A DNA stretch of 64,000 bases from Streptomyces colonosanans (GTDB lineage Bacteria > Actinomycetota > Actinomycetes > Streptomycetales > Streptomycetaceae), in NCBI RefSeq assembly GCF_001866645.1, contig NZ_MLYP01000079.1:1-64000 (forward strand). Reading direction: 5' to 3'. Positions within the stretch are counted from its first letter, which is position 1. Every line of letters begins with the position of its first letter. Both the position numbers and the translations under genes were made by a program. A model generated the notes under the pieces. That model searched no databases and was not told the DNA's origin. It saw nothing but the letters and a program-made list of their open reading frames with translations. Below, piece after piece: positions 1 through 64,000 of this stretch.

Positions 1-51
1 CCGTCCCGGCCGAGGGGGCCCTCGCCTGTCCGGGCCCGGTTCACCTTCTAG
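1..51 (+). CDS. Possible 3' end of an upstream gene
   Basis: The first 48 bases are open in frame 1 and end in a TAG stop (49-51), giving a 16-residue tail ...PVRARFTF. The stop codon lies in the CTAG that begins the repeat at 48. The same arrangement is seen at two other repeat copies in this window, which makes a real gene end plausible. The body of the gene is outside the window, so this is a positional inference only. Confidence 0.3.
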   Translation, partial: PSRPRGPSPVRARFTF

Positions 52-283
52 TGCCGCGGCAGGCAACGTTTGCCCGTTCAGGAGCGGCGTTCGGTGCGTT
101 CCCCCACGCTCGGCTTCGCTCGCGCGGGCGGTGCCCCCACCGGCGTGCCGGCCGGAAGCCCTCGTACTGGACGTACTTGGGCTTTCGGTCGGTGCGGCGA
201 GTGGGGGTACCCCCTGCTCGAAGAGCTTGGGGGAGGCGTGCCGGGCGTCGCGACGGGGCAGACGTTGCCTGTTGCGGCACTAG
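48..283 (+). mobile_element. CTAG-bounded MITE-like repeat, copy 1
   Basis: This 236-bp block starts and ends with CTAG. Its ends are imperfect inverted repeats: the left reads CTAGTGCCGCGGCAGGCAAC and the right, reversed, CTAGTGCCGCAACAGGCAAC. The interior has smaller palindromes, including CCCTCGTACTGGACGTACTTGGG and a GGGGGTACCCCC...GCTTGGGGGA module. Copies lie at 26220-26518 and, reversed, at 45441-45677. It encodes no transposase, so it resembles a non-autonomous element that uses CTAG targets. Long open frames crossing it are composition artefacts. Confidence 0.75.
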
Positions 284-332
284 CGTTCTTGTGACGCGGT
301 ATCGCGTTGGCGGCCGACTCGGAGGGGACAAG

Positions 333-776
333 GTGGGTGCTTCGTACTGGGACTACTACGTGCCGTACCAGGAGGATCTCGGCGCTGCGCTGGAGGAGTT
401 GCGACACCGCGAGTTCCGCGCCGGTGACTACTTCTGGGTGCGCGGCGACGACCGGCTTCCCGAGGAGGAGCGCCGCCCGCGGCCTTCGACCCTGGACGAA
501 CTGTGGGCCGACGAGTGGACGCAGCACTCCGGCACCCACTCGATTCTCGATGTCTTCCACGTTCAACGCGAAGATGAGGAGCCCGAGGCCTGCGCGGTAC
601 AGCAGGTGACCGCCGAGGAGGCCCGGAGGGCCACCGGCAGTGAACGGCTGACCCGCGAACACGTTCCGGCCGTCCAAGACCTCGCTCGCGAGCGCTGGTA
701 CGGCCGTTGCGCAGTACTGCACGACAACCACGGGACGCCACAGGAGATCTACTTCTGGGGTTGGTCCGGAGACTGA
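333..776 (+). CDS. Hypothetical protein, 147 aa
   Basis: The frame is open from inside the upstream repeat, but the likely start is GTG 333, because GGAGGGG at 321-327 is an excellent ribosome binding site 5 bases upstream. The product (starting VGASYWDYYVPYQED) is acidic and rich in Trp, Tyr and Glu, with no signal peptide or membrane segment, so it should be cytosolic. I do not recognise the family. It stands alone between the repeat and a toxin-antitoxin pair. Confidence 0.7.
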   Translation: MGASYWDYYVPYQEDLGAALEELRHREFRAGDYFWVRGDDRLPEEERRPRPSTLDELWADEWTQHSGTHSILDVFHVQREDEEPEACAVQQVTAEEARRATGSERLTREHVPAVQDLARERWYGRCAVLHDNHGTPQEIYFWGWSGD

Positions 777-980
777 GCCGTCTACCTGATCTCGGGCGAG
801 AGCGAGGTGGAGGGTGAGCACGGCCTTGATCAGGTCCGTGATGCCGCTCGTGCTGCACCGCAGTTTGCGCGGGAGCCGCCAGGTCTCGCGCGTGGCTGCG
901 GTCTGTTCGCCCAAGGGGCACCGGCACGACGCCTCGCAACCGGGTGTCGAAGTCTCCGGCGACAACGACAGCCGCGACCA

Positions 981-1019
981 AAAACGATATCGAATGCCAT
1001 CGACAAATGCTATCGTTTT
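981..1019 (+). promoter_or_regulatory. Inverted repeat upstream of vapB, candidate TA operator
   Basis: AAAACGATA (981-989) and TATCGTTTT (1011-1019) form a perfect 9-bp inverted repeat, and an AATGC/ATGC pair lies inside it. It ends 33 bases before the vapB start and is strikingly AT-rich for this genome. VapB antitoxins usually autoregulate from palindromes in this position, so this is the likely VapBC operator. Confidence 0.6.
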
Positions 1020-1052
1020 CGTGGCAGGAGCACTCGCGAAGGGACCGTCCGT

Positions 1053-1307
1053 ATGGCCAGAACCGTCATCGACCTCGACGAAGACATGGTCACCGAGGCC
1101 ATGCGCATCTTCGGCACCAAGACCAAGGCCAAAGCTGTCCGCCTCGCCATGGAGGATGCCGTCAAGAGGCACCTTCGACAAGAAGGCTTCGACGCCATCG
1201 AGGCCGGCGAGCTCGACTTCAGCGAGATCGTGGAGACCACCGGCCCCCGTAACGCCGACGGCTCCCTCAAGCACACCGGCGACTGCGGCGGAGGCCGGGC
1301 CGCCTGA
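1053..1307 (+). CDS. vapB: VapB-type antitoxin
   Basis: This 84-aa protein has an N-terminal ribbon-helix-helix region (residues 1-40: MARTVIDLDEDMVTEAM, then KTKAKAVRLAMEDAVKRHL), typical of VapB antitoxins. Its acidic C-terminal tail would wrap the toxin. The ATG at 1053 fits the domain start; the frame is open further upstream, but that part has no coding character. The stop overlaps the vapC start (TGATG), so the two are translationally coupled. It should bind the inverted repeat just upstream together with VapC. Confidence 0.85.
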   Translation: MARTVIDLDEDMVTEAMRIFGTKTKAKAVRLAMEDAVKRHLRQEGFDAIEAGELDFSEIVETTGPRNADGSLKHTGDCGGGRAA

Positions 1308-1726
1308 TGCAGGACCGCTACCTGATCGACAAGTCCGCCCTGGCCCGCTGGGCGAAGCCGAACGTCAAGGAGGCACTCAAACCCCTGCACGAGCGCTACC
1401 TCCTCGCCGTGTGCCAGCCCACCGAGTACGAGATGATCCACTCCGCACGGGACAGCTCGGAGGCGACCCGGATCAGCACCTGGCTCCACGCCTTCGACTA
1501 CCTCCACGCCGACGACCATGCCTTCGCCCGCGCCCTGGAAGTCCAGCGCCATGCTCTCAACGCAGGCTTCCACCGCGCCCTGTCCCTTCCCGACCTGCTG
1601 ATCGCCGCCACGGCAGAACTGCACCAGCGGACGGTCCTCCACTACGACGGCGACTTCGACATGATCGCCTCCCTCACCGGCCAACCCACCGAATGGGTCG
1701 TCCCGCCCGGCAGCGCCGACCGCTGA
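1307..1726 (+). CDS. vapC: VapC-type PIN-domain ribonuclease toxin
   Basis: This 139-aa PIN-domain protein is the toxin of a type II module. The acidic metal-binding residues expected of a PIN nuclease are visible: D8 (YLIDKSAL), E40/E42 (PTEYEMIH), D96 (SLPDLLIA) and the D114-D118 cluster (YDGDFD). The length is normal for VapC. VapC toxins cut specific tRNAs or rRNA; the target here cannot be told from sequence. ATG 1307 overlaps the vapB stop. Confidence 0.85.
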   Translation: MQDRYLIDKSALARWAKPNVKEALKPLHERYLLAVCQPTEYEMIHSARDSSEATRISTWLHAFDYLHADDHAFARALEVQRHALNAGFHRALSLPDLLIAATAELHQRTVLHYDGDFDMIASLTGQPTEWVVPPGSADR

Positions 1727-1813
1727 GCAGGTCGAGCCTCCCAGCCGCTCTCGCGGGGCGGGTACGTCCGTTGCGGCAGCGCGGTGCCCAGACGGGTCAG
1801 GCCTCGCCGGTGA

Positions 1814-2059
1814 CGACCGTCTGGATGGCAGCCACGGGTTCCCGGGGCGTGCGTCCTTGAGCAGGAAGCCTGCACCGGGAGCGCATCACACATTCCGGAG
1901 GACTTCTTCGCCGTACTGTCTGACGCACTCTCGAACCAGATCGGGGAAGGCTGGGCCGATGGACACGCCTACATCCAGTCCAACCTCATGCCTCCAGCCG
2001 TAGCGACAGCGGCCATAGTCACGGCGGCACTTGCGGACAATAACGCGTCCCTGGAATGA
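1814..2059 (+). pseudogene. Relic of an unidentified gene (3' fragment)
   Basis: The 1727-2396 gap holds one stretch with coding character. A frame opens after a TGA at 1811-1813 and ends at TGA 2057-2059, reading ...HIPEDFFAVLSDALSNQI then GEGWADGHAYIQSNLMPPA. It has no ATG or GTG start or ribosome site in frame, so it looks like the 3' remnant of a gene that lost its front. I do not recognise the family. I see nothing supportable in 2060-2340. Confidence 0.35.
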
Positions 2060-2340
2060 CGGCCCTATCTCCTGGGTGTCTTGTCCAGCTGCTGACGTTC
2101 ACCCGAAACCGGCACCCTGCCACCGCCACCTTCGGGCCCACGCTGCAACAGACACCGCTTCCCGCCTCAAGGGACGATCGCCGAGCCCCGCACCAAGACC
2201 AGCGAAACTATGATCTGCCCAGGTCAGAGGTGCCCCTCGCTTCTCTACGCCAGGGACTTTTCAGGGACTCTCAGCGCTGTCCGAGGGACTTCCAAGGGAC
2301 TTTTCGCGGCCTGACGCGGCAAGCCCCCGAAAGACCGGAA

Positions 2341-2368
2341 AGGGCCTCCGAAGCAGGTCAGAGGCCCT
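2341..2368 (-). terminator. Terminator of the RNase P RNA
   Basis: AGGGCCTC (2341-2348) and GAGGCCCT (2361-2368) form a perfect 8-bp stem with a 12-base loop. It lies about 30 bases beyond the 3' end of the RNase P RNA on the minus strand. There is no long U-tract, which is usual in Streptomyces. Confidence 0.6.
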
Positions 2369-2396
2369 CTCCCAGGCAAAGCCGCAGGCAGCGGCA

Positions 2397-2803
2397 GACG
2401 AGTCGGGCTGTACGCCGGGTTCTGTTCCGAAGGGTCCTCGCGGGCCCTCCGGCGACGGCCATCCATCTAGGACCGGCGTTGCCGCCGGCCTCGTGCGGTC
2501 TACCCGCGGACTCGGGCGGGCAGCCCTCGATCGTCCGCGCAGAAACACCGGGGTGTTTCCTTTTGACCTTGCTCCGGGTGGGGTTTACCGAGCTGCCCAG
2601 GTCACCCTGGGCACTGGTGGTCTCTTACACCACCGTTTCACCCTTACCAGGGGCCGAAGCCCCGGGCGGTTTGCTTTCTGTGGCACTGTCCCGCGGGTCA
2701 CCCCGGGTGGCCGTTAGCCACCACCCTGCCCTGTGGAGCCCGGACGTTCCTCGGGGAGGTCCATCAGGACCCCCACGCGGCCGCCCGCCCGGCTCGTCTG
2801 CCG
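2397..2803 (-). ncRNA. rnpB: RNase P RNA, bacterial type A
   Basis: On the minus strand the ends pair as the P1 helix: 5' GACGAGCCGGGC (near 2800) with 3' GCCCGACTCGTC (near 2400). The 3' end carries the conserved block that reads on the plus strand as GGCTGTACGCCGGGTTCTGT. The length of about 400 nt fits the catalytic RNA that removes tRNA 5' leaders. A TAGCAT -10-like element at 2812-2817 supports the 5' end, which is placed to within a few bases. Confidence 0.9.
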
Positions 2804-2935
2804 TGTCGACCATGCTACCGGGCGCGCGCGGCGGATTCGTCCGGTGTCCGGGCCCGCCGTCGCGAGCACCGAGCCCGCGACGATCAGGGCGTACGCGGCG
2901 AGGCCCTGCGCCCACCGCCGCGCCGGAAGCCCGGC

Positions 2936-3892
2936 TCAACGGGACGGGTGTTGTGCGCGCAAGGAGTTCAGGAGCGCGGCACCTCGTGCGGCGTCGTCCA
3001 CGCTCACGGCGAAGTCCCTGCCCCGGGCGCGGATGACGAGGCACTCCCCACCGCGCAGCATCACCGTGGTGCCCAGCCTGTTCAGCCGATAGCCCAGGCC
3101 ACCGACCTGCGCCGCCGTGCGGGCTTCTGAGCGGGCCGACTCGATGTCCCCCACGGACCAGCGCCGAGCCGGCCAGCCGAACGGCCCGAAGGCGACCCTC
3201 AGCCCCGTCTCGCTGACCCGTGCCTCCACGGAGGCGAGGCCGAGGAGCAGGATCGAAGCAAGGGCGAGGGGCACGATCAGCGACCAGTCCAGGCTCGTCA
3301 GCCCGACCACGCCGACAAGGAGCGCGGCCATCGCCACGAGCCCGGTCACGGCGAAAGCCCCATACATCCACGGGCTGGAAGCACGGGAGAACCACACCAG
3401 CCGCTGGCCTTCGGGAAGGTCCATGACCGGGCTGTCCGCCGTCTCCCGCCAAGGGGCAGGAACACGACGGCCGGCGAGCCAGACGATCAATCCCGCCGCG
3501 CCCGCCACCGCAAGGGCCGCCACGACCCAGACCGTCACCGAGCGCGCCTCGTGCCAGTCGGTCCGGTCCAGGTTGGCGTGCACGATGGAGGCCTGCGTAC
3601 CCACGAGGAAGAGTCCGGTCATCAGCACGGCAGGCACCCACTCGCGTGCCACGTCCGTCCGCCGCCACACGATCACCGCACCCGAGGCCAGTACCAGCCA
3701 GATCAGTGCCGGGATGAACACCGCGGCCCACAAGGGCATCGAACCGTCGGGGTCTCCCGCACCGTTCCAGTGCGTTGCCAGCCTCTCCGGCAGGCGCCCG
3801 CTCGCGGCCAACGGCATCCCCACCAGCAGCGCCAGTATTCCGGCGGTCCACCCGGCGACCCCCCAGGTCGCTCCGTTCCCGCGCTCGTTCAC
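2936..3892 (-). CDS. DUF1648-family integral membrane protein
   Basis: This 318-aa protein has about five to six hydrophobic segments in its first 235 residues. An N-terminal motif (LATHWNGAGDPDG) is characteristic of DUF1648 proteins, a family related to SdpI-type immunity proteins. The C-terminal 80 residues are soluble and PH-like (GLRVAFGPFGWPARRWSVGDI). GTG 3892 overlaps the stop of the GntR regulator (GTGA), so the two form an operon. Many YtrA-type regulators control a membrane partner; a role in envelope or bacteriocin stress is only inference. Confidence 0.75.
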   Translation of the reverse strand: MNERGNGATWGVAGWTAGILALLVGMPLAASGRLPERLATHWNGAGDPDGSMPLWAAVFIPALIWLVLASGAVIVWRRTDVAREWVPAVLMTGLFLVGTQASIVHANLDRTDWHEARSVTVWVVAALAVAGAAGLIVWLAGRRVPAPWRETADSPVMDLPEGQRLVWFSRASSPWMYGAFAVTGLVAMAALLVGVVGLTSLDWSLIVPLALASILLLGLASVEARVSETGLRVAFGPFGWPARRWSVGDIESARSEARTAAQVGGLGYRLNRLGTTVMLRGGECLVIRARGRDFAVSVDDAARGAALLNSLRAQHPSR

Positions 3893-4236
3893 GACAGCTC
3901 TCCGATCATCTCGATGAGGTCGGCCTTGCCGTACCCCAGGCGGGCGGCATCGGCCACCAGATCCCGCAGGCGGTCCAGGAGGACGGAGCGCCCGTCCGCC
4001 CCGGCGGCCACGGATACGCCCCGGCCGCGCCGGAACTCCAGCACGCCCTCCTCGCGCAGGGTCCGAAGGCCGCGCAACACGGTGTTCACATTGACGTCCA
4101 GTGCCTGGGAGAGCTCGCGCGCCGAGGGCAGCCGGTCCCCCGGGACGCACTCCCCCTCCGCGATGGCTCGGCGAATAGCGCCGGCCACCTGCTCGTGCAG
4201 GGGACGGGTGTCCGCAACGTTCAGTCTCAGCAACAT
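3889..4236 (-). CDS. GntR-family regulator, YtrA type
   Basis: This 115-aa protein has only a winged-helix GntR DNA-binding region (residues 6-75, with PLHEQVAGAIRRAIAEGE and ...SARELSQALDVNVNTVLRGL) and a short tail. That is the YtrA-subfamily size, without an effector domain. ATG 4236 lies inside a perfect inverted repeat, so the mRNA is probably leaderless and autorepressed by blocking its own start. It is translationally coupled to the DUF1648 gene downstream. Confidence 0.8.
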   Translation of the reverse strand: MLLRLNVADTRPLHEQVAGAIRRAIAEGECVPGDRLPSARELSQALDVNVNTVLRGLRTLREEGVLEFRRGRGVSVAAGADGRSVLLDRLRDLVADAARLGYGKADLIEMIGELS

Positions 4237-4258
4237 GGTGCTAATGACGATAGCACCA
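4236..4258 (-). promoter_or_regulatory. GntR/YtrA operator overlapping the start codon
   Basis: TGGTGCTA (4236-4243) and TAGCACCA (4251-4258) are a perfect 8-bp inverted repeat with a 7-base spacer. The repeat touches the first base of the GntR gene. Position and symmetry point to autoregulation. Confidence 0.7.
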
Positions 4259-4280
4259 TTAGACGTTATGGGCCTGGGCG

Positions 4281-4541
4281 CCTTGAGCCCCCTCGCCTCG
4301 CTGGACGCGACGACCAAGCGGCGGAGGCCGGGTACCTACTCGTCTTCTCCGGCCTACGCGGCCGCCCGGAAGCAGAAGGGCGACCGCGCAGGGCGGACAG
4401 CGACCGCGCGGATGCCGCACGCGCAGGTCGCGGACGGGGAGGGAGAGGGGGAAGCGCTCAGCGGTCAGCCACTTCAAAAGGCGGCCGAGGGCCGGATCAT
4501 CCGCAGCCCGCTCGCCGATGGGGTCGCGCTCGGGACACTAG
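4281..4541 (+). pseudogene. Decayed, internally deleted partial copy of yaaA
   Basis: This stretch aligns in segments with the intact yaaA at 5839-6642. CTCGCCTCGCTGGAC...ACCAAGCGGCG matches its middle, GCGTACGCGGCCGCC...AAG(G)GCGA its later part, and GTCAGCCACTTCAA...GGCCGGATC its 3' part. About 175 bp between the FSG and AYAAA regions is missing, the reading frame shifts, and there is no start. It is an old tandem duplicate or recombination leftover, in the same orientation, 1.3 kb from the functional gene. Confidence 0.8.
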
Positions 4542-4545
4542 GACA

Positions 4546-5127
4546 CTAGGAATGCAATGCCGTCAGGCCCCGCTTCCACGCCGCCGCCAGGTCGGCGTCG
4601 CCGGGAAACCGCCCGTGGATCTCCAGGATCACCATGCCGTGCGCGAAGGCCCAGATGGACCGGGCCAGGTCCCCGTCGCCGCCACAGGCGCGCAGCAGAG
4701 GCAGTGCGGCCCGGTCCTCCAGGCCCGGCGGGAGCGACGCGCGGGGCAGGGGGCGCTCGGTGGCCAGGCAGTACAGGTGCGGGTGGGCGAGTGCGTACGC
4801 CCGATAGGCCTCCGCCAGCGCCGGCAGCCCGCCAGAGGCTCGGGCCTCGGTCGCCTCCAGGACCTCGGCGCACTCCTCGAGCATCTGGGCGATCAGCTCG
4901 ACCTCGACGGCCTGCTTGTCCGGGAAGTGCTTGTAGAGGGAGGGGGCCTTGATGCCGAGGTGGTCGGCGAGGGTCCGCATGGTGAGCGCGGTGGGCCCGG
5001 ACTCTTCCAGGAGGGTCCTGGCCGCCGCGACGATCTCCCGTGCGCGGGGCGAGAGATGCGCCCCGGCCACCGGGAGGGCGGCCGCGGAGGCGGGAGTCCC
5101 GGCCTTCGAGGTCGAACGGTCAGCCAC
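4546..5127 (-). CDS. TetR-family transcriptional regulator
   Basis: This 193-aa repressor has a TetR helix-turn-helix at residues 28-75 (AREIVAAARTLLEESGPTAL then LADHLGIKAPSLYKHFPDK) and a C-terminal ligand region containing WAFAHGMVILE, of the TetR_C WHG type. It is co-transcribed behind and overlaps by 8 bases the DUF4260 gene, so one promoter at 5553-5602 should serve both. The twin palindromes there are its likely binding sites. The ligand is unknown. Confidence 0.85.
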   Translation of the reverse strand: MADRSTSKAGTPASAAALPVAGAHLSPRAREIVAAARTLLEESGPTALTMRTLADHLGIKAPSLYKHFPDKQAVEVELIAQMLEECAEVLEATEARASGGLPALAEAYRAYALAHPHLYCLATERPLPRASLPPGLEDRAALPLLRACGGDGDLARSIWAFAHGMVILEIHGRFPGDADLAAAWKRGLTALHS

Positions 5128-5527
5128 GCTGGAAACCCTCCTTCGTCCGCAGCCCGTAGCCGAAAGCGCGATCGTACGAGATGTGGGCGAGCCAGCCGCA
5201 CAGCGCGGCGAAGGCCGGAGCCCAGCTGTCGGGCGTGACCGTGCAGAGGACCATCAGCGCCAGCGGGACCAGCGCCCGGTGCATCGCGTTGTAGTACGGC
5301 ACCGCACGGGGCGGGAGCTGCCCCTTCTTCATGCGGGGCGCCTCGTCCAGGGCGACCAGGAAGGTCAGGTCCGGCAGAACGGCGAAGGCGAGGGCGAGCG
5401 TGCCCGCGAGCCAGCCGTGGTTCACGGCCTCGAGCACCGCGAAGGCGGACCAGAACAGGGCGTTCGCCAGCCAGGCCGTACGGCGGACGACGGTGAGGGC
5501 GGGGCGACTGGATGTGGCCGTGACCAT
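5120..5527 (-). CDS. DUF4260-family membrane protein
   Basis: This 135-aa protein has four hydrophobic segments and the family signature around LALAFAVLPDLTFL and a late His (WLAHISYDRAFGYGLR). DUF4260 has no known biochemical role. The start ATG 5527 has GGGAGG eight bases upstream. It is the first gene of the operon with the TetR regulator and is probably its main target. Confidence 0.75.
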   Translation of the reverse strand: MVTATSSRPALTVVRRTAWLANALFWSAFAVLEAVNHGWLAGTLALAFAVLPDLTFLVALDEAPRMKKGQLPPRAVPYYNAMHRALVPLALMVLCTVTPDSWAPAFAALCGWLAHISYDRAFGYGLRTKEGFQRG

Positions 5528-5552
5528 GGCTGCCTCCCGGGCTGTCGATTAA

Positions 5553-5602
5553 GGCTAACACCGTTAGCCACGACTGCGACCGTAAGGCTAACGCCGTTAG
5601 CC
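5553..5602 (-). promoter_or_regulatory. Tandem TetR operators
   Basis: Two nearly identical 17-bp palindromes, GGCTAACACCGTTAGCC (5553-5569) and GGCTAACGCCGTTAGCC (5586-5602), lie 33 bp apart centre to centre, about three helical turns. They sit directly upstream of the DUF4260-TetR operon. The arrangement suggests cooperative binding of two dimers by the adjacent TetR protein. Confidence 0.8.
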
Positions 5603-5616
5603 TGTCAAGGGCCGGG

Positions 5617-5767
5617 CTTGACCATGACGCAACGTCAGCGTTTGTACTGATGCCATGCGGATCGGAGAACTCGCCGCGACCGTCGGCGTCACCACGCGGA
5701 CCGTGCGGCACGCGCCGCGTCGGCGCCGTTTGCGGATCGAGCCGGGTGAGCGCACGCCGAGAGCCTC
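5617..5767 (+). pseudogene. Truncated MerR-family regulator with intact-looking promoter
   Basis: ATG 5655 starts MRIGELAATVGVTTRTVRH, the exact opening of a MerR helix-turn-helix, but after the first helix pair it degenerates into an Arg/Pro-rich run (APRRRRLRIEPGE). Upstream, TTGACC (5619) followed by the palindrome TGACGCAACGTCA is the typical long-spacer MerR-type promoter dyad. The open frame continues into yaaA but is not coding there. Only the first 40 codons or so survive; the rest was probably lost by deletion. Confidence 0.65.
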
Positions 5768-5838
5768 CGGGGACGTGGGGGTGGCTTTCGGTCGCACGGC
5801 ACGCCGTACGCTGGCGCTGAGTCCTACAGAAGGAGTAC

Positions 5839-6642
5839 GTGTTGCTTGTCCTGCTGCCGCCCTCCGAGGGCAAGGCGTCCTCCGGCCGCGGTGCCCCGGT
5901 GAAGCTGGAGTCGCTGTCGCTGCCGGCGCTGAACGCCGCACGCGCGGCCGTCCTGGAGGAACTGGTCGGGCTGTGCGCGGGCGACGAGGACAAGGCGCGC
6001 GAGGTGCTGGGGCTCAGCGAGGGGCTGCGCGGGGAGGTCGCGAAGAACGCCGGGCTGCGGACCGCGGGGGCGCGGCCGGCCGGGGAGATCTACACCGGTG
6101 TCTTGTACGACGCCCTCGCCCTCGCCTCGCTGGACACGGCGGCCAAGCGGCGGGCAGCCAGGTCCCTGCTCGTGTTCTCCGGGCTGTGGGGCGCGGTCCG
6201 GGTGACCGACCGCATCCCCTCGTACCGGTGCTCGATGGGCGTGAAGCTGCCCGGGCTCGGGGCACTGGGCGCGTTCTGGCGTACGCCGATGGCCGCCGCC
6301 CTGCCCGAGGCGGCCGGTGACGGCCTGGTGCTGGACCTCCGGTCCTCCGCGTACGCGGCCGCCTGGAAGCCGAAGGGCGAGGTCGCGGGGCGGACGGCGA
6401 CGGTGCGAGTGCTGCACGCGCAGGTCGTGGACGGGGTGGAGAAGCGGTCGGTGGTCAGCCACTTCAACAAGGCGACCAAGGGCCGGATCGTCCGCAGCCT
6501 GCTGACCGAGGGGGCCGCACCGAAGGACCCGGCGGAGCTGGTGGAAGCACTGCGGGACCTGGGTTACACGGTGGAGGCCGAGGCGCCCGCCAAGGCCGGG
6601 AAGGCGTGGTCGCTGGACGTGGTGGTGACGGAGATCCACTGA
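5839..6642 (+). CDS. yaaA: YaaA-family peroxide stress protein (DUF328)
   Basis: This 267-aa protein matches the YaaA/DUF328 family along its length. It starts LLVLLPPSEGK and carries YTGVLYDAL, LVFSGLWGAVRVTDRIP-YR, RSSAYAAAWKP and SHFNKATKGRIVR. In E. coli YaaA lowers free iron under peroxide stress and binds DNA. GTG 5839 has AAGGAG seven bases upstream. A decayed partial copy of this gene lies at 4281-4541. It stands alone in transcription direction. Confidence 0.85.
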   Translation: MLLVLLPPSEGKASSGRGAPVKLESLSLPALNAARAAVLEELVGLCAGDEDKAREVLGLSEGLRGEVAKNAGLRTAGARPAGEIYTGVLYDALALASLDTAAKRRAARSLLVFSGLWGAVRVTDRIPSYRCSMGVKLPGLGALGAFWRTPMAAALPEAAGDGLVLDLRSSAYAAAWKPKGEVAGRTATVRVLHAQVVDGVEKRSVVSHFNKATKGRIVRSLLTEGAAPKDPAELVEALRDLGYTVEAEAPAKAGKAWSLDVVVTEIH

Positions 6643-6663
6643 GCTGCGCGGGACGCCGCCTTC

Positions 6664-6683
6664 TTGCGTTGCATCATACGCAA
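6664..6683 (+). promoter_or_regulatory. Candidate operator TTGCGT-N8-ACGCAA
   Basis: A 6-bp inverted repeat with an 8-base spacer, in an AT-richer patch, lies about 40 bases before the aldolase start. Its shape resembles sites of IclR- or LacI-type sugar-acid regulators, but no such regulator is encoded nearby. Confidence 0.4.
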
Positions 6684-6724
6684 CGCACATTGTGCATATC
6701 GCTATCCGTGGGCAGGATGAGGCC

Positions 6725-7372
6725 ATGGCCTCGCCCCTGCCCTCGTCGCCGTCCGCCGTCTCGGTCCTCGATCTCGCGCCCGTCGTCCCCGTGGTCGTCC
6801 TCCAGGAGGCCGCCGACGCCGTACCGCTCGCGCGGGCGCTGGTCGCGGGCGGGCTGCCGGCGATCGAGGTGACGCTGCGCACCCCGGCCGGGCTCGGCGC
6901 GATCCGGGCGATCGCCGCGGAGGTCGCGGGCGCGGTGGCCGGGGCGGGCACGGTCATCACGCCCCGACAGGTGACCGAGTGCGTGGCGGCCGGTGCGCGT
7001 TTCCTGGTCAGTCCCGGATGGACCGACGCGCTGCTGGCGGCGATGCAGGCGTCCGGGGTGCCGTTCCTGCCGGGGGTGTCCACGACCTCGGAGGTCGTGG
7101 CGCTCCTTGAACGGGGCGTACGGGAGATGAAGTTCTTCCCGGCGCAGGCGGCGGGCGGCACGGCCTATCTGAAGTCGCTGGCCGGACCGCTCCCGCAGGC
7201 CCGTTTCTGCCCCACGGGCGGCATCGGCCCGGCGAACGCCCCGGAGTATCTGGCGCTCCCCAACGTCGGCTGTGTGGGCGGGACATGGATGGTGCCGCAG
7301 GACGCGATCGCGGCGAAGGACTGGACGCGGATCGAGCGGCTGGCGCGGCAGGCGGCGGCGCTCGAAAGCTAG
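6725..7372 (+). CDS. eda: KDPG/KHG-type aldolase
   Basis: This 215-aa class I aldolase matches 2-keto-3-deoxy-6-phosphogluconate aldolases. The catalytic Glu48 and Arg52 (AIEVTLRT) and Schiff-base Lys136 (REMKFFPA) are present, as is the phosphate-binding PTGGI. It would split KDPG to pyruvate and glyceraldehyde-3-phosphate, or the related KHG. ATG 6725 has GGATGAGG just upstream; an earlier ATG at 6692 lacks a ribosome site. Its TAG stop (7370-7372) is formed by the end of an inserted repeat element. Confidence 0.85.
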   Translation: MASPLPSSPSAVSVLDLAPVVPVVVLQEAADAVPLARALVAGGLPAIEVTLRTPAGLGAIRAIAAEVAGAVAGAGTVITPRQVTECVAAGARFLVSPGWTDALLAAMQASGVPFLPGVSTTSEVVALLERGVREMKFFPAQAAGGTAYLKSLAGPLPQARFCPTGGIGPANAPEYLALPNVGCVGGTWMVPQDAIAAKDWTRIERLARQAAALES

Positions 7373-7647
7373 GGCCTGTTCTGAGTTCCCCGTCGTCCGC
7401 GCGGAGCGCGGGCGCAGCGGCGTTCGGTGCGTGCGATCGGCGTTCGGTGCGTGCGATCGGCGTTCGGTGCGTGCGATCGGCGTGCGGTGCGTGCGATCGG
7501 CGTGCGGTGTCGCAGGTCATGTGGCGGAGCCACCTGTCCTGCGGCGCCGTGCGGCATGCGGGTCCCCCCTGCTCGAGCGAAGCCGAGAGCTTGGGGGAGT
7601 GCGTGCCGAACGCCGCTGCGCAGACGGGGAACTCAGAACAGGCCCTA
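7370..7647 (+). mobile_element. 278-bp element with perfect 25-bp terminal inverted repeats
   Basis: Both ends carry the same 25-bp sequence in opposite orientation, beginning TAGGGCCTGTTCTGAGTT, from 7370-7394 and 7623-7647. No transposase is encoded, so it behaves as a MITE or a terminal deletion derivative. TA at both borders would suit a TA-targeting (IS630-like) parent. Inside lie a 20-bp tandem repeat and a GGTCCCCCC...TTGGGGGAG hairpin. It is wedged between two converging genes and overlaps the aldolase stop codon. Confidence 0.75.
7418..7510 (+). repeat. 20-bp tandem repeat, about 4.6 copies
   Basis: The unit CGGCGTTCGGTGCGTGCGAT repeats at 7418, 7438, 7458 and 7478, the last with a T-to-G change, followed by a partial fifth copy. 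The near identity points to recent slippage expansion. Similar words (GGCGTTCGGTGCGTTC) occur in the CTAG repeat at 88-103. Confidence 0.85.
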
Positions 7648-7664
7648 AGGCCCCGGCGGAGTCC

Positions 7665-8933
7665 TCAGCGCAGGTGGGAGGTGTCGTTGAGGAGGCGGAG
7701 GCTGGCGTTGCCGTCGGCGTAGTACGCCACCGCGGTCAGCGAGGCCGCGGACAGTTCCATGCGGAACAGGGACTCGGGGGGCGCGCCGAGGGCGAGGCGC
7801 ACCAGGGTCTTGATGGGCGTGACGTGCGAGACGAGCAGAGCCGTGCGGCCCGCGCGGGAGGCGAGGAGCTGGTCCTGCGTGGCGGCGACCCGGCGGGCGA
7901 CGGCCGCGAAGCTCTCGCCGCCGCCGGTGGGTTCGGCCTCCGGGTCGGCGAGCCAGGCGTCCATGTCGTCCCGGTACCGCTCGCGGACCTCGGCGAACGT
8001 GAGGCCCTCCCAGGCGCCGAAGTCGGTCTCGCGCAGCCCGTCCTCCACACTGACGTCGAGCCCGAGGCGGGCGGCGACGATCCCGGCGGTCTCGCGGCAG
8101 CGGGCGAGCGGCGAGGAGACGACGGCCTGGACGGTCCCCCGCGCGGCCAGCACCCCGGCGACGAGTCCGGCCTGGCGCCGGCCGGCCTCGGAGAGGGCCG
8201 GGTCGGTGCCGCCGCTGCCGGAGAACCGTTTGAGCGGGGTGAGGGGGGTCTCGCCGTGACGCAGCAGCACGAACGTGGTCGGGGTGCCGAGGTCGGGCGG
8301 GGCGGAGGCGATCTGACAAGTGGCCCTCACATCGGCATCGGCCTTCTCCGCCGCTGCCCCGCGGGCCGAGGACGGGGCGGCCGGGACTGCGGTTGCGGCC
8401 GCCAGAGCCGCCCGCGCCCGCGCCGCACCGGCGGCCGCGTCGCCGGGCGGGCCCGCCGGTTCGGGTGCCATGGCGGCACGCGTGTCCAGTTCCGCGGTCG
8501 AGCGGGAGGGCTCCCACCGCTCCCCGCGGCTGCCCGCGTCCATCGCCTCGTTGGCCAGACGGTCCGCGTGCTTGTTCTTCTCGCGCGGGATCCACTCGTA
8601 GGTGACCTGCGCGGCGGGGAAGACGGCGGCGGCCTGCATCGCCAGCGGCTTCATGGCCGGGTGCTTGATCTTCCAGCGGCCGGACATCTGCTCCACGACC
8701 AGCTTGGAGTCCATGCGCACGCGCACCCGCGCGGTCGGGTCCAGCTCGTACGCCGCGCGCAGCCCGGCCAGCAGTCCCCGGTACTCGGCGACGTTGTTCG
8801 TGGCGGTCCCGATGAACTCGGCCCGCTCCGCCAGCGTCTGGCCCGTCGCCGCGTCGCACACCACGGAGCCGTAGCCGGCGGGCCCCGGGTTGCCCCGGGA
8901 ACCGCCGTCGGCCTCGACGATGAACTCCCGCAC
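7665..8933 (-). CDS. Bifunctional RNase H / histidine phosphatase
   Basis: This 422-aa fusion has an RNase HI domain (residues 1-135) with acidic residues D9, E50, D75 and D124 (EADGGSRGNPG, NNVAEYRGL, MDSKLVVEQMSG, KHADRLAN). An Ala-rich linker of about 80 residues follows, then a phosphoglycerate-mutase-like domain with the RHG motif at 225-227. The same fusion is known in mycobacteria (Rv2228c), where RNase H joins a CobC-type alpha-ribazole phosphatase. It should remove RNA from RNA/DNA hybrids and dephosphorylate a B12 precursor. It follows the zinc-ribbon gene by 12 bases. Confidence 0.9.
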   Translation of the reverse strand: MREFIVEADGGSRGNPGPAGYGSVVCDAATGQTLAERAEFIGTATNNVAEYRGLLAGLRAAYELDPTARVRVRMDSKLVVEQMSGRWKIKHPAMKPLAMQAAAVFPAAQVTYEWIPREKNKHADRLANEAMDAGSRGERWEPSRSTAELDTRAAMAPEPAGPPGDAAAGAARARAALAAATAVPAAPSSARGAAAEKADADVRATCQIASAPPDLGTPTTFVLLRHGETPLTPLKRFSGSGGTDPALSEAGRRQAGLVAGVLAARGTVQAVVSSPLARCRETAGIVAARLGLDVSVEDGLRETDFGAWEGLTFAEVRERYRDDMDAWLADPEAEPTGGGESFAAVARRVAATQDQLLASRAGRTALLVSHVTPIKTLVRLALGAPPESLFRMELSAASLTAVAYYADGNASLRLLNDTSHLR

Positions 8934-8945
8934 GCCGTACGCCTC

Positions 8946-9689
8946 TTACAGGCCGGACTCGGAGGTGCGCACCAGGATGCGACGGCAGTTCTCGCAGCGG
9001 ACGACCGTGTCCGGCGCGGCCGTGCGGATCTCGTTCAGCTCGGTGATCGCCAGCTCCTGGCGGCAGCCCTGGCAGGTGCGCTGGTACAGCTTGGCCGCGC
9101 CGATGCCGCCCTGCTGCTCGCGCAGCTTGTCGTACAGCTTCAGCAGGTCCGCGGGCACCGAGCCGGCGATGACCTCGCGCTCCTTGGTCACCGACGCCAC
9201 CTCGCCGTCGATCTCCTCGAAGGCCGCGTCCCGGCGCCCCGTGGCGTCGTCGATCCTCGACTGCACCGAGGCGACCCGCTCGGTCAGCTCGCCGACGCGC
9301 TCCTGCGCGGACTCGCGGCGCTCCATCACCTCCAGGACCACGTCCTCCAGGTCGCCCTGCCGCTTGGCGAGCGAGACGATCTCGTGCTGGAGGTTCTCCA
9401 GGTCCTTGGGGGAGGTGATGGCGCCGGAGTCGAGGCGCTGCTGGTCGCGGGCGGCGCGCTGGCGCACCTGGTCCACGTCCTGCTCCGCCTTGGTCTGCTC
9501 GCGGGCGCAGTCGCTCTCCTCGGTCTGCGCGGCCACCAGCAGGTCGCGCAGCTGCGTGAGGTCCTTGCTCAGCGACTCGATCTCGGCGTGCTCGGGCAGG
9601 GACCTCCGCCGGTGCGCGAGCTGCTGCAGGCGTACGTCGAGGGCCTGGACGTCGAGGAGGCGGATCTGGTCTGCGGGCGCGGCGTTCAG
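8946..9689 (-). CDS. Coiled-coil C4 zinc-ribbon protein
   Basis: This 247-aa protein is a long alpha-helical coiled coil (residues 10-200) followed by a C-terminal zinc ribbon, CQGC...CENC. It belongs to the family of M. tuberculosis Rv2229c and Helicobacter HP0958. The only start consistent with the N-terminus (NAAPADQIRLLDVQALD) is CTG 9689, overlapping the NIF3 stop as CTGA with AGGAG seven bases upstream. No ATG, GTG or TTG occurs nearby in frame. Function is probably nucleic-acid binding or RNA turnover. It forms an operon with its two neighbours. Confidence 0.85.
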   Translation of the reverse strand: MNAAPADQIRLLDVQALDVRLQQLAHRRRSLPEHAEIESLSKDLTQLRDLLVAAQTEESDCAREQTKAEQDVDQVRQRAARDQQRLDSGAITSPKDLENLQHEIVSLAKRQGDLEDVVLEVMERRESAQERVGELTERVASVQSRIDDATGRRDAAFEEIDGEVASVTKEREVIAGSVPADLLKLYDKLREQQGGIGAAKLYQRTCQGCRQELAITELNEIRTAAPDTVVRCENCRRILVRTSESGL

Positions 9690-10549
9690 TTGGGGGCTCC
9701 TGTGGAGTGAGTGGCGGCGGACGCCGCGTGGGCGGTCCAGGGGTCGGTGACCGTTTTCGAGACGTGGACGCGAAGGCCCCATCCGTGGCGGTCGGAGATC
9801 TCGTCGAGCTGAGCGGCTGCCAGCTCGCACCAGGGCCATTCGGTGGCCCAGTGCGCCGCGTCGAGCAGCGCGAGAGGACTGTGGGCGCGATCCGCCATGA
9901 ACTCTGACGCCGGGTGGTGGCGCAGGTCCGCGGTGAGGAAGGCGTCGACGCCGGCTGCGCGGACGTCGTCGAAGAGGCTGTCGCCGGAGCCGCCGCTGAC
10001 GGCGACCGTACGGACGACGGCGTCGGGGTCGCCGGCGACGCGGATGCCCTGCGCGGTGGCGGGCAGCCGTTCGGCGGCACGGGCGGCCAGCTCGCGGACG
10101 GTCAGCGGGTGGTCCAGCTCGCAGATGCGGCCGAGGCCCCGGCGGCCCTCCGGGTCGGTCGTGTCCGGTACGAGGGGGCGCAGGATCCGCAGGTCGAGCG
10201 CGCCGGCGAGAGCGTCGCTGACGCCGGGATCGGCCCGGTCGGCGTTGGTGTGGGCGACGTGCAGCGCGATGTCGTTCTTGATGAGGGTGTGCACGGCGCG
10301 GCCCTTGAAGGTGGAGGCCGCCACCGTCGTGGTGCCGCGCAGAAAGAGCGGGTGGTGGGTGACCAGCAGGTCCGCACCCAGCTTCACCGCCTCGTCGACG
10401 ATCTCCTGGACGGGATCGACGGCGAAGAGGACCCGGGAGACCTCCTGGTCGGGGTCGCCGACGACCGTGCCGACCGCGTCCCAGGACTCGGCCCGCTCGG
10501 CAGGCCACAGGGTTTCCAGCGCGGCGATGACTTCAGACAGACGGGGCAC
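9686..10549 (-). CDS. NIF3 / YbgI-family dinuclear metal protein
   Basis: This 287-aa protein carries the NIF3 family metal ligands, for example LLVTHHPLFLRG near residue 70, HTNAD near 105 and the late EFMADRAHSPLALLDAAH. Databases often call it 'GTP cyclohydrolase 1 type 2', but its in vivo role is unsettled. The start is taken as GTG 10549 (VPRLSEVIAALE), where homology begins. The open frame upstream is not conserved in character. First gene of the NIF3, zinc-ribbon, RNase H operon. Confidence 0.85.
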   Translation of the reverse strand: MPRLSEVIAALETLWPAERAESWDAVGTVVGDPDQEVSRVLFAVDPVQEIVDEAVKLGADLLVTHHPLFLRGTTTVAASTFKGRAVHTLIKNDIALHVAHTNADRADPGVSDALAGALDLRILRPLVPDTTDPEGRRGLGRICELDHPLTVRELAARAAERLPATAQGIRVAGDPDAVVRTVAVSGGSGDSLFDDVRAAGVDAFLTADLRHHPASEFMADRAHSPLALLDAAHWATEWPWCELAAAQLDEISDRHGWGLRVHVSKTVTDPWTAHAASAATHSTGAPN

Positions 10550-10781
10550 GGGGAAAAGGCTACCTGGCCCGGGTCTGTGCCCCACCGGGTCACGGGGGCG
10601 ACCGGCCTTTCGGACGGCATGGGGTCGCGCATGGAGGGGCCGTGCACTCCCCTCGCGCAGCACATCCGCCCCTTTTCCTCAGGCGAACGGCGAGACGAAC
10701 ACCCTTATGTGTGAAGCGGTCCCCGGGGATCCCACACCTGTGCGTACGAAAACTAGTTTCGTGGCCGGAGGTGACCGAACG

Positions 10782-12128
10782 ATGACGATCTGTGCCTTTA
10801 CGGCCGCGGCCGAGAACGGGAACGCGTGGGCGGCCCGGCCCGGTTGTGTGATCACCGCGGAAGGCTCCTACGCGGCGCGGCTCGCCCGGCACGGCGAGTC
10901 CTGGTACCCGGAGCGCTGGACCCTGGGCGGACCGGAACCGTACGCCGTACCGCTGCCCGGCCATCAGCCGGAGGAGCCCGGCACCGAGGTGCAGCCGATG
11001 ACCGACGGGCGGGTGCTGGTCCACCGTGCCATGGGCGGGCGGCACACGTTCTCGCTGCTCTATCCGACGGGCCCGGGGACCGGGGAGCTGGCGCTGGGTG
11101 CGGTGGAGTGCCCGGGCGCGGGGAGCCGGCTGCGACTGCTTCCGCCCTCGCCGACGGGGAACCGCGCCTACGCGCTCGCGGTGGACGGTGACACGACGAC
11201 GGTGTGGCTGGTGGCGGGCGGGGCGCACGGGCCCGAGCGCCTGGCCCGGGTGCCGGCCCGCTGCGGCGGCGGGGTGTGGCTGGACCGTGCGGGCCGGATG
11301 CTGGCCCTGGACCGCGTGCCGGAGGGGGGTCCCACGAAGACGGTGGTGGTGGATCTGGCGCGGGGCGGGGAGGTGTCGCCGCTGCTGGAGATCACGGAGG
11401 AGAGCGACGACCGGGTACTGCTCGCGGACTGGGACAGCGGGCTGCTGCTGATCCGCTCGGACGCGCCGTCACCGGGTCACGCCCGGCTGGGGTGGGGGGT
11501 GTTGGGGAGCACGCTGCCGGTGCGCTTTCCGGAGTGCCTGCGCCTGGGCTCCGCCTCCGTGACGCCGTTCGCGATCCAGCCGGGGCAGATGCTGACGCCG
11601 GAGAGCTGTGCGGTGGCACTGCGGATCGACGGGGCGGCGGGCAGTTGGGTCGGGGTGTGGCGCCCGGCACACCGCACGGTCCAGCATCTCGCGCCGCCCG
11701 CGGGCTGGTTGGCGGGGGCGGGGCTGTGGACGCCGGAGGGGGTGCTGCGGCTTCCGTATGCGACGGAGGCGGTGCGGTGCGGGGTGGCGCGGCTGGCGGT
11801 GCCCGGGGGAACAGTCCCGCCCGTCAAGGAGCCCTCCGCGCGGCCGGGTCCGGACTCCGGGGAGCGGGGGGCGGCACGGCCGGTGCCGTTGCAGCAGGCG
11901 CCGCTGTGGGAGCGTACGGCGAGCGGTGCCGCCAAGGTGCGCAGGCCGCTGGCGGAACCGGCGCGCAGAACGCCGGCGGCTGCGGTACGCAATCCTCCAA
12001 CGGAGGCGGCGCTCAGAACCCCGTCGGAACCGGTACACAAACCTCCGGCGGAAGCGGCGGGGACGCCTCCGGCCGAAGTGACGAAGACTTCTCCGGCTGG
12101 CAACGCGCCTGTCATGGCCGCCCGTTAG
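10782..12128 (+). CDS. Hypothetical protein with Pro/Ala-rich repeat tail, 448 aa
   Basis: GGAGGTG lies 8 bases before ATG 10782. The first 330 residues are rich in Trp, Gly and short beta-like segments (VWLVAGGAHGPERLARVP, SWVGVWRPAHRTVQHLAPP), suggesting a WD-like or propeller fold; I do not recognise a named family. The C-terminal 90 residues form a degenerate repeat of about 10-13 residues (RTPAAAVRNPPTEAALRTPS). There is no signal peptide or membrane helix. A 10-bp palindrome AAACTAGTTT sits at 10750-10759 in the leader. Confidence 0.65.
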   Translation: MTICAFTAAAENGNAWAARPGCVITAEGSYAARLARHGESWYPERWTLGGPEPYAVPLPGHQPEEPGTEVQPMTDGRVLVHRAMGGRHTFSLLYPTGPGTGELALGAVECPGAGSRLRLLPPSPTGNRAYALAVDGDTTTVWLVAGGAHGPERLARVPARCGGGVWLDRAGRMLALDRVPEGGPTKTVVVDLARGGEVSPLLEITEESDDRVLLADWDSGLLLIRSDAPSPGHARLGWGVLGSTLPVRFPECLRLGSASVTPFAIQPGQMLTPESCAVALRIDGAAGSWVGVWRPAHRTVQHLAPPAGWLAGAGLWTPEGVLRLPYATEAVRCGVARLAVPGGTVPPVKEPSARPGPDSGERGAARPVPLQQAPLWERTASGAAKVRRPLAEPARRTPAAAVRNPPTEAALRTPSEPVHKPPAEAAGTPPAEVTKTSPAGNAPVMAAR

Positions 12129-12176
12129 AATCGCCCGGCTGTACGAAGGATCATATTGACGGGGTGAGCACTTCCG

Positions 12177-12344
12177 ATGAGCGACAACTGCACCACACTG
12201 CCTGCGCCCGCCGAGGCTGAGGAGGCCGCCGGTCACGGCCGGCACCGCGGAGAGATCTCCGCCCAGGAAGCCGAGTCGAGCCCGAGCGGCCGGCACCGCA
12301 AGCCGTCCGAGGAGGCCGAGCAGTCCGGCATCACGGCGGCCTGA
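12177..12344 (+). CDS. Small hypothetical protein, 55 aa
   Basis: ATG 12177 follows GGGGTGAG by about 9 bases and encodes a hydrophilic, Glu/His/Arg-rich peptide. It contains two similar modules, GHGRHRGEISAQEAE and SGRHRKPSEEAEQSG. The internal duplication of G(R)HR-x-EE-AE and normal third-position G/C bias support a real gene. I know of no function. It lies between the Pro/Ala-tailed protein and a strong terminator. Confidence 0.5.
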   Translation: MSDNCTTLPAPAEAEEAAGHGRHRGEISAQEAESSPSGRHRKPSEEAEQSGITAA

Positions 12345-12426
12345 CAGTGGACCAACGGCAGCGGAGCGATGAACTGACTGCCTATCAGTTCTGCTGAGCT
12401 TCCTGCCGGTTGCCGCATCACACACG

Positions 12427-12462
12427 GCCCCGCCCGTCGTCGAGCAGACGACGGGCGGGGCC
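12427..12462. terminator. Strong bidirectional hairpin terminator
   Basis: GGCCCCGCCCGTCGTC pairs perfectly with GACGACGGGCGGGGCC around a short GAGCA loop. It separates the rightward small ORF from the leftward MaoC gene and can serve both. Confidence 0.8.
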
Positions 12463-12545
12463 GTTCTGTGCGGGGTCCTCCCCTGGACCCTCGCGCTGCG
12501 GCGGTCGGACGCGCGTAGGCGGATTCCCTCGAAGGGCCGGCGGGC

Positions 12546-13439
12546 TCAGGAGTGTTCGACGATCGTGTCGAGGAGGACGGGAGCGTCGCCCCTCCCCCAC
12601 TCTCGGCTTCGCTCGAGCGGGGGGACCCCCATGATCGCACTCACGGCCACCCGGACCGAACTGTCCCGCCGCCACATACGGATGCGCAGAGTCTCGCCCG
12701 GGAAGACGACCCCGGCGAACCGTGTGGAGTAGGCGCGGACCCGGGTCACATCCCCCTCGAGCAGCGTGTCGACGATGGCCTTGAGCGTCATCCCGTAGGT
12801 GCACAGGCCGTGCAGGATGGGCCGCTCGAACCCGGCGAGCTTCGCGAACTCGGGGTCGGCGTGCAGCGGGTTCCAGTCGCCGCACAGGCGGTAGAGAAGG
12901 GCCTGGTCCTCACGGATCGGCCGCTCGACCACCCGGTCCGGCTCGCCGGTGGGCGGCTCGAGGGCCGCCGTGGGGCCGCGGTCGCCGCCCCAGCCGCCTT
13001 CGCCGCGCACGAAGATCTGCGCGTCGCTGCTCCACAACGGGCCGTCGGCGTCACCGACGTCGGTGCGCACGACGAGGACGGCAGCCTTGCCCTTGTCGTA
13101 CACCGCGGTGACACGGGAGACAGTCCGTGCCCTGCCCGCGGCCGGGATCGGGCGGTGGACCTCCAGCGTCTGACCGCCGTGCAGGACGCGGGCGAGGTCG
13201 ACGTCGACGCCGGGCATGGACAGACCACTGATCACGCCCGGGGAGCCGCCGCCCGCCACGGTGGCGAAGCTCGGCAGGACATGCAGCCGGGACTCCAGGG
13301 TGTAGCGCAGTTCGCCGGGGTCGGTGGCGGGGATGCCGGCGCCGATACCGAGGTGGTAGAGCTGAACGTCCTTGGGGGTCCAGGCGATCTCGCCGGTCCG
13401 CGGCTCGGCCGCGAGCGCCGTGGCTGCGTCGATGGGCAT
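12546..13439 (-). CDS. MaoC-family 2-enoyl-CoA hydratase
   Basis: This 297-aa double-hotdog hydratase carries the hydratase-2 signature YRLCGDWNPLHADPEFA with catalytic D188 and H193. It should add water to a trans-2-enoyl-CoA in fatty-acid or sterol side-chain beta-oxidation; the size and layout match mycobacterial Rv3538/Rv3389c proteins. Its promoter region carries an exact KstR-type box. A common Streptomyces 40-bp repeat (12592-12632) lies in frame near the C-terminus and encodes GVPPLERSREWGRG (residues 271-284). Confidence 0.85.
   Translation of the reverse strand: MPIDAATALAAEPRTGEIAWTPKDVQLYHLGIGAGIPATDPGELRYTLESRLHVLPSFATVAGGGSPGVISGLSMPGVDVDLARVLHGGQTLEVHRPIPAAGRARTVSRVTAVYDKGKAAVLVVRTDVGDADGPLWSSDAQIFVRGEGGWGGDRGPTAALEPPTGEPDRVVERPIREDQALLYRLCGDWNPLHADPEFAKLAGFERPILHGLCTYGMTLKAIVDTLLEGDVTRVRAYSTRFAGVVFPGETLRIRMWRRDSSVRVAVSAIMGVPPLERSREWGRGDAPVLLDTIVEHS
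12592..12632. repeat. Common 'GGGGTCCCCC' hairpin repeat inside a gene
   Basis: CTCCCCCACTCTCGGCTTCG then CTCGAGCGGGGGGACCCCCA is the palindromic module also found at 7560-7600, within 26281-26384 and 26441-26475, and at 29715-29760. Here it interrupts, but stays in frame with, the last 30 codons of the MaoC hydratase. Confidence 0.8.
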
Positions 13440-13502
13440 GGGGCTCCTGGGAGGTCGTCACGGGCCGGTCGGGTGCCGGGGCAGACGTGGCCCGCCGGCG
13501 CG

Positions 13503-13518
13503 CTGGAACGCGTTCCAG
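13503..13518. promoter_or_regulatory. KstR-type operator upstream of the MaoC gene
   Basis: CTGGAACGCGTTCCAG is a perfect 16-bp palindrome whose core fits the published KstR consensus TNNAACNNGTTNNA exactly. It lies 65 bases before the hydratase start. A KstR-like repressor is encoded at 30024-30668 and has its own box. Confidence 0.7.
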
Positions 13519-13662
13519 TCCGGGGCTCTGTATAGCCCAGCAACCCGTGCCCGTAAAGGTTCCTGACGAGATGTCAGATCGGTACGCCGTGACATTTGTC
13601 CTGCCGGAGTCCGTACAACCGCATCTATCGAGGAGTCGCTGTACCTCCGTAACGTCCTGGTC

Positions 13663-14574
13663 ATGACGAAAACGACCGGGACACCGCCCGCCGTGTCCTT
13701 CACGGGGGCGGTCAAGACCTACGGCACAGTTCGTGCCGTCGACGGCGTCGACCTGCGGATCGCACGCGGCGAGACCGTCGCGCTGCTGGGCCGCAACGGC
13801 GCCGGGAAGTCCACGACGATCTCCCTCCTGCTCGGCCTGATCGAGCCCGACGCGGGCACCGTGGAGCTGTTCGGCGCACCCCCGGAGCGGGCCGTGCGTG
13901 CGGGCCGGGTGGGCGCCATGCTCCAGGAGGCACGGGCGGTCCCCCGGGTCACCGTCAGCGAACTGGTCACCTTCGTGGCCGGCCGCTACCCCACCCCGCT
14001 GCCCGTCGCGCACGCCCTCGAACTGGCCGGGATTGCCGACCTGGCCGGGCGGCGTGTGGACCGGCTCTCCGGCGGGCAGACGCAACGCGTGCGGTTCGCG
14101 GTCGCACTCGCCGGGAACCCCTCGCTGATCGTCCTCGATGAGCCCACCGCCGCCCTCGACGTCGAGGCACGGCGCGCCTTCTGGGACTCCATGCGGGCCT
14201 ATGCCCGCCGCGGCCACACCGTCCTGTTCTCCACGCACTATCTGGAGGAGGCGGACGCGCACGCCGACCGGATCCTGGTCATCGACCGCGGCCGGATCGT
14301 CGCGGACGGCACCGGCGAGGAGCTCAGGCGGTCGGCGGGCGGCAACCTGGTCTCCTTCGACCTGGCCGGCCGCGGCACGGAGGGCCTGACCCTGCTGCCC
14401 GGCGTGCGCTCGCTGGAGGTGCGGGGCGACCGGGCGCTGCTGCGCACGGACGACTCCGACGCCACCGTGATCGCTCTGGCCGACCTGGGTGCGATACGCG
14501 GCCTCGAGGTCGCCCCGGCGTCGCTGGACGACGCGTTCCTTGCCCTGACCTCGCGCGCGATGGAGACGGTGTGA
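13663..14574 (+). CDS. ABC transporter ATP-binding protein (drug-exporter type)
   Basis: This 303-aa ATPase has Walker A GRNGAGKST (43-51), signature LSGGQTQR, Walker B LIVLDEPT and the H-loop (STHYLEEAD). A C-terminal region of about 80 residues is typical of DrrA-like exporter ATPases. It overlaps by 4 bases the permease gene and precedes a histidine kinase and response regulator, so the exporter is probably controlled by or feeds that two-component system. Confidence 0.9.
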   Translation: MTKTTGTPPAVSFTGAVKTYGTVRAVDGVDLRIARGETVALLGRNGAGKSTTISLLLGLIEPDAGTVELFGAPPERAVRAGRVGAMLQEARAVPRVTVSELVTFVAGRYPTPLPVAHALELAGIADLAGRRVDRLSGGQTQRVRFAVALAGNPSLIVLDEPTAALDVEARRAFWDSMRAYARRGHTVLFSTHYLEEADAHADRILVIDRGRIVADGTGEELRRSAGGNLVSFDLAGRGTEGLTLLPGVRSLEVRGDRALLRTDDSDATVIALADLGAIRGLEVAPASLDDAFLALTSRAMETV

Positions 14575-15290
14575 TGATCGACTACCTGCTGCTGGAAGTA
14601 CGCCGGACCCTGCGCGACGTCGGTTTCGTGATCGGCGGGATCGCGATGCCGGTGATGATGTACCTGTTGTTCACCAACATCGGTGAGATCGACGGTGGTT
14701 GGAAGACCGCGTCCATGGTGGGGATGGCCGCGTACGGCGCGGTCGGCTCCGCCCTCAACACCGGCGGCGGGGTCGCCGAGGACCGGGCGATCGGCTGGCT
14801 ACGACAGCTGAGGGTGACCCCGATGACCCCGCGCCAGGTCGTCACCGGCCGGGCGCTGACCGGTTCGGTGACGGTGCTGCCCGCGATCGTCGTGGTGCTC
14901 GCGGCGGGCGGCCTGGTCAACGGCGTACGGCTGGCGGCCTGGCAGTGGGCGGCGATCGCGCTGCTGCTGTGGCTCGGCTCGATCCCCTTCACCCTGCTCG
15001 GCCTGGGCAACGGCTACCGGCTGACCGCGCAGACCACCGGCGTGGCGAACATGGTGTGCAACCTGGGGCTGGCGGTCGTGGGCGGTCTGTGGTTCCCGGT
15101 CGCCCTCTTCCCCGGCTGGCTGCGCTCGGTGTCCGCGTTCACCCCGACGCACCGCTTCGCCCAGCTCGGCACGGCGGTCGCCGACGGCCACGCCCCGACG
15201 GCGGGGGCCATCCTCGTGCTGACGGCCTGGCTACTGGCGTTCGGCTCCTACGCCGTGATGTCGTACCGCCGGTACGCCGGGAACATCTGA
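14571..15290 (+). CDS. ABC-2 type permease
   Basis: This 239-aa membrane protein has six hydrophobic segments in the ABC-2 arrangement and contains the exporter motif around DRAIGWLRQLRVTPMTPRQ. It starts at GTG 14571, overlapping the ATPase stop; ATG 14574 is the alternative. Together with the ATPase it would form a small-molecule exporter; the substrate is unknown. Confidence 0.9.
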   Translation: MMIDYLLLEVRRTLRDVGFVIGGIAMPVMMYLLFTNIGEIDGGWKTASMVGMAAYGAVGSALNTGGGVAEDRAIGWLRQLRVTPMTPRQVVTGRALTGSVTVLPAIVVVLAAGGLVNGVRLAAWQWAAIALLLWLGSIPFTLLGLGNGYRLTAQTTGVANMVCNLGLAVVGGLWFPVALFPGWLRSVSAFTPTHRFAQLGTAVADGHAPTAGAILVLTAWLLAFGSYAVMSYRRYAGNI

Positions 15291-15305
15291 TCGGGGGGCG
15301 AGGAC

Positions 15306-16613
15306 ATGTCCTGGTTGCGAAAGGCTCCGCGCCGCCTGGACGCGTGGCGACTGGCCCGTCGGGCGTGGAAGCAGACGTGGAAGGAGGACAAGAAGTGCTT
15401 CAAGGCCGAGCGCAAGGCGGCCCGGAAGGCCGGTAAGGCACATGAGGAGCCGGGCCCGCCGCCCAGCGGCTTCACCCTGCTCCCCTGGCTGCTGCTGGGG
15501 ATGGGCTCCTTCTCCAACCTCTTCCAGGGCAAGACCCCGAACCCGTGGATCGGCGGCGTGGGGCTGTTCGCCTTCAACTCCCTTTACATCTATGTGGCGT
15601 TCCGCGCCTTCTGCAAGGAGACCCGCGAGGCGGCCTCCACGCGGCTGGCGCTCGTCCTGCTGGGCCTGGTGACCTGCGCGCTGGCCATCGGGTACGGCGG
15701 CAACTGGCTGATGTTCTTCCCGCTGCTGGGGCTCGCGACCGGCGCGATCGTACGGGGCCCGTGGCTGGGCAAGGCCGCCTTGGGCCTCAGTGCGCTCGCC
15801 GGCGCCGTCGCCGGCTTCCGTGTCGGCACGGACGCGATCAACATCGTGTACGGCACGTTCCTGTCGACGATGGTGACCGCGGCGATCCTCGGACTGGCCG
15901 AGGCCGTACGCGAACTGCGCGCCGCCCGCGAGGAACTGGCCCGCCGCGCGGTGGAGAAGGAGCGTCTGCGCTTCTCCCGCGACCTGCACGATCTGCTCGG
16001 CCACACCCTCTCGGTCATCGTCGTGAAGTCGGAGGCGGCCCGCCGTCTGGCCCACCGCGACCTGGAAGCGGCGCTGGTGCAGGTCACCGACATCGAGTCC
16101 GTCGGCCGCCAGGCGCTCGTAGAGATCCGTGAGGCGGTCACGGGCTACCGCGAGGGCAGTCTGGCCACAGAGCTGGACCGCGCCCGCTCGGCCCTGACCG
16201 CGGCCGGCATCGAACCCGTCGTACGCCGCTCGGGCCCGCCGCTGGTACCCCAGACCGAGGCCCTGCTCGGCTGGGTGGTGCGCGAGGCGGTCACCAATGC
16301 CGTGCGGCACAGCGGCGCGACCCGCTGCGAGATCTCCGTCGACGGCACGTCCGAACACATCCGGCTGACCGTTGCCGACAACGGGAACGGCGCCTCCTCG
16401 GCACCGCGCGCGGAGGGCATCGGCGGCACCGGCCTGAAGGGCCTCACCGAACGCCTCGCGGCAGCCGGCGGCTCCCTGCGCGCCGGCCCGTCGCCACACG
16501 GCGGCTTCACGGTCACCGCGGAACTTCCGGTGGAGTCGGAGCGCCCCGTGCCGGCCGCCGAACCGGAGGCCGTCGAGGAACCCCCGATGCGGGCCGGTGC
16601 CCACCGTCGGTGA
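15306..16613 (+). CDS. NarL/DesK-type sensor histidine kinase
   Basis: This 435-aa kinase has a basic N-terminal cytoplasmic tail (1-55), about four to five transmembrane segments (56-200), a HisKA_3 dimerisation helix with phospho-acceptor H228 (FSRDLHDLLGH), and a HATPase domain with the N-box REAVTNAVRHSGA and DNGNG. It is the third gene of the ABC operon, 15 bases after the permease, and pairs with the regulator at 16886. The layout resembles DesKR systems that sense membrane state. Confidence 0.9.
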   Translation: MSWLRKAPRRLDAWRLARRAWKQTWKEDKKCFKAERKAARKAGKAHEEPGPPPSGFTLLPWLLLGMGSFSNLFQGKTPNPWIGGVGLFAFNSLYIYVAFRAFCKETREAASTRLALVLLGLVTCALAIGYGGNWLMFFPLLGLATGAIVRGPWLGKAALGLSALAGAVAGFRVGTDAINIVYGTFLSTMVTAAILGLAEAVRELRAAREELARRAVEKERLRFSRDLHDLLGHTLSVIVVKSEAARRLAHRDLEAALVQVTDIESVGRQALVEIREAVTGYREGSLATELDRARSALTAAGIEPVVRRSGPPLVPQTEALLGWVVREAVTNAVRHSGATRCEISVDGTSEHIRLTVADNGNGASSAPRAEGIGGTGLKGLTERLAAAGGSLRAGPSPHGGFTVTAELPVESERPVPAAEPEAVEEPPMRAGAHRR

Positions 16614-16778
16614 ACGCAGGCCAGTCAGCGTCAGAGCCCGCGAGGTTCAGCAAGCACCGAGGCCCGCCGGCCCATCGCCTTGTCGTACGACCACCGCTCC
16701 CCCATGAGGGGGAGCACACCGTCCGGGCGTCATCCCATCGGGTCCCCGGAATCGGGCTCACGGGCTGATGGAACGAGA

Positions 16779-16798
16779 TGGTTGTCGTCCGACAACCA
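16779..16798 (+). promoter_or_regulatory. Perfect inverted repeat upstream of the response regulator
   Basis: TGGTTGTCG and CGACAACCA (16779-16787, 16790-16798) are separated by two bases. A further half site TGTTGTCG occurs near 16819. The 272-bp interval between the kinase and regulator genes thus carries its own regulatory region; the response regulator itself is a candidate binder. Confidence 0.55.
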
Positions 16799-16885
16799 CT
16801 TGGAACCAGTGACACACATGTTGTCGCCGACCGATGATTCGTGCGGTTCACATGTCGTGGTGCATGGGCCCCGTACCCTAGGCGC

Positions 16886-17527
16886 GTGGATGAGATGCCC
16901 CCAGATCACCGGTTGGCGAAGTGCATCAGGGTCCTGCTTGCCGAGGACCAAGGCATGATGCGCGGTGCCCTCGCCCTGCTGCTCGGTATGGAGGAGGACA
17001 TCGAGGTCGTCGCGCAGGTGGCGACGGGGGACGCGATCGTGGACGCCGCGCTGGTCCACCGGCCGGACGTGGCCCTGCTGGACATCGAGCTGCCGGGCAT
17101 GAGCGGGCTGGACGCCGCCGCCGAACTGCGCGAGCAGGCCCCGGACTGCCGCGTGCTGATCCTCACCACCTTCGGTCGGCCCGGCTATCTGCGCCGTGCC
17201 ATGGACGCGGGCGCCGCCGGCTTCCTGGTCAAGGACGGGCCGGTGGAGGAACTCGCCGCGGCGATCCGCCGGGTGCTCACCGGTGAGACGGTCGTGGACC
17301 CTGCGCTGGCCACGGCCGCGCTGAGCGCCGGCCCGAACCCTCTCACCACCCGCGAGTGCGACGTTCTGAAGGCCTCGGTGGACGGCGCGACGGTCGCCGA
17401 TATCGCCACCAGACTCCGTCTCTCCGAGTCCACCGTCCGCAACTACCTCTCCTCCGCCATCGGCAAGACGGGCACCCGCAATCGCATGGAGGCGATGCGG
17501 GAGGCCCGACAGCAGGGGTGGTTGTAG
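16886..17527 (+). CDS. NarL/FixJ-family response regulator
   Basis: This 213-aa regulator has a receiver domain with phospho-acceptor D66 (ALLDIELPGMSG) and Lys near 120 (FLVKDGP). The LuxR-type helix-turn-helix follows (LTTRECDVLKASVDGATVAD and LRLSESTVRNYLSSAIGKTG). The start is taken as GTG 16886: a TACCCT -10-like box lies just upstream and there is no ribosome site, so the mRNA may be leaderless. Cognate of the kinase at 15306. Confidence 0.88.
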   Translation: MDEMPPDHRLAKCIRVLLAEDQGMMRGALALLLGMEEDIEVVAQVATGDAIVDAALVHRPDVALLDIELPGMSGLDAAAELREQAPDCRVLILTTFGRPGYLRRAMDAGAAGFLVKDGPVEELAAAIRRVLTGETVVDPALATAALSAGPNPLTTRECDVLKASVDGATVADIATRLRLSESTVRNYLSSAIGKTGTRNRMEAMREARQQGWL

Positions 17528-17647
17528 GGAAGAGGTCCGCCGAGGGGCCGCCCAACGCGCGCGGGCGGCACTCTCCGGAGAGCGGGACCCGGGGACCCCG
17601 ACGTCACATCGCCCGTGCGATGAACCCCACCTTCCCTTTCGGGTCTT

Positions 17648-18463
17648 CTACTTCGGCACTCCCACGCTCTTCGAGCCCGTCCCCTTCGGCCCAAGGCACA
17701 CGAACCAGTTCTGCGGGGAGCCGGCCGCCGGGCGGATCACCCCTTGGTCGCCGTTGACGTCGTAGCCAGGCACCCTGTGGACCACCGAGGTCGTGCCGTC
17801 CTTCCACGTGCAGGTGACCTGCTCGGTGCTCTTGGCGACCTGGCCGACGACCAGCCGGTCGGGGCCGGAGGTACCAGGGTCCAGGGGAACCGCGGCGAAC
17901 TGGGAGTCGCCGGCCGACATGGGCTCCACCTTCTTGACCGTGTTGAACATGATCGTCGACGACTTGCCGTCGCCGACACTCCGACCTACGAAGTACGAGG
18001 TCTTGCCGACCAGGTCGGACGCCTGGCGCACCGGGGGCCGCTCCCCGGACCGGCGCATGGCGTCCAGCTGCAGCCGCGCCTCGGTCTCGTCGCGCGGCAC
18101 TCCCCACACGTCGATGTGGACCCGCCACTTTTTGCCCTGGTCGATTCCGGTCGCCAGCGTGGTGCGCTGAGGCACGTACACGTGCCGCGCCTCCGGTGAG
18201 GCCGGTTGTGTCGCCGCCGGCGCCACCCTGTTCCCGCCCTCGCCCGGCAGGCCCGCCAAAGCGAGCGTGGCGCCCGTCGAGCCGGCGAGCACCAGGGTCG
18301 TGGCCGCCGCGATCGCCCAACGGCGGGCCCTGCGGCGGCGGCCGCCCCGGATCACCGCCTGGTAGGGGGCTATGCCGATCTCGACCTCGTCCGCGGCACC
18401 GGCCAGCAGGAGGGTGATGTCCCTGTGCGTCATGTCGAGGTTCTCCTGGTCCGCGCTCATCAC
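17648..18463 (-). CDS. Membrane-anchored extracytoplasmic protein, sigma-factor partner
   Basis: This 271-aa protein has a short cytosolic head (1-48), one transmembrane segment (50-72, WAIAAATTLVLAGSTGATLALA) and a 195-residue exported domain. GTG 18463 overlaps the sigma-factor stop (GTGATGA). The position and topology fit an anti-sigma-like or sensor partner, though no classical zinc anti-sigma motif (HxxxCxxC) is seen. The exported domain is unfamiliar to me. Confidence 0.65.
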   Translation of the reverse strand: MMSADQENLDMTHRDITLLLAGAADEVEIGIAPYQAVIRGGRRRRARRWAIAAATTLVLAGSTGATLALAGLPGEGGNRVAPAATQPASPEARHVYVPQRTTLATGIDQGKKWRVHIDVWGVPRDETEARLQLDAMRRSGERPPVRQASDLVGKTSYFVGRSVGDGKSSTIMFNTVKKVEPMSAGDSQFAAVPLDPGTSGPDRLVVGQVAKSTEQVTCTWKDGTTSVVHRVPGYDVNGDQGVIRPAAGSPQNWFVCLGPKGTGSKSVGVPK

Positions 18464-18999
18464 TTCCGCCCTCCCTCGGCCACCATCTCGGTCAAGCCGG
18501 GTATGGCGCGGAGTTTCGCGATCCCCTTGGCCGCATTGCTCTTCACCGTGCCCACCGAGCAGCCCATCGCCTCGGCCGTCTGCGTCTCGGTCAGGTCCTC
18601 CCAGTACCGCAGGACGACCGCCTCCCTTTGCCGCGGGGGCAGTTGGGCGAGCGCCTTCAGCAGGGCGCTGCGATCGTCGGCCTGGGCGATGCGATCACCG
18701 GTGTCCGCCACCTCGCGCACCAGATTCGAGTCGTCTCTGGGCGCGAGGAACTCCTTGAGGCGTCTGCGATGCCTTCGCGCATGCGCGTTGATCATCACGC
18801 GTCGTACGTACGCCTCCGGGTCGTCGGCCGAGCCGACCCTGCGCCACGCCACATAGACCTGTTCGAGCGTCGACTGGACCAGGTCTTCCGCGGCGTGCTG
18901 CTCCCCCGTGAGGAGAAATGCCGTACGCATCAACCGCGGCCAGCGGCCGATGACGAAGCTCTGGAACTCCGTGTCCCGAGCCTGCTTCCGATCCCCCAT
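18460..18999 (-). CDS. SigE-family ECF RNA polymerase sigma factor
   Basis: This 179-aa group-4 sigma factor has region 2 (FVIGRWPRLMRTAFLLTGEQ then AEDLVQSTLEQVYVAW) and region 4 (LPPRQREAVVLRYWEDLTET then MGCSVGTVKSNAAKGIAKLR). These are typical of the actinobacterial 'SigE family'. ATG 18999 has GGAGG five bases upstream; GTG 19005 would overlap that ribosome site. It is coupled to the membrane partner downstream. Target promoters are unknown. Confidence 0.88.
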   Translation of the reverse strand: MGDRKQARDTEFQSFVIGRWPRLMRTAFLLTGEQHAAEDLVQSTLEQVYVAWRRVGSADDPEAYVRRVMINAHARRHRRRLKEFLAPRDDSNLVREVADTGDRIAQADDRSALLKALAQLPPRQREAVVLRYWEDLTETQTAEAMGCSVGTVKSNAAKGIAKLRAIPGLTEMVAEGGRK

Positions 19000-19050
19000 G
19001 GGCACCTCCTAGATATCAAAAGGAGTCCATGGGCCCGCCGGACCGTTGCC

Positions 19051-20487
19051 TCACCGAGCGGAATTCGCGGAAGTCTTTCGCGGCAGCCACACCAGCATCA
19101 GCACCGCCCCCGCCAGCAGCACGCACCCGCTCACCCGGAACGCCTGCGCGTATCCCTCCGTCAGGGCCTCGGCCGACTGGCGTCCCCCCGTGCGTGTCGC
19201 GGCGACTGCGGACATGACCGCGAGGCCCAGCGAACCTCCCATCGTGCGCGAGGTGTTGACCAGTCCTGACACCAGCCCGGCGTCCCCCGGCGCCGCCCCG
19301 GAGGTCGCGAGTGCGGCGAGCGGGGTCATCGACAGACCCGCGCCCAGCATCATCAGGATCCCCGGGAACATGATCGCCGTCAGATAGCCCCCACCCGCCG
19401 TCATGGTCGACTGCCAGCCGAAACCGGCCGCCGTGATCAGCGTCCCGAGTACCGTCGCGTTCCGCGCCCCCAGGACCCGCATGACCCGCGGCGCGACCTT
19501 GGAGCCGAGTACCACGGCCAGTGAGCTGGGCATCAGCGCGAGGCCGGATTCCAGCGGCGAGTAGTCGAGGACGTTCTGTGCGTACAGCGTCATGAAGAAC
19601 CACATGCAGAACGACGCCGAACCGGAGACGAACATGGCCGCGTTCGCCGAGGCCACCGACCGCACTCGTAGCAGCCCCAGGCGCATCAGCGGGGCCTTCG
19701 TGCGCGCCTCGACGGCCAGGAACAGGCCGATCAGGAGGAGTCCGGCGAACAGCAGCACCAGGGTCACCGCCGCCGTCCAGCCCTCCGCCTCCGTCTGCAC
19801 GATCCCGTACGCGAGCGTGGCCAGCCCCGCCGTCACCAGCAGCGCGCCCGGCAGGTCGAGCCGTCGCCCGCCCCCGGCGCGGCTCTCGGTCAGCCACCGT
19901 GCCGCCGCGGCCAGGACGACGGCGCCGACCGGCACGTTGATGAGGAGCACCCAGCGCCACGACAACCCGTCCACCAGCAGCCCGCCGACGAGCCCGCCCG
20001 CCGCGCCGCCGCCGGCGCCCACCGCGGTCCAGGTCGCGATGGCACGCGCCCGTGCGGCACCTTCCGGCACCGCCGCGGTGAGCAGCGTCAGCGTCGAGGG
20101 CGCCAGCACGGCCGCCCCCAGCCCCTGCACGGCCCGTGCGGCCAGCAGCTCCCAGCCCTGCTGGGCCAGCCCACCGGCGACGGAGGCCAGCGTGAACAGG
20201 GCGAGCCCCACCAGGAACATCCGCTTGCGCCCGTACAGGTCCCCGGCCCGCCCGCCCAGCAGCATGAACCCGGCGAAGGCGATCGCGTACGCGTTCACGA
20301 CCCACTGCAGCCCGGACGAGCTCAACCCCAGGTCGGTCCGCATCGACGGCAACGCCACATTGACGACGGAGACATCCAGCACGACGAGGAACTGCCCGGC
20401 ACACGCGAGCGCGACCACCACCCATGTGGGCAATGCGGAGCGACGACTTATGGAAGTGTCTTCGGCGGTTTGCAGCATGGAGGCCAT
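19051..20487 (-). CDS. MFS drug exporter, DHA2 (14-TMS) family
   Basis: This protein of about 478 aa has 14 hydrophobic segments and EmrB/QacA motifs: LDVSVVNVALPSM in TM1, GGRAGDLYGRKRMF in loop 2-3 and motif C-like WTAVGAGGGAAGGLVGG in TM5. It should export drugs or own metabolites by proton antiport. The start is uncertain (ATG 20487 chosen; 20514 possible). It is divergent from a second MFS gene at 20766. Confidence 0.85.
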   Translation of the reverse strand: MASMLQTAEDTSISRRSALPTWVVVALACAGQFLVVLDVSVVNVALPSMRTDLGLSSSGLQWVVNAYAIAFAGFMLLGGRAGDLYGRKRMFLVGLALFTLASVAGGLAQQGWELLAARAVQGLGAAVLAPSTLTLLTAAVPEGAARARAIATWTAVGAGGGAAGGLVGGLLVDGLSWRWVLLINVPVGAVVLAAAARWLTESRAGGGRRLDLPGALLVTAGLATLAYGIVQTEAEGWTAAVTLVLLFAGLLLIGLFLAVEARTKAPLMRLGLLRVRSVASANAAMFVSGSASFCMWFFMTLYAQNVLDYSPLESGLALMPSSLAVVLGSKVAPRVMRVLGARNATVLGTLITAAGFGWQSTMTAGGGYLTAIMFPGILMMLGAGLSMTPLAALATSGAAPGDAGLVSGLVNTSRTMGGSLGLAVMSAVAATRTGGRQSAEALTEGYAQAFRVSGCVLLAGAVLMLVWLPRKTSANSAR

Positions 20488-20765
20488 GGTCCCAACCCCG
20501 GTGCGTGCGTGCATCGGGATTTCGCCCCACCTCCGCCTCAGTCGTACGTCCTACTCCCGCTGCCCGCGGAGAAGAACACGTTCCGCTCGAAGGGCGGCGT
20601 CTGACGGCCGATCAATTCTCCATGGGATGGTCAAGGATTCGTTAGGAAGGCGAAACATCGGAATAGGTGTCCTGGCGAACAAGGTTGACCCAACGTCTGT
20701 CCGCACAGATCTCGCGAGCGAGCTCTTCCGCACGTCTCCCGATTCCCGGCCCGGAGGCCCACGCA

Positions 20766-22505
20766 ATGACGCACATACCGACCGCCCGGCCCACTCGTGG
20801 ACGGTCCGGCGCGATCGTGCCGGTGCTCGCCTTCGCGGGCATCGTCGTCGCGGTGATGCAGACCCTGCTCGTCCCGGTCATCAAGGATCTGCCCCAGTTA
20901 CTGAGCACCTCACCCGGCAACGCCACCTGGGTGCTGACCTCGACCCTGCTCTCGGGCGCCGTGGCCACGCCCATCATGGGCCGCCTCGGCGACCTCTACG
21001 GCAAGCGGCGGATGCTGCTCACCAGCCTGGCCGTGATGGTGGTCGGCGCGCTGGTCAGCGGCTTCACCAGTGCCCTGACGCCGATGATCGTCGGGCGTAC
21101 GCTCCAGGGCTTCGCGATGGGCGCGATACCCCTCGGTATCGGCCTGATGCGCGACATGCTGCCCCGCGAGCGGCTCGGCTCGGCGATGGCCCTGATGAGC
21201 TCCTCGATCGGCGTCGGCGGCGGACTCGCACTGCCCTCCGCGGCCATGGTCGCCCAGCACACCGACTGGCACGCACTGTTCTTCGGCGCCGCCGGACTCG
21301 GCGTCCTCTCGATCGTGCTCACCCTCCTTGTCGTGCCGGAGTCCACGACGCGCGCCGAGGGTTCCTTCGACCTGCCCGGCGCGCTCGGCCTGTCCGCCGG
21401 CCTGGTCCTGCTCCTGCTGCCGGTCACCAAGGGCAGCGACTGGGGCTGGGCGTCCGGCTCCACGCTCGGCTTGTTCGCCGCCGCCGTCGTCGCCCTCGTC
21501 CTGTGGGGCGTGCTGGAGCTGCGCGTCAGCGCGCCGCTGGTCGACCTGCGCACCACCGCCCGCCGCGAGGTGCTGCTCACCAACCTCGCCTCGATCATGG
21601 TCGGTGTCGCGTTCTACGTCGTCTCGCTCGTCCTGCCGCAACTGCTCCAGCTGCCCACCGCCACCGGCTACGGACTCGGCAAGTCCATGGTCGTCGCGGG
21701 CCTGTGCGTGGCACCGCTCGGCCTGACGATGATGTTCACCGCGCCGGTCTATGCCCGGCTGTCCGCCCGATACGGCCCGAAGGTCACCCTCATCACCGGC
21801 CTGCTGATCATCGCGATCGGCTACGGCGCCGGCCTCGGCCTGATGGATGCCGCCTGGCAGACCGTGGTCACCTCGGTGCTCCTGGGCGCGGGCATCGGCC
21901 TCGCCTACTCCTCGCTGCCCGCGCTGATCGTCGGCGCGGTCCCGGCCTCGGAGACGGGCGCGGCCAACGGCCTCAACACCCTGATGCGTTCGATCGGCAC
22001 GTCGGTCTCCAGCGCCGTCATCGGCATGGTGCTCGCCAACACCGCCCACCGGACGAACGGCCTCGCGGTCCCCTCCCTGCACGGCTTCCGCGTCTCCTTC
22101 CTGATCGCGACGGCCGCGGTGGCGCTCGGCCTGCTGGCCGCCCTCTTCCTGCCGGGGCAACGCCCGTCGGCCGGGACGCAGTTGCGCGCGAGCAGCGAGG
22201 AGGAGGCCAACCTGGAGCGCGCGAACCAGGTACTGCGCGGGTTCCGCGGCCGGGTCCTGGATGCCCAGGGCGCCCCGGTGGCCCGCGCCAAGGTGACGCT
22301 GATCGACCGCAGGGGCCGCCAGGCGGGCGCCACGCTCTCCACCGAGGACGGCCGCTACACACTGGCCGTGCCGGCGAAGGGCCCCTACGTCCTGGCCGCC
22401 AGGGCCGCGGGCCACGGCCCGCTCGCCTCGTCGGCCACCCACACGGGCGACGAGCACCCGATCGACCTGGACCTCTTGCTGCCGGGCGAAACCATCTCCG
22501 CCTGA
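20766..22505 (+). CDS. MFS transporter with C-terminal carboxypeptidase-regulatory-like domain
   Basis: The 579-aa protein has 14 hydrophobic segments (residues 15-470; motif A GRLGDLYGKRRM). A soluble tail follows, with FRGRVLDAQGAPVARAKVTL and STEDGRYTLAVPAKGPYVL, the beta-sandwich of CarboxypepD_reg/CnaB-like domains. ATG 20766 follows GGAGG by 9 bases. Codon 45 is TTA (20898-20900), one of two in-frame TTA codons I found, so translation should need the bldA tRNA and rise in development. The added domain may touch envelope polymers. Confidence 0.85.
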   Translation: MTHIPTARPTRGRSGAIVPVLAFAGIVVAVMQTLLVPVIKDLPQLLSTSPGNATWVLTSTLLSGAVATPIMGRLGDLYGKRRMLLTSLAVMVVGALVSGFTSALTPMIVGRTLQGFAMGAIPLGIGLMRDMLPRERLGSAMALMSSSIGVGGGLALPSAAMVAQHTDWHALFFGAAGLGVLSIVLTLLVVPESTTRAEGSFDLPGALGLSAGLVLLLLPVTKGSDWGWASGSTLGLFAAAVVALVLWGVLELRVSAPLVDLRTTARREVLLTNLASIMVGVAFYVVSLVLPQLLQLPTATGYGLGKSMVVAGLCVAPLGLTMMFTAPVYARLSARYGPKVTLITGLLIIAIGYGAGLGLMDAAWQTVVTSVLLGAGIGLAYSSLPALIVGAVPASETGAANGLNTLMRSIGTSVSSAVIGMVLANTAHRTNGLAVPSLHGFRVSFLIATAAVALGLLAALFLPGQRPSAGTQLRASSEEEANLERANQVLRGFRGRVLDAQGAPVARAKVTLIDRRGRQAGATLSTEDGRYTLAVPAKGPYVLAARAAGHGPLASSATHTGDEHPIDLDLLLPGETISA

Positions 22506-22526
22506 TCCCGGCCCCGCACCCGCGCC

Positions 22527-22556
22527 CCCGTCGCCCCCGCGGCGGGGGCGCGACGG
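22527..22556. terminator. GC-rich hairpin terminator
   Basis: CCGTCGCCCCCGC pairs with GGCGGGGGCGCGACGG with one bulge. It stands about 20 bases after the MFS stop and separates it from the methyltransferase gene. Confidence 0.6.
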
Positions 22557-22726
22557 CATGAGGCGCACACGGGCCGGGCCCCGCGCACCCCCGAAGGACG
22601 ACAACTGCACTCAGGGCCGCCGAAAAACCGCAGGTCACACCGCCTCGCCCCCACCCCCGTCGCCCACGCGGCAAAAGGGTGCGGCAGCATGGGGCGCCCA
22701 CAGGTACGTACGACGGAAGGACCCCC

Positions 22727-23419
22727 ATGCCTGCGGCACCCTCCCCCGAGCCCAACGAGCAGGCGGGACCCCCCTCGCAGATCCTGGCCGCCTTCGAGGC
22801 CGCGAAGGGGTTCATGCCCCTGGGGGAGGGGCTAGCGCTGTACGAGGCCGCCGTCGAGGCGGGGCGGCTCGGACTGCCCCTGCTGGAGGTCGGCACGTAC
22901 TGCGGCCGTTCCACGATCCTGCTCGCCGACGCGGCCCGCGCCGCAGGCGTCACCGCACTCACGGTCGACCACCACCGCGGCAGCGAGGAGCAGCAGCCGG
23001 GCTGGGAGTACCACGACCCGGAGACGGTCGACCCCGAGATCGGCCTGATGGACACCCTGCCCTCCTTCCGGCGCACGCTGCACCGGGCGGGCCTGGAGGA
23101 GCACGTGGTCGCGCTCGTCGGCCGCTCCCCGCAGATCGCGGCGCTGTGGGGGACGCCGCTCGGCCTCGTGTTCATCGACGGCGGCCACACCGACGAACAC
23201 GCGAACGCCGACTACGAGGGCTGGGCCCCCCATGTGGCCCCGGGCGGACTGCTGGTCATCCACGACGTCTTTCCGGAGCCGGAGGACGAGTTCACCGGCC
23301 AGGCCCCCTACCGCGTGTACCTCAGGGCACTCGGTTCCGGCGAGTTCACGGAGGTCTCGGTGACCGACTCCCTGCGCGTGCTGAAGCGAACCGAGGCGGG
23401 AAGGGGGCGGCGCGGTTAG
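22727..23419 (+). CDS. Class I SAM-dependent methyltransferase (Methyltransf_24)
   Basis: This 230-aa protein has a Rossmann methyltransferase fold. The SAM-binding loop is PLLEVGTYCGRSTILLADAA, followed by the acidic strand end LTVDHHRG and a later LVFIDGGHTDEHANADYEGW. ATG 22727 has GGAAGGA six bases upstream; an earlier ATG lacks one. Substrate unknown. It is followed after 10 bases by a secreted amidase in the same direction. Confidence 0.85.
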   Translation: MPAAPSPEPNEQAGPPSQILAAFEAAKGFMPLGEGLALYEAAVEAGRLGLPLLEVGTYCGRSTILLADAARAAGVTALTVDHHRGSEEQQPGWEYHDPETVDPEIGLMDTLPSFRRTLHRAGLEEHVVALVGRSPQIAALWGTPLGLVFIDGGHTDEHANADYEGWAPHVAPGGLLVIHDVFPEPEDEFTGQAPYRVYLRALGSGEFTEVSVTDSLRVLKRTEAGRGRRG

Positions 23420-23429
23420 GGTCGCAGAC

Positions 23430-24377
23430 ATGTCGTACGTAGGTCCCGACTTCGATCCCCCCCAGCCGCGCCGCTCCCGGCGCCGGCCACTGACGATCAC
23501 GGTCGCCGCCCTGGTACCGGTGGCGCTCGTCGGCTGGCTGGTCTACGAGGCGGTGGCCGACACCGGCGACAGCTCGGACGGCGCCGCACCCGCCACGGCC
23601 ACTTCGGCGTCAAGGTCGGCCACCGCCTCCCCCACGGCCGATGGCAAGCGTTCCGCCTCGTCCTCCCCCACGGCACCGACCGCCGGCGGCCCGGCCGCGT
23701 CCGGGCCGCTCAAGGGCAAGGTCGTCCTGATCGACCCGGGACACAATCCCGGCAACTTCCGGCACCCCTCCGACATCAACCGCAAGGTGAACATCGGCAC
23801 GAACCGGAAGGAGTGCGACACCACAGGTGCCGCCACCAACTCCGGTTATCCGGAAGCTCAGTTCACGCTGGACGTGGCGCGCCGACTGCGCCCCCTCCTC
23901 CAACAGCAGGGCGCCACGGTGAAGTTCACACAGGACGGGGACCGCGCGTGGGGCCCGTGTGTGAACGAGCGGGCGCGGATGGGCAACGAGGCGCACGCGG
24001 ACGCGGCGATCTCCATCCACGCGGACGGCGCGGCAGCCGGCGACCGCGGCTTCCACGTCATCCTCCCGGCCTCGGTGCACGAGGGCGCGGCGGACACCCG
24101 TCCGATCGTCGCCCCCTCCCGCGACCTGGGCGAGCGCATCGCGGGCAGCTTCGTGCGCGTCACCAAGAGCGCCCCGTCCAACTACCTGGGGAACGGCACG
24201 GGTGTCGTCGTGCGCGGCGATCTCGGTGGTCTCAATCTGTCAACGGTTCCCAAGGTATTCATCGAGTGCGGCAACATGCGCGACAGCAAGGACGCGGCTC
24301 TGCTGACCAGTGGCGCGTGGCGGCAGAAGGCGGCGCAGGGGATCTCTGAGGGAATCGTGAGCTTCCTGCACGGGTAG
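23430..24377 (+). CDS. N-acetylmuramoyl-L-alanine amidase (Amidase_3)
   Basis: This 315-aa exported protein has an N-terminal anchor or signal (residues 20-43), a Ser/Thr/Ala/Pro-rich linker (45-92) and an Amidase_3 zinc domain. Zinc ligands are visible as VVLIDPGHNPG (His), the Glu of YPEAQFTLDVA and AAISIHADGA (His), with the catalytic Glu in VFIECGNMRDS. It cleaves the bond between MurNAc and the stem peptide in cell-wall turnover. Confidence 0.88.
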   Translation: MSYVGPDFDPPQPRRSRRRPLTITVAALVPVALVGWLVYEAVADTGDSSDGAAPATATSASRSATASPTADGKRSASSSPTAPTAGGPAASGPLKGKVVLIDPGHNPGNFRHPSDINRKVNIGTNRKECDTTGAATNSGYPEAQFTLDVARRLRPLLQQQGATVKFTQDGDRAWGPCVNERARMGNEAHADAAISIHADGAAAGDRGFHVILPASVHEGAADTRPIVAPSRDLGERIAGSFVRVTKSAPSNYLGNGTGVVVRGDLGGLNLSTVPKVFIECGNMRDSKDAALLTSGAWRQKAAQGISEGIVSFLHG

Positions 24378-24535
24378 TGATCATCGTCCCAACCCGGCGG
24401 ACATCCAGGCCTGGTGGACGATAGTGTCACTCCTACGATGAGGGGGCCACCCCCGCGCTTCACACCGCGACCCGAGAGCGAGACGGTGACAGCGACGCCT
24501 CCACTGACGACGAGACGACAGACGAAGGACCCGAA

Positions 24536-25396
24536 GTGAATTTCCGCTCCCTCACTAGAGGCGACGGCGTGGTGATCGGAGCAGCGGTGTTGCTGTTCAT
24601 CGCGTCGTTCCTCGACCTCTCCGGCTGCGGCGCTTCCAGCGATATCTGCAGCCGGCTCAACCTGCCCAACTCCTGGGACAACCTCGGGCTCGGACTCGGC
24701 ACCTACATGGCCGGCGTCCTCGGTGGTGCGCTCGTCGTGATCTGCCGCCTGCAGCCCGCACCGCGCAAGGTCGTGGGTCTGGACCTGGGAGTGGTCGGCA
24801 CCACGCTGACCGTCTCGTCCGCCTGGGTGCTGCTGTGGACGCTCATCGACTTCAGCGATGCGGGATCCGGTCTGATCCTCGGCTTCATCGCCGCCCTGGC
24901 CCTGGCCGCCGCCGCCATCGCCACCCCCCTGGTGCCGACCCTGCAGGCCGCCCTTGTCTCGGCCGCCCCGAAGCCTCCCGCCCCCCAGCCCTACGGTGCG
25001 CAGCCGCAGGGCGGCTACGGCTACCCGGGCGCCCAGCAGCCCTTCGGCGGACAGCCGCAGCAGGGCCAGCAGCCGGGCGAACAGCCGCAGCAGAGCCAGC
25101 AGTTCGGCGGGCAGCCGCAGCAGCAGGGTCAGTCGTTCGGCGGGCAGCCGCAGCAGGAGCCGCAGTTCGGCGGGCAGCCGCAGCAGGCTCCCGCCGGGGA
25201 CTTCTCGCCGTTCTGGTTCGCCGTGCCGGTGCCGCGTCCGCTGTTCGCGGAGGACGGCTCGCCGACGCCGATCGCCGAACTCGCGCCGGGCACCTGGTAC
25301 CTGGCGGTCGAACAGCGCGGCACCAGCCTCGTGGCGCAGACGCAGGACGGCCGCCGTGGTGTGCTGCAGGACACGAGCGGCATCCAGCGCGGCTGA
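24536..25396 (+). CDS. Four-TM membrane protein with Gln/Pro/Gly repeat linker
   Basis: The 286-aa protein has four hydrophobic segments (13-140), then a low-complexity linker in which the GGQPQQ unit recurs about five times (170-225). It ends in a folded tail of 65 residues (GDFSPFWFAVPVPRPLF). The GTG 24536 start follows a weak ribosome site. Similar architecture (DUF5336-like) is common in Actinobacteria; function unknown, probably at the cell envelope. Confidence 0.75.
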   Translation: MNFRSLTRGDGVVIGAAVLLFIASFLDLSGCGASSDICSRLNLPNSWDNLGLGLGTYMAGVLGGALVVICRLQPAPRKVVGLDLGVVGTTLTVSSAWVLLWTLIDFSDAGSGLILGFIAALALAAAAIATPLVPTLQAALVSAAPKPPAPQPYGAQPQGGYGYPGAQQPFGGQPQQGQQPGEQPQQSQQFGGQPQQQGQSFGGQPQQEPQFGGQPQQAPAGDFSPFWFAVPVPRPLFAEDGSPTPIAELAPGTWYLAVEQRGTSLVAQTQDGRRGVLQDTSGIQRG

Positions 25397-25410
25397 CCGT
25401 CCCGCTCCGC

Positions 25411-25444
25411 AACGGCCCCTCGCCCTCCCGGGTGCGGGGCCGTT
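25411..25444. terminator. Hairpin terminator between convergent genes
   Basis: AACGGCCCC (25411-25419) pairs exactly with GGGGCCGTT (25436-25444). It lies between the rightward repeat-linker protein and the leftward lipoprotein. Confidence 0.75.
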
Positions 25445-25491
25445 GTCGTACGGTCCTGCCACACAACGGAACTGACGTAGCGTCACACACG

Positions 25492-26046
25492 TCAGCCCGA
25501 GGCGAGCTGCGCGGCCGACGGGACCCGGATCCTGATCCGGGCGCCCGCGCTGCTGCCCGCGCCCTTCACCTTGGCGATGATGTCGTTGATGGAGCGCATG
25601 GCCGACTCGTCGCCGTTGCGGAGCCTGGACGGAAGGTTCTTCAAGCCGTCGAGTCCCGTGGTGAGCGGGGCGAGGGCCTTGGCGAGCCTGGGGTCGCCCC
25701 GGGCGTTGCGCTGGACCGCCCTGAGCCGGTTGTACGCGAAGGTGCCCGCGCGGCCCGCCTGGGCGAGCGCGGCCTTCCGTCCCCTGACGCCCTCCTTGAA
25801 GCCGCCTTCCTTCCAGGGCTTCACGATCCACCGGTCGGCCGCCCCGGCGGCAAGTCCCGCGTTCGCCGCGAACCGGGCCCTGGCGAACTTCTGCCACTCG
25901 GCCGGGGTGGTCGGGGACGGCGTCGGGGCCACGATGTACGCGGCGGCCCCCTTCACGGCGCTGCTCCCGCCGCAGGCGGTGGCGCCGGCGGACAGGATGC
26001 AGGAGAGGGCGAGCGCCGGGACGAGGCGACGTATCGGCAGCGGCAC
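25492..26046 (-). CDS. Putative secreted lipoprotein
   Basis: GTG 26046 has GGAGG five bases upstream and gives a 184-aa product. Its N-terminus is a signal peptide ending in a lipobox-like GATAC at Cys 25. The mature part is basic and Ala-rich (QAGRAGTFAYNRLRAVQRNA) with no domain I recognise. The lipobox is imperfect (A-T-A-C), so a plain secreted protein is the alternative. Confidence 0.65.
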   Translation of the reverse strand: MPLPIRRLVPALALSCILSAGATACGGSSAVKGAAAYIVAPTPSPTTPAEWQKFARARFAANAGLAAGAADRWIVKPWKEGGFKEGVRGRKAALAQAGRAGTFAYNRLRAVQRNARGDPRLAKALAPLTTGLDGLKNLPSRLRNGDESAMRSINDIIAKVKGAGSSAGARIRIRVPSAAQLASG

Positions 26047-26219
26047 GGGATCCTCCGGTTCCGGGAAGGGCACGGTTCTCTCGCGGACGGGGAGAACGCG
26101 GCTCCACCGGCAGCCTCACCCGCCCCGCCCGCCCGCACCGCCCAGGCAGGGCCGTTCGGGTGACATCCCTCGCCCCTTGCCCTGGGAAGGGACAAGGGGC
26201 GCCCGCACCGGAACGTGCG

Positions 26220-26518
26220 CCAGTGCCGCGGCAGGCAATGTTCGCCCGTCAAGGAGCAGCGTCATGGGGGCACCTCCCGCTCTGGGTCCCCCCCGCTCAA
26301 GCGGAGCCGAGAGTGGGGGGAGAAGCCGAGAGTGGGGGAGCGTGCTCTGGGGGTCCCCCCTGCTCGAAGAGCTTGGGGGAGTGCCGGACGGAAGCCCTCG
26401 TACTGGACGTACTCGGGCTTTCGTCTGGCGCGGCGAGTGGGGGTCCCCCCTGCTCGAAGAACTTGGGGGAGTGTGCCGGGCGTCGCGACGGGGCGAACGT
26501 CGCCTGCCGCGGCACTAG
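26220..26518 (-). mobile_element. CTAG-bounded MITE-like repeat, copy 2
   Basis: This 299-bp copy has inverted ends: left CCAGTGCCGCGGCAGGCAAT, and right, reversed, CTAGTGCCGCGGCAGGCGAC. It shares the inner CCCTCGTACTGGACGTACTCGGG palindrome and several GGGGTCCCCCC...CTTGGGGGA modules with the copies at 48-283 and 45441-45677. It is longer than they are because that module is repeated three times. The right CTAG contains the TAG stop of the leftward gene beginning at 27585. Confidence 0.75.
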
Positions 26519-27585
26519 CCGCAGCAGTCCGGATCCAGGCCCGGAGGCAGGAGTTCGCCCCCGAAGACCGCGCAGGTCGGCTCGTCGCCACCGAGTGCCG
26601 CCACCGCCAGCAGGAGTGAACCCGCCGTCCAGGTGGTGAGTTCCCGGGGCCAGATCGCCTGGTCCTCGAAGACGTAGCCGGTCCAGTACAGACCGGTCTC
26701 CGCATCGCGCAGGTGCTGGATCGACTGGAGGATCTCCAGCGCGCGGTCGGACTCGCCCACCGCCCACAGCGCCAGGGCGAGTTCGGCCGACTCGCCGCCG
26801 GTCACCCATGGGTTGGGGACGACACAGCGCACACCGAGACCGGGCACCACGAAGCGGTCCCAGTCGGCCTCGATGCGCTCCTTCGCTTCACTGCCGGTGA
26901 GTGCGCCGCCGAGCACCGGGTAGTACCAGTCCATCGAGTAGCGGTCCTTGTCCAGGAACCGCTCGGGGTGCCGGCGTATCGCGTGCTGCAGCGCGCCCAC
27001 CGCCAACTCCCAGTCGGGCTGCGGCTCTTCGCGCTGCTCGGCGATGGCCAGCGCACAGCGCAGCGCGTGGTGGATCGAGGAGCAGCCGGTCAGCAGCGCG
27101 TCCGCTGTGTCCGTGCCGTCGTCCTCTCGTTTCCAGCCGATCTGCCCGCCGGCCTGCTGCAGGAGCAGCACGAACTCCACGGCCGCGTACACCGTCGGCC
27201 ACATCCGGTCCAGGAACGTGTCGTCACCGGTGGCCAGGTAGTGGTGCCACACCCCGACGGCCGCATAGGCCACGAAGTTGGTCTCGCGGCCGCGGTCGGT
27301 GACCTCCTCCGGGTTCCCGTCGGCGTACGCCGCGTACCACGAGCCGTCCTCGTTCTGGTGCCGTGCCAGCCAGTGGTACGCCCGCTCGGCCGCCGTGTGC
27401 TCCCCGGCCGCGTCCAGCGCCATGGCCGCCTCGACGTGGTCCCACGGGTCGAGGTGGTGCCCACGGAACCACGGTATGGCGCCGTCCTCCCGCTGTACGG
27501 CGAGGATCCCGCGAACGGTCGCGGCGGCCTGCTCGGCGGTGAGGACCCCGGGCAGCACGAGATGATCGGTCCGGGGGGTGGTCAC
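26515..27585 (-). CDS. Prenyltransferase-like alpha/alpha-toroid protein
   Basis: This 356-aa soluble protein is built of tandem helical repeats with QNEDGSWYAAY, HWLARHQ and IPWFRGHHLDPWDHVEAAMA, the pattern of six-hairpin glycosidases and prenyltransferases. GTG 27585 overlaps the methyltransferase stop. Its stop TAG lies inside the repeat that follows. It is third in an operon with a glycosyltransferase and a methyltransferase, so a role in making or trimming a glycan or glycolipid is more likely than prenyl transfer. Confidence 0.75.
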   Translation of the reverse strand: MTTPRTDHLVLPGVLTAEQAAATVRGILAVQREDGAIPWFRGHHLDPWDHVEAAMALDAAGEHTAAERAYHWLARHQNEDGSWYAAYADGNPEEVTDRGRETNFVAYAAVGVWHHYLATGDDTFLDRMWPTVYAAVEFVLLLQQAGGQIGWKREDDGTDTADALLTGCSSIHHALRCALAIAEQREEPQPDWELAVGALQHAIRRHPERFLDKDRYSMDWYYPVLGGALTGSEAKERIEADWDRFVVPGLGVRCVVPNPWVTGGESAELALALWAVGESDRALEILQSIQHLRDAETGLYWTGYVFEDQAIWPRELTTWTAGSLLLAVAALGGDEPTCAVFGGELLPPGLDPDCCG

Positions 27586-28325
27586 GCGGCGTCCGCCTCG
27601 GGGAGACGGGGCTGGTGGGGCTTGGTCGCGTACGCCACGAAGCTCTTGCCGATGAGCGGGTTCAGCGCCTGCTCGGCCACCCGGGTGGCGAGCGGCTTCT
27701 TCATGATGTCCCAGACCAGGAGCTTGTGGTACGCGCGCACCGGCAGCACCTTGTCGTTGTCGACGCCGAAGGCGCACTTCAGCCACCAGTACGGCGAGTG
27801 CAGCGCGTGCGCGTGGTGCGTGCCGTACGGCCGCAGCCCGGCCTCCCGCATCTTCGCCAGCAGTTCGTCCGCCTTGTAGATGCGGATGTGGCCGCCCTCG
27901 ACCTCGTGGTAGGCGTCGGACAAGGTCCAGCAGACCTTCTCGGGGCCGTAGCGCGGGACGGTGATGGCGATGCGACCGCCCGGCTTGAGCACACGGACCA
28001 TCTCGGCAAGGACACCCTTGTCGTCCGGGATGTGCTCCATGACCTCGGAGATGATCACCACGTCGAAGGAGTCGTCGGGGAAGGGCAGCGCGAGGGCGTC
28101 GCCCTCCATGGCGGTCGCGGTGGCGCCCGCCGGTGCCTCACCCGCCTCCTTCATCGCCGCGAACCACTTGGCGACCTCGCGGATCTCCTCGCCGTTCCGG
28201 TCGAGGGCCACGACCTGCGCACCGCGCCGGTAGCACTCGAACGCGTGCCGGCCGGCACCACAGCCGAGGTCCAGGACACGGTCGCCCGGGGCGAGCGGGA
28301 ACCGGGAGAAGTCGACGGTCAGCAC
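27582..28325 (-). CDS. Class I SAM-dependent methyltransferase
   Basis: This 247-aa Methyltransf_11-type enzyme has motif I VLDLGCGAGRHAFE, acidic LDRNGEEI, motif II DVVIISEVMEHIPD and LKPGGRIAITVPR. GTG 28325 overlaps the glycosyltransferase 3' end by 7 bases. It probably methylates a product of the adjacent glycosyltransferase; the substrate is not determinable here. Confidence 0.85.
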   Translation of the reverse strand: MLTVDFSRFPLAPGDRVLDLGCGAGRHAFECYRRGAQVVALDRNGEEIREVAKWFAAMKEAGEAPAGATATAMEGDALALPFPDDSFDVVIISEVMEHIPDDKGVLAEMVRVLKPGGRIAITVPRYGPEKVCWTLSDAYHEVEGGHIRIYKADELLAKMREAGLRPYGTHHAHALHSPYWWLKCAFGVDNDKVLPVRAYHKLLVWDIMKKPLATRVAEQALNPLIGKSFVAYATKPHQPRLPEADAA

Positions 28326-29809
28326 GTGGCCCTGCTTTCGGGATCGGGGACGACGATTTCTTCGGCGGCGACTGCTTCGTGGTCCGCGGGTGCGGCACTT
28401 ACCGGGGCCGTGGCGGGGGTCCCTCCGGAAGGGCGGAGCCGGGCGCGGGCACCGGTGCCCGCCGTGGAGCCGGCGACCGCCTCCCGGTACCGGGCCACCG
28501 TTCCCTCGGCGGCGCGGGCCCACGTGAAGTGGCGCAGCACCCGCTCCCGCCCGGCCGCACCGAGCCGTACCCGCAGCTCCGGGTCGCCCAGCAGCCGGCT
28601 CAACCCGGCGGCCAGCGCCCCGGCGTCGCCCGGCGGCACCGCCAGGCAGGTCTCGCCGTCCGGCCCGGCCACCTCCGGTATGGCACCGCCGGTCGTGGCC
28701 ACCAGCGGCGTACCGGTCGCCATCGCCTCCGCCGCAGGCAGTGAGAACCCCTCGTACAGCGACGGCACGCACGCCACCTCGGCCGAGCGCACCAGATCGA
28801 CCAGCTCCGCGTCGGAGATGCCCTTGACGAACTCGACGGCGCCTTCCAGCCCGTACCGCTCCATCGCCTGCGCGACCGGGCCTTCCTGCGGCCGCTTGCC
28901 GACGACGACGAGATGCGCCCCGGGGTGCTCGGTCCGTACCTTCGCGAGCGCCTCGATCAGGTACACCAGGCCCTTGAGCGGTACGTCCGCGCTGGACGTC
29001 GTCACGATCCGGCCCGGCACCTGAGGCACCGACGGGTCCGGCGAGAAGAGGCCGGTGTCGGCGCCGATGTGCACCACATGGACACGGTTCTGGGAGACAC
29101 CCAGGTGATCCACGATCTCCTGGCGGGACGACCCCGAGACGGTGAGGACCGACGGCAGCCGGCGCGCCACCCGCTTCTGCATGCGCGTGAACGCGTACCA
29201 GCGCCGTACGGACGCCCGCCGCTGCCAGTTCTGAGCCGCGTCAAGCTCCAACTGCCGGTCCACGGTGATGGGGTGGTGGATGGTGGTCACCAGCGGTGCA
29301 CCGACATCGCCCAACAGGCCGTATCCGAGCGTCTGGTTGTCGTGCACGATGTCGAAGTCGCCGCGACGGGCGCGCAGATGACGGCGGGCGCGCAGCGAGA
29401 ACGTCAGCGGCTCGGGGAAACCTCCGGTCCACATCGTGGCGACCTCGAGGGTGTCGATCCAGTCCCGGTACTCCTCGCGCCCAGGGGTGCGAAAGGGGTC
29501 GGGCTGGCGGTACAGGTCGAGGCTGGGCAGCTCGGTGAGGGACAGCCCCTCCAGGTCCTCACCCTCGTCGAGCACCGGGTACGGCTGCGCGCCGATGACC
29601 TCGACGCGGTGGCCGAGCCGGACCAGCTCGCGCGAGAGGTGCCGTACGTACACACCCTGACCGCCGCAGAAGGGGTTTCCCTTGTAGGTGAGGAGCGCGA
29701 TGCGCAACGGGCGGACTCCCCCGAGTTCCCGGCCTCGCTCGAACAGGGAGGGACCCCCACCGGCGGCCTGGCCCTCCTGGGGACCCGCCTCACTGCCCTC
29801 AGCGGTCAC
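28319..29809 (-). CDS. Glycosyltransferase family 4 protein
   Basis: This 496-aa GT-B enzyme has an N-terminal acceptor domain (RPLRIALLTYKGNPFCGGQG, residues 33-52) and a C-terminal donor domain with EX7E-type CVPSLYEGFSLPAAEAMA. GTG 29809 follows GAAGGGG. Residues 18-32 (GGPSLFERGRELGGV) are encoded by a common Streptomyces hairpin repeat at 29715-29760, so the native start may once have been further in. First gene of the three-gene operon, divergent from the KstR-like regulator. Confidence 0.85.
   Translation of the reverse strand: MTAEGSEAGPQEGQAAGGGPSLFERGRELGGVRPLRIALLTYKGNPFCGGQGVYVRHLSRELVRLGHRVEVIGAQPYPVLDEGEDLEGLSLTELPSLDLYRQPDPFRTPGREEYRDWIDTLEVATMWTGGFPEPLTFSLRARRHLRARRGDFDIVHDNQTLGYGLLGDVGAPLVTTIHHPITVDRQLELDAAQNWQRRASVRRWYAFTRMQKRVARRLPSVLTVSGSSRQEIVDHLGVSQNRVHVVHIGADTGLFSPDPSVPQVPGRIVTTSSADVPLKGLVYLIEALAKVRTEHPGAHLVVVGKRPQEGPVAQAMERYGLEGAVEFVKGISDAELVDLVRSAEVACVPSLYEGFSLPAAEAMATGTPLVATTGGAIPEVAGPDGETCLAVPPGDAGALAAGLSRLLGDPELRVRLGAAGRERVLRHFTWARAAEGTVARYREAVAGSTAGTGARARLRPSGGTPATAPVSAAPADHEAVAAEEIVVPDPESRATC
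29715..29760. repeat. Common hairpin repeat inside the 5' end of the glycosyltransferase
   Basis: ACTCCCCCGAGTTCCCGG, then CTCGCTCGAACAGGGAGGGA, then CCCCC form the same palindromic module as at 12592-12632. Here it is translated as part of the N-terminal extension of the glycosyltransferase. Confidence 0.7.
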
Positions 29810-29862
29810 TCTCGGCCCCTTCTCCCTGCCGTTCCCGCGAGATTACGCCGGGACGATAATCT

Positions 29863-29876
29863 AGAACAAGTTTCAG
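29863..29876. promoter_or_regulatory. KstR-type operator
   Basis: TAGAACAAGTTTCA fits the KstR consensus TNNAACNNGTTNNA at every fixed position. It lies between the divergent glycosyltransferase and KstR-like regulator genes, so it likely mediates autoregulation and could also control the glycosyltransferase operon. Confidence 0.7.
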
Positions 29877-30023
29877 ACTTGATCGTTCAGAGGCTCCGAA
29901 TCTACCGGCAGGTAAGGGAACCACGAGCGGGGGATCGGGTGATTCGCGCCACGGAGCAGGCCCCTGCCATGCTGTCTGATCATTCACCCTCACCGACCGT
30001 CACGGAACAACGGAACGGGACCC

Positions 30024-30668
30024 ATGCCTGCGGAAGCCAAGGCGCCAGCCAGTACCGCGAGGGCGGCGGGGCAGCCGGCCTCGCCCCCGCTCACCGAGCG
30101 CCAGGAGGCGCGCCGCCGCCGGATCCTGCACGCGAGCGCGCAACTGGCCGGCCGGGGCGGTTTCGACGCGGTGCAGATGCGCGAGGTCGCCGAGTCCTCG
30201 CAGGTCGCCCTGGGCACGCTGTACCGCTACTTCCCGTCGAAGGTGCACCTTCTGGTCGCGACGATGCAGGACCAGCTGGAGCACATGCACGACACCCTCA
30301 GGAAGAAGCCGCCGGCGGGACAGACGGCGGCGGAGCGGGTGGCGGAGACCTTGATGCGGGCCTTCCGCGCACTGCAGCGCGAGCCGCAGCTGGCCGATGC
30401 CATGGTCCGCGCCCTGACCTTCGCGGACCGCAGCGTCTCCCCCGAGGTGGACCAGGTCTCCCGCCAGACCACGACGATCATCCTGGACGCGATGGGCCTG
30501 GAGGATCCGACCCCGGACCAGCTGTCGGCGGTCCGCGTGATCGAGCACACCTGGCACTCGGCCCTGATCACCTGGCTCTCCGGGCGCGCCTCCATCGCCC
30601 AGGTCAAGGTCGACCTCGAGACGGTGTGCCGACTGATCGACCTGACGGGGCCGCGAGAGCGGGACTAG
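30024..30668 (+). CDS. kstR: KstR-like TetR-family repressor
   Basis: This 214-aa protein resembles mycobacterial KstR along its length. Its helix-turn-helix region reads RRILHASAQLAGRGGFDAVQ then REVAESSQVALGTLYRYFPS KVHLLVA, and later VRALTFADRS, EVDQVS and WHSALITWLSGRAS correspond to KstR segments. KstR represses cholesterol and lipid catabolism and is released by a 3-oxo-cholestenoyl-CoA. A matching box lies 148 bases upstream and another before the MaoC hydratase. In Streptomyces the ligand may be another sterol or acyl-CoA. Confidence 0.8.
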   Translation: MPAEAKAPASTARAAGQPASPPLTERQEARRRRILHASAQLAGRGGFDAVQMREVAESSQVALGTLYRYFPSKVHLLVATMQDQLEHMHDTLRKKPPAGQTAAERVAETLMRAFRALQREPQLADAMVRALTFADRSVSPEVDQVSRQTTTIILDAMGLEDPTPDQLSAVRVIEHTWHSALITWLSGRASIAQVKVDLETVCRLIDLTGPRERD

Positions 30669-30964
30669 ACGGGGCCGGACAGGACCCGTCGGCGCCGTGC
30701 GGGCACAAAAATGACCTACGAGACGGGTTTGGGTGACCTTCTGGTCTTTCGACCTTCCAGCCCCTCGGCCGACCTTTGTCGGCCCCAGCGGAAACCGAAG
30801 TTTCACGCTAAAGTCGGCACTTTCCGGTCAAGTTTCCTTGCTCGCCTCGTAGGCGAATTTCAGGATATCTCTCCCGTTGCAGGATAGAAACCCCCTGTTT
30901 CATGATTTTTTGGACACTTCCGGCAGAAGCCCCGGTCATCAGTGGGCACTGAAGCGGGCCGGAG
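30669..30964. other. AT-richer intergenic island with iterated GACCTT words
   Basis: This 296-bp gap is unusually AT-rich for the region. TGACCT or CGACCTT occurs four times between 30711 and 30776, followed by a perfect GGCCGAC-CTTT-GTCGGCC hairpin (30767-30784). Further on there are T-rich runs near 30905. No ORF or known riboswitch is recognisable. It may hold a terminator for the KstR-like gene and a small RNA or foreign DNA remnant. Confidence 0.35.
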
Positions 30965-31135
30965 TCAGTCCTGGCCCGCGGAGCGGTGACTCAGCAGATC
31001 CCCGGGCCGACAGTCCAGCACTTCACAGAGCCGTGTGAGGGTCGTGAAGCGGATCGCCTCGGCTCGCCCGTTCTTGAGAATCGAAAGATTCACATGGGTG
31101 ACGCCGACTCGGGCCCCAAGTTCGGCAAGCGTCAT
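30965..31135 (-). CDS. YozG-like XRE/Cro regulator, probably frameshifted at its 5' end
   Basis: The 56-aa frame from ATG 31135 encodes a small helix-turn-helix protein (MTLAELGARVGVTHVNLSIL then RAEAIRFTTLTRLCEVLDCR PGDLL). Homologues begin about 23 residues earlier. Those residues are present in another frame: ATG 31203 encodes MAAEAEESHAIQVHLDRLLE ERG and stops in the overlapping TGA at 31132-31134. One missing base explains this. GGAGGAG before ATG 31135 could still allow the short form to be made. Confidence 0.65.
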   Translation of the reverse strand: MTLAELGARVGVTHVNLSILKNGRAEAIRFTTLTRLCEVLDCRPGDLLSHRSAGQD

Positions 31136-31203
31136 CCCCGCTCCTCCAGCAACCGGTCGAGGTGCACCTGGATGGCGTGGCTTTCCTCTGCTTCGGCTGC
31201 CAT
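31136..31203 (-). pseudogene. Out-of-frame N-terminus of the XRE regulator
   Basis: ATG 31203 begins the N-terminal helix expected of YozG-type regulators and runs to ...EERG before meeting TGA at 31132-31134. Deletion of a single G in the GCGGGGATGACG region would account for the break. It overlaps the DUF2975 stop (TGATG), the usual arrangement of this two-gene module. Confidence 0.55.
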
Positions 31204-31260
31204 CAGACCGTCCCGTCGAGGTCTTCACGCATGGCGAAGCCGACTCGCATGACTCTGACC
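31201..31260 (-). pseudogene. C-terminal stub of a DUF2975 membrane protein
   Basis: The codons before TGA 31201-31203 read MRVGFAMREDLDGTV. The MREDL(D/E)GTV ending is the hallmark C-terminus of DUF2975 proteins that sit directly upstream of YozG-type regulators. The membrane-spanning body is missing; further upstream the sequence runs into the 3' end region of the phosphotransferase gene. A deletion has removed nearly the whole gene. Confidence 0.55.
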
Positions 31261-31321
31261 GGCCGTGTCCGTGCGCCGCCCGCCTTCGTCCTGCGGGCGG
31301 ACGAGGGAAGTGCGACGGGGA

Positions 31322-31987
31322 TCAGAGCAGCGCTCGTATCAAGTCCTCTGCTTCCCCAAGGACTTCGACCTCCCGCCCTGTCATGGTCGGGTTCGCCGCA
31401 CGCCGGGCGCGCGCCTTGGCCAGGCCCGCCTCCGTGAGGGCCGACGCCCCCTCCTGCCCCGCGAGCATCGCGGCCAGCAGCTCGCGTACGCCCGCCACCT
31501 GGGGTTCGCCGAGCAGAGCGACCTGGGCGAGGATCACCGCGGACATGCCCCAGTCGAGGCCGGGCGAGCCCTCCTCGGCGGTGGCCCAGTCGATGACCTT
31601 CGGACCGTCGGCGGTCATGATCACGTTCAGCGGGTGCAGATCGAGGTGGAGGACGCTGACGGCCGGGTCGGCGAAGCGGCGGGCGGGCAGCGCGTGCAGG
31701 TCGCGCAGCAGCCGCGCGAGCATCGCCCCGCCCTCCTGCGGGCTGAGCCGCCCCTCCAGGAGCGCCTCCCCCATCGTCGGGCCCGTCAGCCGCTCCATGA
31801 CGAGGTCGCTGCGCGTCGCGGACCGTACGCCGGGGACCGGATAGCCGTGGCCCCGGACGTGGTCCATCACCACCGCCTCGGCGGCCGCGTCACCGTACGG
31901 GTCCCGGTAGCGCCGCAGCACCCACGTCCCGTCGATCTCGTACACATCGGCCATGCGCCCGGACCCGAGCAATCTCCCCGTTGTCAT
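31322..31987 (-). CDS. Aminoglycoside phosphotransferase-like kinase
   Basis: This 221-aa protein has a kinase-like fold: an N-lobe GRLLGSGRMADVYEIDGTWVLRRY (Lys replaced by Arg), catalytic loop LHLDLHPLNVIM and DFG-equivalent KVIDWATAEEG. It is shorter than classical APH enzymes. The start ATG 31987 has a TACGAT -10 box seven bases upstream, so the mRNA looks leaderless. The substrate is unknown. Confidence 0.75.
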   Translation of the reverse strand: MTTGRLLGSGRMADVYEIDGTWVLRRYRDPYGDAAAEAVVMDHVRGHGYPVPGVRSATRSDLVMERLTGPTMGEALLEGRLSPQEGGAMLARLLRDLHALPARRFADPAVSVLHLDLHPLNVIMTADGPKVIDWATAEEGSPGLDWGMSAVILAQVALLGEPQVAGVRELLAAMLAGQEGASALTEAGLAKARARRAANPTMTGREVEVLGEAEDLIRALL

Positions 31988-32065
31988 GACCGGATCGTAT
32001 CTGCGCCAGTACGCATGGGGCCCGTCCCGCACAGGCGGCTCCTGGATGCGTCCGTACGGGCCGGT

Positions 32066-32178
32066 AGAGTGTGCGCGTCGTCATCACACCTGAACGAGGG
32101 GAAGCCGGTGCAATTCCGGCGCTGACCCGCAACCGTGTGCCGCCTCACGGCGGTGAGCCGGATCGCCTCGCACAGGAC
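32066..32178 (+). promoter_or_regulatory. Cobalamin riboswitch
   Basis: The conserved cobalamin-riboswitch core is plain: GGGGAAGCCGGTGCAATTCC then GGCGCTGACCCGCAACCGTG (32099-32137). The outer P1 stem can form from TGTGCG (32071) and CGCACA near 32169. Downstream to about 32300, GC-rich inverted repeats (CCACCGGCAGCCCGCCGGCGG) may act as the expression platform. It precedes an exported protein plus a complete ECF transporter, so the operon should be shut off when B12 is plentiful. Confidence 0.9.
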
Positions 32179-32307
32179 ATGACCGGCTCATGCCACCGGC
32201 AGCCCGCCGGCGGCAGGCACCGTCGAGGCATGCGGGGCCGGAGCCGCCCGGTTGCCACCGTGTGCCCGTGCGCCCCGGCCTCCCACAGGGAGAGGCATCC
32301 GCCGATC

Positions 32308-33534
32308 ATGATCGTTCGCCGCACCGCAGCGGTACTGGCCGCCATAGCCGTGATCGGTGGCGCCCCCGCACCGGCCGCCCTCGCCGCCTCCCCGTCCCCT
32401 TCCCCGGCTCTCCCCTCCGAGCTGTACGGCAGCACGGACCCCACTTACGACGGCGTCTGGCGCCAGTCGTTCGCACTGCTCGCCCAGCACACGGCCGGTG
32501 TGCGGCCGGCCGCGAAGGCCGTGGACTGGCTCACCGGACAGCAGTGCGCGAACGGCGCCTTCGCCCCCTACCGTGCCGACCCGAAGGCCGCGTGCGACGC
32601 GAAGACTCCCGTCGACACCAACAGCACCGCGGCGGCCGTCCAGGCGCTGGCAGCGCTCGGCGGGCACGACGCCCAGACCGGCAAGGCCGTCTCCTGGCTG
32701 AAGTCCGTGCAGAACGAGGACGGCGGCTGGGGCTTCACCGCGGGCGGCGCGAGCGACACGAACTCCACGTCCGCGGTCATCGGAGCACTGTCCGCCGCCG
32801 GCGGGGCATCGGCACCGCAGGAGGCGAAGTCCGCGAAGGGCCACTCGCCGTACGACGCGCTGGTGAAGCTGTCGATCCCCTGCGACCGGAAGGACGGCGG
32901 CGCGTTTGCCTACCAGCCGGACAAGAAGGGCGAGTTGGCGGCGAACGCGGACGCGACTGCCGCGGGTGTCGTAGCCGCACTGGGCAAGGGCTTCGTGGCC
33001 GGTCCCGGCAAGGAGGCCGGGAGCGCCGCGTGCGCCGGCGGCGACAAGCTCACCCCCGCCGACGCGGCGCACAACGGTGCCGTCCACCTCGCCGGGGCCC
33101 TGAAGAAGACCCCCTACCTGGAGACCGCGCTGCCGGGCGCGAAGCCTCAGCCCGACTACGGCAACACGGCGGACGCGGTCGTCGCCCTCGCCGCGACGGG
33201 GTCCCCGTCCGCCGCGCAGCGCCCGCTCGAATGGCTGGAGAAGAACGCCGCCGACTGGGCCGCGAAGTCCGGACCAGCCGCATACGCCCAGCTGATCTTC
33301 GCGGCGCACGCGACGGACACCGATCCCCACAACTTCGGCGGCGTGGACCTCGTCGAGAAGCTCAACGCGACGGGCCCGGCCCCGCAGACGGCCGAGAAGA
33401 CCAAGAAGACCGACGAGACCCACAAGAAGTCCGACTCCGGCTTCGGCGTCTGGTGGTACGTCGGCGTCTTCGTGGTCGCCGGCATCGGCATCGGCTTCCT
33501 GCTGTCCGGCCGCTCCAGGAAGCAGCAGCCGTGA
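32308..33534 (+). CDS. Exported, membrane-anchored terpene-cyclase/transcobalamin-like toroid protein
   Basis: This 408-aa protein has a signal peptide (1-27, ending APAALAAS). An extracellular helical-toroid domain follows, with prenyltransferase/squalene-oxidase type repeats (KAVDWLTGQQCANGAFAPYR; SWLKSVQNEDGGWGFTAGGA). Then come a charged linker and a C-terminal membrane helix with a basic tail (WWYVGVFVVAGIGIGFLLSG RSRKQQ). Human intrinsic factor and transcobalamin bind B12 with the same fold class. Under a B12 riboswitch and ahead of an ECF transporter, a surface corrinoid-capture role is likely. ATG 32308 lies about 12 bases after GGGAGAGG. Confidence 0.8.
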   Translation: MIVRRTAAVLAAIAVIGGAPAPAALAASPSPSPALPSELYGSTDPTYDGVWRQSFALLAQHTAGVRPAAKAVDWLTGQQCANGAFAPYRADPKAACDAKTPVDTNSTAAAVQALAALGGHDAQTGKAVSWLKSVQNEDGGWGFTAGGASDTNSTSAVIGALSAAGGASAPQEAKSAKGHSPYDALVKLSIPCDRKDGGAFAYQPDKKGELAANADATAAGVVAALGKGFVAGPGKEAGSAACAGGDKLTPADAAHNGAVHLAGALKKTPYLETALPGAKPQPDYGNTADAVVALAATGSPSAAQRPLEWLEKNAADWAAKSGPAAYAQLIFAAHATDTDPHNFGGVDLVEKLNATGPAPQTAEKTKKTDETHKKSDSGFGVWWYVGVFVVAGIGIGFLLSGRSRKQQP

Positions 33535-34145
33535 TCCGCCGCGGTACGGCCGTCCTGGCCCTGGCCCTGCTGGTCCTCTTCACCGGCGGCCAGGCGCATG
33601 CCACCGGCTACCGGTACTGGTCCTTCTGGGAGCGCCAGGGCCAGGCGTGGACGTACGCCACCCAGGGCCCCTCCATGGCGCGCCCGGCCGACGGGGACGT
33701 CCAGGGGTTCCGGTTCGCGGTCAGCGAGGACTCGCAGCGGGCCACGAAGCCGCGCGGCGCGGCGGACTTCGCCGCGATCTGCGCGAAGACGCCCGCGCTG
33801 GCCGGTGAGAAGCGGGTGGCGCTCGTCCTCGACTTCGGCACGACGGCGGACGCCTCTCCGGGCGAGACCCCGCCCGCCCCGCGCACGGTCTGCGCCCGGA
33901 TCGCCGAGAACGCCACGACCGCGGACGCGCTGGCGGCGGTGGCCCCGCCGCTGCGCTACGACACCAACGCCCTGCTGTGCGCGATAGCGGGCTACCCGCA
34001 GAAGGGGTGCGCCGAACAGGTACGTCAGGACGCCGCGCCGAGCAAGCCGCACCACACCCCGTCGGTGGGCGTACTGGCGGGCGCCGTCGTCGTGGCCGCC
34101 CTGGGCGCGGGCGCGATATGGCAGGCGCGCCGCCGCAGGAGCTGA
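33531..34145 (+). CDS. Exported, membrane-anchored partner protein in the B12 operon
   Basis: GTG 33531 overlaps the previous stop. The 204-aa product has a signal peptide (1-24, ...GGQAHA), an extracytoplasmic domain beginning TGYRYWSFWERQGQAWTYAT, and a C-terminal membrane helix (VGVLAGAVVVAALGAGAIW) with a basic stop-transfer tail. I know no named family. Its exclusive setting between the toroid protein and the transporter suggests it completes the capture complex, perhaps the counterpart of the C-terminal beta domain of transcobalamins. Confidence 0.75.
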   Translation: MIRRGTAVLALALLVLFTGGQAHATGYRYWSFWERQGQAWTYATQGPSMARPADGDVQGFRFAVSEDSQRATKPRGAADFAAICAKTPALAGEKRVALVLDFGTTADASPGETPPAPRTVCARIAENATTADALAAVAPPLRYDTNALLCAIAGYPQKGCAEQVRQDAAPSKPHHTPSVGVLAGAVVVAALGAGAIWQARRRRS

Positions 34146-34147
34146 CC

Positions 34148-35236
34148 ATGGCACCCCGATCCCGCCGCGGCGGGCCGACCGTGCACCCGGGCGCCTGGTG
34201 GCTGTGGGCGCTCGGCCTCGGCACCGCCGCCACCCGCACCACCAACCCGCTGCTGCTCGGCCTGCTCGTGGCCGTGTCCGCCTACGTGGTCGCGGCCCGT
34301 CGCACCGCCGCCCCGTGGTCCCGTTCCTACGCGGCCTTCGTCAAGCTCGGCCTCGCCGTCCTCGTCATCCGGCTCGTGTTCGCCGTGGTCCTCGGCTCCC
34401 CGATCCCCGGCACCCACATCGTCGTCACCCTTCCCGAGGTCCCCCTCCCCCACTGGGCCCAGGGCATCCGTATCGGCGGCCAGGTCACCGCGGAGGGCCT
34501 TGTCTTCGCCCTGTACGACGGTCTGAAGCTGGCCACCCTGCTCATCTGCGTCGGCGCCGCGAACGCCCTCGCGAACCCCGCCCGGCTCCTCAAGTCCCTT
34601 CCGGGCGCCCTGTACGAGACGGGTGTCGCCGTCGTCGTCGCGCTCACCTTCGCCCCGCATCTGATCGCCGACGTCCAGCGCCTGCGCGCCGCGCGCCGGC
34701 TGCGTGGCCGGCCCGACCGGGGCCTGCGCGGTCTGCTGCAGGTCGGACTCCCGGTCCTGGAGGGCGCGTTGGAGCGCTCGGTCGCCCTCGCCGCCGCGAT
34801 GGACGCGCGCGGCTTCGGCCGCACCGCCGATGTTCCGCCCGCCGTCCGCCGTACCACCACCGCCCTCACGCTGAGCGGTCTGCTCGGTGTCTGCGCAGGC
34901 ACCTACGGACTGCTGACCGCGGAAGGCGGCGTCTACGGGCTGCCCCTGCTGCTCAGCGGGCTGGCCGCCGCCCTCGCCGGGCTGCGGCTCGGCGGGCGCC
35001 GCTCGCCGCGCACCCGCTACCGCCCGGACGTATGGGGCGCACGGGCCTGGATGGTCGCCGGTTCGGGTATCGCGACGGCGGCGCTGCTGGCCGTCTGCGC
35101 CGCGTACGACCCCGCCGCCCTGCGCCCCGGCGTCGTCCCCCTGACCGCCCCGACGCTCCCCCTGCTCCCCGCGGCGGCGGTGCTGCTCGGTCTGCTGCCC
35201 GCGTTCGTCACCTCCGCCCCCGAGGAGTCCGCGTGA
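34148..35236 (+). CDS. ECF transporter T component (CbiQ-like)
   Basis: This 362-aa membrane protein has the EcfT/CbiQ signature with two Ala-Arg-Gly type coupling helices (the later one is ALAAAMDARGFGR) and about eight hydrophobic segments. GGAG precedes ATG 34148. It is longer than usual because of extra C-terminal helices. It would connect the S component to the ATPases in the cobalamin-regulated operon; the overlap with the next gene shows coupling. Confidence 0.88.
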   Translation: MAPRSRRGGPTVHPGAWWLWALGLGTAATRTTNPLLLGLLVAVSAYVVAARRTAAPWSRSYAAFVKLGLAVLVIRLVFAVVLGSPIPGTHIVVTLPEVPLPHWAQGIRIGGQVTAEGLVFALYDGLKLATLLICVGAANALANPARLLKSLPGALYETGVAVVVALTFAPHLIADVQRLRAARRLRGRPDRGLRGLLQVGLPVLEGALERSVALAAAMDARGFGRTADVPPAVRRTTTALTLSGLLGVCAGTYGLLTAEGGVYGLPLLLSGLAAALAGLRLGGRRSPRTRYRPDVWGARAWMVAGSGIATAALLAVCAAYDPAALRPGVVPLTAPTLPLLPAAAVLLGLLPAFVTSAPEESA

Positions 35237-36942
35237 TCCGTTTCGAGAACGTCTCGGTGACGTACGACGGGGCGTACGAACCCGCCGTCCAGGACATCGA
35301 CTTCACCGTCCCGGAGGGTGAACTGACGCTGCTCGTCGGCCCGTCCGGGACCGGCAAGTCGACGGTGCTCGGCGCGGTGAGCGGACTGGTCCCGCACTTC
35401 ACGGGCGGCACCCTGCGCGGCCGTGTCACGGTGGCCGGACGCGACACCCGTACACACAAACCGCGTGAACTCGCCGACGTGGTGGGCACGGTCGGGCAGG
35501 ACCCGCTGTCCCACTTTGTGACGGACACGGTCGAGGACGAACTCGCCTACGGCATGGAGTCGTTGGGGCTCGCTCCGGATGTCATGCGGCGGCGGGTGGA
35601 GGAGACCCTGGACCTGCTGGGACTGAACGAGCTGAGGGACCGGCCGATCGCCACCCTCTCCGGCGGCCAGCAGCAGCGCGTCGCGATCGGCTCGGTGCTC
35701 ACCCCGCACCCGAAGGTCCTCGTCCTCGACGAGCCGACGTCCGCGCTGGACCCGGCGGCGGCCGAGGAGGTCCTCGCCGTGCTGCAACGGCTCGTCCACG
35801 ACCTCGGCACGACCGTCCTGATGGCCGAACACCGACTGGAACGGGTCGTCCACTACGCCGACCGGGTCGTCCTGCTCCCCTCCTCCGGCGCCCGCCCGGT
35901 CCTGGGCACCCCGCCGGAGGTGATGGCCGTCTCCCCGGTGTACCCGCCGGTGGTGGATCTGGGCCGGCTGGCCGGCTGGTCGCCGCTGCCCCTGACCATC
36001 CGCGACGCCCGCCGCAGCGCGGGCGAGCTGCGCGAGCGCCTCGCGGACATCGCACCCGTGAACGGCCGCCTCCCGCACGGGGACACGAGCCCGCGCAAGG
36101 ACCCGAACCCACGCCCCGAAGTCCCGGCCCCGCGCCGCTTCCTGCGCCGACGCACCACGCGCACCGCCCCGGACACCTCAACCCCCCACCCCGCGGCGGC
36201 CGTCACCGCCCTCGCCGTCCACCGCGACCGCGTCGAGGCCCTGCGTCACGTCGAGCTCACCGTGACCCCGGGCGAGACCGTCGCCCTCATGGGACGCAAC
36301 GGCGCCGGGAAGTCCACGCTGCTCGCCGCGCTCGTCGGGCTCGTGGAACCGACCCGCGGCTCGGTGCGGGTCGGCGGCGCGGTGCCGCACCGCGCGGCAC
36401 CGCGCGACCTGGTGCAACGAGTGGGCCTCGTCCCGCAGGAACCACGGGACCTGCTGTACGCGGACACGGTGGCCGCCGAGTGCGCCGCGGCCGACCGGGA
36501 CGCGGGTGCCGCCGAGGGCAGCTGCCGGGCCCTGGTGTCCGAACTGCTGCCGGGCGTCGGGGACGACACGCATCCCCGGGACCTGTCGGAAGGGCAGCGG
36601 TTGGCGCTGGCCCTGGCCGTCGTACTGACGGCCAGGCCCCCGCTGCTGCTCCTGGACGAGCCCACGCGCGGCCTCGACTACGCGGCCAAGGCCCGTCTGG
36701 TCTCCATATTGCGCGCTCTCGCCGCCGAGGGGCACGCCATCGTGCTGGCCACCCACGACGTCGAGTTGGCCGCCGAGATCGCCCACCGCGTGGTGGTCCT
36801 CGCGGACGGCGAGGTCGTCGCCGACGGCCCCACCGCCGACGTGGTGGTCGCGTCCCCGTCGTTCGCACCTCAGGTGACCAAGGTCCTGGCCCCGCAGCGA
36901 TGGCTCACGGTCTCCCAGGTCCGGGAGGCGCTGTCGTCATGA
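35233..36942 (+). CDS. ECF transporter fused A-A' ATPase
   Basis: The 569-aa protein holds two ABC ATPase domains. Domain 1 spans about 1-230 (Walker A VGPSGTGKST, signature LSGGQQQRV, Walker B VLVLDEPTSALDP). Domain 2 spans about 315-560 (MGRNGAGKST, LSEGQRLALALA, LLLLDEPTRGLD). The first A loop has the 'VGPSGTGKST' form and the second signature is LSEGQ. GTG 35233 overlaps the T-component stop. It powers uptake through the adjacent T and S components. Confidence 0.9.
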   Translation: MIRFENVSVTYDGAYEPAVQDIDFTVPEGELTLLVGPSGTGKSTVLGAVSGLVPHFTGGTLRGRVTVAGRDTRTHKPRELADVVGTVGQDPLSHFVTDTVEDELAYGMESLGLAPDVMRRRVEETLDLLGLNELRDRPIATLSGGQQQRVAIGSVLTPHPKVLVLDEPTSALDPAAAEEVLAVLQRLVHDLGTTVLMAEHRLERVVHYADRVVLLPSSGARPVLGTPPEVMAVSPVYPPVVDLGRLAGWSPLPLTIRDARRSAGELRERLADIAPVNGRLPHGDTSPRKDPNPRPEVPAPRRFLRRRTTRTAPDTSTPHPAAAVTALAVHRDRVEALRHVELTVTPGETVALMGRNGAGKSTLLAALVGLVEPTRGSVRVGGAVPHRAAPRDLVQRVGLVPQEPRDLLYADTVAAECAAADRDAGAAEGSCRALVSELLPGVGDDTHPRDLSEGQRLALALAVVLTARPPLLLLDEPTRGLDYAAKARLVSILRALAAEGHAIVLATHDVELAAEIAHRVVVLADGEVVADGPTADVVVASPSFAPQVTKVLAPQRWLTVSQVREALSS

Positions 36943-37760
36943 CATCCCCTCAGCCGCGGCCTGTGCCGGTCCGTCTCGGCCCCCGCTCCCTGGCCGCCCT
37001 CGCCCTGGTCAGCGCGGTCGGCGTCATCGGCTTCACCTGGCCCCTGTTCGCCGACCCCTCCTCGCAGCTCGGCGCGCACGCGCAGGACGCGCCCTGGCTG
37101 TTCGCCGGGCTGCTCGTGCTGCTCGTCGCCGTCGTGGCCGCGACGATCGCCGAGTCGGGGCTCGGACCGAAGGCCGTGGCCATGCTCGGCGTGCTCGCCG
37201 CGACCGGCGCGGCCCTGCGGCCCATCGGTGCCGGGACCGCCGGCCTCGAGCCGATGTTCTTCCTGCTGGTGCTGAGCGGGCGGGTGCTCGGGCCGGGCTT
37301 CGGGTTCGTGCTCGGTGCCGTGACCATGTTCGCGTCCGCGCTGCTGACGGGCGGGGTCGGGCCATGGCTGCCGTTCCAGATGCTGGCCATGGGGTGGTTC
37401 ACGCTGGGGGCGGGACTGCTGCCGGGACCGGGACGGCTGCGGGGCCGCGGCGAGGTGGCGATGCTCACGGGATACGGGTTCCTGGCCTCGTTCGCCTACG
37501 GCACGGTCATGAACCTGGCCGGCTGGCCCTTCATGGACGCGCTCGCCTCGAACGCCGCCTACGACCCGCACGCCGACCTCGCCACCAACCTCACCCGCTT
37601 CCTCGCCTACTGCCTGGCCACCTCGCTGGGCTGGGACCTGGGCCGGGCCACCGTCACGGTCGTCCTGACGTTCTTCCTCGGCCCGCCGGTCCTCAGGGCA
37701 CTGCGCCGGGCGACCCGGAGGGCAGCCTTCGAGAGCCCGGTCACGTTCGAGGCGGGTTAG
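36939..37760 (+). CDS. ECF transporter S component, probable cobalamin type
   Basis: This 273-aa membrane protein has six to seven hydrophobic segments and is the last gene of the riboswitch operon (ATGA overlap). ECF S proteins set the substrate; the family resembles CbrT-like proteins predicted for cobalamin in Actinobacteria, for example PMFFLLVLSGRVLGPGFGFV and the late TSLGWDLGRATVTVVLTFFL. The riboswitch supports B12 or a precursor as cargo, but sequence alone cannot exclude another cobalt- or corrinoid-linked substrate. Confidence 0.85.
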   Translation: MTSPQPRPVPVRLGPRSLAALALVSAVGVIGFTWPLFADPSSQLGAHAQDAPWLFAGLLVLLVAVVAATIAESGLGPKAVAMLGVLAATGAALRPIGAGTAGLEPMFFLLVLSGRVLGPGFGFVLGAVTMFASALLTGGVGPWLPFQMLAMGWFTLGAGLLPGPGRLRGRGEVAMLTGYGFLASFAYGTVMNLAGWPFMDALASNAAYDPHADLATNLTRFLAYCLATSLGWDLGRATVTVVLTFFLGPPVLRALRRATRRAAFESPVTFEAG

Positions 37761-37948
37761 GGTGCGGCGCGGGTCACACCGCCCCCTCCCGGTCCGTATC
37801 GCCCTCGTCGGCTCTGCGTGACGCCGTCCGTGAGGAGCCCCACGTGGCCGCCGTCACCTACGAGGCTCGGCCGTAGGCCGAATGCCTGACATGCGCGCGC
37901 CGATCAGGCCCGCGACCTGCACATCGAGAGCCAGGTCACACAGGCGAG

Positions 37949-37978
37949 TTGCGGGACGAATGCGACCACAACTAATAA
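37949..37978 (+). promoter_or_regulatory. Candidate vegetative promoter with AT-rich -10
   Basis: TTGCGG (37949-37954) and TAATAA (37973-37978) are separated by 18 bases, a good sigma-70-like (HrdB) promoter in otherwise GC-rich DNA. It would give a leader of about 150 nt for the transglycosylase-like gene. The rest of the 37761-38135 gap shows no ORF that I can support. Confidence 0.5.
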
Positions 37979-38135
37979 TACGGGTCATTGCAGACACCCC
38001 CGGCCGCCTGCTTCTCTGGATCCCGTCGCCAGGCACCGACCGGCCCACCCGGGTCGCGGCGCCGACGCACACCCACTACGTATCGCGTGGTTCCGGTAGG
38101 CCGGCGACCCCTTGTCCCCGACGAAAAGGTGTTCT

Positions 38136-38555
38136 GTGTCCGTCTCCGTCATCCGCCGCATCGCTTCCCCGAAGAAGGCCATCGCCACCGCCGCCGTCGT
38201 CACCGCCGCCGCCGGTATGGCGCTCACCGCGGCGCCCGCTCATGCCGCCACCCCTACTTCGGACCCCGCCTCCGCCCAGGCGATAGCGCGACAGATGATC
38301 AAGGACCCCGCGCAGTACGAGGCGTTCCACAAGATCGTCTCGCATGAGAGCGGCTGGAACGTCCACGCCACCAACGCCTCCTCCGGCGCGTACGGCCTGG
38401 TTCAGGCACTGCCCGCGCACAAGATGTCGTCCGCCGGTTCCGACTGGAGGACCAACCCGGCCACCCAGATCAAGTGGGGCCTGGACTACATGAACTCCCG
38501 CTACGGCAGCCCCGCCGCGGCCTGGAACTTCTGGTCCACCCACCACTGGTACTGA
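38136..38555 (+). CDS. Secreted transglycosylase SLT-like protein
   Basis: This 139-aa protein has a signal peptide (1-32, ending APAHA) and a compact lysozyme-like domain: HKIVSHESGWNVHATNASSG AYGLVQALP, with the catalytic Glu in SHES, and a late WGLDYMNSRYGSPAAAWNFW. Small proteins of this type are abundant in Streptomyces and remodel peptidoglycan, for example in spore germination. GTG 38136 follows AAAAGG. A strong terminator follows. Confidence 0.8.
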   Translation: MSVSVIRRIASPKKAIATAAVVTAAAGMALTAAPAHAATPTSDPASAQAIARQMIKDPAQYEAFHKIVSHESGWNVHATNASSGAYGLVQALPAHKMSSAGSDWRTNPATQIKWGLDYMNSRYGSPAAAWNFWSTHHWY

Positions 38556-38578
38556 TCGAACCGAGCGCACTGATCCGC

Positions 38579-38613
38579 GAAGGCGGCGACCCCGACCCGG
38601 GGTCGCCGCCTTC
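38579..38613. terminator. Perfect hairpin terminator
   Basis: GAAGGCGGCGACCCC pairs exactly with GGGGTCGCCGCCTTC around GACCC. It ends transcription of the transglycosylase-like gene. Confidence 0.85.
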
Positions 38614-38621
38614 GGCGTGCT

Positions 38622-38738
38622 TCAGCCGGTCAGGCACTCGAACACGGCGGGCTGTTGGGCGTACCCGTCCGCCACCTCCACCCGGATCCCCACCGAAGTG
38701 CGGTCGGCGAGCAGGCTGGTGCAAGTCGTCGACCCCAT
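38622..38738 (-). CDS. Possible small ORF or gene fragment, 38 aa
   Basis: ATG 38738 encodes MGSTTCTSLLADRTSVGIRV then EVADGYAQQPAVFECLTG, with two Cys and good codon bias. It immediately follows another short frame (38746-38934), so the two may be parts of one broken gene. No known family. Confidence 0.3.
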   Translation of the reverse strand: MGSTTCTSLLADRTSVGIRVEVADGYAQQPAVFECLTG

Positions 38739-38745
38739 AGGGGAG

Positions 38746-38934
38746 TCAGGGATCGCACGCCACGATATCGGTCACTTCGGACCCAGGGGCGTACTCGGCG
38801 TGCCGCAGCTCCATGAACTCCATCACGGCGGGGATGCCGGCCAGCAGCGGGTGGGGGGCTTTGCTCGCTCCACGCTCTTCAGCCTCGGCAAAGAGGTTCG
38901 GCAGGGGGCACGCCGTCAAGGAGTTGTCGACCAT
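38746..38934 (-). CDS. Possible small ORF, up to 62 aa
   Basis: A frame ending ...MEFMELRHAEYAPGSEVTDI VACDP overlaps the end of the upstream membrane protein by about 55 bases and stops 8 bases before the next short ORF. Coding character is better in its second half. It could be an independent small gene or the front of a frameshifted one. Confidence 0.3.
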   Translation of the reverse strand: MVDNSLTACPLPNLFAEAEERGASKAPHPLLAGIPAVMEFMELRHAEYAPGSEVTDIVACDP

Positions 38935-39310
38935 CCTTTTCCTTCACGTGCCATGCAGTGCACACCGAGCGGTCGAGGACTGAGCGGAGCACGATGAAGT
39001 GCCGGCCACGAGACGTCTCGACGGCCGCCGCCAGTTGTGGAGGCTGCGCGCCCAACTGCGCGAGGTAGCCTTCGGCGTATTCGTCCCCGACGGTGTCGTC
39101 GTCGAACAGGTCCTGGAAGGCGTCGGTATCCTTCCTGGCGACATCGCGCTGGACGGCATCGCGCAGCGCTTTCAGGCTTGATGCACCCTTCGGGGGCTCA
39201 GTCGCGATCAAGTAGCTGACCACCCCGATGCAAGCGGTCACTCCGACCAACAGCGCGACAGAGGCTGCCCGCTTCTTCCACGGCTTCCGCTTCTCCTGCT
39301 GAGAACGCAC
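38879..39310 (-). CDS. Single-pass membrane protein of unknown function
   Basis: GTG 39310 has AAGGAG five bases upstream. The 143-aa protein has a basic N-terminus (QQEKRKPWKKR), one membrane segment (VALLVGVTACIGVVSYLIA) and an external domain with FDDDTVGDEYAEGYLAQLGA. The domain is of the type seen in small NTF2-like or 'DUF4878'-like proteins, but I cannot assign a family. Short frames follow it downstream. Confidence 0.6.
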   Translation of the reverse strand: MRSQQEKRKPWKKRAASVALLVGVTACIGVVSYLIATEPPKGASSLKALRDAVQRDVARKDTDAFQDLFDDDTVGDEYAEGYLAQLGAQPPQLAAAVETSRGRHFIVLRSVLDRSVCTAWHVKEKDGRQLLDGVPPAEPLCRG

Positions 39311-39519
39311 AGGGCTCCTTTTCAACGCGGTACCCCGGGACTGACTTTGATCCGCGGAGTCTGGCGCTCGGCACCAGACTCGCACAGCGATCACCTGCCC
39401 AGTTCATCCAACCCCGTCCGGCACCGGTGAGGCACCCGATACCGGAAACACCAGCAGGCCAGAGAATCTGTTCACCGGCTTCGTCACCACAAGCAGTGTC
39501 CCGACCAGGCGCGTCAGTC

Positions 39520-39785
39520 GGCGCAGATCGCCGTCACGCTCACCGAGGCGGAGATGTTCATGCAGGCCGTCACGCCGGTGGCCGACCTGCGGTGCAGGCG
39601 GAGGTCGACGGCCATTACCCGGGCATCTGCCGGATGTGGACCCGGACACGGTCGCGTTCAAGGCCCTGGGGCAAAACTACGTCGATGACGCGCAGTGGCT
39701 CGCGGTCCACGACCATGTCGCTGCCGGCTTGGCCGAATACCGGTGGGACGCCATGGCCGCCTACGCCGATGCCCGGCTGAGCTGA
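39520..39785 (+). pseudogene. Relic resembling the C-terminal domain of a MerR/TipA-type regulator
   Basis: Two frames show coding remnants. Around 39520-39590 one reads QSAQIAVTLTEAEMFMQAVT, and 39621-39785 reads FKALGQNYVDDAQWLAVHDH VAAGLAEYRWDAMAAYADAR ending in TGA. The second resembles the LGxxYVxDxRF...GLAxYxRDA pattern of TipAS domains. Frame changes between them and the lack of a start mark a decayed gene. Confidence 0.35.
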
Positions 39786-39856
39786 CCGACCACCACTTGC
39801 CGGCGGCTGCAGACCCCGGCAACCTCGCACCTTCCACCCGGCTCCCGTCCTTCCAC

Positions 39857-40008
39857 CCGAGTCGGGCAATCCCTACGGCGCCTCCCACGTGGCCGGCGAC
39901 GGCCCGCCCAGTGAGGTGAACCTGCAGGCGGCCCGCTACCAGGCCGGACGCGTCGTCGAGACCACGGCCGCGCTCAAGGCCGGCCGCGCCGCCTCCGCCC
40001 GCGCGTGA
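39857..40008 (+). pseudogene. 3' relic of a flavodoxin/WrbA-like oxidoreductase
   Basis: The final 45 or so codons read ESGNPYGASHVAGDGPPSEV NLQAARYQAGRVVETTAALK and end at TGA 40006. This is the conserved C-terminus of NAD(P)H quinone oxidoreductase or flavodoxin-like proteins (NPYGA...PSE...AR.QG..V). Nothing of the flavin-binding N-terminus is found upstream. The stretch 39311-40089 as a whole is a graveyard of fragments. Confidence 0.5.
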
Positions 40009-40089
40009 TGCGGGCCGGGCCCCGGTCTGAGCGACCGGGGCCCGAGCACGATCACGCCGCATCACCCGCGACCTGGGCCCGTGCCCGGA

Positions 40090-42147
40090 TCAGCTCGACG
40101 TGCGGTCCCTCACCGACACCGGCGCACTGGCGGCCTCGGCATCGACGGCGGTCGCCGCCACCACCCGGGCGCGCGGCCCCTGGAGCAGATAGGTCAGGCC
40201 GAAGCCCGCGACGACGACAATCGCGCCGCCGACCGCGTCCAGCACCCAGTGGTTGCCGGTCGCCACGATCGCCGAGACCGTGAAGAAGGGGTGCAGCAGG
40301 CCGAGCGCCTTCATCCACCACTTGGGCGCGAGGATCGCGATGGCCAGACCGCACCACAGGGACCAGCCGAAGTGCAGCGAGGGCATCGCCGCGTACTGGT
40401 TCGTCAGCGCGGTCAGCGTGCCGTAGTCCGGCTTGGAGAAGTCCTGCACGCCGTGCACGGTGTCGATCACGCCGAGGTGCGGCATCAGGCGCGGCGGGGC
40501 GAGCGGGTAGAGCCAGAAGCCGACGAGTGCGAGCAGGGTGGCGAAGCCGAGCGACGAGCGTGCCCACCGGTAGTCGACCGGGCGGCGCCAGTAGAGCAGG
40601 CCGAGGACGGTCAGCGGGACCACGAAGTGGAAGGACTCGTAGTAGAAGTCGAAGAAGTCCCGCAGCCAACCGACCTTGACGACAGCGTGGTTGGCCCAGT
40701 GCTCGATGTCGATGTGCAGGAAGCGTTCGATCGAGAGGATCTGGTCGCCGTGCTGCTCGGCGGTGGCCCGGCCCGCCGAGTTGCTGTCACCGGTCGCCGC
40801 GAGCCGGATCTTGGAGTAGGCGGCGTAGGTGACCCGGATCAGCAGCAGTTCGAGCAGCAGGTTGGGGCGGGTGAGGGTCCGGCGCAGGAACGGCAGGAGC
40901 GGGACGTGCTTCCAACGGGTGGGGACGGGCCGCGCGTACTCCGTGGGGACCGGGCTCCGGTAGTGCGGGGAGGTGCGGGACAGGAACGGTACGAAGGTGG
41001 CGGCGGCGAGGGCCGCCAGCAGGACCAGGTTGTCGCGCAGCGGATAGAGCGCCGCCATGTCCGGCAGCATCATCTTCGCGGGGAGCGTCATCACGAGTAC
41101 GACGGCGACCGGCCACACGTACCGGTCCGAGGCCCTGGTGCCCACCCGGCCGACCACCGCGAGCAGCACCCACAGCAGCTGGTGCTGCCAGCTCGTGGGC
41201 GACACGGCGACCGCGACGCACCCGGTGACCGCGACGGCGAGCAGCAGCTGACCGTCGTGCGCGTACCGGATCGCGCGGCGCAGCCCGAGGGCCGCGACGG
41301 CGGCGGCCAGCGCGAAGAACAGGCCGATCTCCAGCGGGCCGGACAGGCCCAGCCGGAGCAGGGCGCCGTGCAGGGACTGGTTGCCGTGGTCGTCCGCCTT
41401 GCCGCCCAGGCCGACGCCCGCCAGGTGGTGCACCCAGTAGGTGTACGAGTCGTGCGGCATCGCGGCCCAGGCGAGCGCGGTGCACACCGCGAAGGCGCCG
41501 GCGGCGGAGACGGCGGCACGGCGGCGGCCGGTGAACCACAGCAGCGGCGCGAACAGCAGTACGGTCGGCTGGAGCGCGGCTCCGATGCCGATGAGTACTC
41601 CGCTGGTCCGCTCCCCGCGCACGGTGAAGCACCCGAGCAGCACGAGCAGGACCGGGATGATGCTGGTCTGGCCGAGGGAGAGGGTGTTGCGCACCGGCAG
41701 CGACAGCATCATCAGGCTGATCGCGACGGGCGCGGCCAGCAGTGAGCTGCGCCGGGTCGCCGGCTGCGGCAGGGCGCGGGCGACGATCAGGCCGAGCGCG
41801 ACGACGAGCAGCAACGTGCCGAAGGTCCAGCCCCAGCCGAGTGCCTGCTCGGCCGCCCGGGTGAGCGGTTTGAGGACAAGCCCGCCGAACGGGGTGCCGG
41901 TGAACCGCGTCGAGTCGTACAGCGACCCTTCCACGTGCAGGACACCGTGCGGGCCGACCCAGGTCTCCAGGTCCGTCAGCCGCTCACCCCGGGGCGTGCT
42001 CAGGACGACGGCGAACTGCCCTACCGCCAGAACGGCGGCGATCAGCCAGAGGCCGACGCGGGCCGCCTTCAGCCGTGCCTTCGCCTGCTCCGCAGCCCCC
42101 GCCCCGAAGGCACTGCCCACCTGCCCACTGTGCTCGATGTTCGCCAC
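40090..42147 (-). CDS. GT87 glycosyltransferase - PAP2 phosphatase fusion
   Basis: This 685-aa membrane protein has an N-terminal GT87 (polyprenyl-phosphate-mannose-dependent type) region of about ten membrane segments (1-400). A C-terminal PAP2/Aur1-like domain follows, with YAAMPSLHFGWSLW and ATGNHWVLDAVGG giving the catalytic histidines. The family is known in Actinobacteria and is expected to build and then dephosphorylate or transfer a lipid-linked sugar, such as a mannosylated inositol lipid. ATG 42147 is convincing. It is divergent from the symporter gene across a 403-bp gap with no ORF I can support. Confidence 0.88.
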   Translation of the reverse strand: MANIEHSGQVGSAFGAGAAEQAKARLKAARVGLWLIAAVLAVGQFAVVLSTPRGERLTDLETWVGPHGVLHVEGSLYDSTRFTGTPFGGLVLKPLTRAAEQALGWGWTFGTLLLVVALGLIVARALPQPATRRSSLLAAPVAISLMMLSLPVRNTLSLGQTSIIPVLLVLLGCFTVRGERTSGVLIGIGAALQPTVLLFAPLLWFTGRRRAAVSAAGAFAVCTALAWAAMPHDSYTYWVHHLAGVGLGGKADDHGNQSLHGALLRLGLSGPLEIGLFFALAAAVAALGLRRAIRYAHDGQLLLAVAVTGCVAVAVSPTSWQHQLLWVLLAVVGRVGTRASDRYVWPVAVVLVMTLPAKMMLPDMAALYPLRDNLVLLAALAAATFVPFLSRTSPHYRSPVPTEYARPVPTRWKHVPLLPFLRRTLTRPNLLLELLLIRVTYAAYSKIRLAATGDSNSAGRATAEQHGDQILSIERFLHIDIEHWANHAVVKVGWLRDFFDFYYESFHFVVPLTVLGLLYWRRPVDYRWARSSLGFATLLALVGFWLYPLAPPRLMPHLGVIDTVHGVQDFSKPDYGTLTALTNQYAAMPSLHFGWSLWCGLAIAILAPKWWMKALGLLHPFFTVSAIVATGNHWVLDAVGGAIVVVAGFGLTYLLQGPRARVVAATAVDAEAASAPVSVRDRTSS

Positions 42148-42550
42148 GCCCCGTCGGCCCTCCCGCCCCGTTCATCCCGTGCGTCCCGCCGTGTGTCCGC
42201 CCGAACCCTACGAGGTCCGCGGCACCCCCACGGTGAGACGCAGGCAACCCCCTCTTCACCTGAGGTCCGCCCTGCTATTTGTCCGAATGACGATAGTGCG
42301 CGCACCGCCCGGTTCCAGCCTCGGGGGGCGAGAAGGGTCACAATCGAGACGGTTCGCGGCGGCTTGCGACGGGTCCGTCGCGCCTGCACAGACCCCATTT
42401 GCGCGCTCTGTGCGGTGAGTCGACTACCGAACGTTATGGCGGCAACTGCCCCTATGGTCGCATTGGCCCGCCTGCCATGGCGGTCCGCCGGTCCGCCGCA
42501 CGGCGGCGGGCCCTGCCCCTGTCCCCGTCGAAAGGCAGGCGAGCGGTACC

Positions 42551-43936
42551 TTGCCGACCGTCCCTCCACTCGCAGCACCCGACACCCACCGGAACCCGGC
42601 CCCCGAGAAGGCCACCGTCACCGACCCCGCTCTGGTCAGGCGCGCCGTGAAAGCCGCCGCGCTCGGCAACGCGATGGAGTGGTTCGACTTCGGCGTCTAC
42701 AGCTACATCGCGGTGACGCTGGGCAAGGTCTTCTTCCCGTCCGGCAACCCCACCGCACAGATGCTGTCCACCTTCGGCGCCTTCGCCGCGGCCTTCCTGG
42801 TCCGCCCGCTGGGCGGCATGGTCTTCGGCCCGCTCGGCGACCGTGTCGGGCGGCAGAAGGTCCTGGCGCTGACGATGATCATGATGGCGGCGGGCACGTT
42901 CGCGATCGGCCTGATCCCGTCGTACGCGGCGATCGGTGTCGGGGCGCCCATCCTGCTGCTGGCGGCCCGACTGGTGCAGGGATTCTCGACGGGCGGCGAG
43001 TACGCGGGCGCGTCCACGTTCATCGCCGAGTACGCGCCGGACAAGAAGCGCGGCTTCTTCGGCAGCTGGCTGGAGTTCGGCACGCTCGCCGGATACATCG
43101 GCGGCGCGGGCCTGGTCACCCTGATGACCGCGCTGCTGTCCTCCGAGGACCTGGTGGCCTGGGGCTGGCGGATCCCGTTCCTGATCGCGGGCCCGATGGG
43201 CATCATCGGCCTCTACCTGCGGATGCGGCTGGAGGAGACCCCGGCGTTCGCGGCGCAGGTCAAGAAGGCCGAGAAGGCCGAGGCCGAGCGCCCGAAGGTG
43301 CCGCTGCGCGAGATGATCACCGGGCAGTGGAGGGCTCTGCTGCTCTGCATGGGCCTGGTGCTCGTCTTCAACGTCACCGACTACATGCTGCTGTCGTACA
43401 TGCCGACCTATCTGACCGGCGAGCTGAAGTACGACGAGACGCACGGGCTGCTGGTCGTGCTCGGCGTGATGGCGCTCATGATGATCGTGCAGCCTTTCGC
43501 GGGCGCGCTGACCGACCGTGTCGGCCGCCGCCCGGTGATCGCCGCGGGCTGCGCGGGCTTCCTGCTCCTGTCGGTCCCCGCGCTGCTGCTGATCCGTCAG
43601 GGCAGCCTGCTCGCCGTCGCGCTCGGCATGGGCGCACTGGGTCTGCTGCTCGTCTGCTTCACCGCGTCGATGCCGGCCGCGCTCCCGGCCCTCTTCCCGA
43701 CCCGCGTGCGCTACGGCTCGCTCTCCATCGGCTTCAACGTCTCCGTGTCGCTGTTCGGCGGCACGACCCCGCTGGTGGTCACGGCGCTGATCGGCGCGAC
43801 CGGGAACATGATGATGCCCGCCTACTACATGATGGCGGCGGCCGTGATCGGTGGCGTCGCGGTGTGGTTCATGGCGGAGTCGGCGGGCTGCCCGCTGCCG
43901 GGGTCGGCACCCTCGCTCGAACGCGCGGAGCGCTGA
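42551..43936 (+). CDS. MFS metabolite:H+ symporter (MHS, ProP-like)
   Basis: The 461-aa protein has 12 hydrophobic segments and MHS signatures: GNAMEWFDFGVYSYIAVTLG in TM1, RPLGGMVFGPLGDRVGRQKV in loop 2-3, and FSTGGEYAGASTFIAEYAP. These transporters take up proline/betaine, shikimate, citrate or similar solutes. The frame opens at TTG 42551; no clear ribosome site marks it, and the conserved region starts about 25 residues in. Confidence 0.85.
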   Translation: MPTVPPLAAPDTHRNPAPEKATVTDPALVRRAVKAAALGNAMEWFDFGVYSYIAVTLGKVFFPSGNPTAQMLSTFGAFAAAFLVRPLGGMVFGPLGDRVGRQKVLALTMIMMAAGTFAIGLIPSYAAIGVGAPILLLAARLVQGFSTGGEYAGASTFIAEYAPDKKRGFFGSWLEFGTLAGYIGGAGLVTLMTALLSSEDLVAWGWRIPFLIAGPMGIIGLYLRMRLEETPAFAAQVKKAEKAEAERPKVPLREMITGQWRALLLCMGLVLVFNVTDYMLLSYMPTYLTGELKYDETHGLLVVLGVMALMMIVQPFAGALTDRVGRRPVIAAGCAGFLLLSVPALLLIRQGSLLAVALGMGALGLLLVCFTASMPAALPALFPTRVRYGSLSIGFNVSVSLFGGTTPLVVTALIGATGNMMMPAYYMMAAAVIGGVAVWFMAESAGCPLPGSAPSLERAER

Positions 43937-43954
43937 GCCGTACCAGCAGCGAGC

Positions 43955-44362
43955 TCAGGCCGCGTGGACCTCGTGGTAGAAGCCCACGTTGACGCTGCGC
44001 GGAGCGGTGCGGTCCTGGATCACCAGCTCACCGGAGCCGCCCGGCGCGAGCCTGGCCGTACCGCCGTACGGCAGGGGCTGGGCCATGGGGAGCCCGGCCA
44101 GGGTCAGCAGCACCTCGGACGGGGGCTCGGCGTGGGAGCCGCGCAGCCAGGTGACCTGCCAGCTGCCGTCGGGACCACACAGGAACTCCAGGTGGACGCG
44201 GGAGACGAACAGCCAGTCGTCGGGGGACGCCAGCCGGCACACGGCCCGGTCCCGGCCCACCCGCAGCACGGTGCCCGGGTCGCTGGGCGCGTCGGCCATC
44301 AGCATGCCGGCCGTCGCCCCGGCATCCTCCGCAGAGACCGTGGCCATGGTGAGTTCGAGCAC
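43955..44362 (-). CDS. FHA-like domain protein
   Basis: GTG 44362 follows AGGAGG by 7 bases and gives 135 aa. The region VLRVGRDRAVCRL...WLFVSRVHLEFLCGPD then LPYGGTARLAPGG resembles a forkhead-associated domain (GR...SR.H), which binds phosphothreonine. Partners, for example Ser/Thr kinases, are not nearby. Divergent from the DUF1992 gene. Confidence 0.65.
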   Translation of the reverse strand: MLELTMATVSAEDAGATAGMLMADAPSDPGTVLRVGRDRAVCRLASPDDWLFVSRVHLEFLCGPDGSWQVTWLRGSHAEPPSEVLLTLAGLPMAQPLPYGGTARLAPGGSGELVIQDRTAPRSVNVGFYHEVHAA

Positions 44363-44480
44363 GTGCGCTCCTCCTGAATACGGCGGTCGAGTGTCGTGTG
44401 GGCAAGCCCGATGGGCGTACTGCGGCGGCATGATAGTGCGACCCATCTCGGCCGTATGTGACGTCCGGCACAATGGATCC

Positions 44481-44885
44481 ATGACCGAGCGCAAGCCACC
44501 GGGCGTCAGCTTCGAGTCCTACGTCGACAAGCAGATCCGAGACGCCGAGGCACGCGGGGAGTTCGAGAACCTCCCGGGCGCGGGCCGACCGGTGCCGGCC
44601 GTCGCGGAGACGGAATACGACGAGCTGTGGTGGATCAAGCGGAAGATGGCCCGCGAGGGGTTCGCCGTCCTGCCGCCGACGCTGGCCCTGCGCAAGGAGG
44701 CGGAGGACACGCTGGCGGCCGCCGCCGCGGCTCCGTCCGAGCGGGTGGTGCGACACCTGGTCGAGGAACTCAACGTGAAGATCCGCGACATGATGTTCAA
44801 ACCGCCCCCGGGGCCGCCGCTGGGCCTGAAGCCGTACGACGTCGAGGAGATCGTCCGCCGGTGGCGCGAGCGCCGGGCGGGCTGA
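44481..44885 (+). CDS. DUF1992 / DnaJC28-like protein
   Basis: The 134-aa protein carries the DUF1992 signature: VDKQIRDAEARGEFENLPGA GRPV and LWWIKRKMAREG. The family is related to the conserved domain of DnaJ homologue C28; function unknown. ATG 44481 is about 7 bases from a CACAAT -10-like box with no ribosome site, so the mRNA is probably leaderless. Confidence 0.88.
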   Translation: MTERKPPGVSFESYVDKQIRDAEARGEFENLPGAGRPVPAVAETEYDELWWIKRKMAREGFAVLPPTLALRKEAEDTLAAAAAAPSERVVRHLVEELNVKIRDMMFKPPPGPPLGLKPYDVEEIVRRWRERRAG

Positions 44886-44943
44886 GGCGCCGCGCTCGCC
44901 GGAACGCAAATGGGGTTGCGGGCCTGCCCGGCGTGTCTCGACG

Positions 44944-45444
44944 ATGTCCGCCATGACTTGGACCGTGGCTCGAGAGCCCCATGACTCGCCGGTCGCAGCC
45001 GCGCTGTGGCGTGCGTACTACACGGAGGTCAGCGACCGCTGGTACCTGCTCCACGAGAACCACGCGACCGCCCCCGACGAGCTGGAGCGTGAGATCGCCG
45101 CCGACACCGGCGACTATCTGGCACCGCCCACCGGAGCCCTGTTCGTGGTCCGCTACGCGGGCGAGCCCGCGGGAACCGCGGGTGTACGGCTGCTGGACCC
45201 GGCGACGGCCGAGCTCAAGCGGGTATTCCTGCGCAAGGAACTGCGCGGCCGGGGCGGCGCCCCGCTCCTGGTGTCCGCCGCCGAGGACGCGGCCCGCGCG
45301 CTGGGCGCCGAACGCATCGTCCTGGACACCCGCCACGACCTGGTGGAGTCCCGCTCCCTGTACAGCCGTCTGGGTTACCAGGAGACCGAGCCGTACAACA
45401 GCAACATGTACTCCGAGCGCTGGTTCGCGAAGCGACTCGTCTAG
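44944..45444 (+). CDS. GNAT-family N-acetyltransferase
   Basis: This 166-aa acetyltransferase has the GNAT core: VVRYAGEPAGTAGVRLLD, the acetyl-CoA loop LKRVFLRKELRGRGGAPLLV and the later LDTRHDLVESRSLYSRLGYQ E. ATG 44944 or 44953 may be the start. Its TAG stop (45442-45444) lies in the CTAG that begins repeat copy 3. Substrate unknown. Confidence 0.85.
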   Translation: MSAMTWTVAREPHDSPVAAALWRAYYTEVSDRWYLLHENHATAPDELEREIAADTGDYLAPPTGALFVVRYAGEPAGTAGVRLLDPATAELKRVFLRKELRGRGGAPLLVSAAEDAARALGAERIVLDTRHDLVESRSLYSRLGYQETEPYNSNMYSERWFAKRLV

Positions 45445-45677
45445 TACCCCAACAGGCAACGTTCGCCCCGTCGCGACGCCCGGCACGCTCCCCCAAGCTC
45501 TTCGAGCAGGGGGTACCCCCACTCGCCGCACCGGCCGAAAACCCGAGTACGTCCAGTACGAGGGCTTCCGGCCGGCACGCCGGTGGGGGCACCGCCCGCG
45601 CGAGCGAAGCCGAGCGTGGGGGAACGCACCGGACGCCGCTCCTTGACGGGCAAACGTTGCCTGCCGGGGCACCCTAG
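45441..45677 (-). mobile_element. CTAG-bounded MITE-like repeat, copy 3 (reversed)
   Basis: The 237-bp block is the reverse complement of the 48-283 copy over most of its length, with ends CTAGTACCCCAACAGGCAAC and, reversed, CTAGGGTGCCCCGGCAGGCA. The inner palindrome CCCGAGTACGTCCAGTACGAGGG and the hairpin modules are conserved. It sits exactly at the 3' end of the GNAT gene and separates it from the convergent MFS-MarR gene. Confidence 0.75.
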
Positions 45678-45716
45678 CGGCGACTCGTTCAGAGGCGGAC
45701 TCCTCTCGCGGCCCTT

Positions 45717-47930
<2,214 letters not shown>

Positions 47931-48060
47931 TCATCCTGGTCGGTATGACCGTTTATGGCCTGTTGAGTACCGATGGGAAGCGGAGATTCAGGGGGTGGCC
48001 CGGAGATTCCGTGCCGAAGATCTGCATAATCTCTGGAATTCGGCGGGAGGGAACCCAGGC

Positions 48061-49065
48061 GTGAGCGGATCGAACGGACAGACCTGCCCGGAGTGCGGGG
48101 CGCCACGGCGGCCGGACGGCACGCCGTCGTGCGCGTGCACCCGACGGGCGTCCGACGCGCTCCGGGACGCGCGCACGGCGCAGGCGGCAGCGGCGGAGGA
48201 TTTCGATCCACTGCGCATCCGGCCATACGTGGACCTTCCGGTCACCACGACCGGGGCCGAGGCTCCCACGGCACCGGAGCCGGCTCCTCAGGACGCGACA
48301 CCGGACGCGACGGTGCGGCTCCCGGCCGTACCGGCGGAGATGCCGGACCGGCACTCCCCCGCACTCCTGGAGGCGCCGGGGCAGGACGCGACCACGCGGC
48401 TCGAAGCCGTGCCGGACGGGCCCGAGGCCTTTGCGCCGTCGGGCGCCGCGAGGTCGCGGCACCGGCGGCGCCGACGGCACACCACGCTGCTGGCCGCCGC
48501 CGGGGCCGTCGTCACGGTCGCGGCGGCCGCCGCGTTCGCCGGAGGACTGTTCTCGTACGACCCGCCGCAGCGGGACGGAGCGCTGCCCAAGGACATCCGG
48601 GAGAGCGTGCCGGAGAAGTCGCCGTCGCGGGAGCCGTCGTCCGCGGCGCCCACGGCGTCCGCGTCGGCACCCGTACCGAGTGCGACCGCGTCACGGAGCG
48701 TCGGCCCGACATCCTCGGCATCGCCGTCGAGCGCGTCACCGAGCCCGTCCGCCCCGGCCGCACCGAGCGCGTCGCGGACGACCGCCACTCCCACCGGCTC
48801 GGCGTCGCCCACCGCCACCGACGACCGCACCCGGCCCGGCGCCCGCCTCCTGCAGAACGGTGACAGTGGCCCCGAGGTCACCGAACTCCAGCTGCGCCTG
48901 CGCCAGCTGAACCTGTACTCCGGCCCCGCGAACGGCCAATACAACAGAAAGGTGGAGAACTCCGTACGCACCTACCAGCTGGCGCGCGGCATCACCCAGG
49001 ACGAGCCGGGAGTGTACGGGACGGCCACGCGCGCGAGGCTGGAGTCGGAGACGAGCGCGCCCTGA
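48061..49065 (+). CDS. Membrane-anchored peptidoglycan-binding protein with N-terminal zinc ribbon
   Basis: GTG 48061 has GGGAGGG eight bases upstream and gives 334 aa. The order is: a zinc-ribbon-like CPECGAPRRPDGTPSCAC (residues 8-25), an acidic cytosolic stretch, one membrane helix (about 140-163), a long Ser/Pro/Ala/Thr linker and a C-terminal PG_binding_1 domain (QNGDSGPEVTELQLRLRQLN through RLESE). It would span the membrane and grip the wall. Confidence 0.8.
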   Translation: MSGSNGQTCPECGAPRRPDGTPSCACTRRASDALRDARTAQAAAAEDFDPLRIRPYVDLPVTTTGAEAPTAPEPAPQDATPDATVRLPAVPAEMPDRHSPALLEAPGQDATTRLEAVPDGPEAFAPSGAARSRHRRRRRHTTLLAAAGAVVTVAAAAAFAGGLFSYDPPQRDGALPKDIRESVPEKSPSREPSSAAPTASASAPVPSATASRSVGPTSSASPSSASPSPSAPAAPSASRTTATPTGSASPTATDDRTRPGARLLQNGDSGPEVTELQLRLRQLNLYSGPANGQYNRKVENSVRTYQLARGITQDEPGVYGTATRARLESETSAP

Positions 49066-49086
49066 CCCAGGGCGCGGCCCGCGCGG

Positions 49087-49746
49087 TCAGCCGATGTGCA
49101 CGTGGATCGCCCCGTCCGCCGCGGCCTGGACGCACACCTGGGTGAGGTCCGGGACCAGGACGTCAGGGTCGTGCGCCCCGGCCCGGGGGCCGACGCCGAC
49201 CACTCGCATCCCGGCGTCGCGCCCCGCGGCGATGCCCGCGCCCGAGTCCTCGAAGACGACGCAGTCCTCGGGCGCGACGCCCAGTTCGGCGGCGCCCTTG
49301 AGGAAGCCCTCGGGGTCCGGCTTGCTCACCCCGACGGACTCGGCGGTGATCCGCACCTTCGGCAGCCCGAGGCCCGCGGCGGCCATGCGCCCGGTGGACA
49401 GCGCCACGTCCGCCGAGGTCACAAGGGCGTGCGGCAGCCCGGCGAGAGAGGCGAGGAAAACGGCGGCACCGGGGACCTCGACCACACCGTCCATGTCGGC
49501 GGTCTCCTCGGCGAGCATGCGCGCGTTGTCGGCGTGGTTCTGCTCCATGGGCCGGTTCGGCAGCAGGACGGCCATCGATGCATGGCCCTGCCGACCGTGC
49601 ACGACCTTCATCACCTCGTCGCCGTCCAGCCCGTGCCGGCTGGCCCAGCGCCGCCAGCAGCGTTCCACGACGGCGTCGCTGTTGACGAGAGTGCCGTCCA
49701 TGTCCAGCAGAAGGGCGCGGGCAGTGAGAAGGGTCGTGGCCGTCAT
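49087..49746 (-). CDS. HAD-superfamily sugar-phosphatase-like hydrolase
   Basis: This 219-aa HAD enzyme has motif I ALLLDMDGTLVNSD, a helical cap, motif II ALVTSADV, motif III Lys in ESVGVSKPDPEGF and motif IV VVFEDSGAGI. The family includes phosphatases for 2-deoxyglucose-6-P and polyol phosphates. GGAG lies 9 bases before ATG 49746; ATG 49752 is too close to it. Confidence 0.85.
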   Translation of the reverse strand: MTATTLLTARALLLDMDGTLVNSDAVVERCWRRWASRHGLDGDEVMKVVHGRQGHASMAVLLPNRPMEQNHADNARMLAEETADMDGVVEVPGAAVFLASLAGLPHALVTSADVALSTGRMAAAGLGLPKVRITAESVGVSKPDPEGFLKGAAELGVAPEDCVVFEDSGAGIAAGRDAGMRVVGVGPRAGAHDPDVLVPDLTQVCVQAAADGAIHVHIG

Positions 49747-49881
49747 CGGCATGCTCCAAGGCGCGGGAAGAGGGCCGGCAGGAGGCCCCGGGGACAAGGC
49801 GGCCCCGCCCGCCGGTCAGGGAGTGCGGGCGGGAGCCACTTTGTTTCTCCACGATACAAAGCGAGTCGCGCATCGCGCCAC

Positions 49882-49918
<37 letters not shown>

Positions 49919-49919
49919 G

Positions 49920-50501
49920 TCACGCGGCCACGGCCTCGTACAGGCTCCACACCCCGAGCGCCAGCATCACCAGCGCCGCGATCTTCGTGATCAGCCGCAG
50001 CGGCACCCTCTTCATCAGCGCCTTGCCGCCGACGATGCCGAGACCCGCGACCGCCCACAGACCGAGGACGGCGCCGAGGCCGACCGACAGGGGGTCGTCG
50101 TAGCGCGCCGCGAGGTTCGCCGTCATGATCTGGGTCAGGTCGCCGAACTCGGCGACCAGGATGAGCATGAAGCCGGCCCCCGACACCTTCCAGAAGCTCT
50201 GGTTCTCGGGCCGGCGCACCTCCTCCTCGTCCTCACCCTTGCTCCTCAGCAGCACCGCGGCGCCGCCGAGGAAGAGCACACCGGTGATCACATGCACGAG
50301 CTGCTGCGGCAGCAGGGTCAGCACACTGCCCGCCGCGACGGCGAGCACGACGTGCAGCAGGAAGGCGGCGGCGACACCGGCGAAGACGTACGAGGCGCGG
50401 TAGCGCGTGCCGAGCACGAGCCCGGCGAGGGCCGTCTTGTCCGGCAGCTCGGCCAGGAAGATGACGCCGAAGACGAGCGCCAGGACACTGATGCTGATCA
50501 A
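49920..50501 (-). CDS. GDT1/TMEM165-family (UPF0016) Mn/Ca exporter
   Basis: This 193-aa protein has six membrane segments and the two family motifs E-x-G/P-D-K/L-T: FLAELPDKTALAG near residue 17 and LVAEFGDLTQIM near 118. Members export Mn2+ (MneA-type) or Ca2+. The start is TTG 50501 behind GAGGA. The yybP-ykoY riboswitch in its leader indicates induction by manganese. Confidence 0.88.
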   Translation of the reverse strand: MISISVLALVFGVIFLAELPDKTALAGLVLGTRYRASYVFAGVAAAFLLHVVLAVAAGSVLTLLPQQLVHVITGVLFLGGAAVLLRSKGEDEEEVRRPENQSFWKVSGAGFMLILVAEFGDLTQIMTANLAARYDDPLSVGLGAVLGLWAVAGLGIVGGKALMKRVPLRLITKIAALVMLALGVWSLYEAVAA

Positions 50502-50607
50502 GGTTCCTCAATCGGTCGGGCTACCCGCCGAGAGTGCTGTGACTGACTGCTGAGACACCTCGGCACGGCAGCACACACGTCACCCGCGCCACACGGCACG
50601 GGCATGC

Positions 50608-50722
50608 ACTGCTTGCCGAAGGTCTCGCTGGCCGATCCACGGATCTGGATCCACCTCCGGGCGCCGGCTCAGACGAGCTGAGCAGTATGTCGACGGTCCG
50701 GCGAAGAGCTACTCCCCTTCTG
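50608..50722 (-). promoter_or_regulatory. yybP-ykoY (manganese) riboswitch
   Basis: On the minus strand the leader contains AAGGGGAGTAGCTC, then GTCGACATACTG and, further on, GAGACCTTCGGCAAG, which are the conserved elements of the yybP-ykoY motif. This riboswitch senses Mn2+ and turns on exporters. It lies 107 bases before the GDT1-family gene; the interval 50502-50607 can form the expression platform. Confidence 0.85.
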
Positions 50723-50901
50723 CACGGTCCATAGTACGTGCCCCCTCAGGGAACCGGGCAGGGCCGAAAGACCGGCCACGAGGCTTGTCGTGTCATGTAC
50801 GCACCATTAACTTCTCACCGAGCGTACATCCTCCGGTAACGCGCCCCCGCGAGCATTCCCCTTGCCAGCGCTCAACACCCCTACCCCACAAGGGAGTTCA
50901 C

Positions 50902-51294
50902 ATGCCCAAGGTCTACGCGCGTCGAAATGTCAGCATACTGGCGGCTCTTACCGGACTCATAGCCTTCGCCGAAATCCTCAACGGTCCGACCGCCTCCGCC
51001 GCACTCCCCACCCCGGTCAGCGCCGCCACCGCGCGCACCTACCTCGCCTCCCTCACGGTCGCCGCCGAGGACCGCACCGGCTACAACCGCGACCTCTTCC
51101 CCCACTGGATCACCATCAGCGGCACCTGCGACACCCATGAGACGGTCCTCAAGCGCGACGGCTCGAACGTCGTCACCAACTCCGCCTGCACGTCCACCAG
51201 CGGCAGCTGGTACTCGCAGTACGACGGCGTCACCCTGACCTCCGCCTCCAGCCTGGACATCGACCACGTCGTATCCGTAGCCGCGACGATTTGA
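50902..51294 (+). pseudogene. 5' part of a secreted HNH (DUF1524-type) nuclease, interrupted
   Basis: ATG 50902 follows AAGGGAG. The product begins with a signal peptide (1-34, ...GPTASA) and a nuclease N-domain (YLASLTVAAEDRTGYNRDLF PHWI), and reaches the catalytic motif SLDIDHVV. There it leaves homology and ends within foreign DNA (SVAATI, stop 51292-51294). The missing half is at 56936-57217. The precise join shows a transposon insertion in the active-site codons; the truncated protein should lack nuclease activity. Confidence 0.9.
51265..51272 (+). other. Left 8-bp direct repeat (attL core)
   Basis: CACGTCGT here is repeated at 56936-56943. Removing one copy and everything between restores the nuclease frame ...GACCACGTCGTCCCGCTCGC. 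It marks the left insertion boundary. Confidence 0.85.
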
Positions 51295-51492
51295 GTCGAC
51301 TTTTCCACAGGTCAAGGCGTCAGCGACATGCTGCTGCCGATGCATTCAAAACCGAACTTCGCGTACGCACCACTCTGCCGAGCGTCAGTAGCCGAGGTAC
51401 GGGAAGCCCCGGTGAGTCAGCGCGGCCGTATCGGCTGTCACAGAGCAGCCTGGTGAACTCAGCGAGCTCACCAGGCGAGGACGAGCGACCTC

Positions 51493-52173
51493 ATGGCCTG
51501 CTTAGATGATCTGGTGACTCCTGACATCCGCTTCCTGCGCGTCTTCGGCGACCCGAACGGCGATCACGGCAATGTCCTGGGCGTGGTACGCGATGGCCGC
51601 GCTTTCCCCGGTGAGGAATCCAGACAAGCCCTCGCTCGGCAACTGCGGCTCAGCGAGACCGTGTTCATCGACGATGCGCAGCGCGGTGTCGTGGACATCT
51701 ACACGCCAGGGACGCGGCTCCCGTTCGCCGGGTACCCCCTCGTCGGCGTGGCCTGGCTCCTCGGCCTGGAGAGGCTGGAGCTGCCCGTGGGGAGTATCCC
51801 CGTGCGCCGCGCCGACGGCTTCACGTGGATCAGAGCACGAGCGGATTGGGTTCCGCCGCGCACGCTGCGGGAGTACGGCAGCGTGCAGGAGGTCGACGCG
51901 CTAGCGGTGCCGGAACCGGGCGAGTGGGTGTACGCCTGGGCCTGGCAGGACGTGGCCGCCGGCCGAATTCGGGCCCGCGGGTTCCCGGGCCGTGGCGATG
52001 GCATCGACGAGGACGAAGCCACCGGCGCGGCAGCGCTCCTGCTCGCCGATCGGCTGGGGCGGGCCGTCACGGTCACCCAGGGCAGCGGGTCGCAGATCAT
52101 GGCAGCCCCCGGCCCCGACGGGACGACCGACATAGGCGGACGGGTCTGCGTCATGGAGAATCCCGCGTGCTGA
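51493..52173 (+). CDS. PhzF-family protein (transposon cargo)
   Basis: The 226-aa protein shows PhzF features: FLRVFGDPNGDHGNVLGVV at the start, QLRLSETVFIDD (catalytic Glu region), LPFAGYPLVGVAWLL and the late DEDEATGAAALLLADRLG. It is shorter than typical PhzF (about 280 aa), so the middle is compressed. PhzF proteins are isomerases; no phenazine genes are nearby, so a different substrate is expected. Codon 4 is TTA (51502-51504), implying bldA dependence. Confidence 0.75.
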   Translation: MACLDDLVTPDIRFLRVFGDPNGDHGNVLGVVRDGRAFPGEESRQALARQLRLSETVFIDDAQRGVVDIYTPGTRLPFAGYPLVGVAWLLGLERLELPVGSIPVRRADGFTWIRARADWVPPRTLREYGSVQEVDALAVPEPGEWVYAWAWQDVAAGRIRARGFPGRGDGIDEDEATGAAALLLADRLGRAVTVTQGSGSQIMAAPGPDGTTDIGGRVCVMENPAC

Positions 52174-52230
52174 GCTGTAGCGGCATGGCCAACAGGCGCC
52201 TGATCAAGGCCGGTTGGTAACGTCACCGGC

Positions 52231-52914
52231 GTGGATTACGACCGTGTGCTCGAAGCGTTTCGTCTGGAGTGCGGGGCGCTCACAGATGCTGTGTCAGGAC
52301 TGTCTGAGGCAGGGTGGGAGCTCCCGACGCGCTGCACCCCCTGGACCGTACGCGAGCTGCTCGGGCACGTATGGGTCGTGATCGATTGGCTTCCAGGGAT
52401 GCTGGACTCACCGGCACCGGGTGAGGCCGAGATTTCCGCGGCGGAGTACTACCGCCCGGACGACCGCTTTTCATCGCAGACCAACGATGCCCGGATCGCT
52501 CTGGCTCGGGACCGTGCGGCGCAGTCGGCTGATGGGGCCGCCTTCGCCGAGGGTTTCACCGAGACCTGGCAGCGAGTCGACCGGCTGTGCAGGGTCCAGC
52601 CGGTCGGCCGTACCGTGCGGACACGTCATGGTGACGCCATGCTCCTGTCGGAGTTTCTCCTCACCCGGATTGTCGAAGTCGCCGTCCACGGTCTTGACCT
52701 GGCTGATGCACTGGGACGCGAGCCCTGGCTGACCTCGTCGGCCGGTGACGCCGTGACGGAGTTGCTGCTCGGTGCAGAGCAGACTGCGGCCGTCCGCACG
52801 TTGGGATGGAGCCAGCCTCACTTCCTCCGCAAAGCCACCGGCCGCGAGCCACTGGATGAAGAAGAGGCCGCGCAGATCGAACAACTCAGTATCCGATGGC
52901 TTGCCCTGGGCTGA
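52231..52914 (+). CDS. Mycothiol-dependent maleylpyruvate-isomerase-family protein (transposon cargo)
   Basis: This 227-aa protein begins with an MDMPI_N/DinB-like helical bundle: LTDAVSGLSEAGWELPTRCT PWTVRELLGHVWVVIDW, whose His is a metal ligand, and later TRIVEVAVHGLDLADALG. The family uses mycothiol for isomerisation or conjugation and often detoxifies electrophiles. GTG 52231 is the start. It follows the PhzF-like gene by 57 bases and is probably co-transcribed. Confidence 0.8.
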   Translation: MDYDRVLEAFRLECGALTDAVSGLSEAGWELPTRCTPWTVRELLGHVWVVIDWLPGMLDSPAPGEAEISAAEYYRPDDRFSSQTNDARIALARDRAAQSADGAAFAEGFTETWQRVDRLCRVQPVGRTVRTRHGDAMLLSEFLLTRIVEVAVHGLDLADALGREPWLTSSAGDAVTELLLGAEQTAAVRTLGWSQPHFLRKATGREPLDEEEAAQIEQLSIRWLALG

Positions 52915-52983
52915 CACCATGCGCCTGGCTGCAACCTCCAATCCTTCCTGGTAGCACGGCCTACTGCGTCGACAAGCACGGCT

Positions 52984-53391
52984 TCAATCGGCCTCATAGC
53001 GGGCCAAGCGCCTGCGTAGATCCAGGTTCTCGCCCTGCGCGACTTCCAGGGCCTTGCGGAGCCTCGTCACCTCCTCACGGTGAGCATCCTGCTGTCGCCT
53101 GAGGCGGGCGCTCAGCGCCCTCACGGCGGCTGAGGCCGACGAGTCTCCTGGCGGGTCTACGAGCGCTGCCGAAGCCGATCCGTCTTTGGTGCGTTGCCGT
53201 TCGATCCAACTGCGTAGCTCGGGGCTCCGATAGAGGAAGTCCGTGCTCACACCGGCCTGGCGGGCCACGGCGGTGAAGCTGATGGGCTTGCCCGCCTTGG
53301 CCAGCTCGGCAAGCGCGGCGCGGGCCCGCTTCCCGGCTTCCTCGGTGCGGGCGCGGGTGGCCTGGCGGAGATGCTCCGGCATGGGCGTCAT
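52984..53391 (-). CDS. tnpC: DUF6262 / TnpC-like transposition protein
   Basis: This 135-aa basic protein has an N-terminal helix-turn-helix-like part (ELAKAGKPISFTAVARQAGV STDFLYRSPEL) and a C-terminal coiled coil (SARLRRQQDAHREEVTRLRK). This is the DUF6262 family, the third gene of Tn554-type elements, thought to help set orientation and efficiency. ATG 53391 overlaps the tnpB stop (ATGA). Confidence 0.8.
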   Translation of the reverse strand: MTPMPEHLRQATRARTEEAGKRARAALAELAKAGKPISFTAVARQAGVSTDFLYRSPELRSWIERQRTKDGSASAALVDPPGDSSASAAVRALSARLRRQQDAHREEVTRLRKALEVAQGENLDLRRRLARYEAD

Positions 53392-54770
53392 GCGGTCGGC
53401 TCCTGTTGTTGGACGGTGGACCGTGATTCGGGGCGGTCGGCCGCGCCTGCCCCGCGCACTGCCCTCAGCTGTCCGTCCTCACGGACACTGACCTGGTCCA
53501 AGGCGACGAGGACCTTGTCCAGGGCGCGGGTTTCGGCGAGGCGGCCGGAGAGCCAGATGTTGTCCTCGCCCATCGGCTCACCGTGGCGTGCGGTGAACTG
53601 CGCCTGGCGCCGGGCGATCAGTGCTTCGGTCTGGCCAAGCTGGTGCTGGAGTTCGTCGCGATGGCTGGCGTCGGTGACGAATTTGTCGCAGGTGAGGCAG
53701 GCGTTGCCCTTGGAGCACACCTGTCTGGGCGGGAGCATGCACCAGCCGTTGGGCAGCACGCGGTCAGCGCGCTGGTCGAGGTGGAGGAGGTCGTAGAGGT
53801 CGCTCGGATTCACCTCGGCGGTCCGGCCGTCGGCCGTCACCTTCTTGTAGCGAAGGAACTCACGCTCGGCCGTCACGGCCAGGGTCTTGGCGTAGTGCAG
53901 AGTCATGGTCGGCGTGATGTGTCCGAGGTAGCGCATGACGACGTGGATCGGGACCCCGGCGTTGATCAGGTCGGTCGCGCGGGTGTGCCTGAAGGTGTGG
54001 GTTTTGGAGATCTTGACGGGCCGGCCGACGCTGTCGGTGATCGCCAGGGTCTTGGTCAGCTCGCCGAGTCGGCTGTGGAAGGTCGCCGAGGCGTAGGGCC
54101 TCTTGCCGAGCCGGTTGTTCTTGGTCTGCAGGAAGAGGTACCGCGGTTCCGTTCCCGGTGGGGCGCCGTGGGCGGTGATGAACTCACGAGCCCACTCCTG
54201 CTGGCGGCGGACGATGTCGGCGATCTCCTGGTCGACCGGGATCGTCGGTGGATCACCGCCGGTGATCTTCGTCTGCTGGTAGGCGAGTCGTGCCACGAAG
54301 CCATCCGGCTCCTTGTCCTGCTCGTTGCTCGTCGTCAGGAGTGGCAGCAACGGTTCGAAGTCCATCATCAGGACCTCGTTCATGCGTCGGCCGGTCCGGA
54401 TCAGCAACATGAGCGCGTGGAAGGCCTGCCGGTCATCGAGCCCACCCTCGGACTTGGCGGCCGCGAGTGCTCCGGAGCCTGCGGCGATCCGGCTGATCAC
54501 CTCGTCCTCCAGAGCCATGTCGTCCGGTGGCTGGTTGGTGAGCCGCGGCTTGTCTTCCAGCCGGAACAGCACGGAGTGGTGCATCCCTAGCGCGCCCCAG
54601 CGTCGCTCACCGAGCACCGACACCGCCTCGGCGCGGTTGTCGTACATCCAGCGGTAAAACGCCTCGATGGTCACCAGCGTGCTGCGGCGGCTGTTCTTGG
54701 ACAGCTTGCCGCCCTTGTTCGGCCCGCTCATCACCGTGTGGCTGTTGAGGGAGTCCACAAATCCGCGCAA
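53388..54770 (-). CDS. tnpB: TnpB-like tyrosine recombinase, catalytic part (after in-frame TGA)
   Basis: About 460 residues continue in the same frame as the upstream segment after one TGA. It holds the whole catalytic domain: Arg in IRTGRRMNEVLMMDF, KISKTHTFRHTRATDLI (H-x-x-R), YLGHITPTM (His) and Tyr in LHYAKTL. A C-terminal Cys cluster (CSKGNACLTCDKF) is like that of Tn554 TnpB. The codon after the stop is TTG with no ribosome site, so independent translation is doubtful. Confidence 0.85.
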   Translation of the reverse strand: MRGFVDSLNSHTVMSGPNKGGKLSKNSRRSTLVTIEAFYRWMYDNRAEAVSVLGERRWGALGMHHSVLFRLEDKPRLTNQPPDDMALEDEVISRIAAGSGALAAAKSEGGLDDRQAFHALMLLIRTGRRMNEVLMMDFEPLLPLLTTSNEQDKEPDGFVARLAYQQTKITGGDPPTIPVDQEIADIVRRQQEWAREFITAHGAPPGTEPRYLFLQTKNNRLGKRPYASATFHSRLGELTKTLAITDSVGRPVKISKTHTFRHTRATDLINAGVPIHVVMRYLGHITPTMTLHYAKTLAVTAEREFLRYKKVTADGRTAEVNPSDLYDLLHLDQRADRVLPNGWCMLPPRQVCSKGNACLTCDKFVTDASHRDELQHQLGQTEALIARRQAQFTARHGEPMGEDNIWLSGRLAETRALDKVLVALDQVSVREDGQLRAVRGAGAADRPESRSTVQQQEPTA

Positions 54771-55640
54771 TCAGATCCGTAGCTGATCCGGGGAATCGAC
54801 GAGCTGGGGGCCGGAGCAGCCGACCTGGTCGATGTACCACTGGAACCACTTCAGGTGGTCGAGGCGGCTCTTCACCGACGACCACACGTACCGCTCCGTC
54901 AACAGCTGCACCGACAGCCACCACTTCGCGGCCTCCCTGAACCAGTCCGTCGTGAGCTGACTGAAGTTGGCCACGGACCGGCCCCAGGGCTCGTGCTCGC
55001 GTTGCGGAATGCGCCGGTCCAGGCTGGGGTTCCATACGTCCAGCCGCCACCATTCACCGTCGTGGTAGGCATGGGCCAGGCGGTCCTGGAGATGCTTGAC
55101 GCTGTTCAGCACGTGCGTGACGAGGCTCGCGTTCCGCGACGCGTCGGTCCGCATGACCGCACGCCGCACTTCGCGTGCCCACTCCTCGTGAGAGAGCGCC
55201 GTCAGCGACCTCGCGGAACGTGCCTGCGGTCCGCCGTGCTCGATCGCAAGAACCAAGCCCCGCCTGAGTTCCTGGAACCGCACTGTGGTAATGGCGTATC
55301 CCTCGGCGACTTGCTGATGGACGCACCAGGCCAGTTCCCAGATCATGGGCTCGGGCAGACCCCGGAAGCTGATCGCCTGGGAAAACCAGTCCTTCTCCCG
55401 GTCGATGGTCTGCTTGGTGAAAGCCCTGCCGTAGTCCTCCGGCATGTTGACCGAGTCGAAATGGTCCTGCCGGTGCTCCTCCGGCAGGCTCTCCCACAGT
55501 CGCCGCGCCTTCTCCTCGCTGAAGAGCTGGGCCACCGGCAGGCGCGGGTCCCGCTTGTCCTGCCGCTTACGCTCAGGAGTCCGCGGCGAGGGAACGGCCG
55601 CCGTCCCGGCTACCAGATGGGCGATCGGCTCAGCTTTCAT
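54771..55640 (-). CDS. tnpB: TnpB-like recombinase, N-terminal part ending in a premature TGA
   Basis: ATG 55640 (GGGGGAG upstream) overlaps the tnpA end by 11 bases and begins MKAEPIAHLVAG. The 289-aa segment contains LFSEEKARRLWESLPEEHRQ and RSVANFSQLTTDWFREAAKW, the core-binding part of a TnpB protein. It ends ...SPDQLRI-TGA (54771-54773), with the next residues LRGFVDSLNS in the same frame. A CGA-to-TGA transition is the simplest explanation; the intact protein would be about 750 aa. Confidence 0.8.
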   Translation of the reverse strand: MKAEPIAHLVAGTAAVPSPRTPERKRQDKRDPRLPVAQLFSEEKARRLWESLPEEHRQDHFDSVNMPEDYGRAFTKQTIDREKDWFSQAISFRGLPEPMIWELAWCVHQQVAEGYAITTVRFQELRRGLVLAIEHGGPQARSARSLTALSHEEWAREVRRAVMRTDASRNASLVTHVLNSVKHLQDRLAHAYHDGEWWRLDVWNPSLDRRIPQREHEPWGRSVANFSQLTTDWFREAAKWWLSVQLLTERYVWSSVKSRLDHLKWFQWYIDQVGCSGPQLVDSPDQLRI

Positions 55641-56805
55641 GACGGCTCCCCCAGGCTTGCGTGATCCTCTGCCAGTCCGCGCACGCACGCAGCTCGGCAT
55701 CCTCGGTCACATGGGCGTACGTGTTGATCGTGGTCTGGATGTCGGCGTGCCCCAGCCTCCGGCTGACCACATGCATCGGCACGCCCGACAGCAGCAGGGC
55801 TGTGGCGTGGGTGTGCCGGTACCAGTGCGGCGTCATGTCCGGTGGCAGGACGGGGACCTGCTGCTTCCGCGCTGCCAGGTGCTTGTAGACACTCTCCGCC
55901 CGAAGCGGGGCGAACCGGCGCCCGCGGTGCAGGTTGCAGAAGATGTACGCGTCGTCCCAGTCGTCCAGCTCGACATCTGCGCCGGCCTCGCACAGCGCCC
56001 AGACCCAGTCCCCGTACAGGCGGTCCAGGGCAGAGCCGACGAAGACGCGCCGGTGGCCGCTCTTGGCCCGCAGGCCGTGCGGGTGGTCCTCACGGTGGAC
56101 GACCTCGACCTGCGCGGTCGTACCCGTGCCGGTCTTCCAGTCACGGTGCCGCAGGCCGAGAGCCTCGCCGAGCCGCAGCCCGGTCTCCTCAAGCAGGGTC
56201 CACAGCAGGCGATACCGCAGCTCGCCCGACCAGACCGCGCCCGCCGCGTCCCAGGTCGCCTCCGCCTCACGGATCGCTGACATCTGGTCGGGCAGCAGCA
56301 CCGGCACCGGTTTCGCCCGGACACGAATCTTGACCACGCTGGAACGCCGCCCCGTCCTGCGCGCCACGTGCTCCAGGAACGGCAGGTAGCTTCCCGGCCG
56401 GGCTTTCACCGTCTCGTACAGCCGTCCGGCGACCTCGACCCCGCGCGCGGCGTGATAGCGGTAGAAGCCCATGACCGCGCGAGCCCGGCTCGCCACCGTC
56501 GCGTCGGCCGCCTTTGTGCCGTCATGGAGCGGCGCCACGTCCTCAGCCACGCTCCCGCGACGCAACTGCCCGACGAATGTACCGAGTTCGGTCACTCCGA
56601 TGGCATCCCAGGACTGCGCCCGACGCTCCAGGAACGTCCACCACAGGGCGAGACCCCGCGCATAGCTCTTGAGAGTGTTGGGCAAGCAGTCCCTCGATCT
56701 CAGGTACTCCAGGTACTGCTCGACCGGCTCAGCGACGCGGAAGTCCTCACCGACGACTGTCCATGTCACGCCTTCACCCATGGCCACCCGTTGCGTACTC
56801 GCCAC
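55630..56805 (-). CDS. tnpA: TnpA-like tyrosine recombinase
   Basis: The 391-aa recombinase has a SAM-like core-binding domain (PVEQYLEYLRSRDCLPNTLK, residues 27-46) and a catalytic domain with Arg in LEETGLRLGEALGLRH. Its HWYRHTHATALL supplies H-x-x-R, SRRLGH the second His and INTYAHV the nucleophile Tyr. GTG 56805 follows AGGGGG. It should cut at the CACGTCGT core together with TnpB. Confidence 0.88.
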   Translation of the reverse strand: MASTQRVAMGEGVTWTVVGEDFRVAEPVEQYLEYLRSRDCLPNTLKSYARGLALWWTFLERRAQSWDAIGVTELGTFVGQLRRGSVAEDVAPLHDGTKAADATVASRARAVMGFYRYHAARGVEVAGRLYETVKARPGSYLPFLEHVARRTGRRSSVVKIRVRAKPVPVLLPDQMSAIREAEATWDAAGAVWSGELRYRLLWTLLEETGLRLGEALGLRHRDWKTGTGTTAQVEVVHREDHPHGLRAKSGHRRVFVGSALDRLYGDWVWALCEAGADVELDDWDDAYIFCNLHRGRRFAPLRAESVYKHLAARKQQVPVLPPDMTPHWYRHTHATALLLSGVPMHVVSRRLGHADIQTTINTYAHVTEDAELRACADWQRITQAWGSRHES

Positions 56806-56935
56806 CGCGCCCCCTCTGTCACCACTGTCAGCGGCACCTCATCGCTGTACCGGATAACGCACCGCTCACAGAAAGGACACGGTCCACCACGTCATGTCAC
56901 AGACGTCAGCGGCGCCACAGGCAAGGTGCGGATAA

Positions 56936-57217
56936 CACGTCGTCCCGCTCGCCGAGGCCTGGGACTCCGGCGCGAGCAAGTGGACCACCGCCCAACGCCA
57001 GGCCTTCGCCAACGACCTGACCCGGCCCCAGCTGATCGCCGTGTCGGCGAGCTCCAACCGGTCGAAGGGCGACAAGGACCCGGCCGAGTGGGTCCCGACC
57101 CGGTCGGCGTACGTCTGCACCTACGCCCGCGCCTGGGTGCAGGTGAAGCACTATTACAACCTCTCCGTCGACTCGGCTGAGAAGAGCGCGCTGCAGAGCT
57201 ACCTCGCCGCCTGCTGA
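56936..57217 (+). pseudogene. 3' part of the interrupted HNH nuclease
   Basis: Beginning at the right copy of CACGTCGT, the frame reads VVPLAEAWDSGASKWTTAQR then QAFANDLTRPQLIAVSASSN RSKGDKDP, and ends VDSAEKSALQSYLAAC with stop 57215-57217. It continues the 50902-51272 segment exactly: ...DIDHVV/PLAEAWDSG. The codons themselves look undamaged, so precise excision would restore a gene of about 213 codons. Confidence 0.9.
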
Positions 57218-57440
57218 GCAGCCGGGATTCCCGGAACCTCCCCGCTCACCTGCGCGACGTCCCGTCTGCGGCGGTGGCGGGGCGGAGCACGGAAGGGGTC
57301 TTCGCCGGCTCTCGCCCGCGAAGGCCCCTTCGCTCCGTTGGCAGTCGGTGATCGACCCCCGAACCATGCGGAGGTTCAGCCGGGCCCATCGCCCGGTCCG
57401 CCGCCGGGCACCTCCTTCCGTCCGCAGCCACAGGCGGGGA

Positions 57441-58610
57441 TCAGTGCAGCACGTTGAGGAAGTTGGTGGCGTTGTCGACGAAGTACACCGAGCGGCGGTC
57501 CGGCCCCACGGCGAGCCCGAACAACGCGCCCGCGCCCGGCGGACTGCCGCTCGAGTCGAGCTGCCGGGAGGCCACCTGGACGCCGCGCGGGGTCGTCTCG
57601 ACGATGTTTCCGTCGCCCCCGTTGACGGTGAGGATGTTCCCGTTGGGTGCGATGGCCATTCCAAGAGGGCCGTTGAGCAGCCCGCCGACGCTGACATCCT
57701 TGCCGATGCCCGCGGTGGAGTGGCGGGTGAGTGCGCGCGGGATGGCAGCAATGCGGCTGTTGAGGGTGTCGGCCACATAGAGCGTGCCGTCGCGGCCGAG
57801 GCCCACACCCGTGGGACCGATGACGAGCGCGGCCGGGTCGGTCTTCTGGGCGAAGCCCGAGCCGATCACGGTGGTCGACTTACGCATCGGCGGATCGTCG
57901 CCGCGCAGACGCAGGTCGATGCGCAGCACCGTACCCTCGTTCACCACGTTGCCGCCGCCGGCGACCGTGCCGTTGAGCACATTCGTCACGAACAGCTCGG
58001 CGCGGTCGCCCTTGCTCACCGAGGTCATGTCCCAGGGACCGTTGATGCCGTCACCGGAGAACGTCGTGCGTACGGTGCCATGGCTGTCCAGGACGAGAAG
58101 GCAACCGGCCTGGGCGTGGGCCGGATCGCCGTCGCCCGTGGGGAGGCTGCCGACCACGACCCAGCCATGGGGCAGGACGGAGAGCGCCGTGGTGAGGCCG
58201 ACGCCGCCGGGACAGGGCCCGGGCAGATCAGCCGGATCGATCTGGGCGAACTGACTGACCTGGCCGTTCGGACTCACCTGCACGATGGTGGTGCCGGTGC
58301 CCTGCTGAATGAGCGAGTTGTTGAAGTTGCTCACCAGCACGTTGCCCTTGTGCAGGTCACCAATGGTCTGCGGAACGACCACCGTTCCGTAGGGGTTATT
58401 GTCACCGTTGGCAGGAACGGTGGAGGCGACGGGGCTCACGGTGTGCAGCGGGCCGAGGAAGGGCTGGCGGCCATGGCCATGGCCGCCGCCGGCCGCGAAG
58501 GCGGTACCGGTGCCGAGGGTCAGGGTCGCCATGGTCACGACGAGCGAACGGCGCAGGCGGCGCCAGGGACGCCTCTTGGGCACCTCATGGGGGTGCAAAA
58601 CAGTGATCAT
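57441..58610 (-). CDS. Secreted NHL/beta-propeller protein
   Basis: The 389-aa protein has a signal peptide (about 20-40, ending GTAFAAGGG) and a six-bladed-propeller-like domain of NHL or SMP-30 type. Repeats include VSNFNNSLIQQGTGTTIVQV, GVGLGRDGTLYVADTLNSRI, GMAIAPNGNILTVNGGDGNI and GLAVGPDRRSVYFVDNATNF. No catalytic set is obvious; it may bind ligand or wall material outside the cell. It is divergent from the DedA gene. I see no ORF in 57218-57440. Confidence 0.8.
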   Translation of the reverse strand: MITVLHPHEVPKRRPWRRLRRSLVVTMATLTLGTGTAFAAGGGHGHGRQPFLGPLHTVSPVASTVPANGDNNPYGTVVVPQTIGDLHKGNVLVSNFNNSLIQQGTGTTIVQVSPNGQVSQFAQIDPADLPGPCPGGVGLTTALSVLPHGWVVVGSLPTGDGDPAHAQAGCLLVLDSHGTVRTTFSGDGINGPWDMTSVSKGDRAELFVTNVLNGTVAGGGNVVNEGTVLRIDLRLRGDDPPMRKSTTVIGSGFAQKTDPAALVIGPTGVGLGRDGTLYVADTLNSRIAAIPRALTRHSTAGIGKDVSVGGLLNGPLGMAIAPNGNILTVNGGDGNIVETTPRGVQVASRQLDSSGSPPGAGALFGLAVGPDRRSVYFVDNATNFLNVLH

Positions 58611-58848
58611 GACATCACGTTAGGTACAGGATGTCCGCTGACGCATAGTTAGTTCCGCCAACAGGGGATCACGTTGCCGTCGGCCCCGGGTTCCGGCCGA
58701 CGCGGTCTCAGCAGCCCCCGCTGCAGCGTCTGTCACACCTGCCGCGTACGCTGTACGGCTGTCGAAGGCCGCTCCTGCCGCTCCCCCGCGACCTCGCGGC
58801 ATCGCGGCACGCAGCCGCCTCTGGGGAGAAGGACGGGGGGAGTTCCGG

Positions 58849-59448
58849 GTGCTCGAGATCGTGGGGTCGCTGACCAGCAGCCTCTGGATCTATCCCGTGG
58901 TGGCCGTGTCGGTCCTGCTGGACGTCTTCCTGCCGCTCCTGCCGAGCGGCATCCTCGTCATCACCGCGGCGACGGCGGCAGCGGCCGGTTCGGCCGTCGC
59001 GCACGTACCGGACGTCCTCGGGCTCCTCCTGTGCGCGGCGACGGCCTCGGTTCTGGGCGACCTGGTGGCATACCGCCTGGCCTGGAGCGGCGGCGCCCGA
59101 CTGGACCGGGCGATCGCCCGCTCACGCCGGCTGACGAGCGCACAGGAACGCCTCGGAGCGGCGCTCGCCCGCGGTGGCGGCACGCTGGTGATACTCGCCC
59201 GGTTCGCGCCCGCGGGCCGCTCGGTCGTCTCCCTCGGCGCAGGCGCCGCCCGCCGCCGCGCACGCGACTTCCTGCCCTGGTCGGCGCTGGCGGGTGTCAC
59301 CTGGGCCGGGTACAGCGTGGCCCTCGGCTACTTCGGCGGCCAGTGGCTGGGCACCAGCTGGCTGGCGACGGGCGTCTCGGTGACGGCCCTGTTCGCGGCG
59401 GGCGCGGGCGCCACCTACTTCATGCGCCGTCCCGCACCGCAGAAGTAG
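58849..59448 (+). CDS. DedA-family membrane protein
   Basis: The 199-aa protein has the DedA fold: SGILVITAATAAAAGSAV, the conserved DLVAYRLAWSGGARL, and FAPAGRSVVSLGAGAARRRA RDFLPWSALAGVTWAGYS. Family members help recycle undecaprenyl phosphate and resist cationic stress. GTG 58849 follows GGGGGGAG. Its last 29 bases overlap the convergent DUF2277 gene. Confidence 0.85.
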   Translation: MLEIVGSLTSSLWIYPVVAVSVLLDVFLPLLPSGILVITAATAAAAGSAVAHVPDVLGLLLCAATASVLGDLVAYRLAWSGGARLDRAIARSRRLTSAQERLGAALARGGGTLVILARFAPAGRSVVSLGAGAARRRARDFLPWSALAGVTWAGYSVALGYFGGQWLGTSWLATGVSVTALFAAGAGATYFMRRPAPQK

Positions 59449-59668
59449 CCTCCCGAGTCCGCCCCCGCACCTCCAGACCGGCGAGCAACTCCGCCGTCGC
59501 CGCGGCGACCGCGTCCACCGCCTGGTCAAACACCTCACGGTTGTGGGCGGCCGGGGCCCGGAAGCCGGAGACCTTGCGCACGAACTGGAGCGCGGCGGCG
59601 CGGATCTCCTCCTCCGTGGCCTCTTCGGGGAGGGCGGGCGGGCGAAGCGTCTTGATGCTGCGGCACAT
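59420..59668 (-). CDS. DUF2277 family protein
   Basis: This 82-aa protein begins MCRSIKTLRPPALPEEATEE and includes ALQFVRKVSGFRAPAAHN, the DUF2277 hallmark. It is a short cytosolic protein of unknown role. ATG 59668 has no ribosome site and lies close to a -10-like element, so it is likely leaderless. Divergent from the metallo-hydrolase. Confidence 0.85.
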   Translation of the reverse strand: MCRSIKTLRPPALPEEATEEEIRAAALQFVRKVSGFRAPAAHNREVFDQAVDAVAAATAELLAGLEVRGRTREATSAVRDGA

Positions 59669-59762
59669 GCGTCCAGTGTCGCGCGCTCCGCCGCCCCCCG
59701 GGTACGACGGAGCACGTGTCACGCGAGGAATACCCGTGCTCCCCCGCCGAGTTGGGCACGGC

Positions 59763-60533
59763 ATGACCTCTGCCGACATCCTGTACGTGGGCGGTCCCAC
59801 CGCCGTCATCGAGCTGGGCGGCGTACGTCTGCTCACGGACCCGACCTTCGACGCCCCGGGCACCTACGCCGTCGGCTCGCGCGCCCTGGTCAAGACGGCC
59901 GGCCCCGCGCGGACGGCGACGGAGATCGCCCCGGTCGACGCCGTCCTCCTCTCCCACGACCAGCACCCGGACAACCTGGACACCGCGGGCCGCCGCTACC
60001 TGGCCGAGGCCCCGCTGGCCCTGTCCACGGCATCGGCGTACGACCGTATCGGCGCCCCGGTGCGGGCCCTGCCGTCCTGGGACCATCTAGAGCTGCCCTG
60101 CCCCGACGGCGGGGTGCTGCGCGTGACCGCCGTGCCCGCGCTGCACGGCCCCGAAGGCAGCGAGCCGCTGGTCGGCGAGGTCACCGGCTTCGTCCTGTCC
60201 GGCGAGGGCCTCCCCACGGTGTACGTCAGCGGCGACAACGCCTCCCTCGGCGTGGTCCGTACGATCACCGACCGCCTCGGCCCGGTCGACCTGGCCCTCC
60301 TGTTCGCGGGCGCCGCCCGGACCCCCCTCGTCCCGGACGCCCCGCTGACGCTGACGAGCCGGGACGCCGCCGAGGCGGCTCGGATCCTCGGCGCTCGCCA
60401 TGTCGTACCGCTGCACTTCGAGCACTGGGCCCACTTCACCGAGGACGGCCCCACGCTGGCAAAGGCGTTCGCGGACGCGAGCCTGCCGGACCGGCTGCAC
60501 CTGCTGGAACCGGGCTCCTCGGTGCGCCTGTAG
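59763..60533 (+). CDS. MBL-fold metallo-hydrolase (UlaG-like)
   Basis: The 256-aa protein has a beta-lactamase-fold metal site: LLSHDQHPDNLD (H-x-D-x-x-D type), VTAVPALHGP, TVYVSGDNAS and VVPLHFEHWAHF. It starts at ATG 59763 directly with TSADILYVGGPTAVIELGGV, the usual start of UlaG-type lactonases. The natural substrate is not known. Confidence 0.85.
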   Translation: MTSADILYVGGPTAVIELGGVRLLTDPTFDAPGTYAVGSRALVKTAGPARTATEIAPVDAVLLSHDQHPDNLDTAGRRYLAEAPLALSTASAYDRIGAPVRALPSWDHLELPCPDGGVLRVTAVPALHGPEGSEPLVGEVTGFVLSGEGLPTVYVSGDNASLGVVRTITDRLGPVDLALLFAGAARTPLVPDAPLTLTSRDAAEAARILGARHVVPLHFEHWAHFTEDGPTLAKAFADASLPDRLHLLEPGSSVRL

Positions 60534-60662
60534 GGCAACGAGACCCAAGCATTTCCTAGGGGATGACCAAGCTCTTCCGAGGATTGACTGGACTGTCCAC
60601 CCCTTGTGATCATCGCCGAGAGGTCTTCGACCGGGGACCAGAACAATGAACGGGGACGGGAC

Positions 60663-61574
60663 ATGACGAACGAGAACCTCACGGTGGCAGTCCTGGGACC
60701 GGGCGGTGTCGGCGGTCTGCTCGCCGCGCTGCTGGCCCGGGCCGGGCACCGGGTGATCTGCCTGGCGGGCGAGGAGACCTCACGCACGCTCAGCGAGCAC
60801 GGCATCCGCGTACGCAGCAACCGGTTCGGGGACTTCACGGCGCAGGTCGAGGCGGACACGGAACTGCGCGAGCCGGCCGACGTCGTGTTCGTCGCGGTCA
60901 AGCACACCGCGCTCGACGCCGCGCTGGACCGCGTACCGGCGACGGTGCTCGGCGAAGACACCCTGGTCGTACCGCTGCTGAACGGCGTGGAACACCCGGA
61001 GGTCCTGCGCGGACGCTACGGCGCCGCGCGAGTGGCACCCGCCGTGATCCGCGTCGAGTCGACCCGTGTCGCGCCCGCGGTGATCGAGCACGACAGCCCG
61101 TTCATGGAGGTCGATCTGACCGGGGACACCGTGGCGCGCGACCGTCTCGACCGGCTCGCCGGGGCCCTCGAGTGGGCGGGGGTGCGGACCCACGTCCTGG
61201 ACGGAGAGGCGGCGACCCTGTGGGCGAAGATGGGGTTCCTTGCGCCGCTCGCGCTGCTCACGACGCGGTACGGGGTGCCACTCGGCGACATCCGCACCCT
61301 GCACCGCGAGGAACTGGTGTCCCTGGTGGAGGAGACGGCGGCGGTCGGCCGGGCGAGCGGCGCGGCCACGGACCCGGCGGCGGCCCTCGCGCGGTACGAC
61401 GCCTTCCCGGCGGAGACGAAGTCGTCGATGCAGCGCGACGCGGAGGCCGGCCGCCCGCTCGAGCTGGACGCGATCGGCGGGGCGTTGCTGAGGGCGGCCG
61501 AGCGGCACGGGGTGGCGGTGCCGGTGGCGACGCGCCTCGTCGGGGAGTTGGGCCGGTCGTTGCCGAACTCGTGA
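60663..61574 (+). CDS. 2-dehydropantoate 2-reductase (ApbA/PanE) family
   Basis: This 303-aa protein has an N-terminal NADPH-binding motif (VAVLGPGGVGGLLAALLARA GHRV), the conserved Lys in FVAVKHTALDAAL, VPLLNGVEHPEVL, the catalytic Lys in TLWAKMGFLAPLALLTTRYG and a C-terminal SSMQRDAEAGRPLELDAIGG. It would reduce ketopantoate to pantoate for CoA, though paralogues with other 2-keto acid substrates are common. Convergent with LysR. Confidence 0.85.
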   Translation: MTNENLTVAVLGPGGVGGLLAALLARAGHRVICLAGEETSRTLSEHGIRVRSNRFGDFTAQVEADTELREPADVVFVAVKHTALDAALDRVPATVLGEDTLVVPLLNGVEHPEVLRGRYGAARVAPAVIRVESTRVAPAVIEHDSPFMEVDLTGDTVARDRLDRLAGALEWAGVRTHVLDGEAATLWAKMGFLAPLALLTTRYGVPLGDIRTLHREELVSLVEETAAVGRASGAATDPAAALARYDAFPAETKSSMQRDAEAGRPLELDAIGGALLRAAERHGVAVPVATRLVGELGRSLPNS

Positions 61575-61578
61575 GCCG

Positions 61579-62472
61579 TCAGGACAGCGCGTTGTGCCGG
61601 CTGACCATGTCGGCGAAGGCGTGGGCCGACGGGGACAGCGTGTCCCAGCGGCGCACCGCCCAGCCGACGGCGAGCGGCGGCAGTTCGGGCACCGGGACGA
61701 ACCGCAGCCCGGGCCGGTCGTGGGCGCGAAAGCCGGGCAGGTCGGGCACAACCGCGCGGCCGACGCCGAGTTCGGCGAGCAGGACGGCGGTGTCCCAGTC
61801 GGCCACACTGGTGTCGGAGGTGGCCGCAGGTATCCCCAACTCGACGTAGGCAGCGTCGAGTTGGGTGCGGGAGGTGGAGCCCTCGGGCAGGCTGATGAGT
61901 CGCAGCCCGGCCAGGTCGGCGGCCTCGGCCCGCTCCCGCCCGGCGAGTTCGTCGTCGGCGGGCATGGCGAGCACCCAGGACAGATGGGCGACGGGCCGCT
62001 GCTCGACGCCGCGCACGGGCGCCCCGAGGGTCACCCAGGCGAGGTCGAGCCCGGGCTCCCGCAGTGCGTCGAAGCAGCTCCGGCTCGAACTCTCGGTCTG
62101 GAACTCCAGGCTGACCCGGGGATGTTGCCGCCGGAACTCGGCGACCGCCGCGGCCATGAAGTGCCGCACGGTGACACTGCCGGTGGCGATCCGTACGACG
62201 CCACCGTCGCCCTGCGCGATCTCCGCCAGCCTGCGCAGCGCCAGGTCGAGCCCGGACATCCCCTCCGCGGCGGCCTGGTGGAGCACGCGCCCGGCCCGGG
62301 TGGGTACGACCCCGCGCGACTGCCGCTCCACCAGTCCGACGCCCACCTCGCGCTCCAGCCGCCGTACGTGCTGGCTGACGGCGGACTGGGTGCAGCCCAG
62401 CTCCCGGGCCACCGCACTGAGGCTTCCGGCCCGGCAGACGGCGACGAAGACACGCAGATCATCGAGGGTCAC
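61579..62472 (-). CDS. LysR-family transcriptional regulator
   Basis: The 297-aa regulator has a winged helix-turn-helix (LDDLRVFVAVCRAGSLSAVA then LGCTQSAVSQHVRRLEREVG) and a periplasmic-binding-like effector domain. GTG 62472 is preceded by TACCTT 8 bases away, suggesting a leaderless mRNA; TTG 62481 is the alternative. Its target and inducer are unknown; no divergent partner gene is directly adjacent. Confidence 0.85.
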   Translation of the reverse strand: MTLDDLRVFVAVCRAGSLSAVARELGCTQSAVSQHVRRLEREVGVGLVERQSRGVVPTRAGRVLHQAAAEGMSGLDLALRRLAEIAQGDGGVVRIATGSVTVRHFMAAAVAEFRRQHPRVSLEFQTESSSRSCFDALREPGLDLAWVTLGAPVRGVEQRPVAHLSWVLAMPADDELAGRERAEAADLAGLRLISLPEGSTSRTQLDAAYVELGIPAATSDTSVADWDTAVLLAELGVGRAVVPDLPGFRAHDRPGLRFVPVPELPPLAVGWAVRRWDTLSPSAHAFADMVSRHNALS

Positions 62473-62530
62473 GGTGGTCAAAGGTAGCCGCCGGGCGCGG
62501 CCGGCCGCCGGGCGGTGCGGGGAAACGTCA

Positions 62531-62617
62531 GACCGCGTGGGCCTTGGCCGGCAGCTCCAGGACCTCGGCCGCGGTGCCCGTCTCGCCGAGGCGCGGGGGT
62601 CCGCTCGACGACACCCC
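62531..62617 (-). CDS. Possible micro-ORF or gene remnant, 28 aa
   Basis: A GTG start near 62617 gives MSSSGPPRLGETGTAAEVLE LPAKAHAV and then a stop. Codon bias is good, but the surrounding 200 bases show no other coding part and the ribosome site is weak. It could be the remains of a longer gene. Confidence 0.25.
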
Positions 62618-62736
62618 GGTGCGCCTCGGGGCTTATGAGGGGACGCCTCTGCGCCAGGAGCGACGCCATACAACCGTTCGGATGAAGCGGCCGAAGCAAC
62701 TCGCATCGAAAAATCGAACAGACGTAGCATTGCCGT

Positions 62737-63078
62737 GTGGCTGTGACCTATGACTTCCCGAGTGACCTCCTCGCCGGCCAGGAGGAGCTGCACCAGGTCC
62801 GGGCAGAGCTCCTGACCCTGCTGAAGCGGCTGCCCTGGTCGGTGGAACCACTGGACGGCTTCAGCGACGCCACCGGTTGGCGCAAGGTGGAGCGCCCGGC
62901 CTCCCCGGGCTGGACCGAGGACGAACAGGCCGAGGTGGAAAAGCTCCGGCAGCGCGAGCGGGAACTCGCGGTGTTCGTCTCCTGTCACCGCTTCTGGGTG
63001 GAGGTGACGACCGAGGGCAAGGTGGACGCGCGTATGCGCCTGAAGCACGTGCACGAGGAGCCGCCGACTGAGACATGA
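62737..63078 (+). CDS. Conserved hypothetical protein, 113 aa
   Basis: GTG 62737 lies 6 bases after a TAGCAT -10 box with no ribosome site, so it is probably leaderless. The protein is soluble and acidic, starts VAVTYDFPSDLLAGQEELHQ and contains WSVEPLDGFSDATGW and GWTEDEQAEVEKLRQREREL. No known domain; similar small proteins are common in Streptomyces. Confidence 0.7.
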   Translation: MAVTYDFPSDLLAGQEELHQVRAELLTLLKRLPWSVEPLDGFSDATGWRKVERPASPGWTEDEQAEVEKLRQRERELAVFVSCHRFWVEVTTEGKVDARMRLKHVHEEPPTET

Positions 63079-63148
63079 GGCAGGGCCCGGACCACCCGGC
63101 TCCGACCGGTCAACTCCCCCACCACGGCCTCCTTTAGGGTTGCTGCCC

Positions 63149-64000
63149 ATGTGGCAAGGACAGCAGCCGCCCGGGGGCGAGCCGAACCCGCAGCACCAGA
63201 ACCCCTACCAGCAGCCGGGGTACCAGCAACCCAATCCGTACCAGCAGCAGCCACACCCCTATCAGCAGCCGGGGCAGTCGCAGTGGGGTGCGCCGACGCA
63301 GGAGCAGCCGCCGAGCGGCGGGGGCGGCGGGAAGCGCACGAAGGTCGTCGTGATCGCGGCGGCCACGGCCGTCGTCGTGGCCGCGGGCGTCGCCGGCTTC
63401 CTGCTCCTGGGCGGAAACAAGGATGCCAAGGCCAAGGACGCCAAGGCGTCTGCCAGTTCCTCGCAGAGCGCGAAGGCCTCCCCGTCCGAGTCGGACGACG
63501 AGGCGCGCGGTACCGAGACCGACAAGCCGACCGTCCCGGGCTGGAAGGTCGTCGTCAACCCCAAGTGGGGCGTCGCCTTCGACGTCCCGGCGGACTGGGA
63601 GGTGATGGGCCCGGACCGCGCCGCCGCCTTCTCGGACGTGAAGACGGGCGAGCCCATCGCCTATCTGGGAGGCATCGCCAGTTACAAATCGAAATGGTGC
63701 ACGTCCGACGACGACAAGGACGGCCACACGGACGACACGTCGCTGGCCACGACGGGTACCAAGGGCGCCAAGGGCGCCAAGAACACCGACGATGTGGCAC
63801 TGAACACGGTGTACTGGTGGGTGTACGCCCCCTACACGCAGCCGGACAAGAAGAGCATCAGCGTCGACGAGAAGGCCCAGCCCTACACGACGAACACGGG
63901 CGTCAAGGGCAGCATCGCCTGGGCCTGGTCGACCAACTCGCCGTCGAAGGGCAAGGGCAAGTGCGAGAGCGACGGCAAAGCGGTGTCGTTCGGCTTCAAG
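63149..64000 (+). CDS. Membrane-anchored exported protein (incomplete at window end)
   Basis: ATG 63149 follows a TAGGGT -10-like box by 8 bases with no ribosome site, so it is likely leaderless. The visible 284 residues comprise a cytosolic Pro/Gln/Tyr-rich N-terminus with NPYQQPGYQQP repeats, one membrane helix (VVVIAAATAVVVAAGVAGFL LLGG), a Lys/Ser/Asp linker, and an external domain (WKVVVNPKWGVAFDVPADWE VMG). The frame is still open at base 64000. Function unknown. Confidence 0.75.
   Translation, partial: MWQGQQPPGGEPNPQHQNPYQQPGYQQPNPYQQQPHPYQQPGQSQWGAPTQEQPPSGGGGGKRTKVVVIAAATAVVVAAGVAGFLLLGGNKDAKAKDAKASASSSQSAKASPSESDDEARGTETDKPTVPGWKVVVNPKWGVAFDVPADWEVMGPDRAAAFSDVKTGEPIAYLGGIASYKSKWCTSDDDKDGHTDDTSLATTGTKGAKGAKNTDDVALNTVYWWVYAPYTQPDKKSISVDEKAQPYTTNTGVKGSIAWAWSTNSPSKGKGKCESDGKAVSFGFK

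Follow-up and report, generated by a model that had tools for sequence, protein, structure and literature searches.

The window, a 64,000 nucleotide stretch of Streptomyces colonosanans DNA, contains an operon that probably functions in the scavenging of corrinoids (B12), with a split transcobalamin-like trap that is predicted to bind B12 and to feed an ECF importer. On the evidence of profile alignments and a structural model, the second protein of this operon, SCO2322, is a circular permutant of the beta-grasp fold that is shared by DUF4430 and the transcobalamin beta-domain. The first, SCO2321, is a confidently predicted alpha6/alpha6 toroid, exported and tethered at its C terminus, and is likewise a circular permutant of the toroids encoded in sister operons.

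A cobalamin riboswitch and the operon that follows it

The earlier note had recognised a cobalamin riboswitch in front of five coupled genes, and this reading stands: all five are on the forward strand, with neighbours that either overlap by 4 bases or sit 2 bases apart.

32045-32201, + strand: cobalamin riboswitch aptamer (RF00174) in the operon leader; Rfam, 31.1 bits, E 4.1e-6
32308-33534, + strand: SCO2321-family gene, 408 aa; NF053823 (SCO2321_fam), 608.7 bits against a cut-off of 300
33531-34145, + strand: SCO2322-family gene, 204 aa, GTG start, 4-base overlap; NF040672 (SCO2322_fam), 229.4 bits against a cut-off of 85
34148-35236, + strand: EcfT (CbiQ-family) transmembrane subunit; PF02361, 34.4 bits, cut-off 25
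35233-36942, + strand: fused EcfA-A' ATPases; PF00005 in two stretches, 194 bits, and TIGR01166 (cbiO) above cut-off
36939-37760, + strand: S component (substrate-binding membrane protein); PF12822 (ECF_trnsprt), 30.2 bits, and gene order in relatives

The riboswitch match, obtained from a search of 601 bases, lies below the curated gathering score (31.1 against 31.5 bits); hence it is absent from the Rfam search of the whole window at that threshold. As the leader alone folds no better than shuffled sequences (z -0.26), the assignment rests on the Rfam match together with conservation. In 36 of 40 related loci, an RF00174 match is found on the same strand, 48-410 nt 5' of the first surface-protein gene, and in 15 of these it exceeds the gathering score; the copy in the window is therefore confirmed by the loci of its relatives. 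No riboswitch was found in the other four, one of which lies at a contig edge (L042; the others are L064, L067 and L068).

That T, A-A' and S components come after the surface genes was also correctly noted before. The T subunit and both ATPase stretches exceed their cut-offs; the match to the S component is 0.5 bits below its own (30.2 against 30.7), and no NCBIfam family matched this protein. With EcfT, two ATPases and an S component matched just under cut-off, the genes make up an ECF transporter. The order of toroid, SCO2322, T and S is the same in all 55 named loci with all four genes. A T gene is present in 34 of the 40 related loci and was not seen in the remaining six (L054, L056, L064, L067, L068 and L069); in three of these (L054, L056 and L069), the region fetched holds the riboswitch and the surface pair without any T, A or S gene.

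These three loci bear on an alternative in which the two tethered proteins serve as a scaffold, or as sensors at the surface, and stabilise the transporter without binding its cargo. Such a role would suit their membrane tethers, the complete ECF transporter encoded alongside and the lack of a toroid in some loci. However, a pair that follows a riboswitch in the absence of T, A and S genes appears to form a regulatory unit by itself, and the fold kinship with a known B12-binding domain, described below, also argues against this role, which we consider improbable.

Chain order in the two surface proteins

The second protein had been described as exported, C-terminally tethered and of unknown family. 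The localisation is upheld by prediction, both surface proteins having a signal-like hydrophobic stretch at the N terminus, as judged by eye, and a predicted C-terminal helix with an Arg/Lys tail; the lack of a family is not, as the protein belongs to NF040672, although NCBIfam assigns that family no function. Neither this model's name nor that of NF053823, as displayed, points to a function. The AlphaFold model of SCO2322 has a mean pLDDT of 88.7, with values of 93-98 over residues 31-160. No internal repeat is apparent in the beta domain.

33606-33725, + strand: beta-grasp strands S4 and S5 (residues 26-65), N-terminal here and C-terminal in canonical relatives
33807-34022, + strand: beta-grasp S1, S2, helix and S3 (residues 93-164), C-terminal here and N-terminal in canonical relatives
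34065-34139, + strand: C-terminal membrane-spanning helix, SCO2322 residues 179-203, from the model; bears a weak resemblance to a GPS-CTERM sorting signal (21.5 bits, below the cut-off of 28)

Taken alone, the model gives the permuted strand order S4-S5-S1-S2-H-S3. In alignments of a profile of 42 SCO2322 sequences with five canonical-order relatives, rotation raised the score from 77 over 36 columns to 129 over 98; with 24 DUF4430 domains, it rose from 39 over 67 columns to 47 over 100, whilst the controls, 100 column shuffles per target, reached at most 27.8 and 18.3, respectively. Unrotated, SCO2322 aligns with DUF4430 over 65-67 columns, corresponding to the S1-S2-H-S3 part only, as against 98-100 columns (E about 8e-8) when rotated. 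The favoured cut lies at residues 66-96, in the loop between the model strands at 56-65 and 93-101.

SCO2322 had no PF14478 (DUF4430) match in Pfam up to E 0.5; a sequential Foldseek search of the PDB with the model returned 27 matches at E<=10, the best at E 1.8 and none significant, and VIA-align a single row at Z 2.4. The absence of a sequential fold match is to be expected of a permutant, since the chain order has changed, but is no proof of one. Against PDB sequences, the SCO2322 profile produced chance-level matches only (best E 0.15). With a DUF4430 profile, the same kind of search reached 3u7z (E 1.9e-4), the solved structure of a protein with a putative metal-binding annotation, besides one chance match, and did not reach transcobalamin. 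SCO2322 is likened to transcobalamin beta by way of DUF4430, which corresponds to the C-terminal domain of transcobalamin according to passages of two papers (PMC4350170, PMC1796856).

For the first protein, the earlier description as an exported, tethered helical toroid is borne out by the signal-like N terminus, the C-terminal helix, the fold search and the model (mean pLDDT 88.2; 90-98 over residues 41-360), in which 13 helical elements at residues 49-353 are read as 12 helices, one of them split.

32413-33036, + strand: toroid hairpins 1-4 (residues 36-243), placed by hmmsearch order and an hhalign rotation scan; C-terminal to the hairpin 5-6 part in canonical-order relatives
33037-33387, + strand: toroid hairpins 5-6 (residues 244-360), including the DPxxFGGxDL stretch; first in canonical-order relatives
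33454-33507, + strand: C-terminal membrane-spanning helix, SCO2321 residues 383-400, from a predicted helix, a hydrophobic stretch and a basic tail

In the hhalign scan against sister-operon toroids, the score rose from 287 over 208 columns to 405 over 293 on rotation, with 407 over 309 columns at the best cut; none of 60 shuffles exceeded 23. Toroid hairpins resemble one another, and could let a profile match out of register, such that the permutations would be alignment artefacts arising from internal repeats. This is very improbable, as rotating the toroid gains 85-101 aligned columns, or about 118 score units, and the DPxxFGGxDL sequence marks one hairpin that is C-terminal in one toroid group and N-terminal in the other; furthermore, the beta domain, which looks free of repeats, is permuted too, with independent support from the AlphaFold strand order.

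Toroids are a very common fold. The fold search with the SCO2321 model returned toroid matches at Z 19-24, the best being terpene cyclases (Z 23.9). Transcobalamin and intrinsic factor do not appear in the VIA-align output, limited to 50 entries, an absence from which nothing follows. PF01122 matched neither SCO2321 nor the canonical-order toroids, and when toroid profiles of both orders were searched against PDB sequences, squalene-hopene cyclases were reached and no B12 carrier was. The link between the toroid and transcobalamin goes no further than the fold class, the setting within the operon and the beta half as partner. Structure prediction, proposed in the earlier note as a check, has thus yielded transcobalamin-beta-like strands in a permuted order for SCO2322 and the anticipated fold class for the toroid, albeit with terpene cyclases as the latter's best matches; the idea of a two-part transcobalamin analogue gains much strength from the beta-like half, but on the side of the toroid neither PF01122 nor any transcobalamin or intrinsic factor sequence in the PDB was matched.

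The catalytic motif of class II terpene cyclases, such as squalene-hopene cyclase, is DxDD. Given that class II terpene cyclases, along with other enzymes of toroid fold, provide the best solved-structure matches in both fold and sequence, the toroid might itself be an enzyme, acting on corrinoids or surface lipids, with the beta protein as its docking partner and the substrate being processed before import. A set of polar residues in or beside the first hairpin (D44, Y47, D48, R52, Q53, Q78 and Q79), invariant in the family alignment, would be in keeping with this. However, the D-x-D-D string is found in just 3 of 72 family toroids, too few for them to be classed as terpene cyclases, and the thioester motif GCGEQ in none, whilst 71 have a D-x-N-x-T string. 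Furthermore, in 80 loci found via the toroid, the beta neighbour was absent solely at contig ends and in L148, where an unrelated sequence follows the toroid gene. We therefore assign enzymatic activity a low probability and retain the reading of the toroid as part of a corrinoid trap.

Paired permutation and distribution in actinobacteria

The two proteins share their chain order across loci. In a count of 121 loci, made with profiles to which some of these loci had contributed and leaving out repeats (L015 and L030-L034), both genes were permuted in 117 and both canonical in four, with no mixed cases; genomes met twice are retained in this count, the 119 loci with permuted-profile matches for both genes representing 110 distinct pairs. 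As a check on loci outside the profile building, a further 20 were chosen by canonical beta order alone, and the 13 complete toroids among them were all canonical. This paired permutation, without any mixed topology in the loci examined, would provide an uncommon case in nature for studying how a binding pair is constrained by chain order and by its membrane anchors. Canonical beta domains were found in 62 of 296 genomes, on the basis of a match spanning at least 75 of 113 positions and with three genomes that have permuted genes (G032, G043 and G076) left out. A canonical-order operon (L071/L075) has a Pfam DUF4430 gene just 3' of the toroid gene, and among 16 regions of the phylum with DUF4430, six also encode a toroid. 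In 17 loci, the beta half stands with no toroid gene beside it; L042, with a toroid truncated at the end of the contig, is not counted.

Monophyly of the permuted loci is rejected by a tree of the T and S components (p-AU 0.0002 with an outgroup, 0.0004 without), which thus lends no support to the permuted pair having arisen just once, although the exchange of alpha-beta pairs between operons would look alike. In all three well-supported independent pairs, too few for significance (p 0.25), a change of alpha order goes with one of beta order; over all branches, the same holds for five of five. Tentatively, both halves may have been permuted as a matched pair, with the anchors relocated and a new orientation towards the S component in which the halves close over the corrinoid, and the pair may be both inherited and traded among ECF operons; it would move as one cassette because the halves work only with the same topology.

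Gene sets comprising a B12-controlled importer and this surface pair occur in many soil and freshwater actinobacteria, the named relatives including freshwater Nanopelagicales assemblies. Beyond Streptomyces, genomes that lack a marker for corrin synthesis carry the operon most often: CbiC was absent from 67 of 76 genomes with SCO2322, but from only 69 of 183 without it (Fisher p 1.9e-14, a test that treats genomes as independent, of an association confounded by phylogeny). This count left out the window's genus, in which 27 of 28 genomes sampled have SCO2322, and nine genomes with sub-cut-off SCO2322 matches, all of which hold canonical-order members. A B12-binding domain is encoded by 66 of the 67 CbiC-less genomes with SCO2322, and also by 59 of the 69 without. 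CbiC is present in the window's own genome, as well as in 24 of the 26 other SCO2322 genomes of the genus, hence synthesis of the corrin ring is probably possible there.

Cobalt transport and B12-independent bypass enzymes can likewise be under the control of cobalamin riboswitches. The pair could capture some other B12-linked ligand, whether a cobalt complex, a corrinoid breakdown product or a metabolite from a pathway that depends on B12, and be under riboswitch control since the cell requires this ligand when B12 runs low; the presence of CbiC in the window's genome and an S component that matched no NCBIfam family both favour this. It nevertheless seems unlikely, as the beta half groups with the transcobalamin-beta/DUF4430 fold and the pair accompanies an ECF importer. 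Additionally, the enrichment of the operon where CbiC is missing outside Streptomyces makes cobalt for corrin synthesis an improbable cargo in those genomes.

Proposed mechanism and known systems

If the operon does scavenge B12, low intracellular cobalamin would allow its expression, as suggested by the riboswitch class. The two exported proteins, tethered by their C-terminal helices, would be the halves of a split trap, with the permuted beta-grasp of SCO2322 probably being the primary corrinoid binder and the SCO2321 toroid closing over it as a lid; the captured corrinoid would then pass to the S component and be driven inward by the EcfT-AA' motor. We infer the ligand, the order of binding and the handover to the S component. 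SCO2321_fam and SCO2322_fam would thereby gain a concrete, testable function, and the transcobalamin principle, whereby beta binds and alpha closes, would extend to a two-protein bacterial surface trap feeding an ECF importer, a transporter type for which the role of binding the substrate is ascribed to the S component (PMC5997447).

The idea of such a trap, put forward in the earlier note as specific and testable, was in general form already published for Gram-positive bacteria by Burroughs et al. in 2007, who proposed, in passages of PMC1796856, B12 scavenging for SLBB proteins that are often fused to toroids and encoded with CbiO/CbiQ. These transcobalamin-type (DUF4430) proteins resemble those described here in being exported or anchored beta-grasp proteins, often with toroids and with CbiO/CbiQ transporter genes; fusion of SLBB and toroid is, according to the same passages, common amongst them, whereas the window encodes two separate tethered proteins, both permuted, with a beta-grasp missed by Pfam. 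In the main text of that paper, the words Streptomyces and riboswitch do not appear, nor is it one of the open-licence papers in which transcobalamin and circular permutation are both mentioned. Within the open-licence literature, we found no description of the separate, doubly permuted form and no mention of SCO2322-SCO2325; SCO2321 turned up in a single paper, which concerns a skin-delivery peptide. What is new is the identity of SCO2322 as a beta-grasp permutant, and the permutation of both proteins.

The animal carriers transcobalamin, intrinsic factor and haptocorrin similarly sandwich cobalamin between alpha6/alpha6 and beta-grasp domains; passages of PMC11107200 indicate that the separate domains bind it, beta first, and that some organisms have the beta domain only. 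They are, however, single secreted chains of canonical order, whilst the window has two membrane-tethered chains, both permuted and without a PF01122 match. Alpha and beta are thus encoded by two genes in the window, although in one relative (L218) the beta domain, an Ig domain and the toroid follow one another in a single reading frame. The fold of BtuF differs from that proposed for the window's surface proteins. BtuF-BtuCD is alike in placing a dedicated extracytoplasmic capture protein, the periplasmic binding protein BtuF, ahead of an ATP-driven B12 importer formed by BtuC and BtuD, as outlined in part of PMC5997447. That source also describes ECF-CbrT of Lactobacillus delbrueckii, again an ECF transporter, which takes cobalamin and cobinamide; its S component itself binds the substrate, and no surface partner is mentioned in the relevant passages, whereas in the window two surface proteins are encoded together with the transporter, the ATPases of which are fused and lie within the operon.

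Architecture and conservation of the operon

The operon has the anatomy proposed in the earlier note, namely a cobalamin riboswitch matching RF00174 and then five coupled genes on the forward strand, with neighbours either sharing 4 bases or separated by a 2-base gap.

Features of the operon in the window
32045-32201, cobalamin riboswitch (RF00174; 31.1 bits, E 4.1e-6, missing the curated score by 0.4 bits)
32308-33534, +, first gene, SCO2321-family protein (toroid, alpha half)
33531-34145, +, second gene, SCO2322-family protein (beta half)
34148-35236, +, third gene, EcfT
35233-36942, +, fourth gene, fused EcfAA'
36939-37760, +, fifth gene, S component

Directly past the operon, 38112-38555 (+) encodes a small exported protein, which we take, by eye, to resemble a transglycosylase/SLT-type secreted protein. 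The window also holds an ordinary housekeeping gene, a Class A RNase P RNA (2395-2796, -; 294 bits).

SCO2322 matches were found in 112 of the 296 genomes of the class, 103 of them over the curated cut-off, and in 27 of 28 sampled Streptomyces genomes. Among 40 regions sampled around such matches from varied genomes, 36 have a same-strand riboswitch, which lies 48-410 nt ahead of the gene for the first surface protein; the four in which none was found are L064, L067, L068 and, at a contig edge, L042. T genes were found in 34, the exceptions being L054, L056, L064, L067, L068 and L069. Three of these regions (L054, L056 and L069) have a riboswitch and alpha-beta pair with no T, A or S gene within the region fetched; their transporter genes may lie elsewhere in the genome.

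In a partly overlapping set of 80 loci found through the toroid gene, the toroid precedes SCO2322 wherever both are present (75/75), the order toroid, SCO2322, T is invariant (68/68), and S follows all three (55/55). SCO2322 is absent from five: four stop at a contig edge, and the fifth, L148 (a Peterkaempfera griseoplana record), has from about position 1150 on no SCO2322, T, A or S after the toroid gene, the sequence there appearing by eye to be FAD-dependent monooxygenase-like. A rearrangement or assembly join is proposed. Three records titled Bifidobacterium breve or acidobacterium (L106, L115 and L134) carry operon genes resembling those of other actinobacterial assemblies, and are possibly mislabelled or misbinned.

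Circular permutation of the two surface proteins

In four loci (L070-L073), five proteins match the SCO2322 profile with its two parts exchanged, the N-terminal part coming after the C-terminal one. Without rotation, the profile scores 77 over 36 columns against these five relatives and 39 over 67 columns against 24 actinobacterial DUF4430 domains; rotated, it scores 129 over 98 columns (E 5e-23) and 47 over 100 columns (E 8e-8), respectively. The corresponding maxima from 100 column shuffles each were 27.8 and 18.3. The optimum is a plateau, with cuts at residues 66-96. An AlphaFold model built with 66 sequences (mean pLDDT 88.7; 93-98 across residues 31-160) has N-terminal strands at 26-36, 39-42 and 56-65, followed by strands 93-101 and 118-125, helix 130-137, and strands 141-143, 149-152 and 162-164; the loop joining strand 56-65 to strand 93-101 contains the favoured cuts. 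Set against the beta-grasp order as outlined in PMC1949818 and PMC1796856, S1-S2-helix-S3-S4-S5, the modelled chain reads S4-S5-S1-S2-helix-S3. Structure prediction, one of the checks suggested in the earlier note for both surface proteins, gives a beta-grasp with permuted strand order for the second and, together with the rotation test, identifies SCO2322 as a circularly permuted transcobalamin-beta-like domain. The Pfam DUF4430 search gave no SCO2322 match, which is probably why the family is still unnamed. Three loci of the f25 group (L045, L058 and L074), whose genomes measure about 1.4-2.2 Mb, encode a SCO2322 with no C-terminal tether and show no toroid gene in the region; the beta half there may be freely secreted.

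The SCO2321 model, built with 72 sequences (mean pLDDT 88.2), has 13 helical elements within residues 49-353, which can be read as 12 toroid helices, one being split. It matches alpha6/alpha6 toroids, the best VIA-align match being drimenyl diphosphate synthase (Z 23.9, rmsd 3.1, 253 aligned), upholding the toroid fold predicted for the first surface protein. Sequence searches extend to squalene-hopene cyclases; the class II cyclase motif, D-x-D-D, occurs in only 3 of 72 family members, making this type of catalysis unlikely. In the toroids of sister operons, the final two hairpins of SCO2321 stand first, and the DPxxFGGxDL stretch, seen once per protein, is N-terminal rather than C-terminal. 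Against the sister toroids, the unrotated profile scores 287 over 208 columns, and the one cut at residues 228-253 scores 405 over 293; the maximum among 60 shuffles is 23. By model and rotation test, SCO2321 is therefore a toroid that is also circularly permuted.

Joint changes of chain order

Both halves are permuted at 117 of the 121 loci with both genes (110 distinct pairs) and both canonical, as in the sister operons, at the other four, with none mixed. As a check on further loci, the class was searched with a canonical beta alignment, which matched in 62 of 296 genomes: none of the 76 non-Streptomyces genomes with permuted SCO2322 was among these, and four Streptomyces genomes have both forms. 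Twenty canonical-beta loci were fetched, and all 13 complete toroids therein are canonical. In one of the 13, L218, the beta domain, Ig domain and toroid share a single reading frame; this fusion, related to the proposed two-protein trap, links the alpha and beta halves physically. This frame (7736-11419, -) runs from a signal-like start through canonical beta, Ig I-set domain and toroid to further toroid-like sequence.

Other arrangements were also observed. In L073 (genome G095), two tandem canonical alpha-beta pairs adjoin a single ECF set, and the same 18 kb includes several cobalamin riboswitches, distributed over both strands. Streptomyces genome G089 holds a permuted operon (L029) besides a canonical one (L071/L075); in the latter, the toroid gene follows S and is itself followed immediately by an additional gene, for a short exported DUF4430 protein. 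In Streptomyces genome G234, which has no match to the corrin-synthesis enzyme CbiC, neither riboswitch nor ECF genes were found near a permuted pair (L064), and a canonical operon lies apart at L072.

DUF4430 domains have the canonical beta order, and 6 of the 16 DUF4430 regions of the phylum contain a toroid gene; the DPxxFGG hairpin precedes the repeats, canonical-like, in five of these toroids (L200 being ambiguous), and the canonical toroid profile aligns almost end to end in L193 and L195. We infer that the permuted order is derived. A 56-row tree from T plus S nests the permuted loci among canonical ones, and a single permuted clade is rejected (p-AU 0.0002; 0.0004 without the outgroup). 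Alpha and beta order switch jointly in all independent pairs, three on well-supported branches and five in all, which are too few for significance (p 0.25). Exchange of the alpha-beta pair as a cassette is favoured; repeated permutation may alternatively account for the pattern.

Proposed corrinoid salvage and relation to known systems

With CbiC as marker, corrin synthesis could be compared between non-Streptomyces genomes: CbiC is absent from 67 of 76 with SCO2322 and 69 of 183 without, counts uncorrected for phylogeny. A B12-binding domain is encoded by 66 of those 67 and 59 of those 69 genomes. This pattern fits a salvage system. Against this, CbiC is present in 25 of 27 Streptomyces genomes with SCO2322, the window's own included; here the operon may be used for recapture or thrift.

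In animal transcobalamin, as summarised in PMC11107200, the ligand is sandwiched between two domains, each able to bind alone; the beta domain binds first, the alpha domain then closing over, and some organisms have the beta domain alone. Likewise, bacterial beta halves occur without an adjacent toroid in 17 loci (judged by neighbourhood, and leaving out L042, where a contig edge cuts the toroid), whilst in the toroid-based set every toroid lacking a whole beta gene lies at a contig end, L148 excepted. As this pattern fits transcobalamin, SCO2322 is proposed, by analogy, to be the primary binder and SCO2321 the lid; C-terminal helices would hold both at the membrane, next to the S component. 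That the ligand is a corrinoid, handed over to S, is likewise what we infer.

No paper describing SCO2322-SCO2325 was found in the open-licence literature searched. B12 scavenging in Gram-positive bacteria by SLBB proteins, which are often toroid-fused and encoded alongside CbiO/CbiQ, was predicted by Burroughs et al. 2007 (PMC1796856). Compared with the systems outlined there, the present one has its two halves as separate tethered proteins, both of them circularly permuted and one invisible to Pfam, in an operon behind a cobalamin riboswitch. It is thus a variant of the predicted SLBB B12 scavenging, widespread in actinobacteria.
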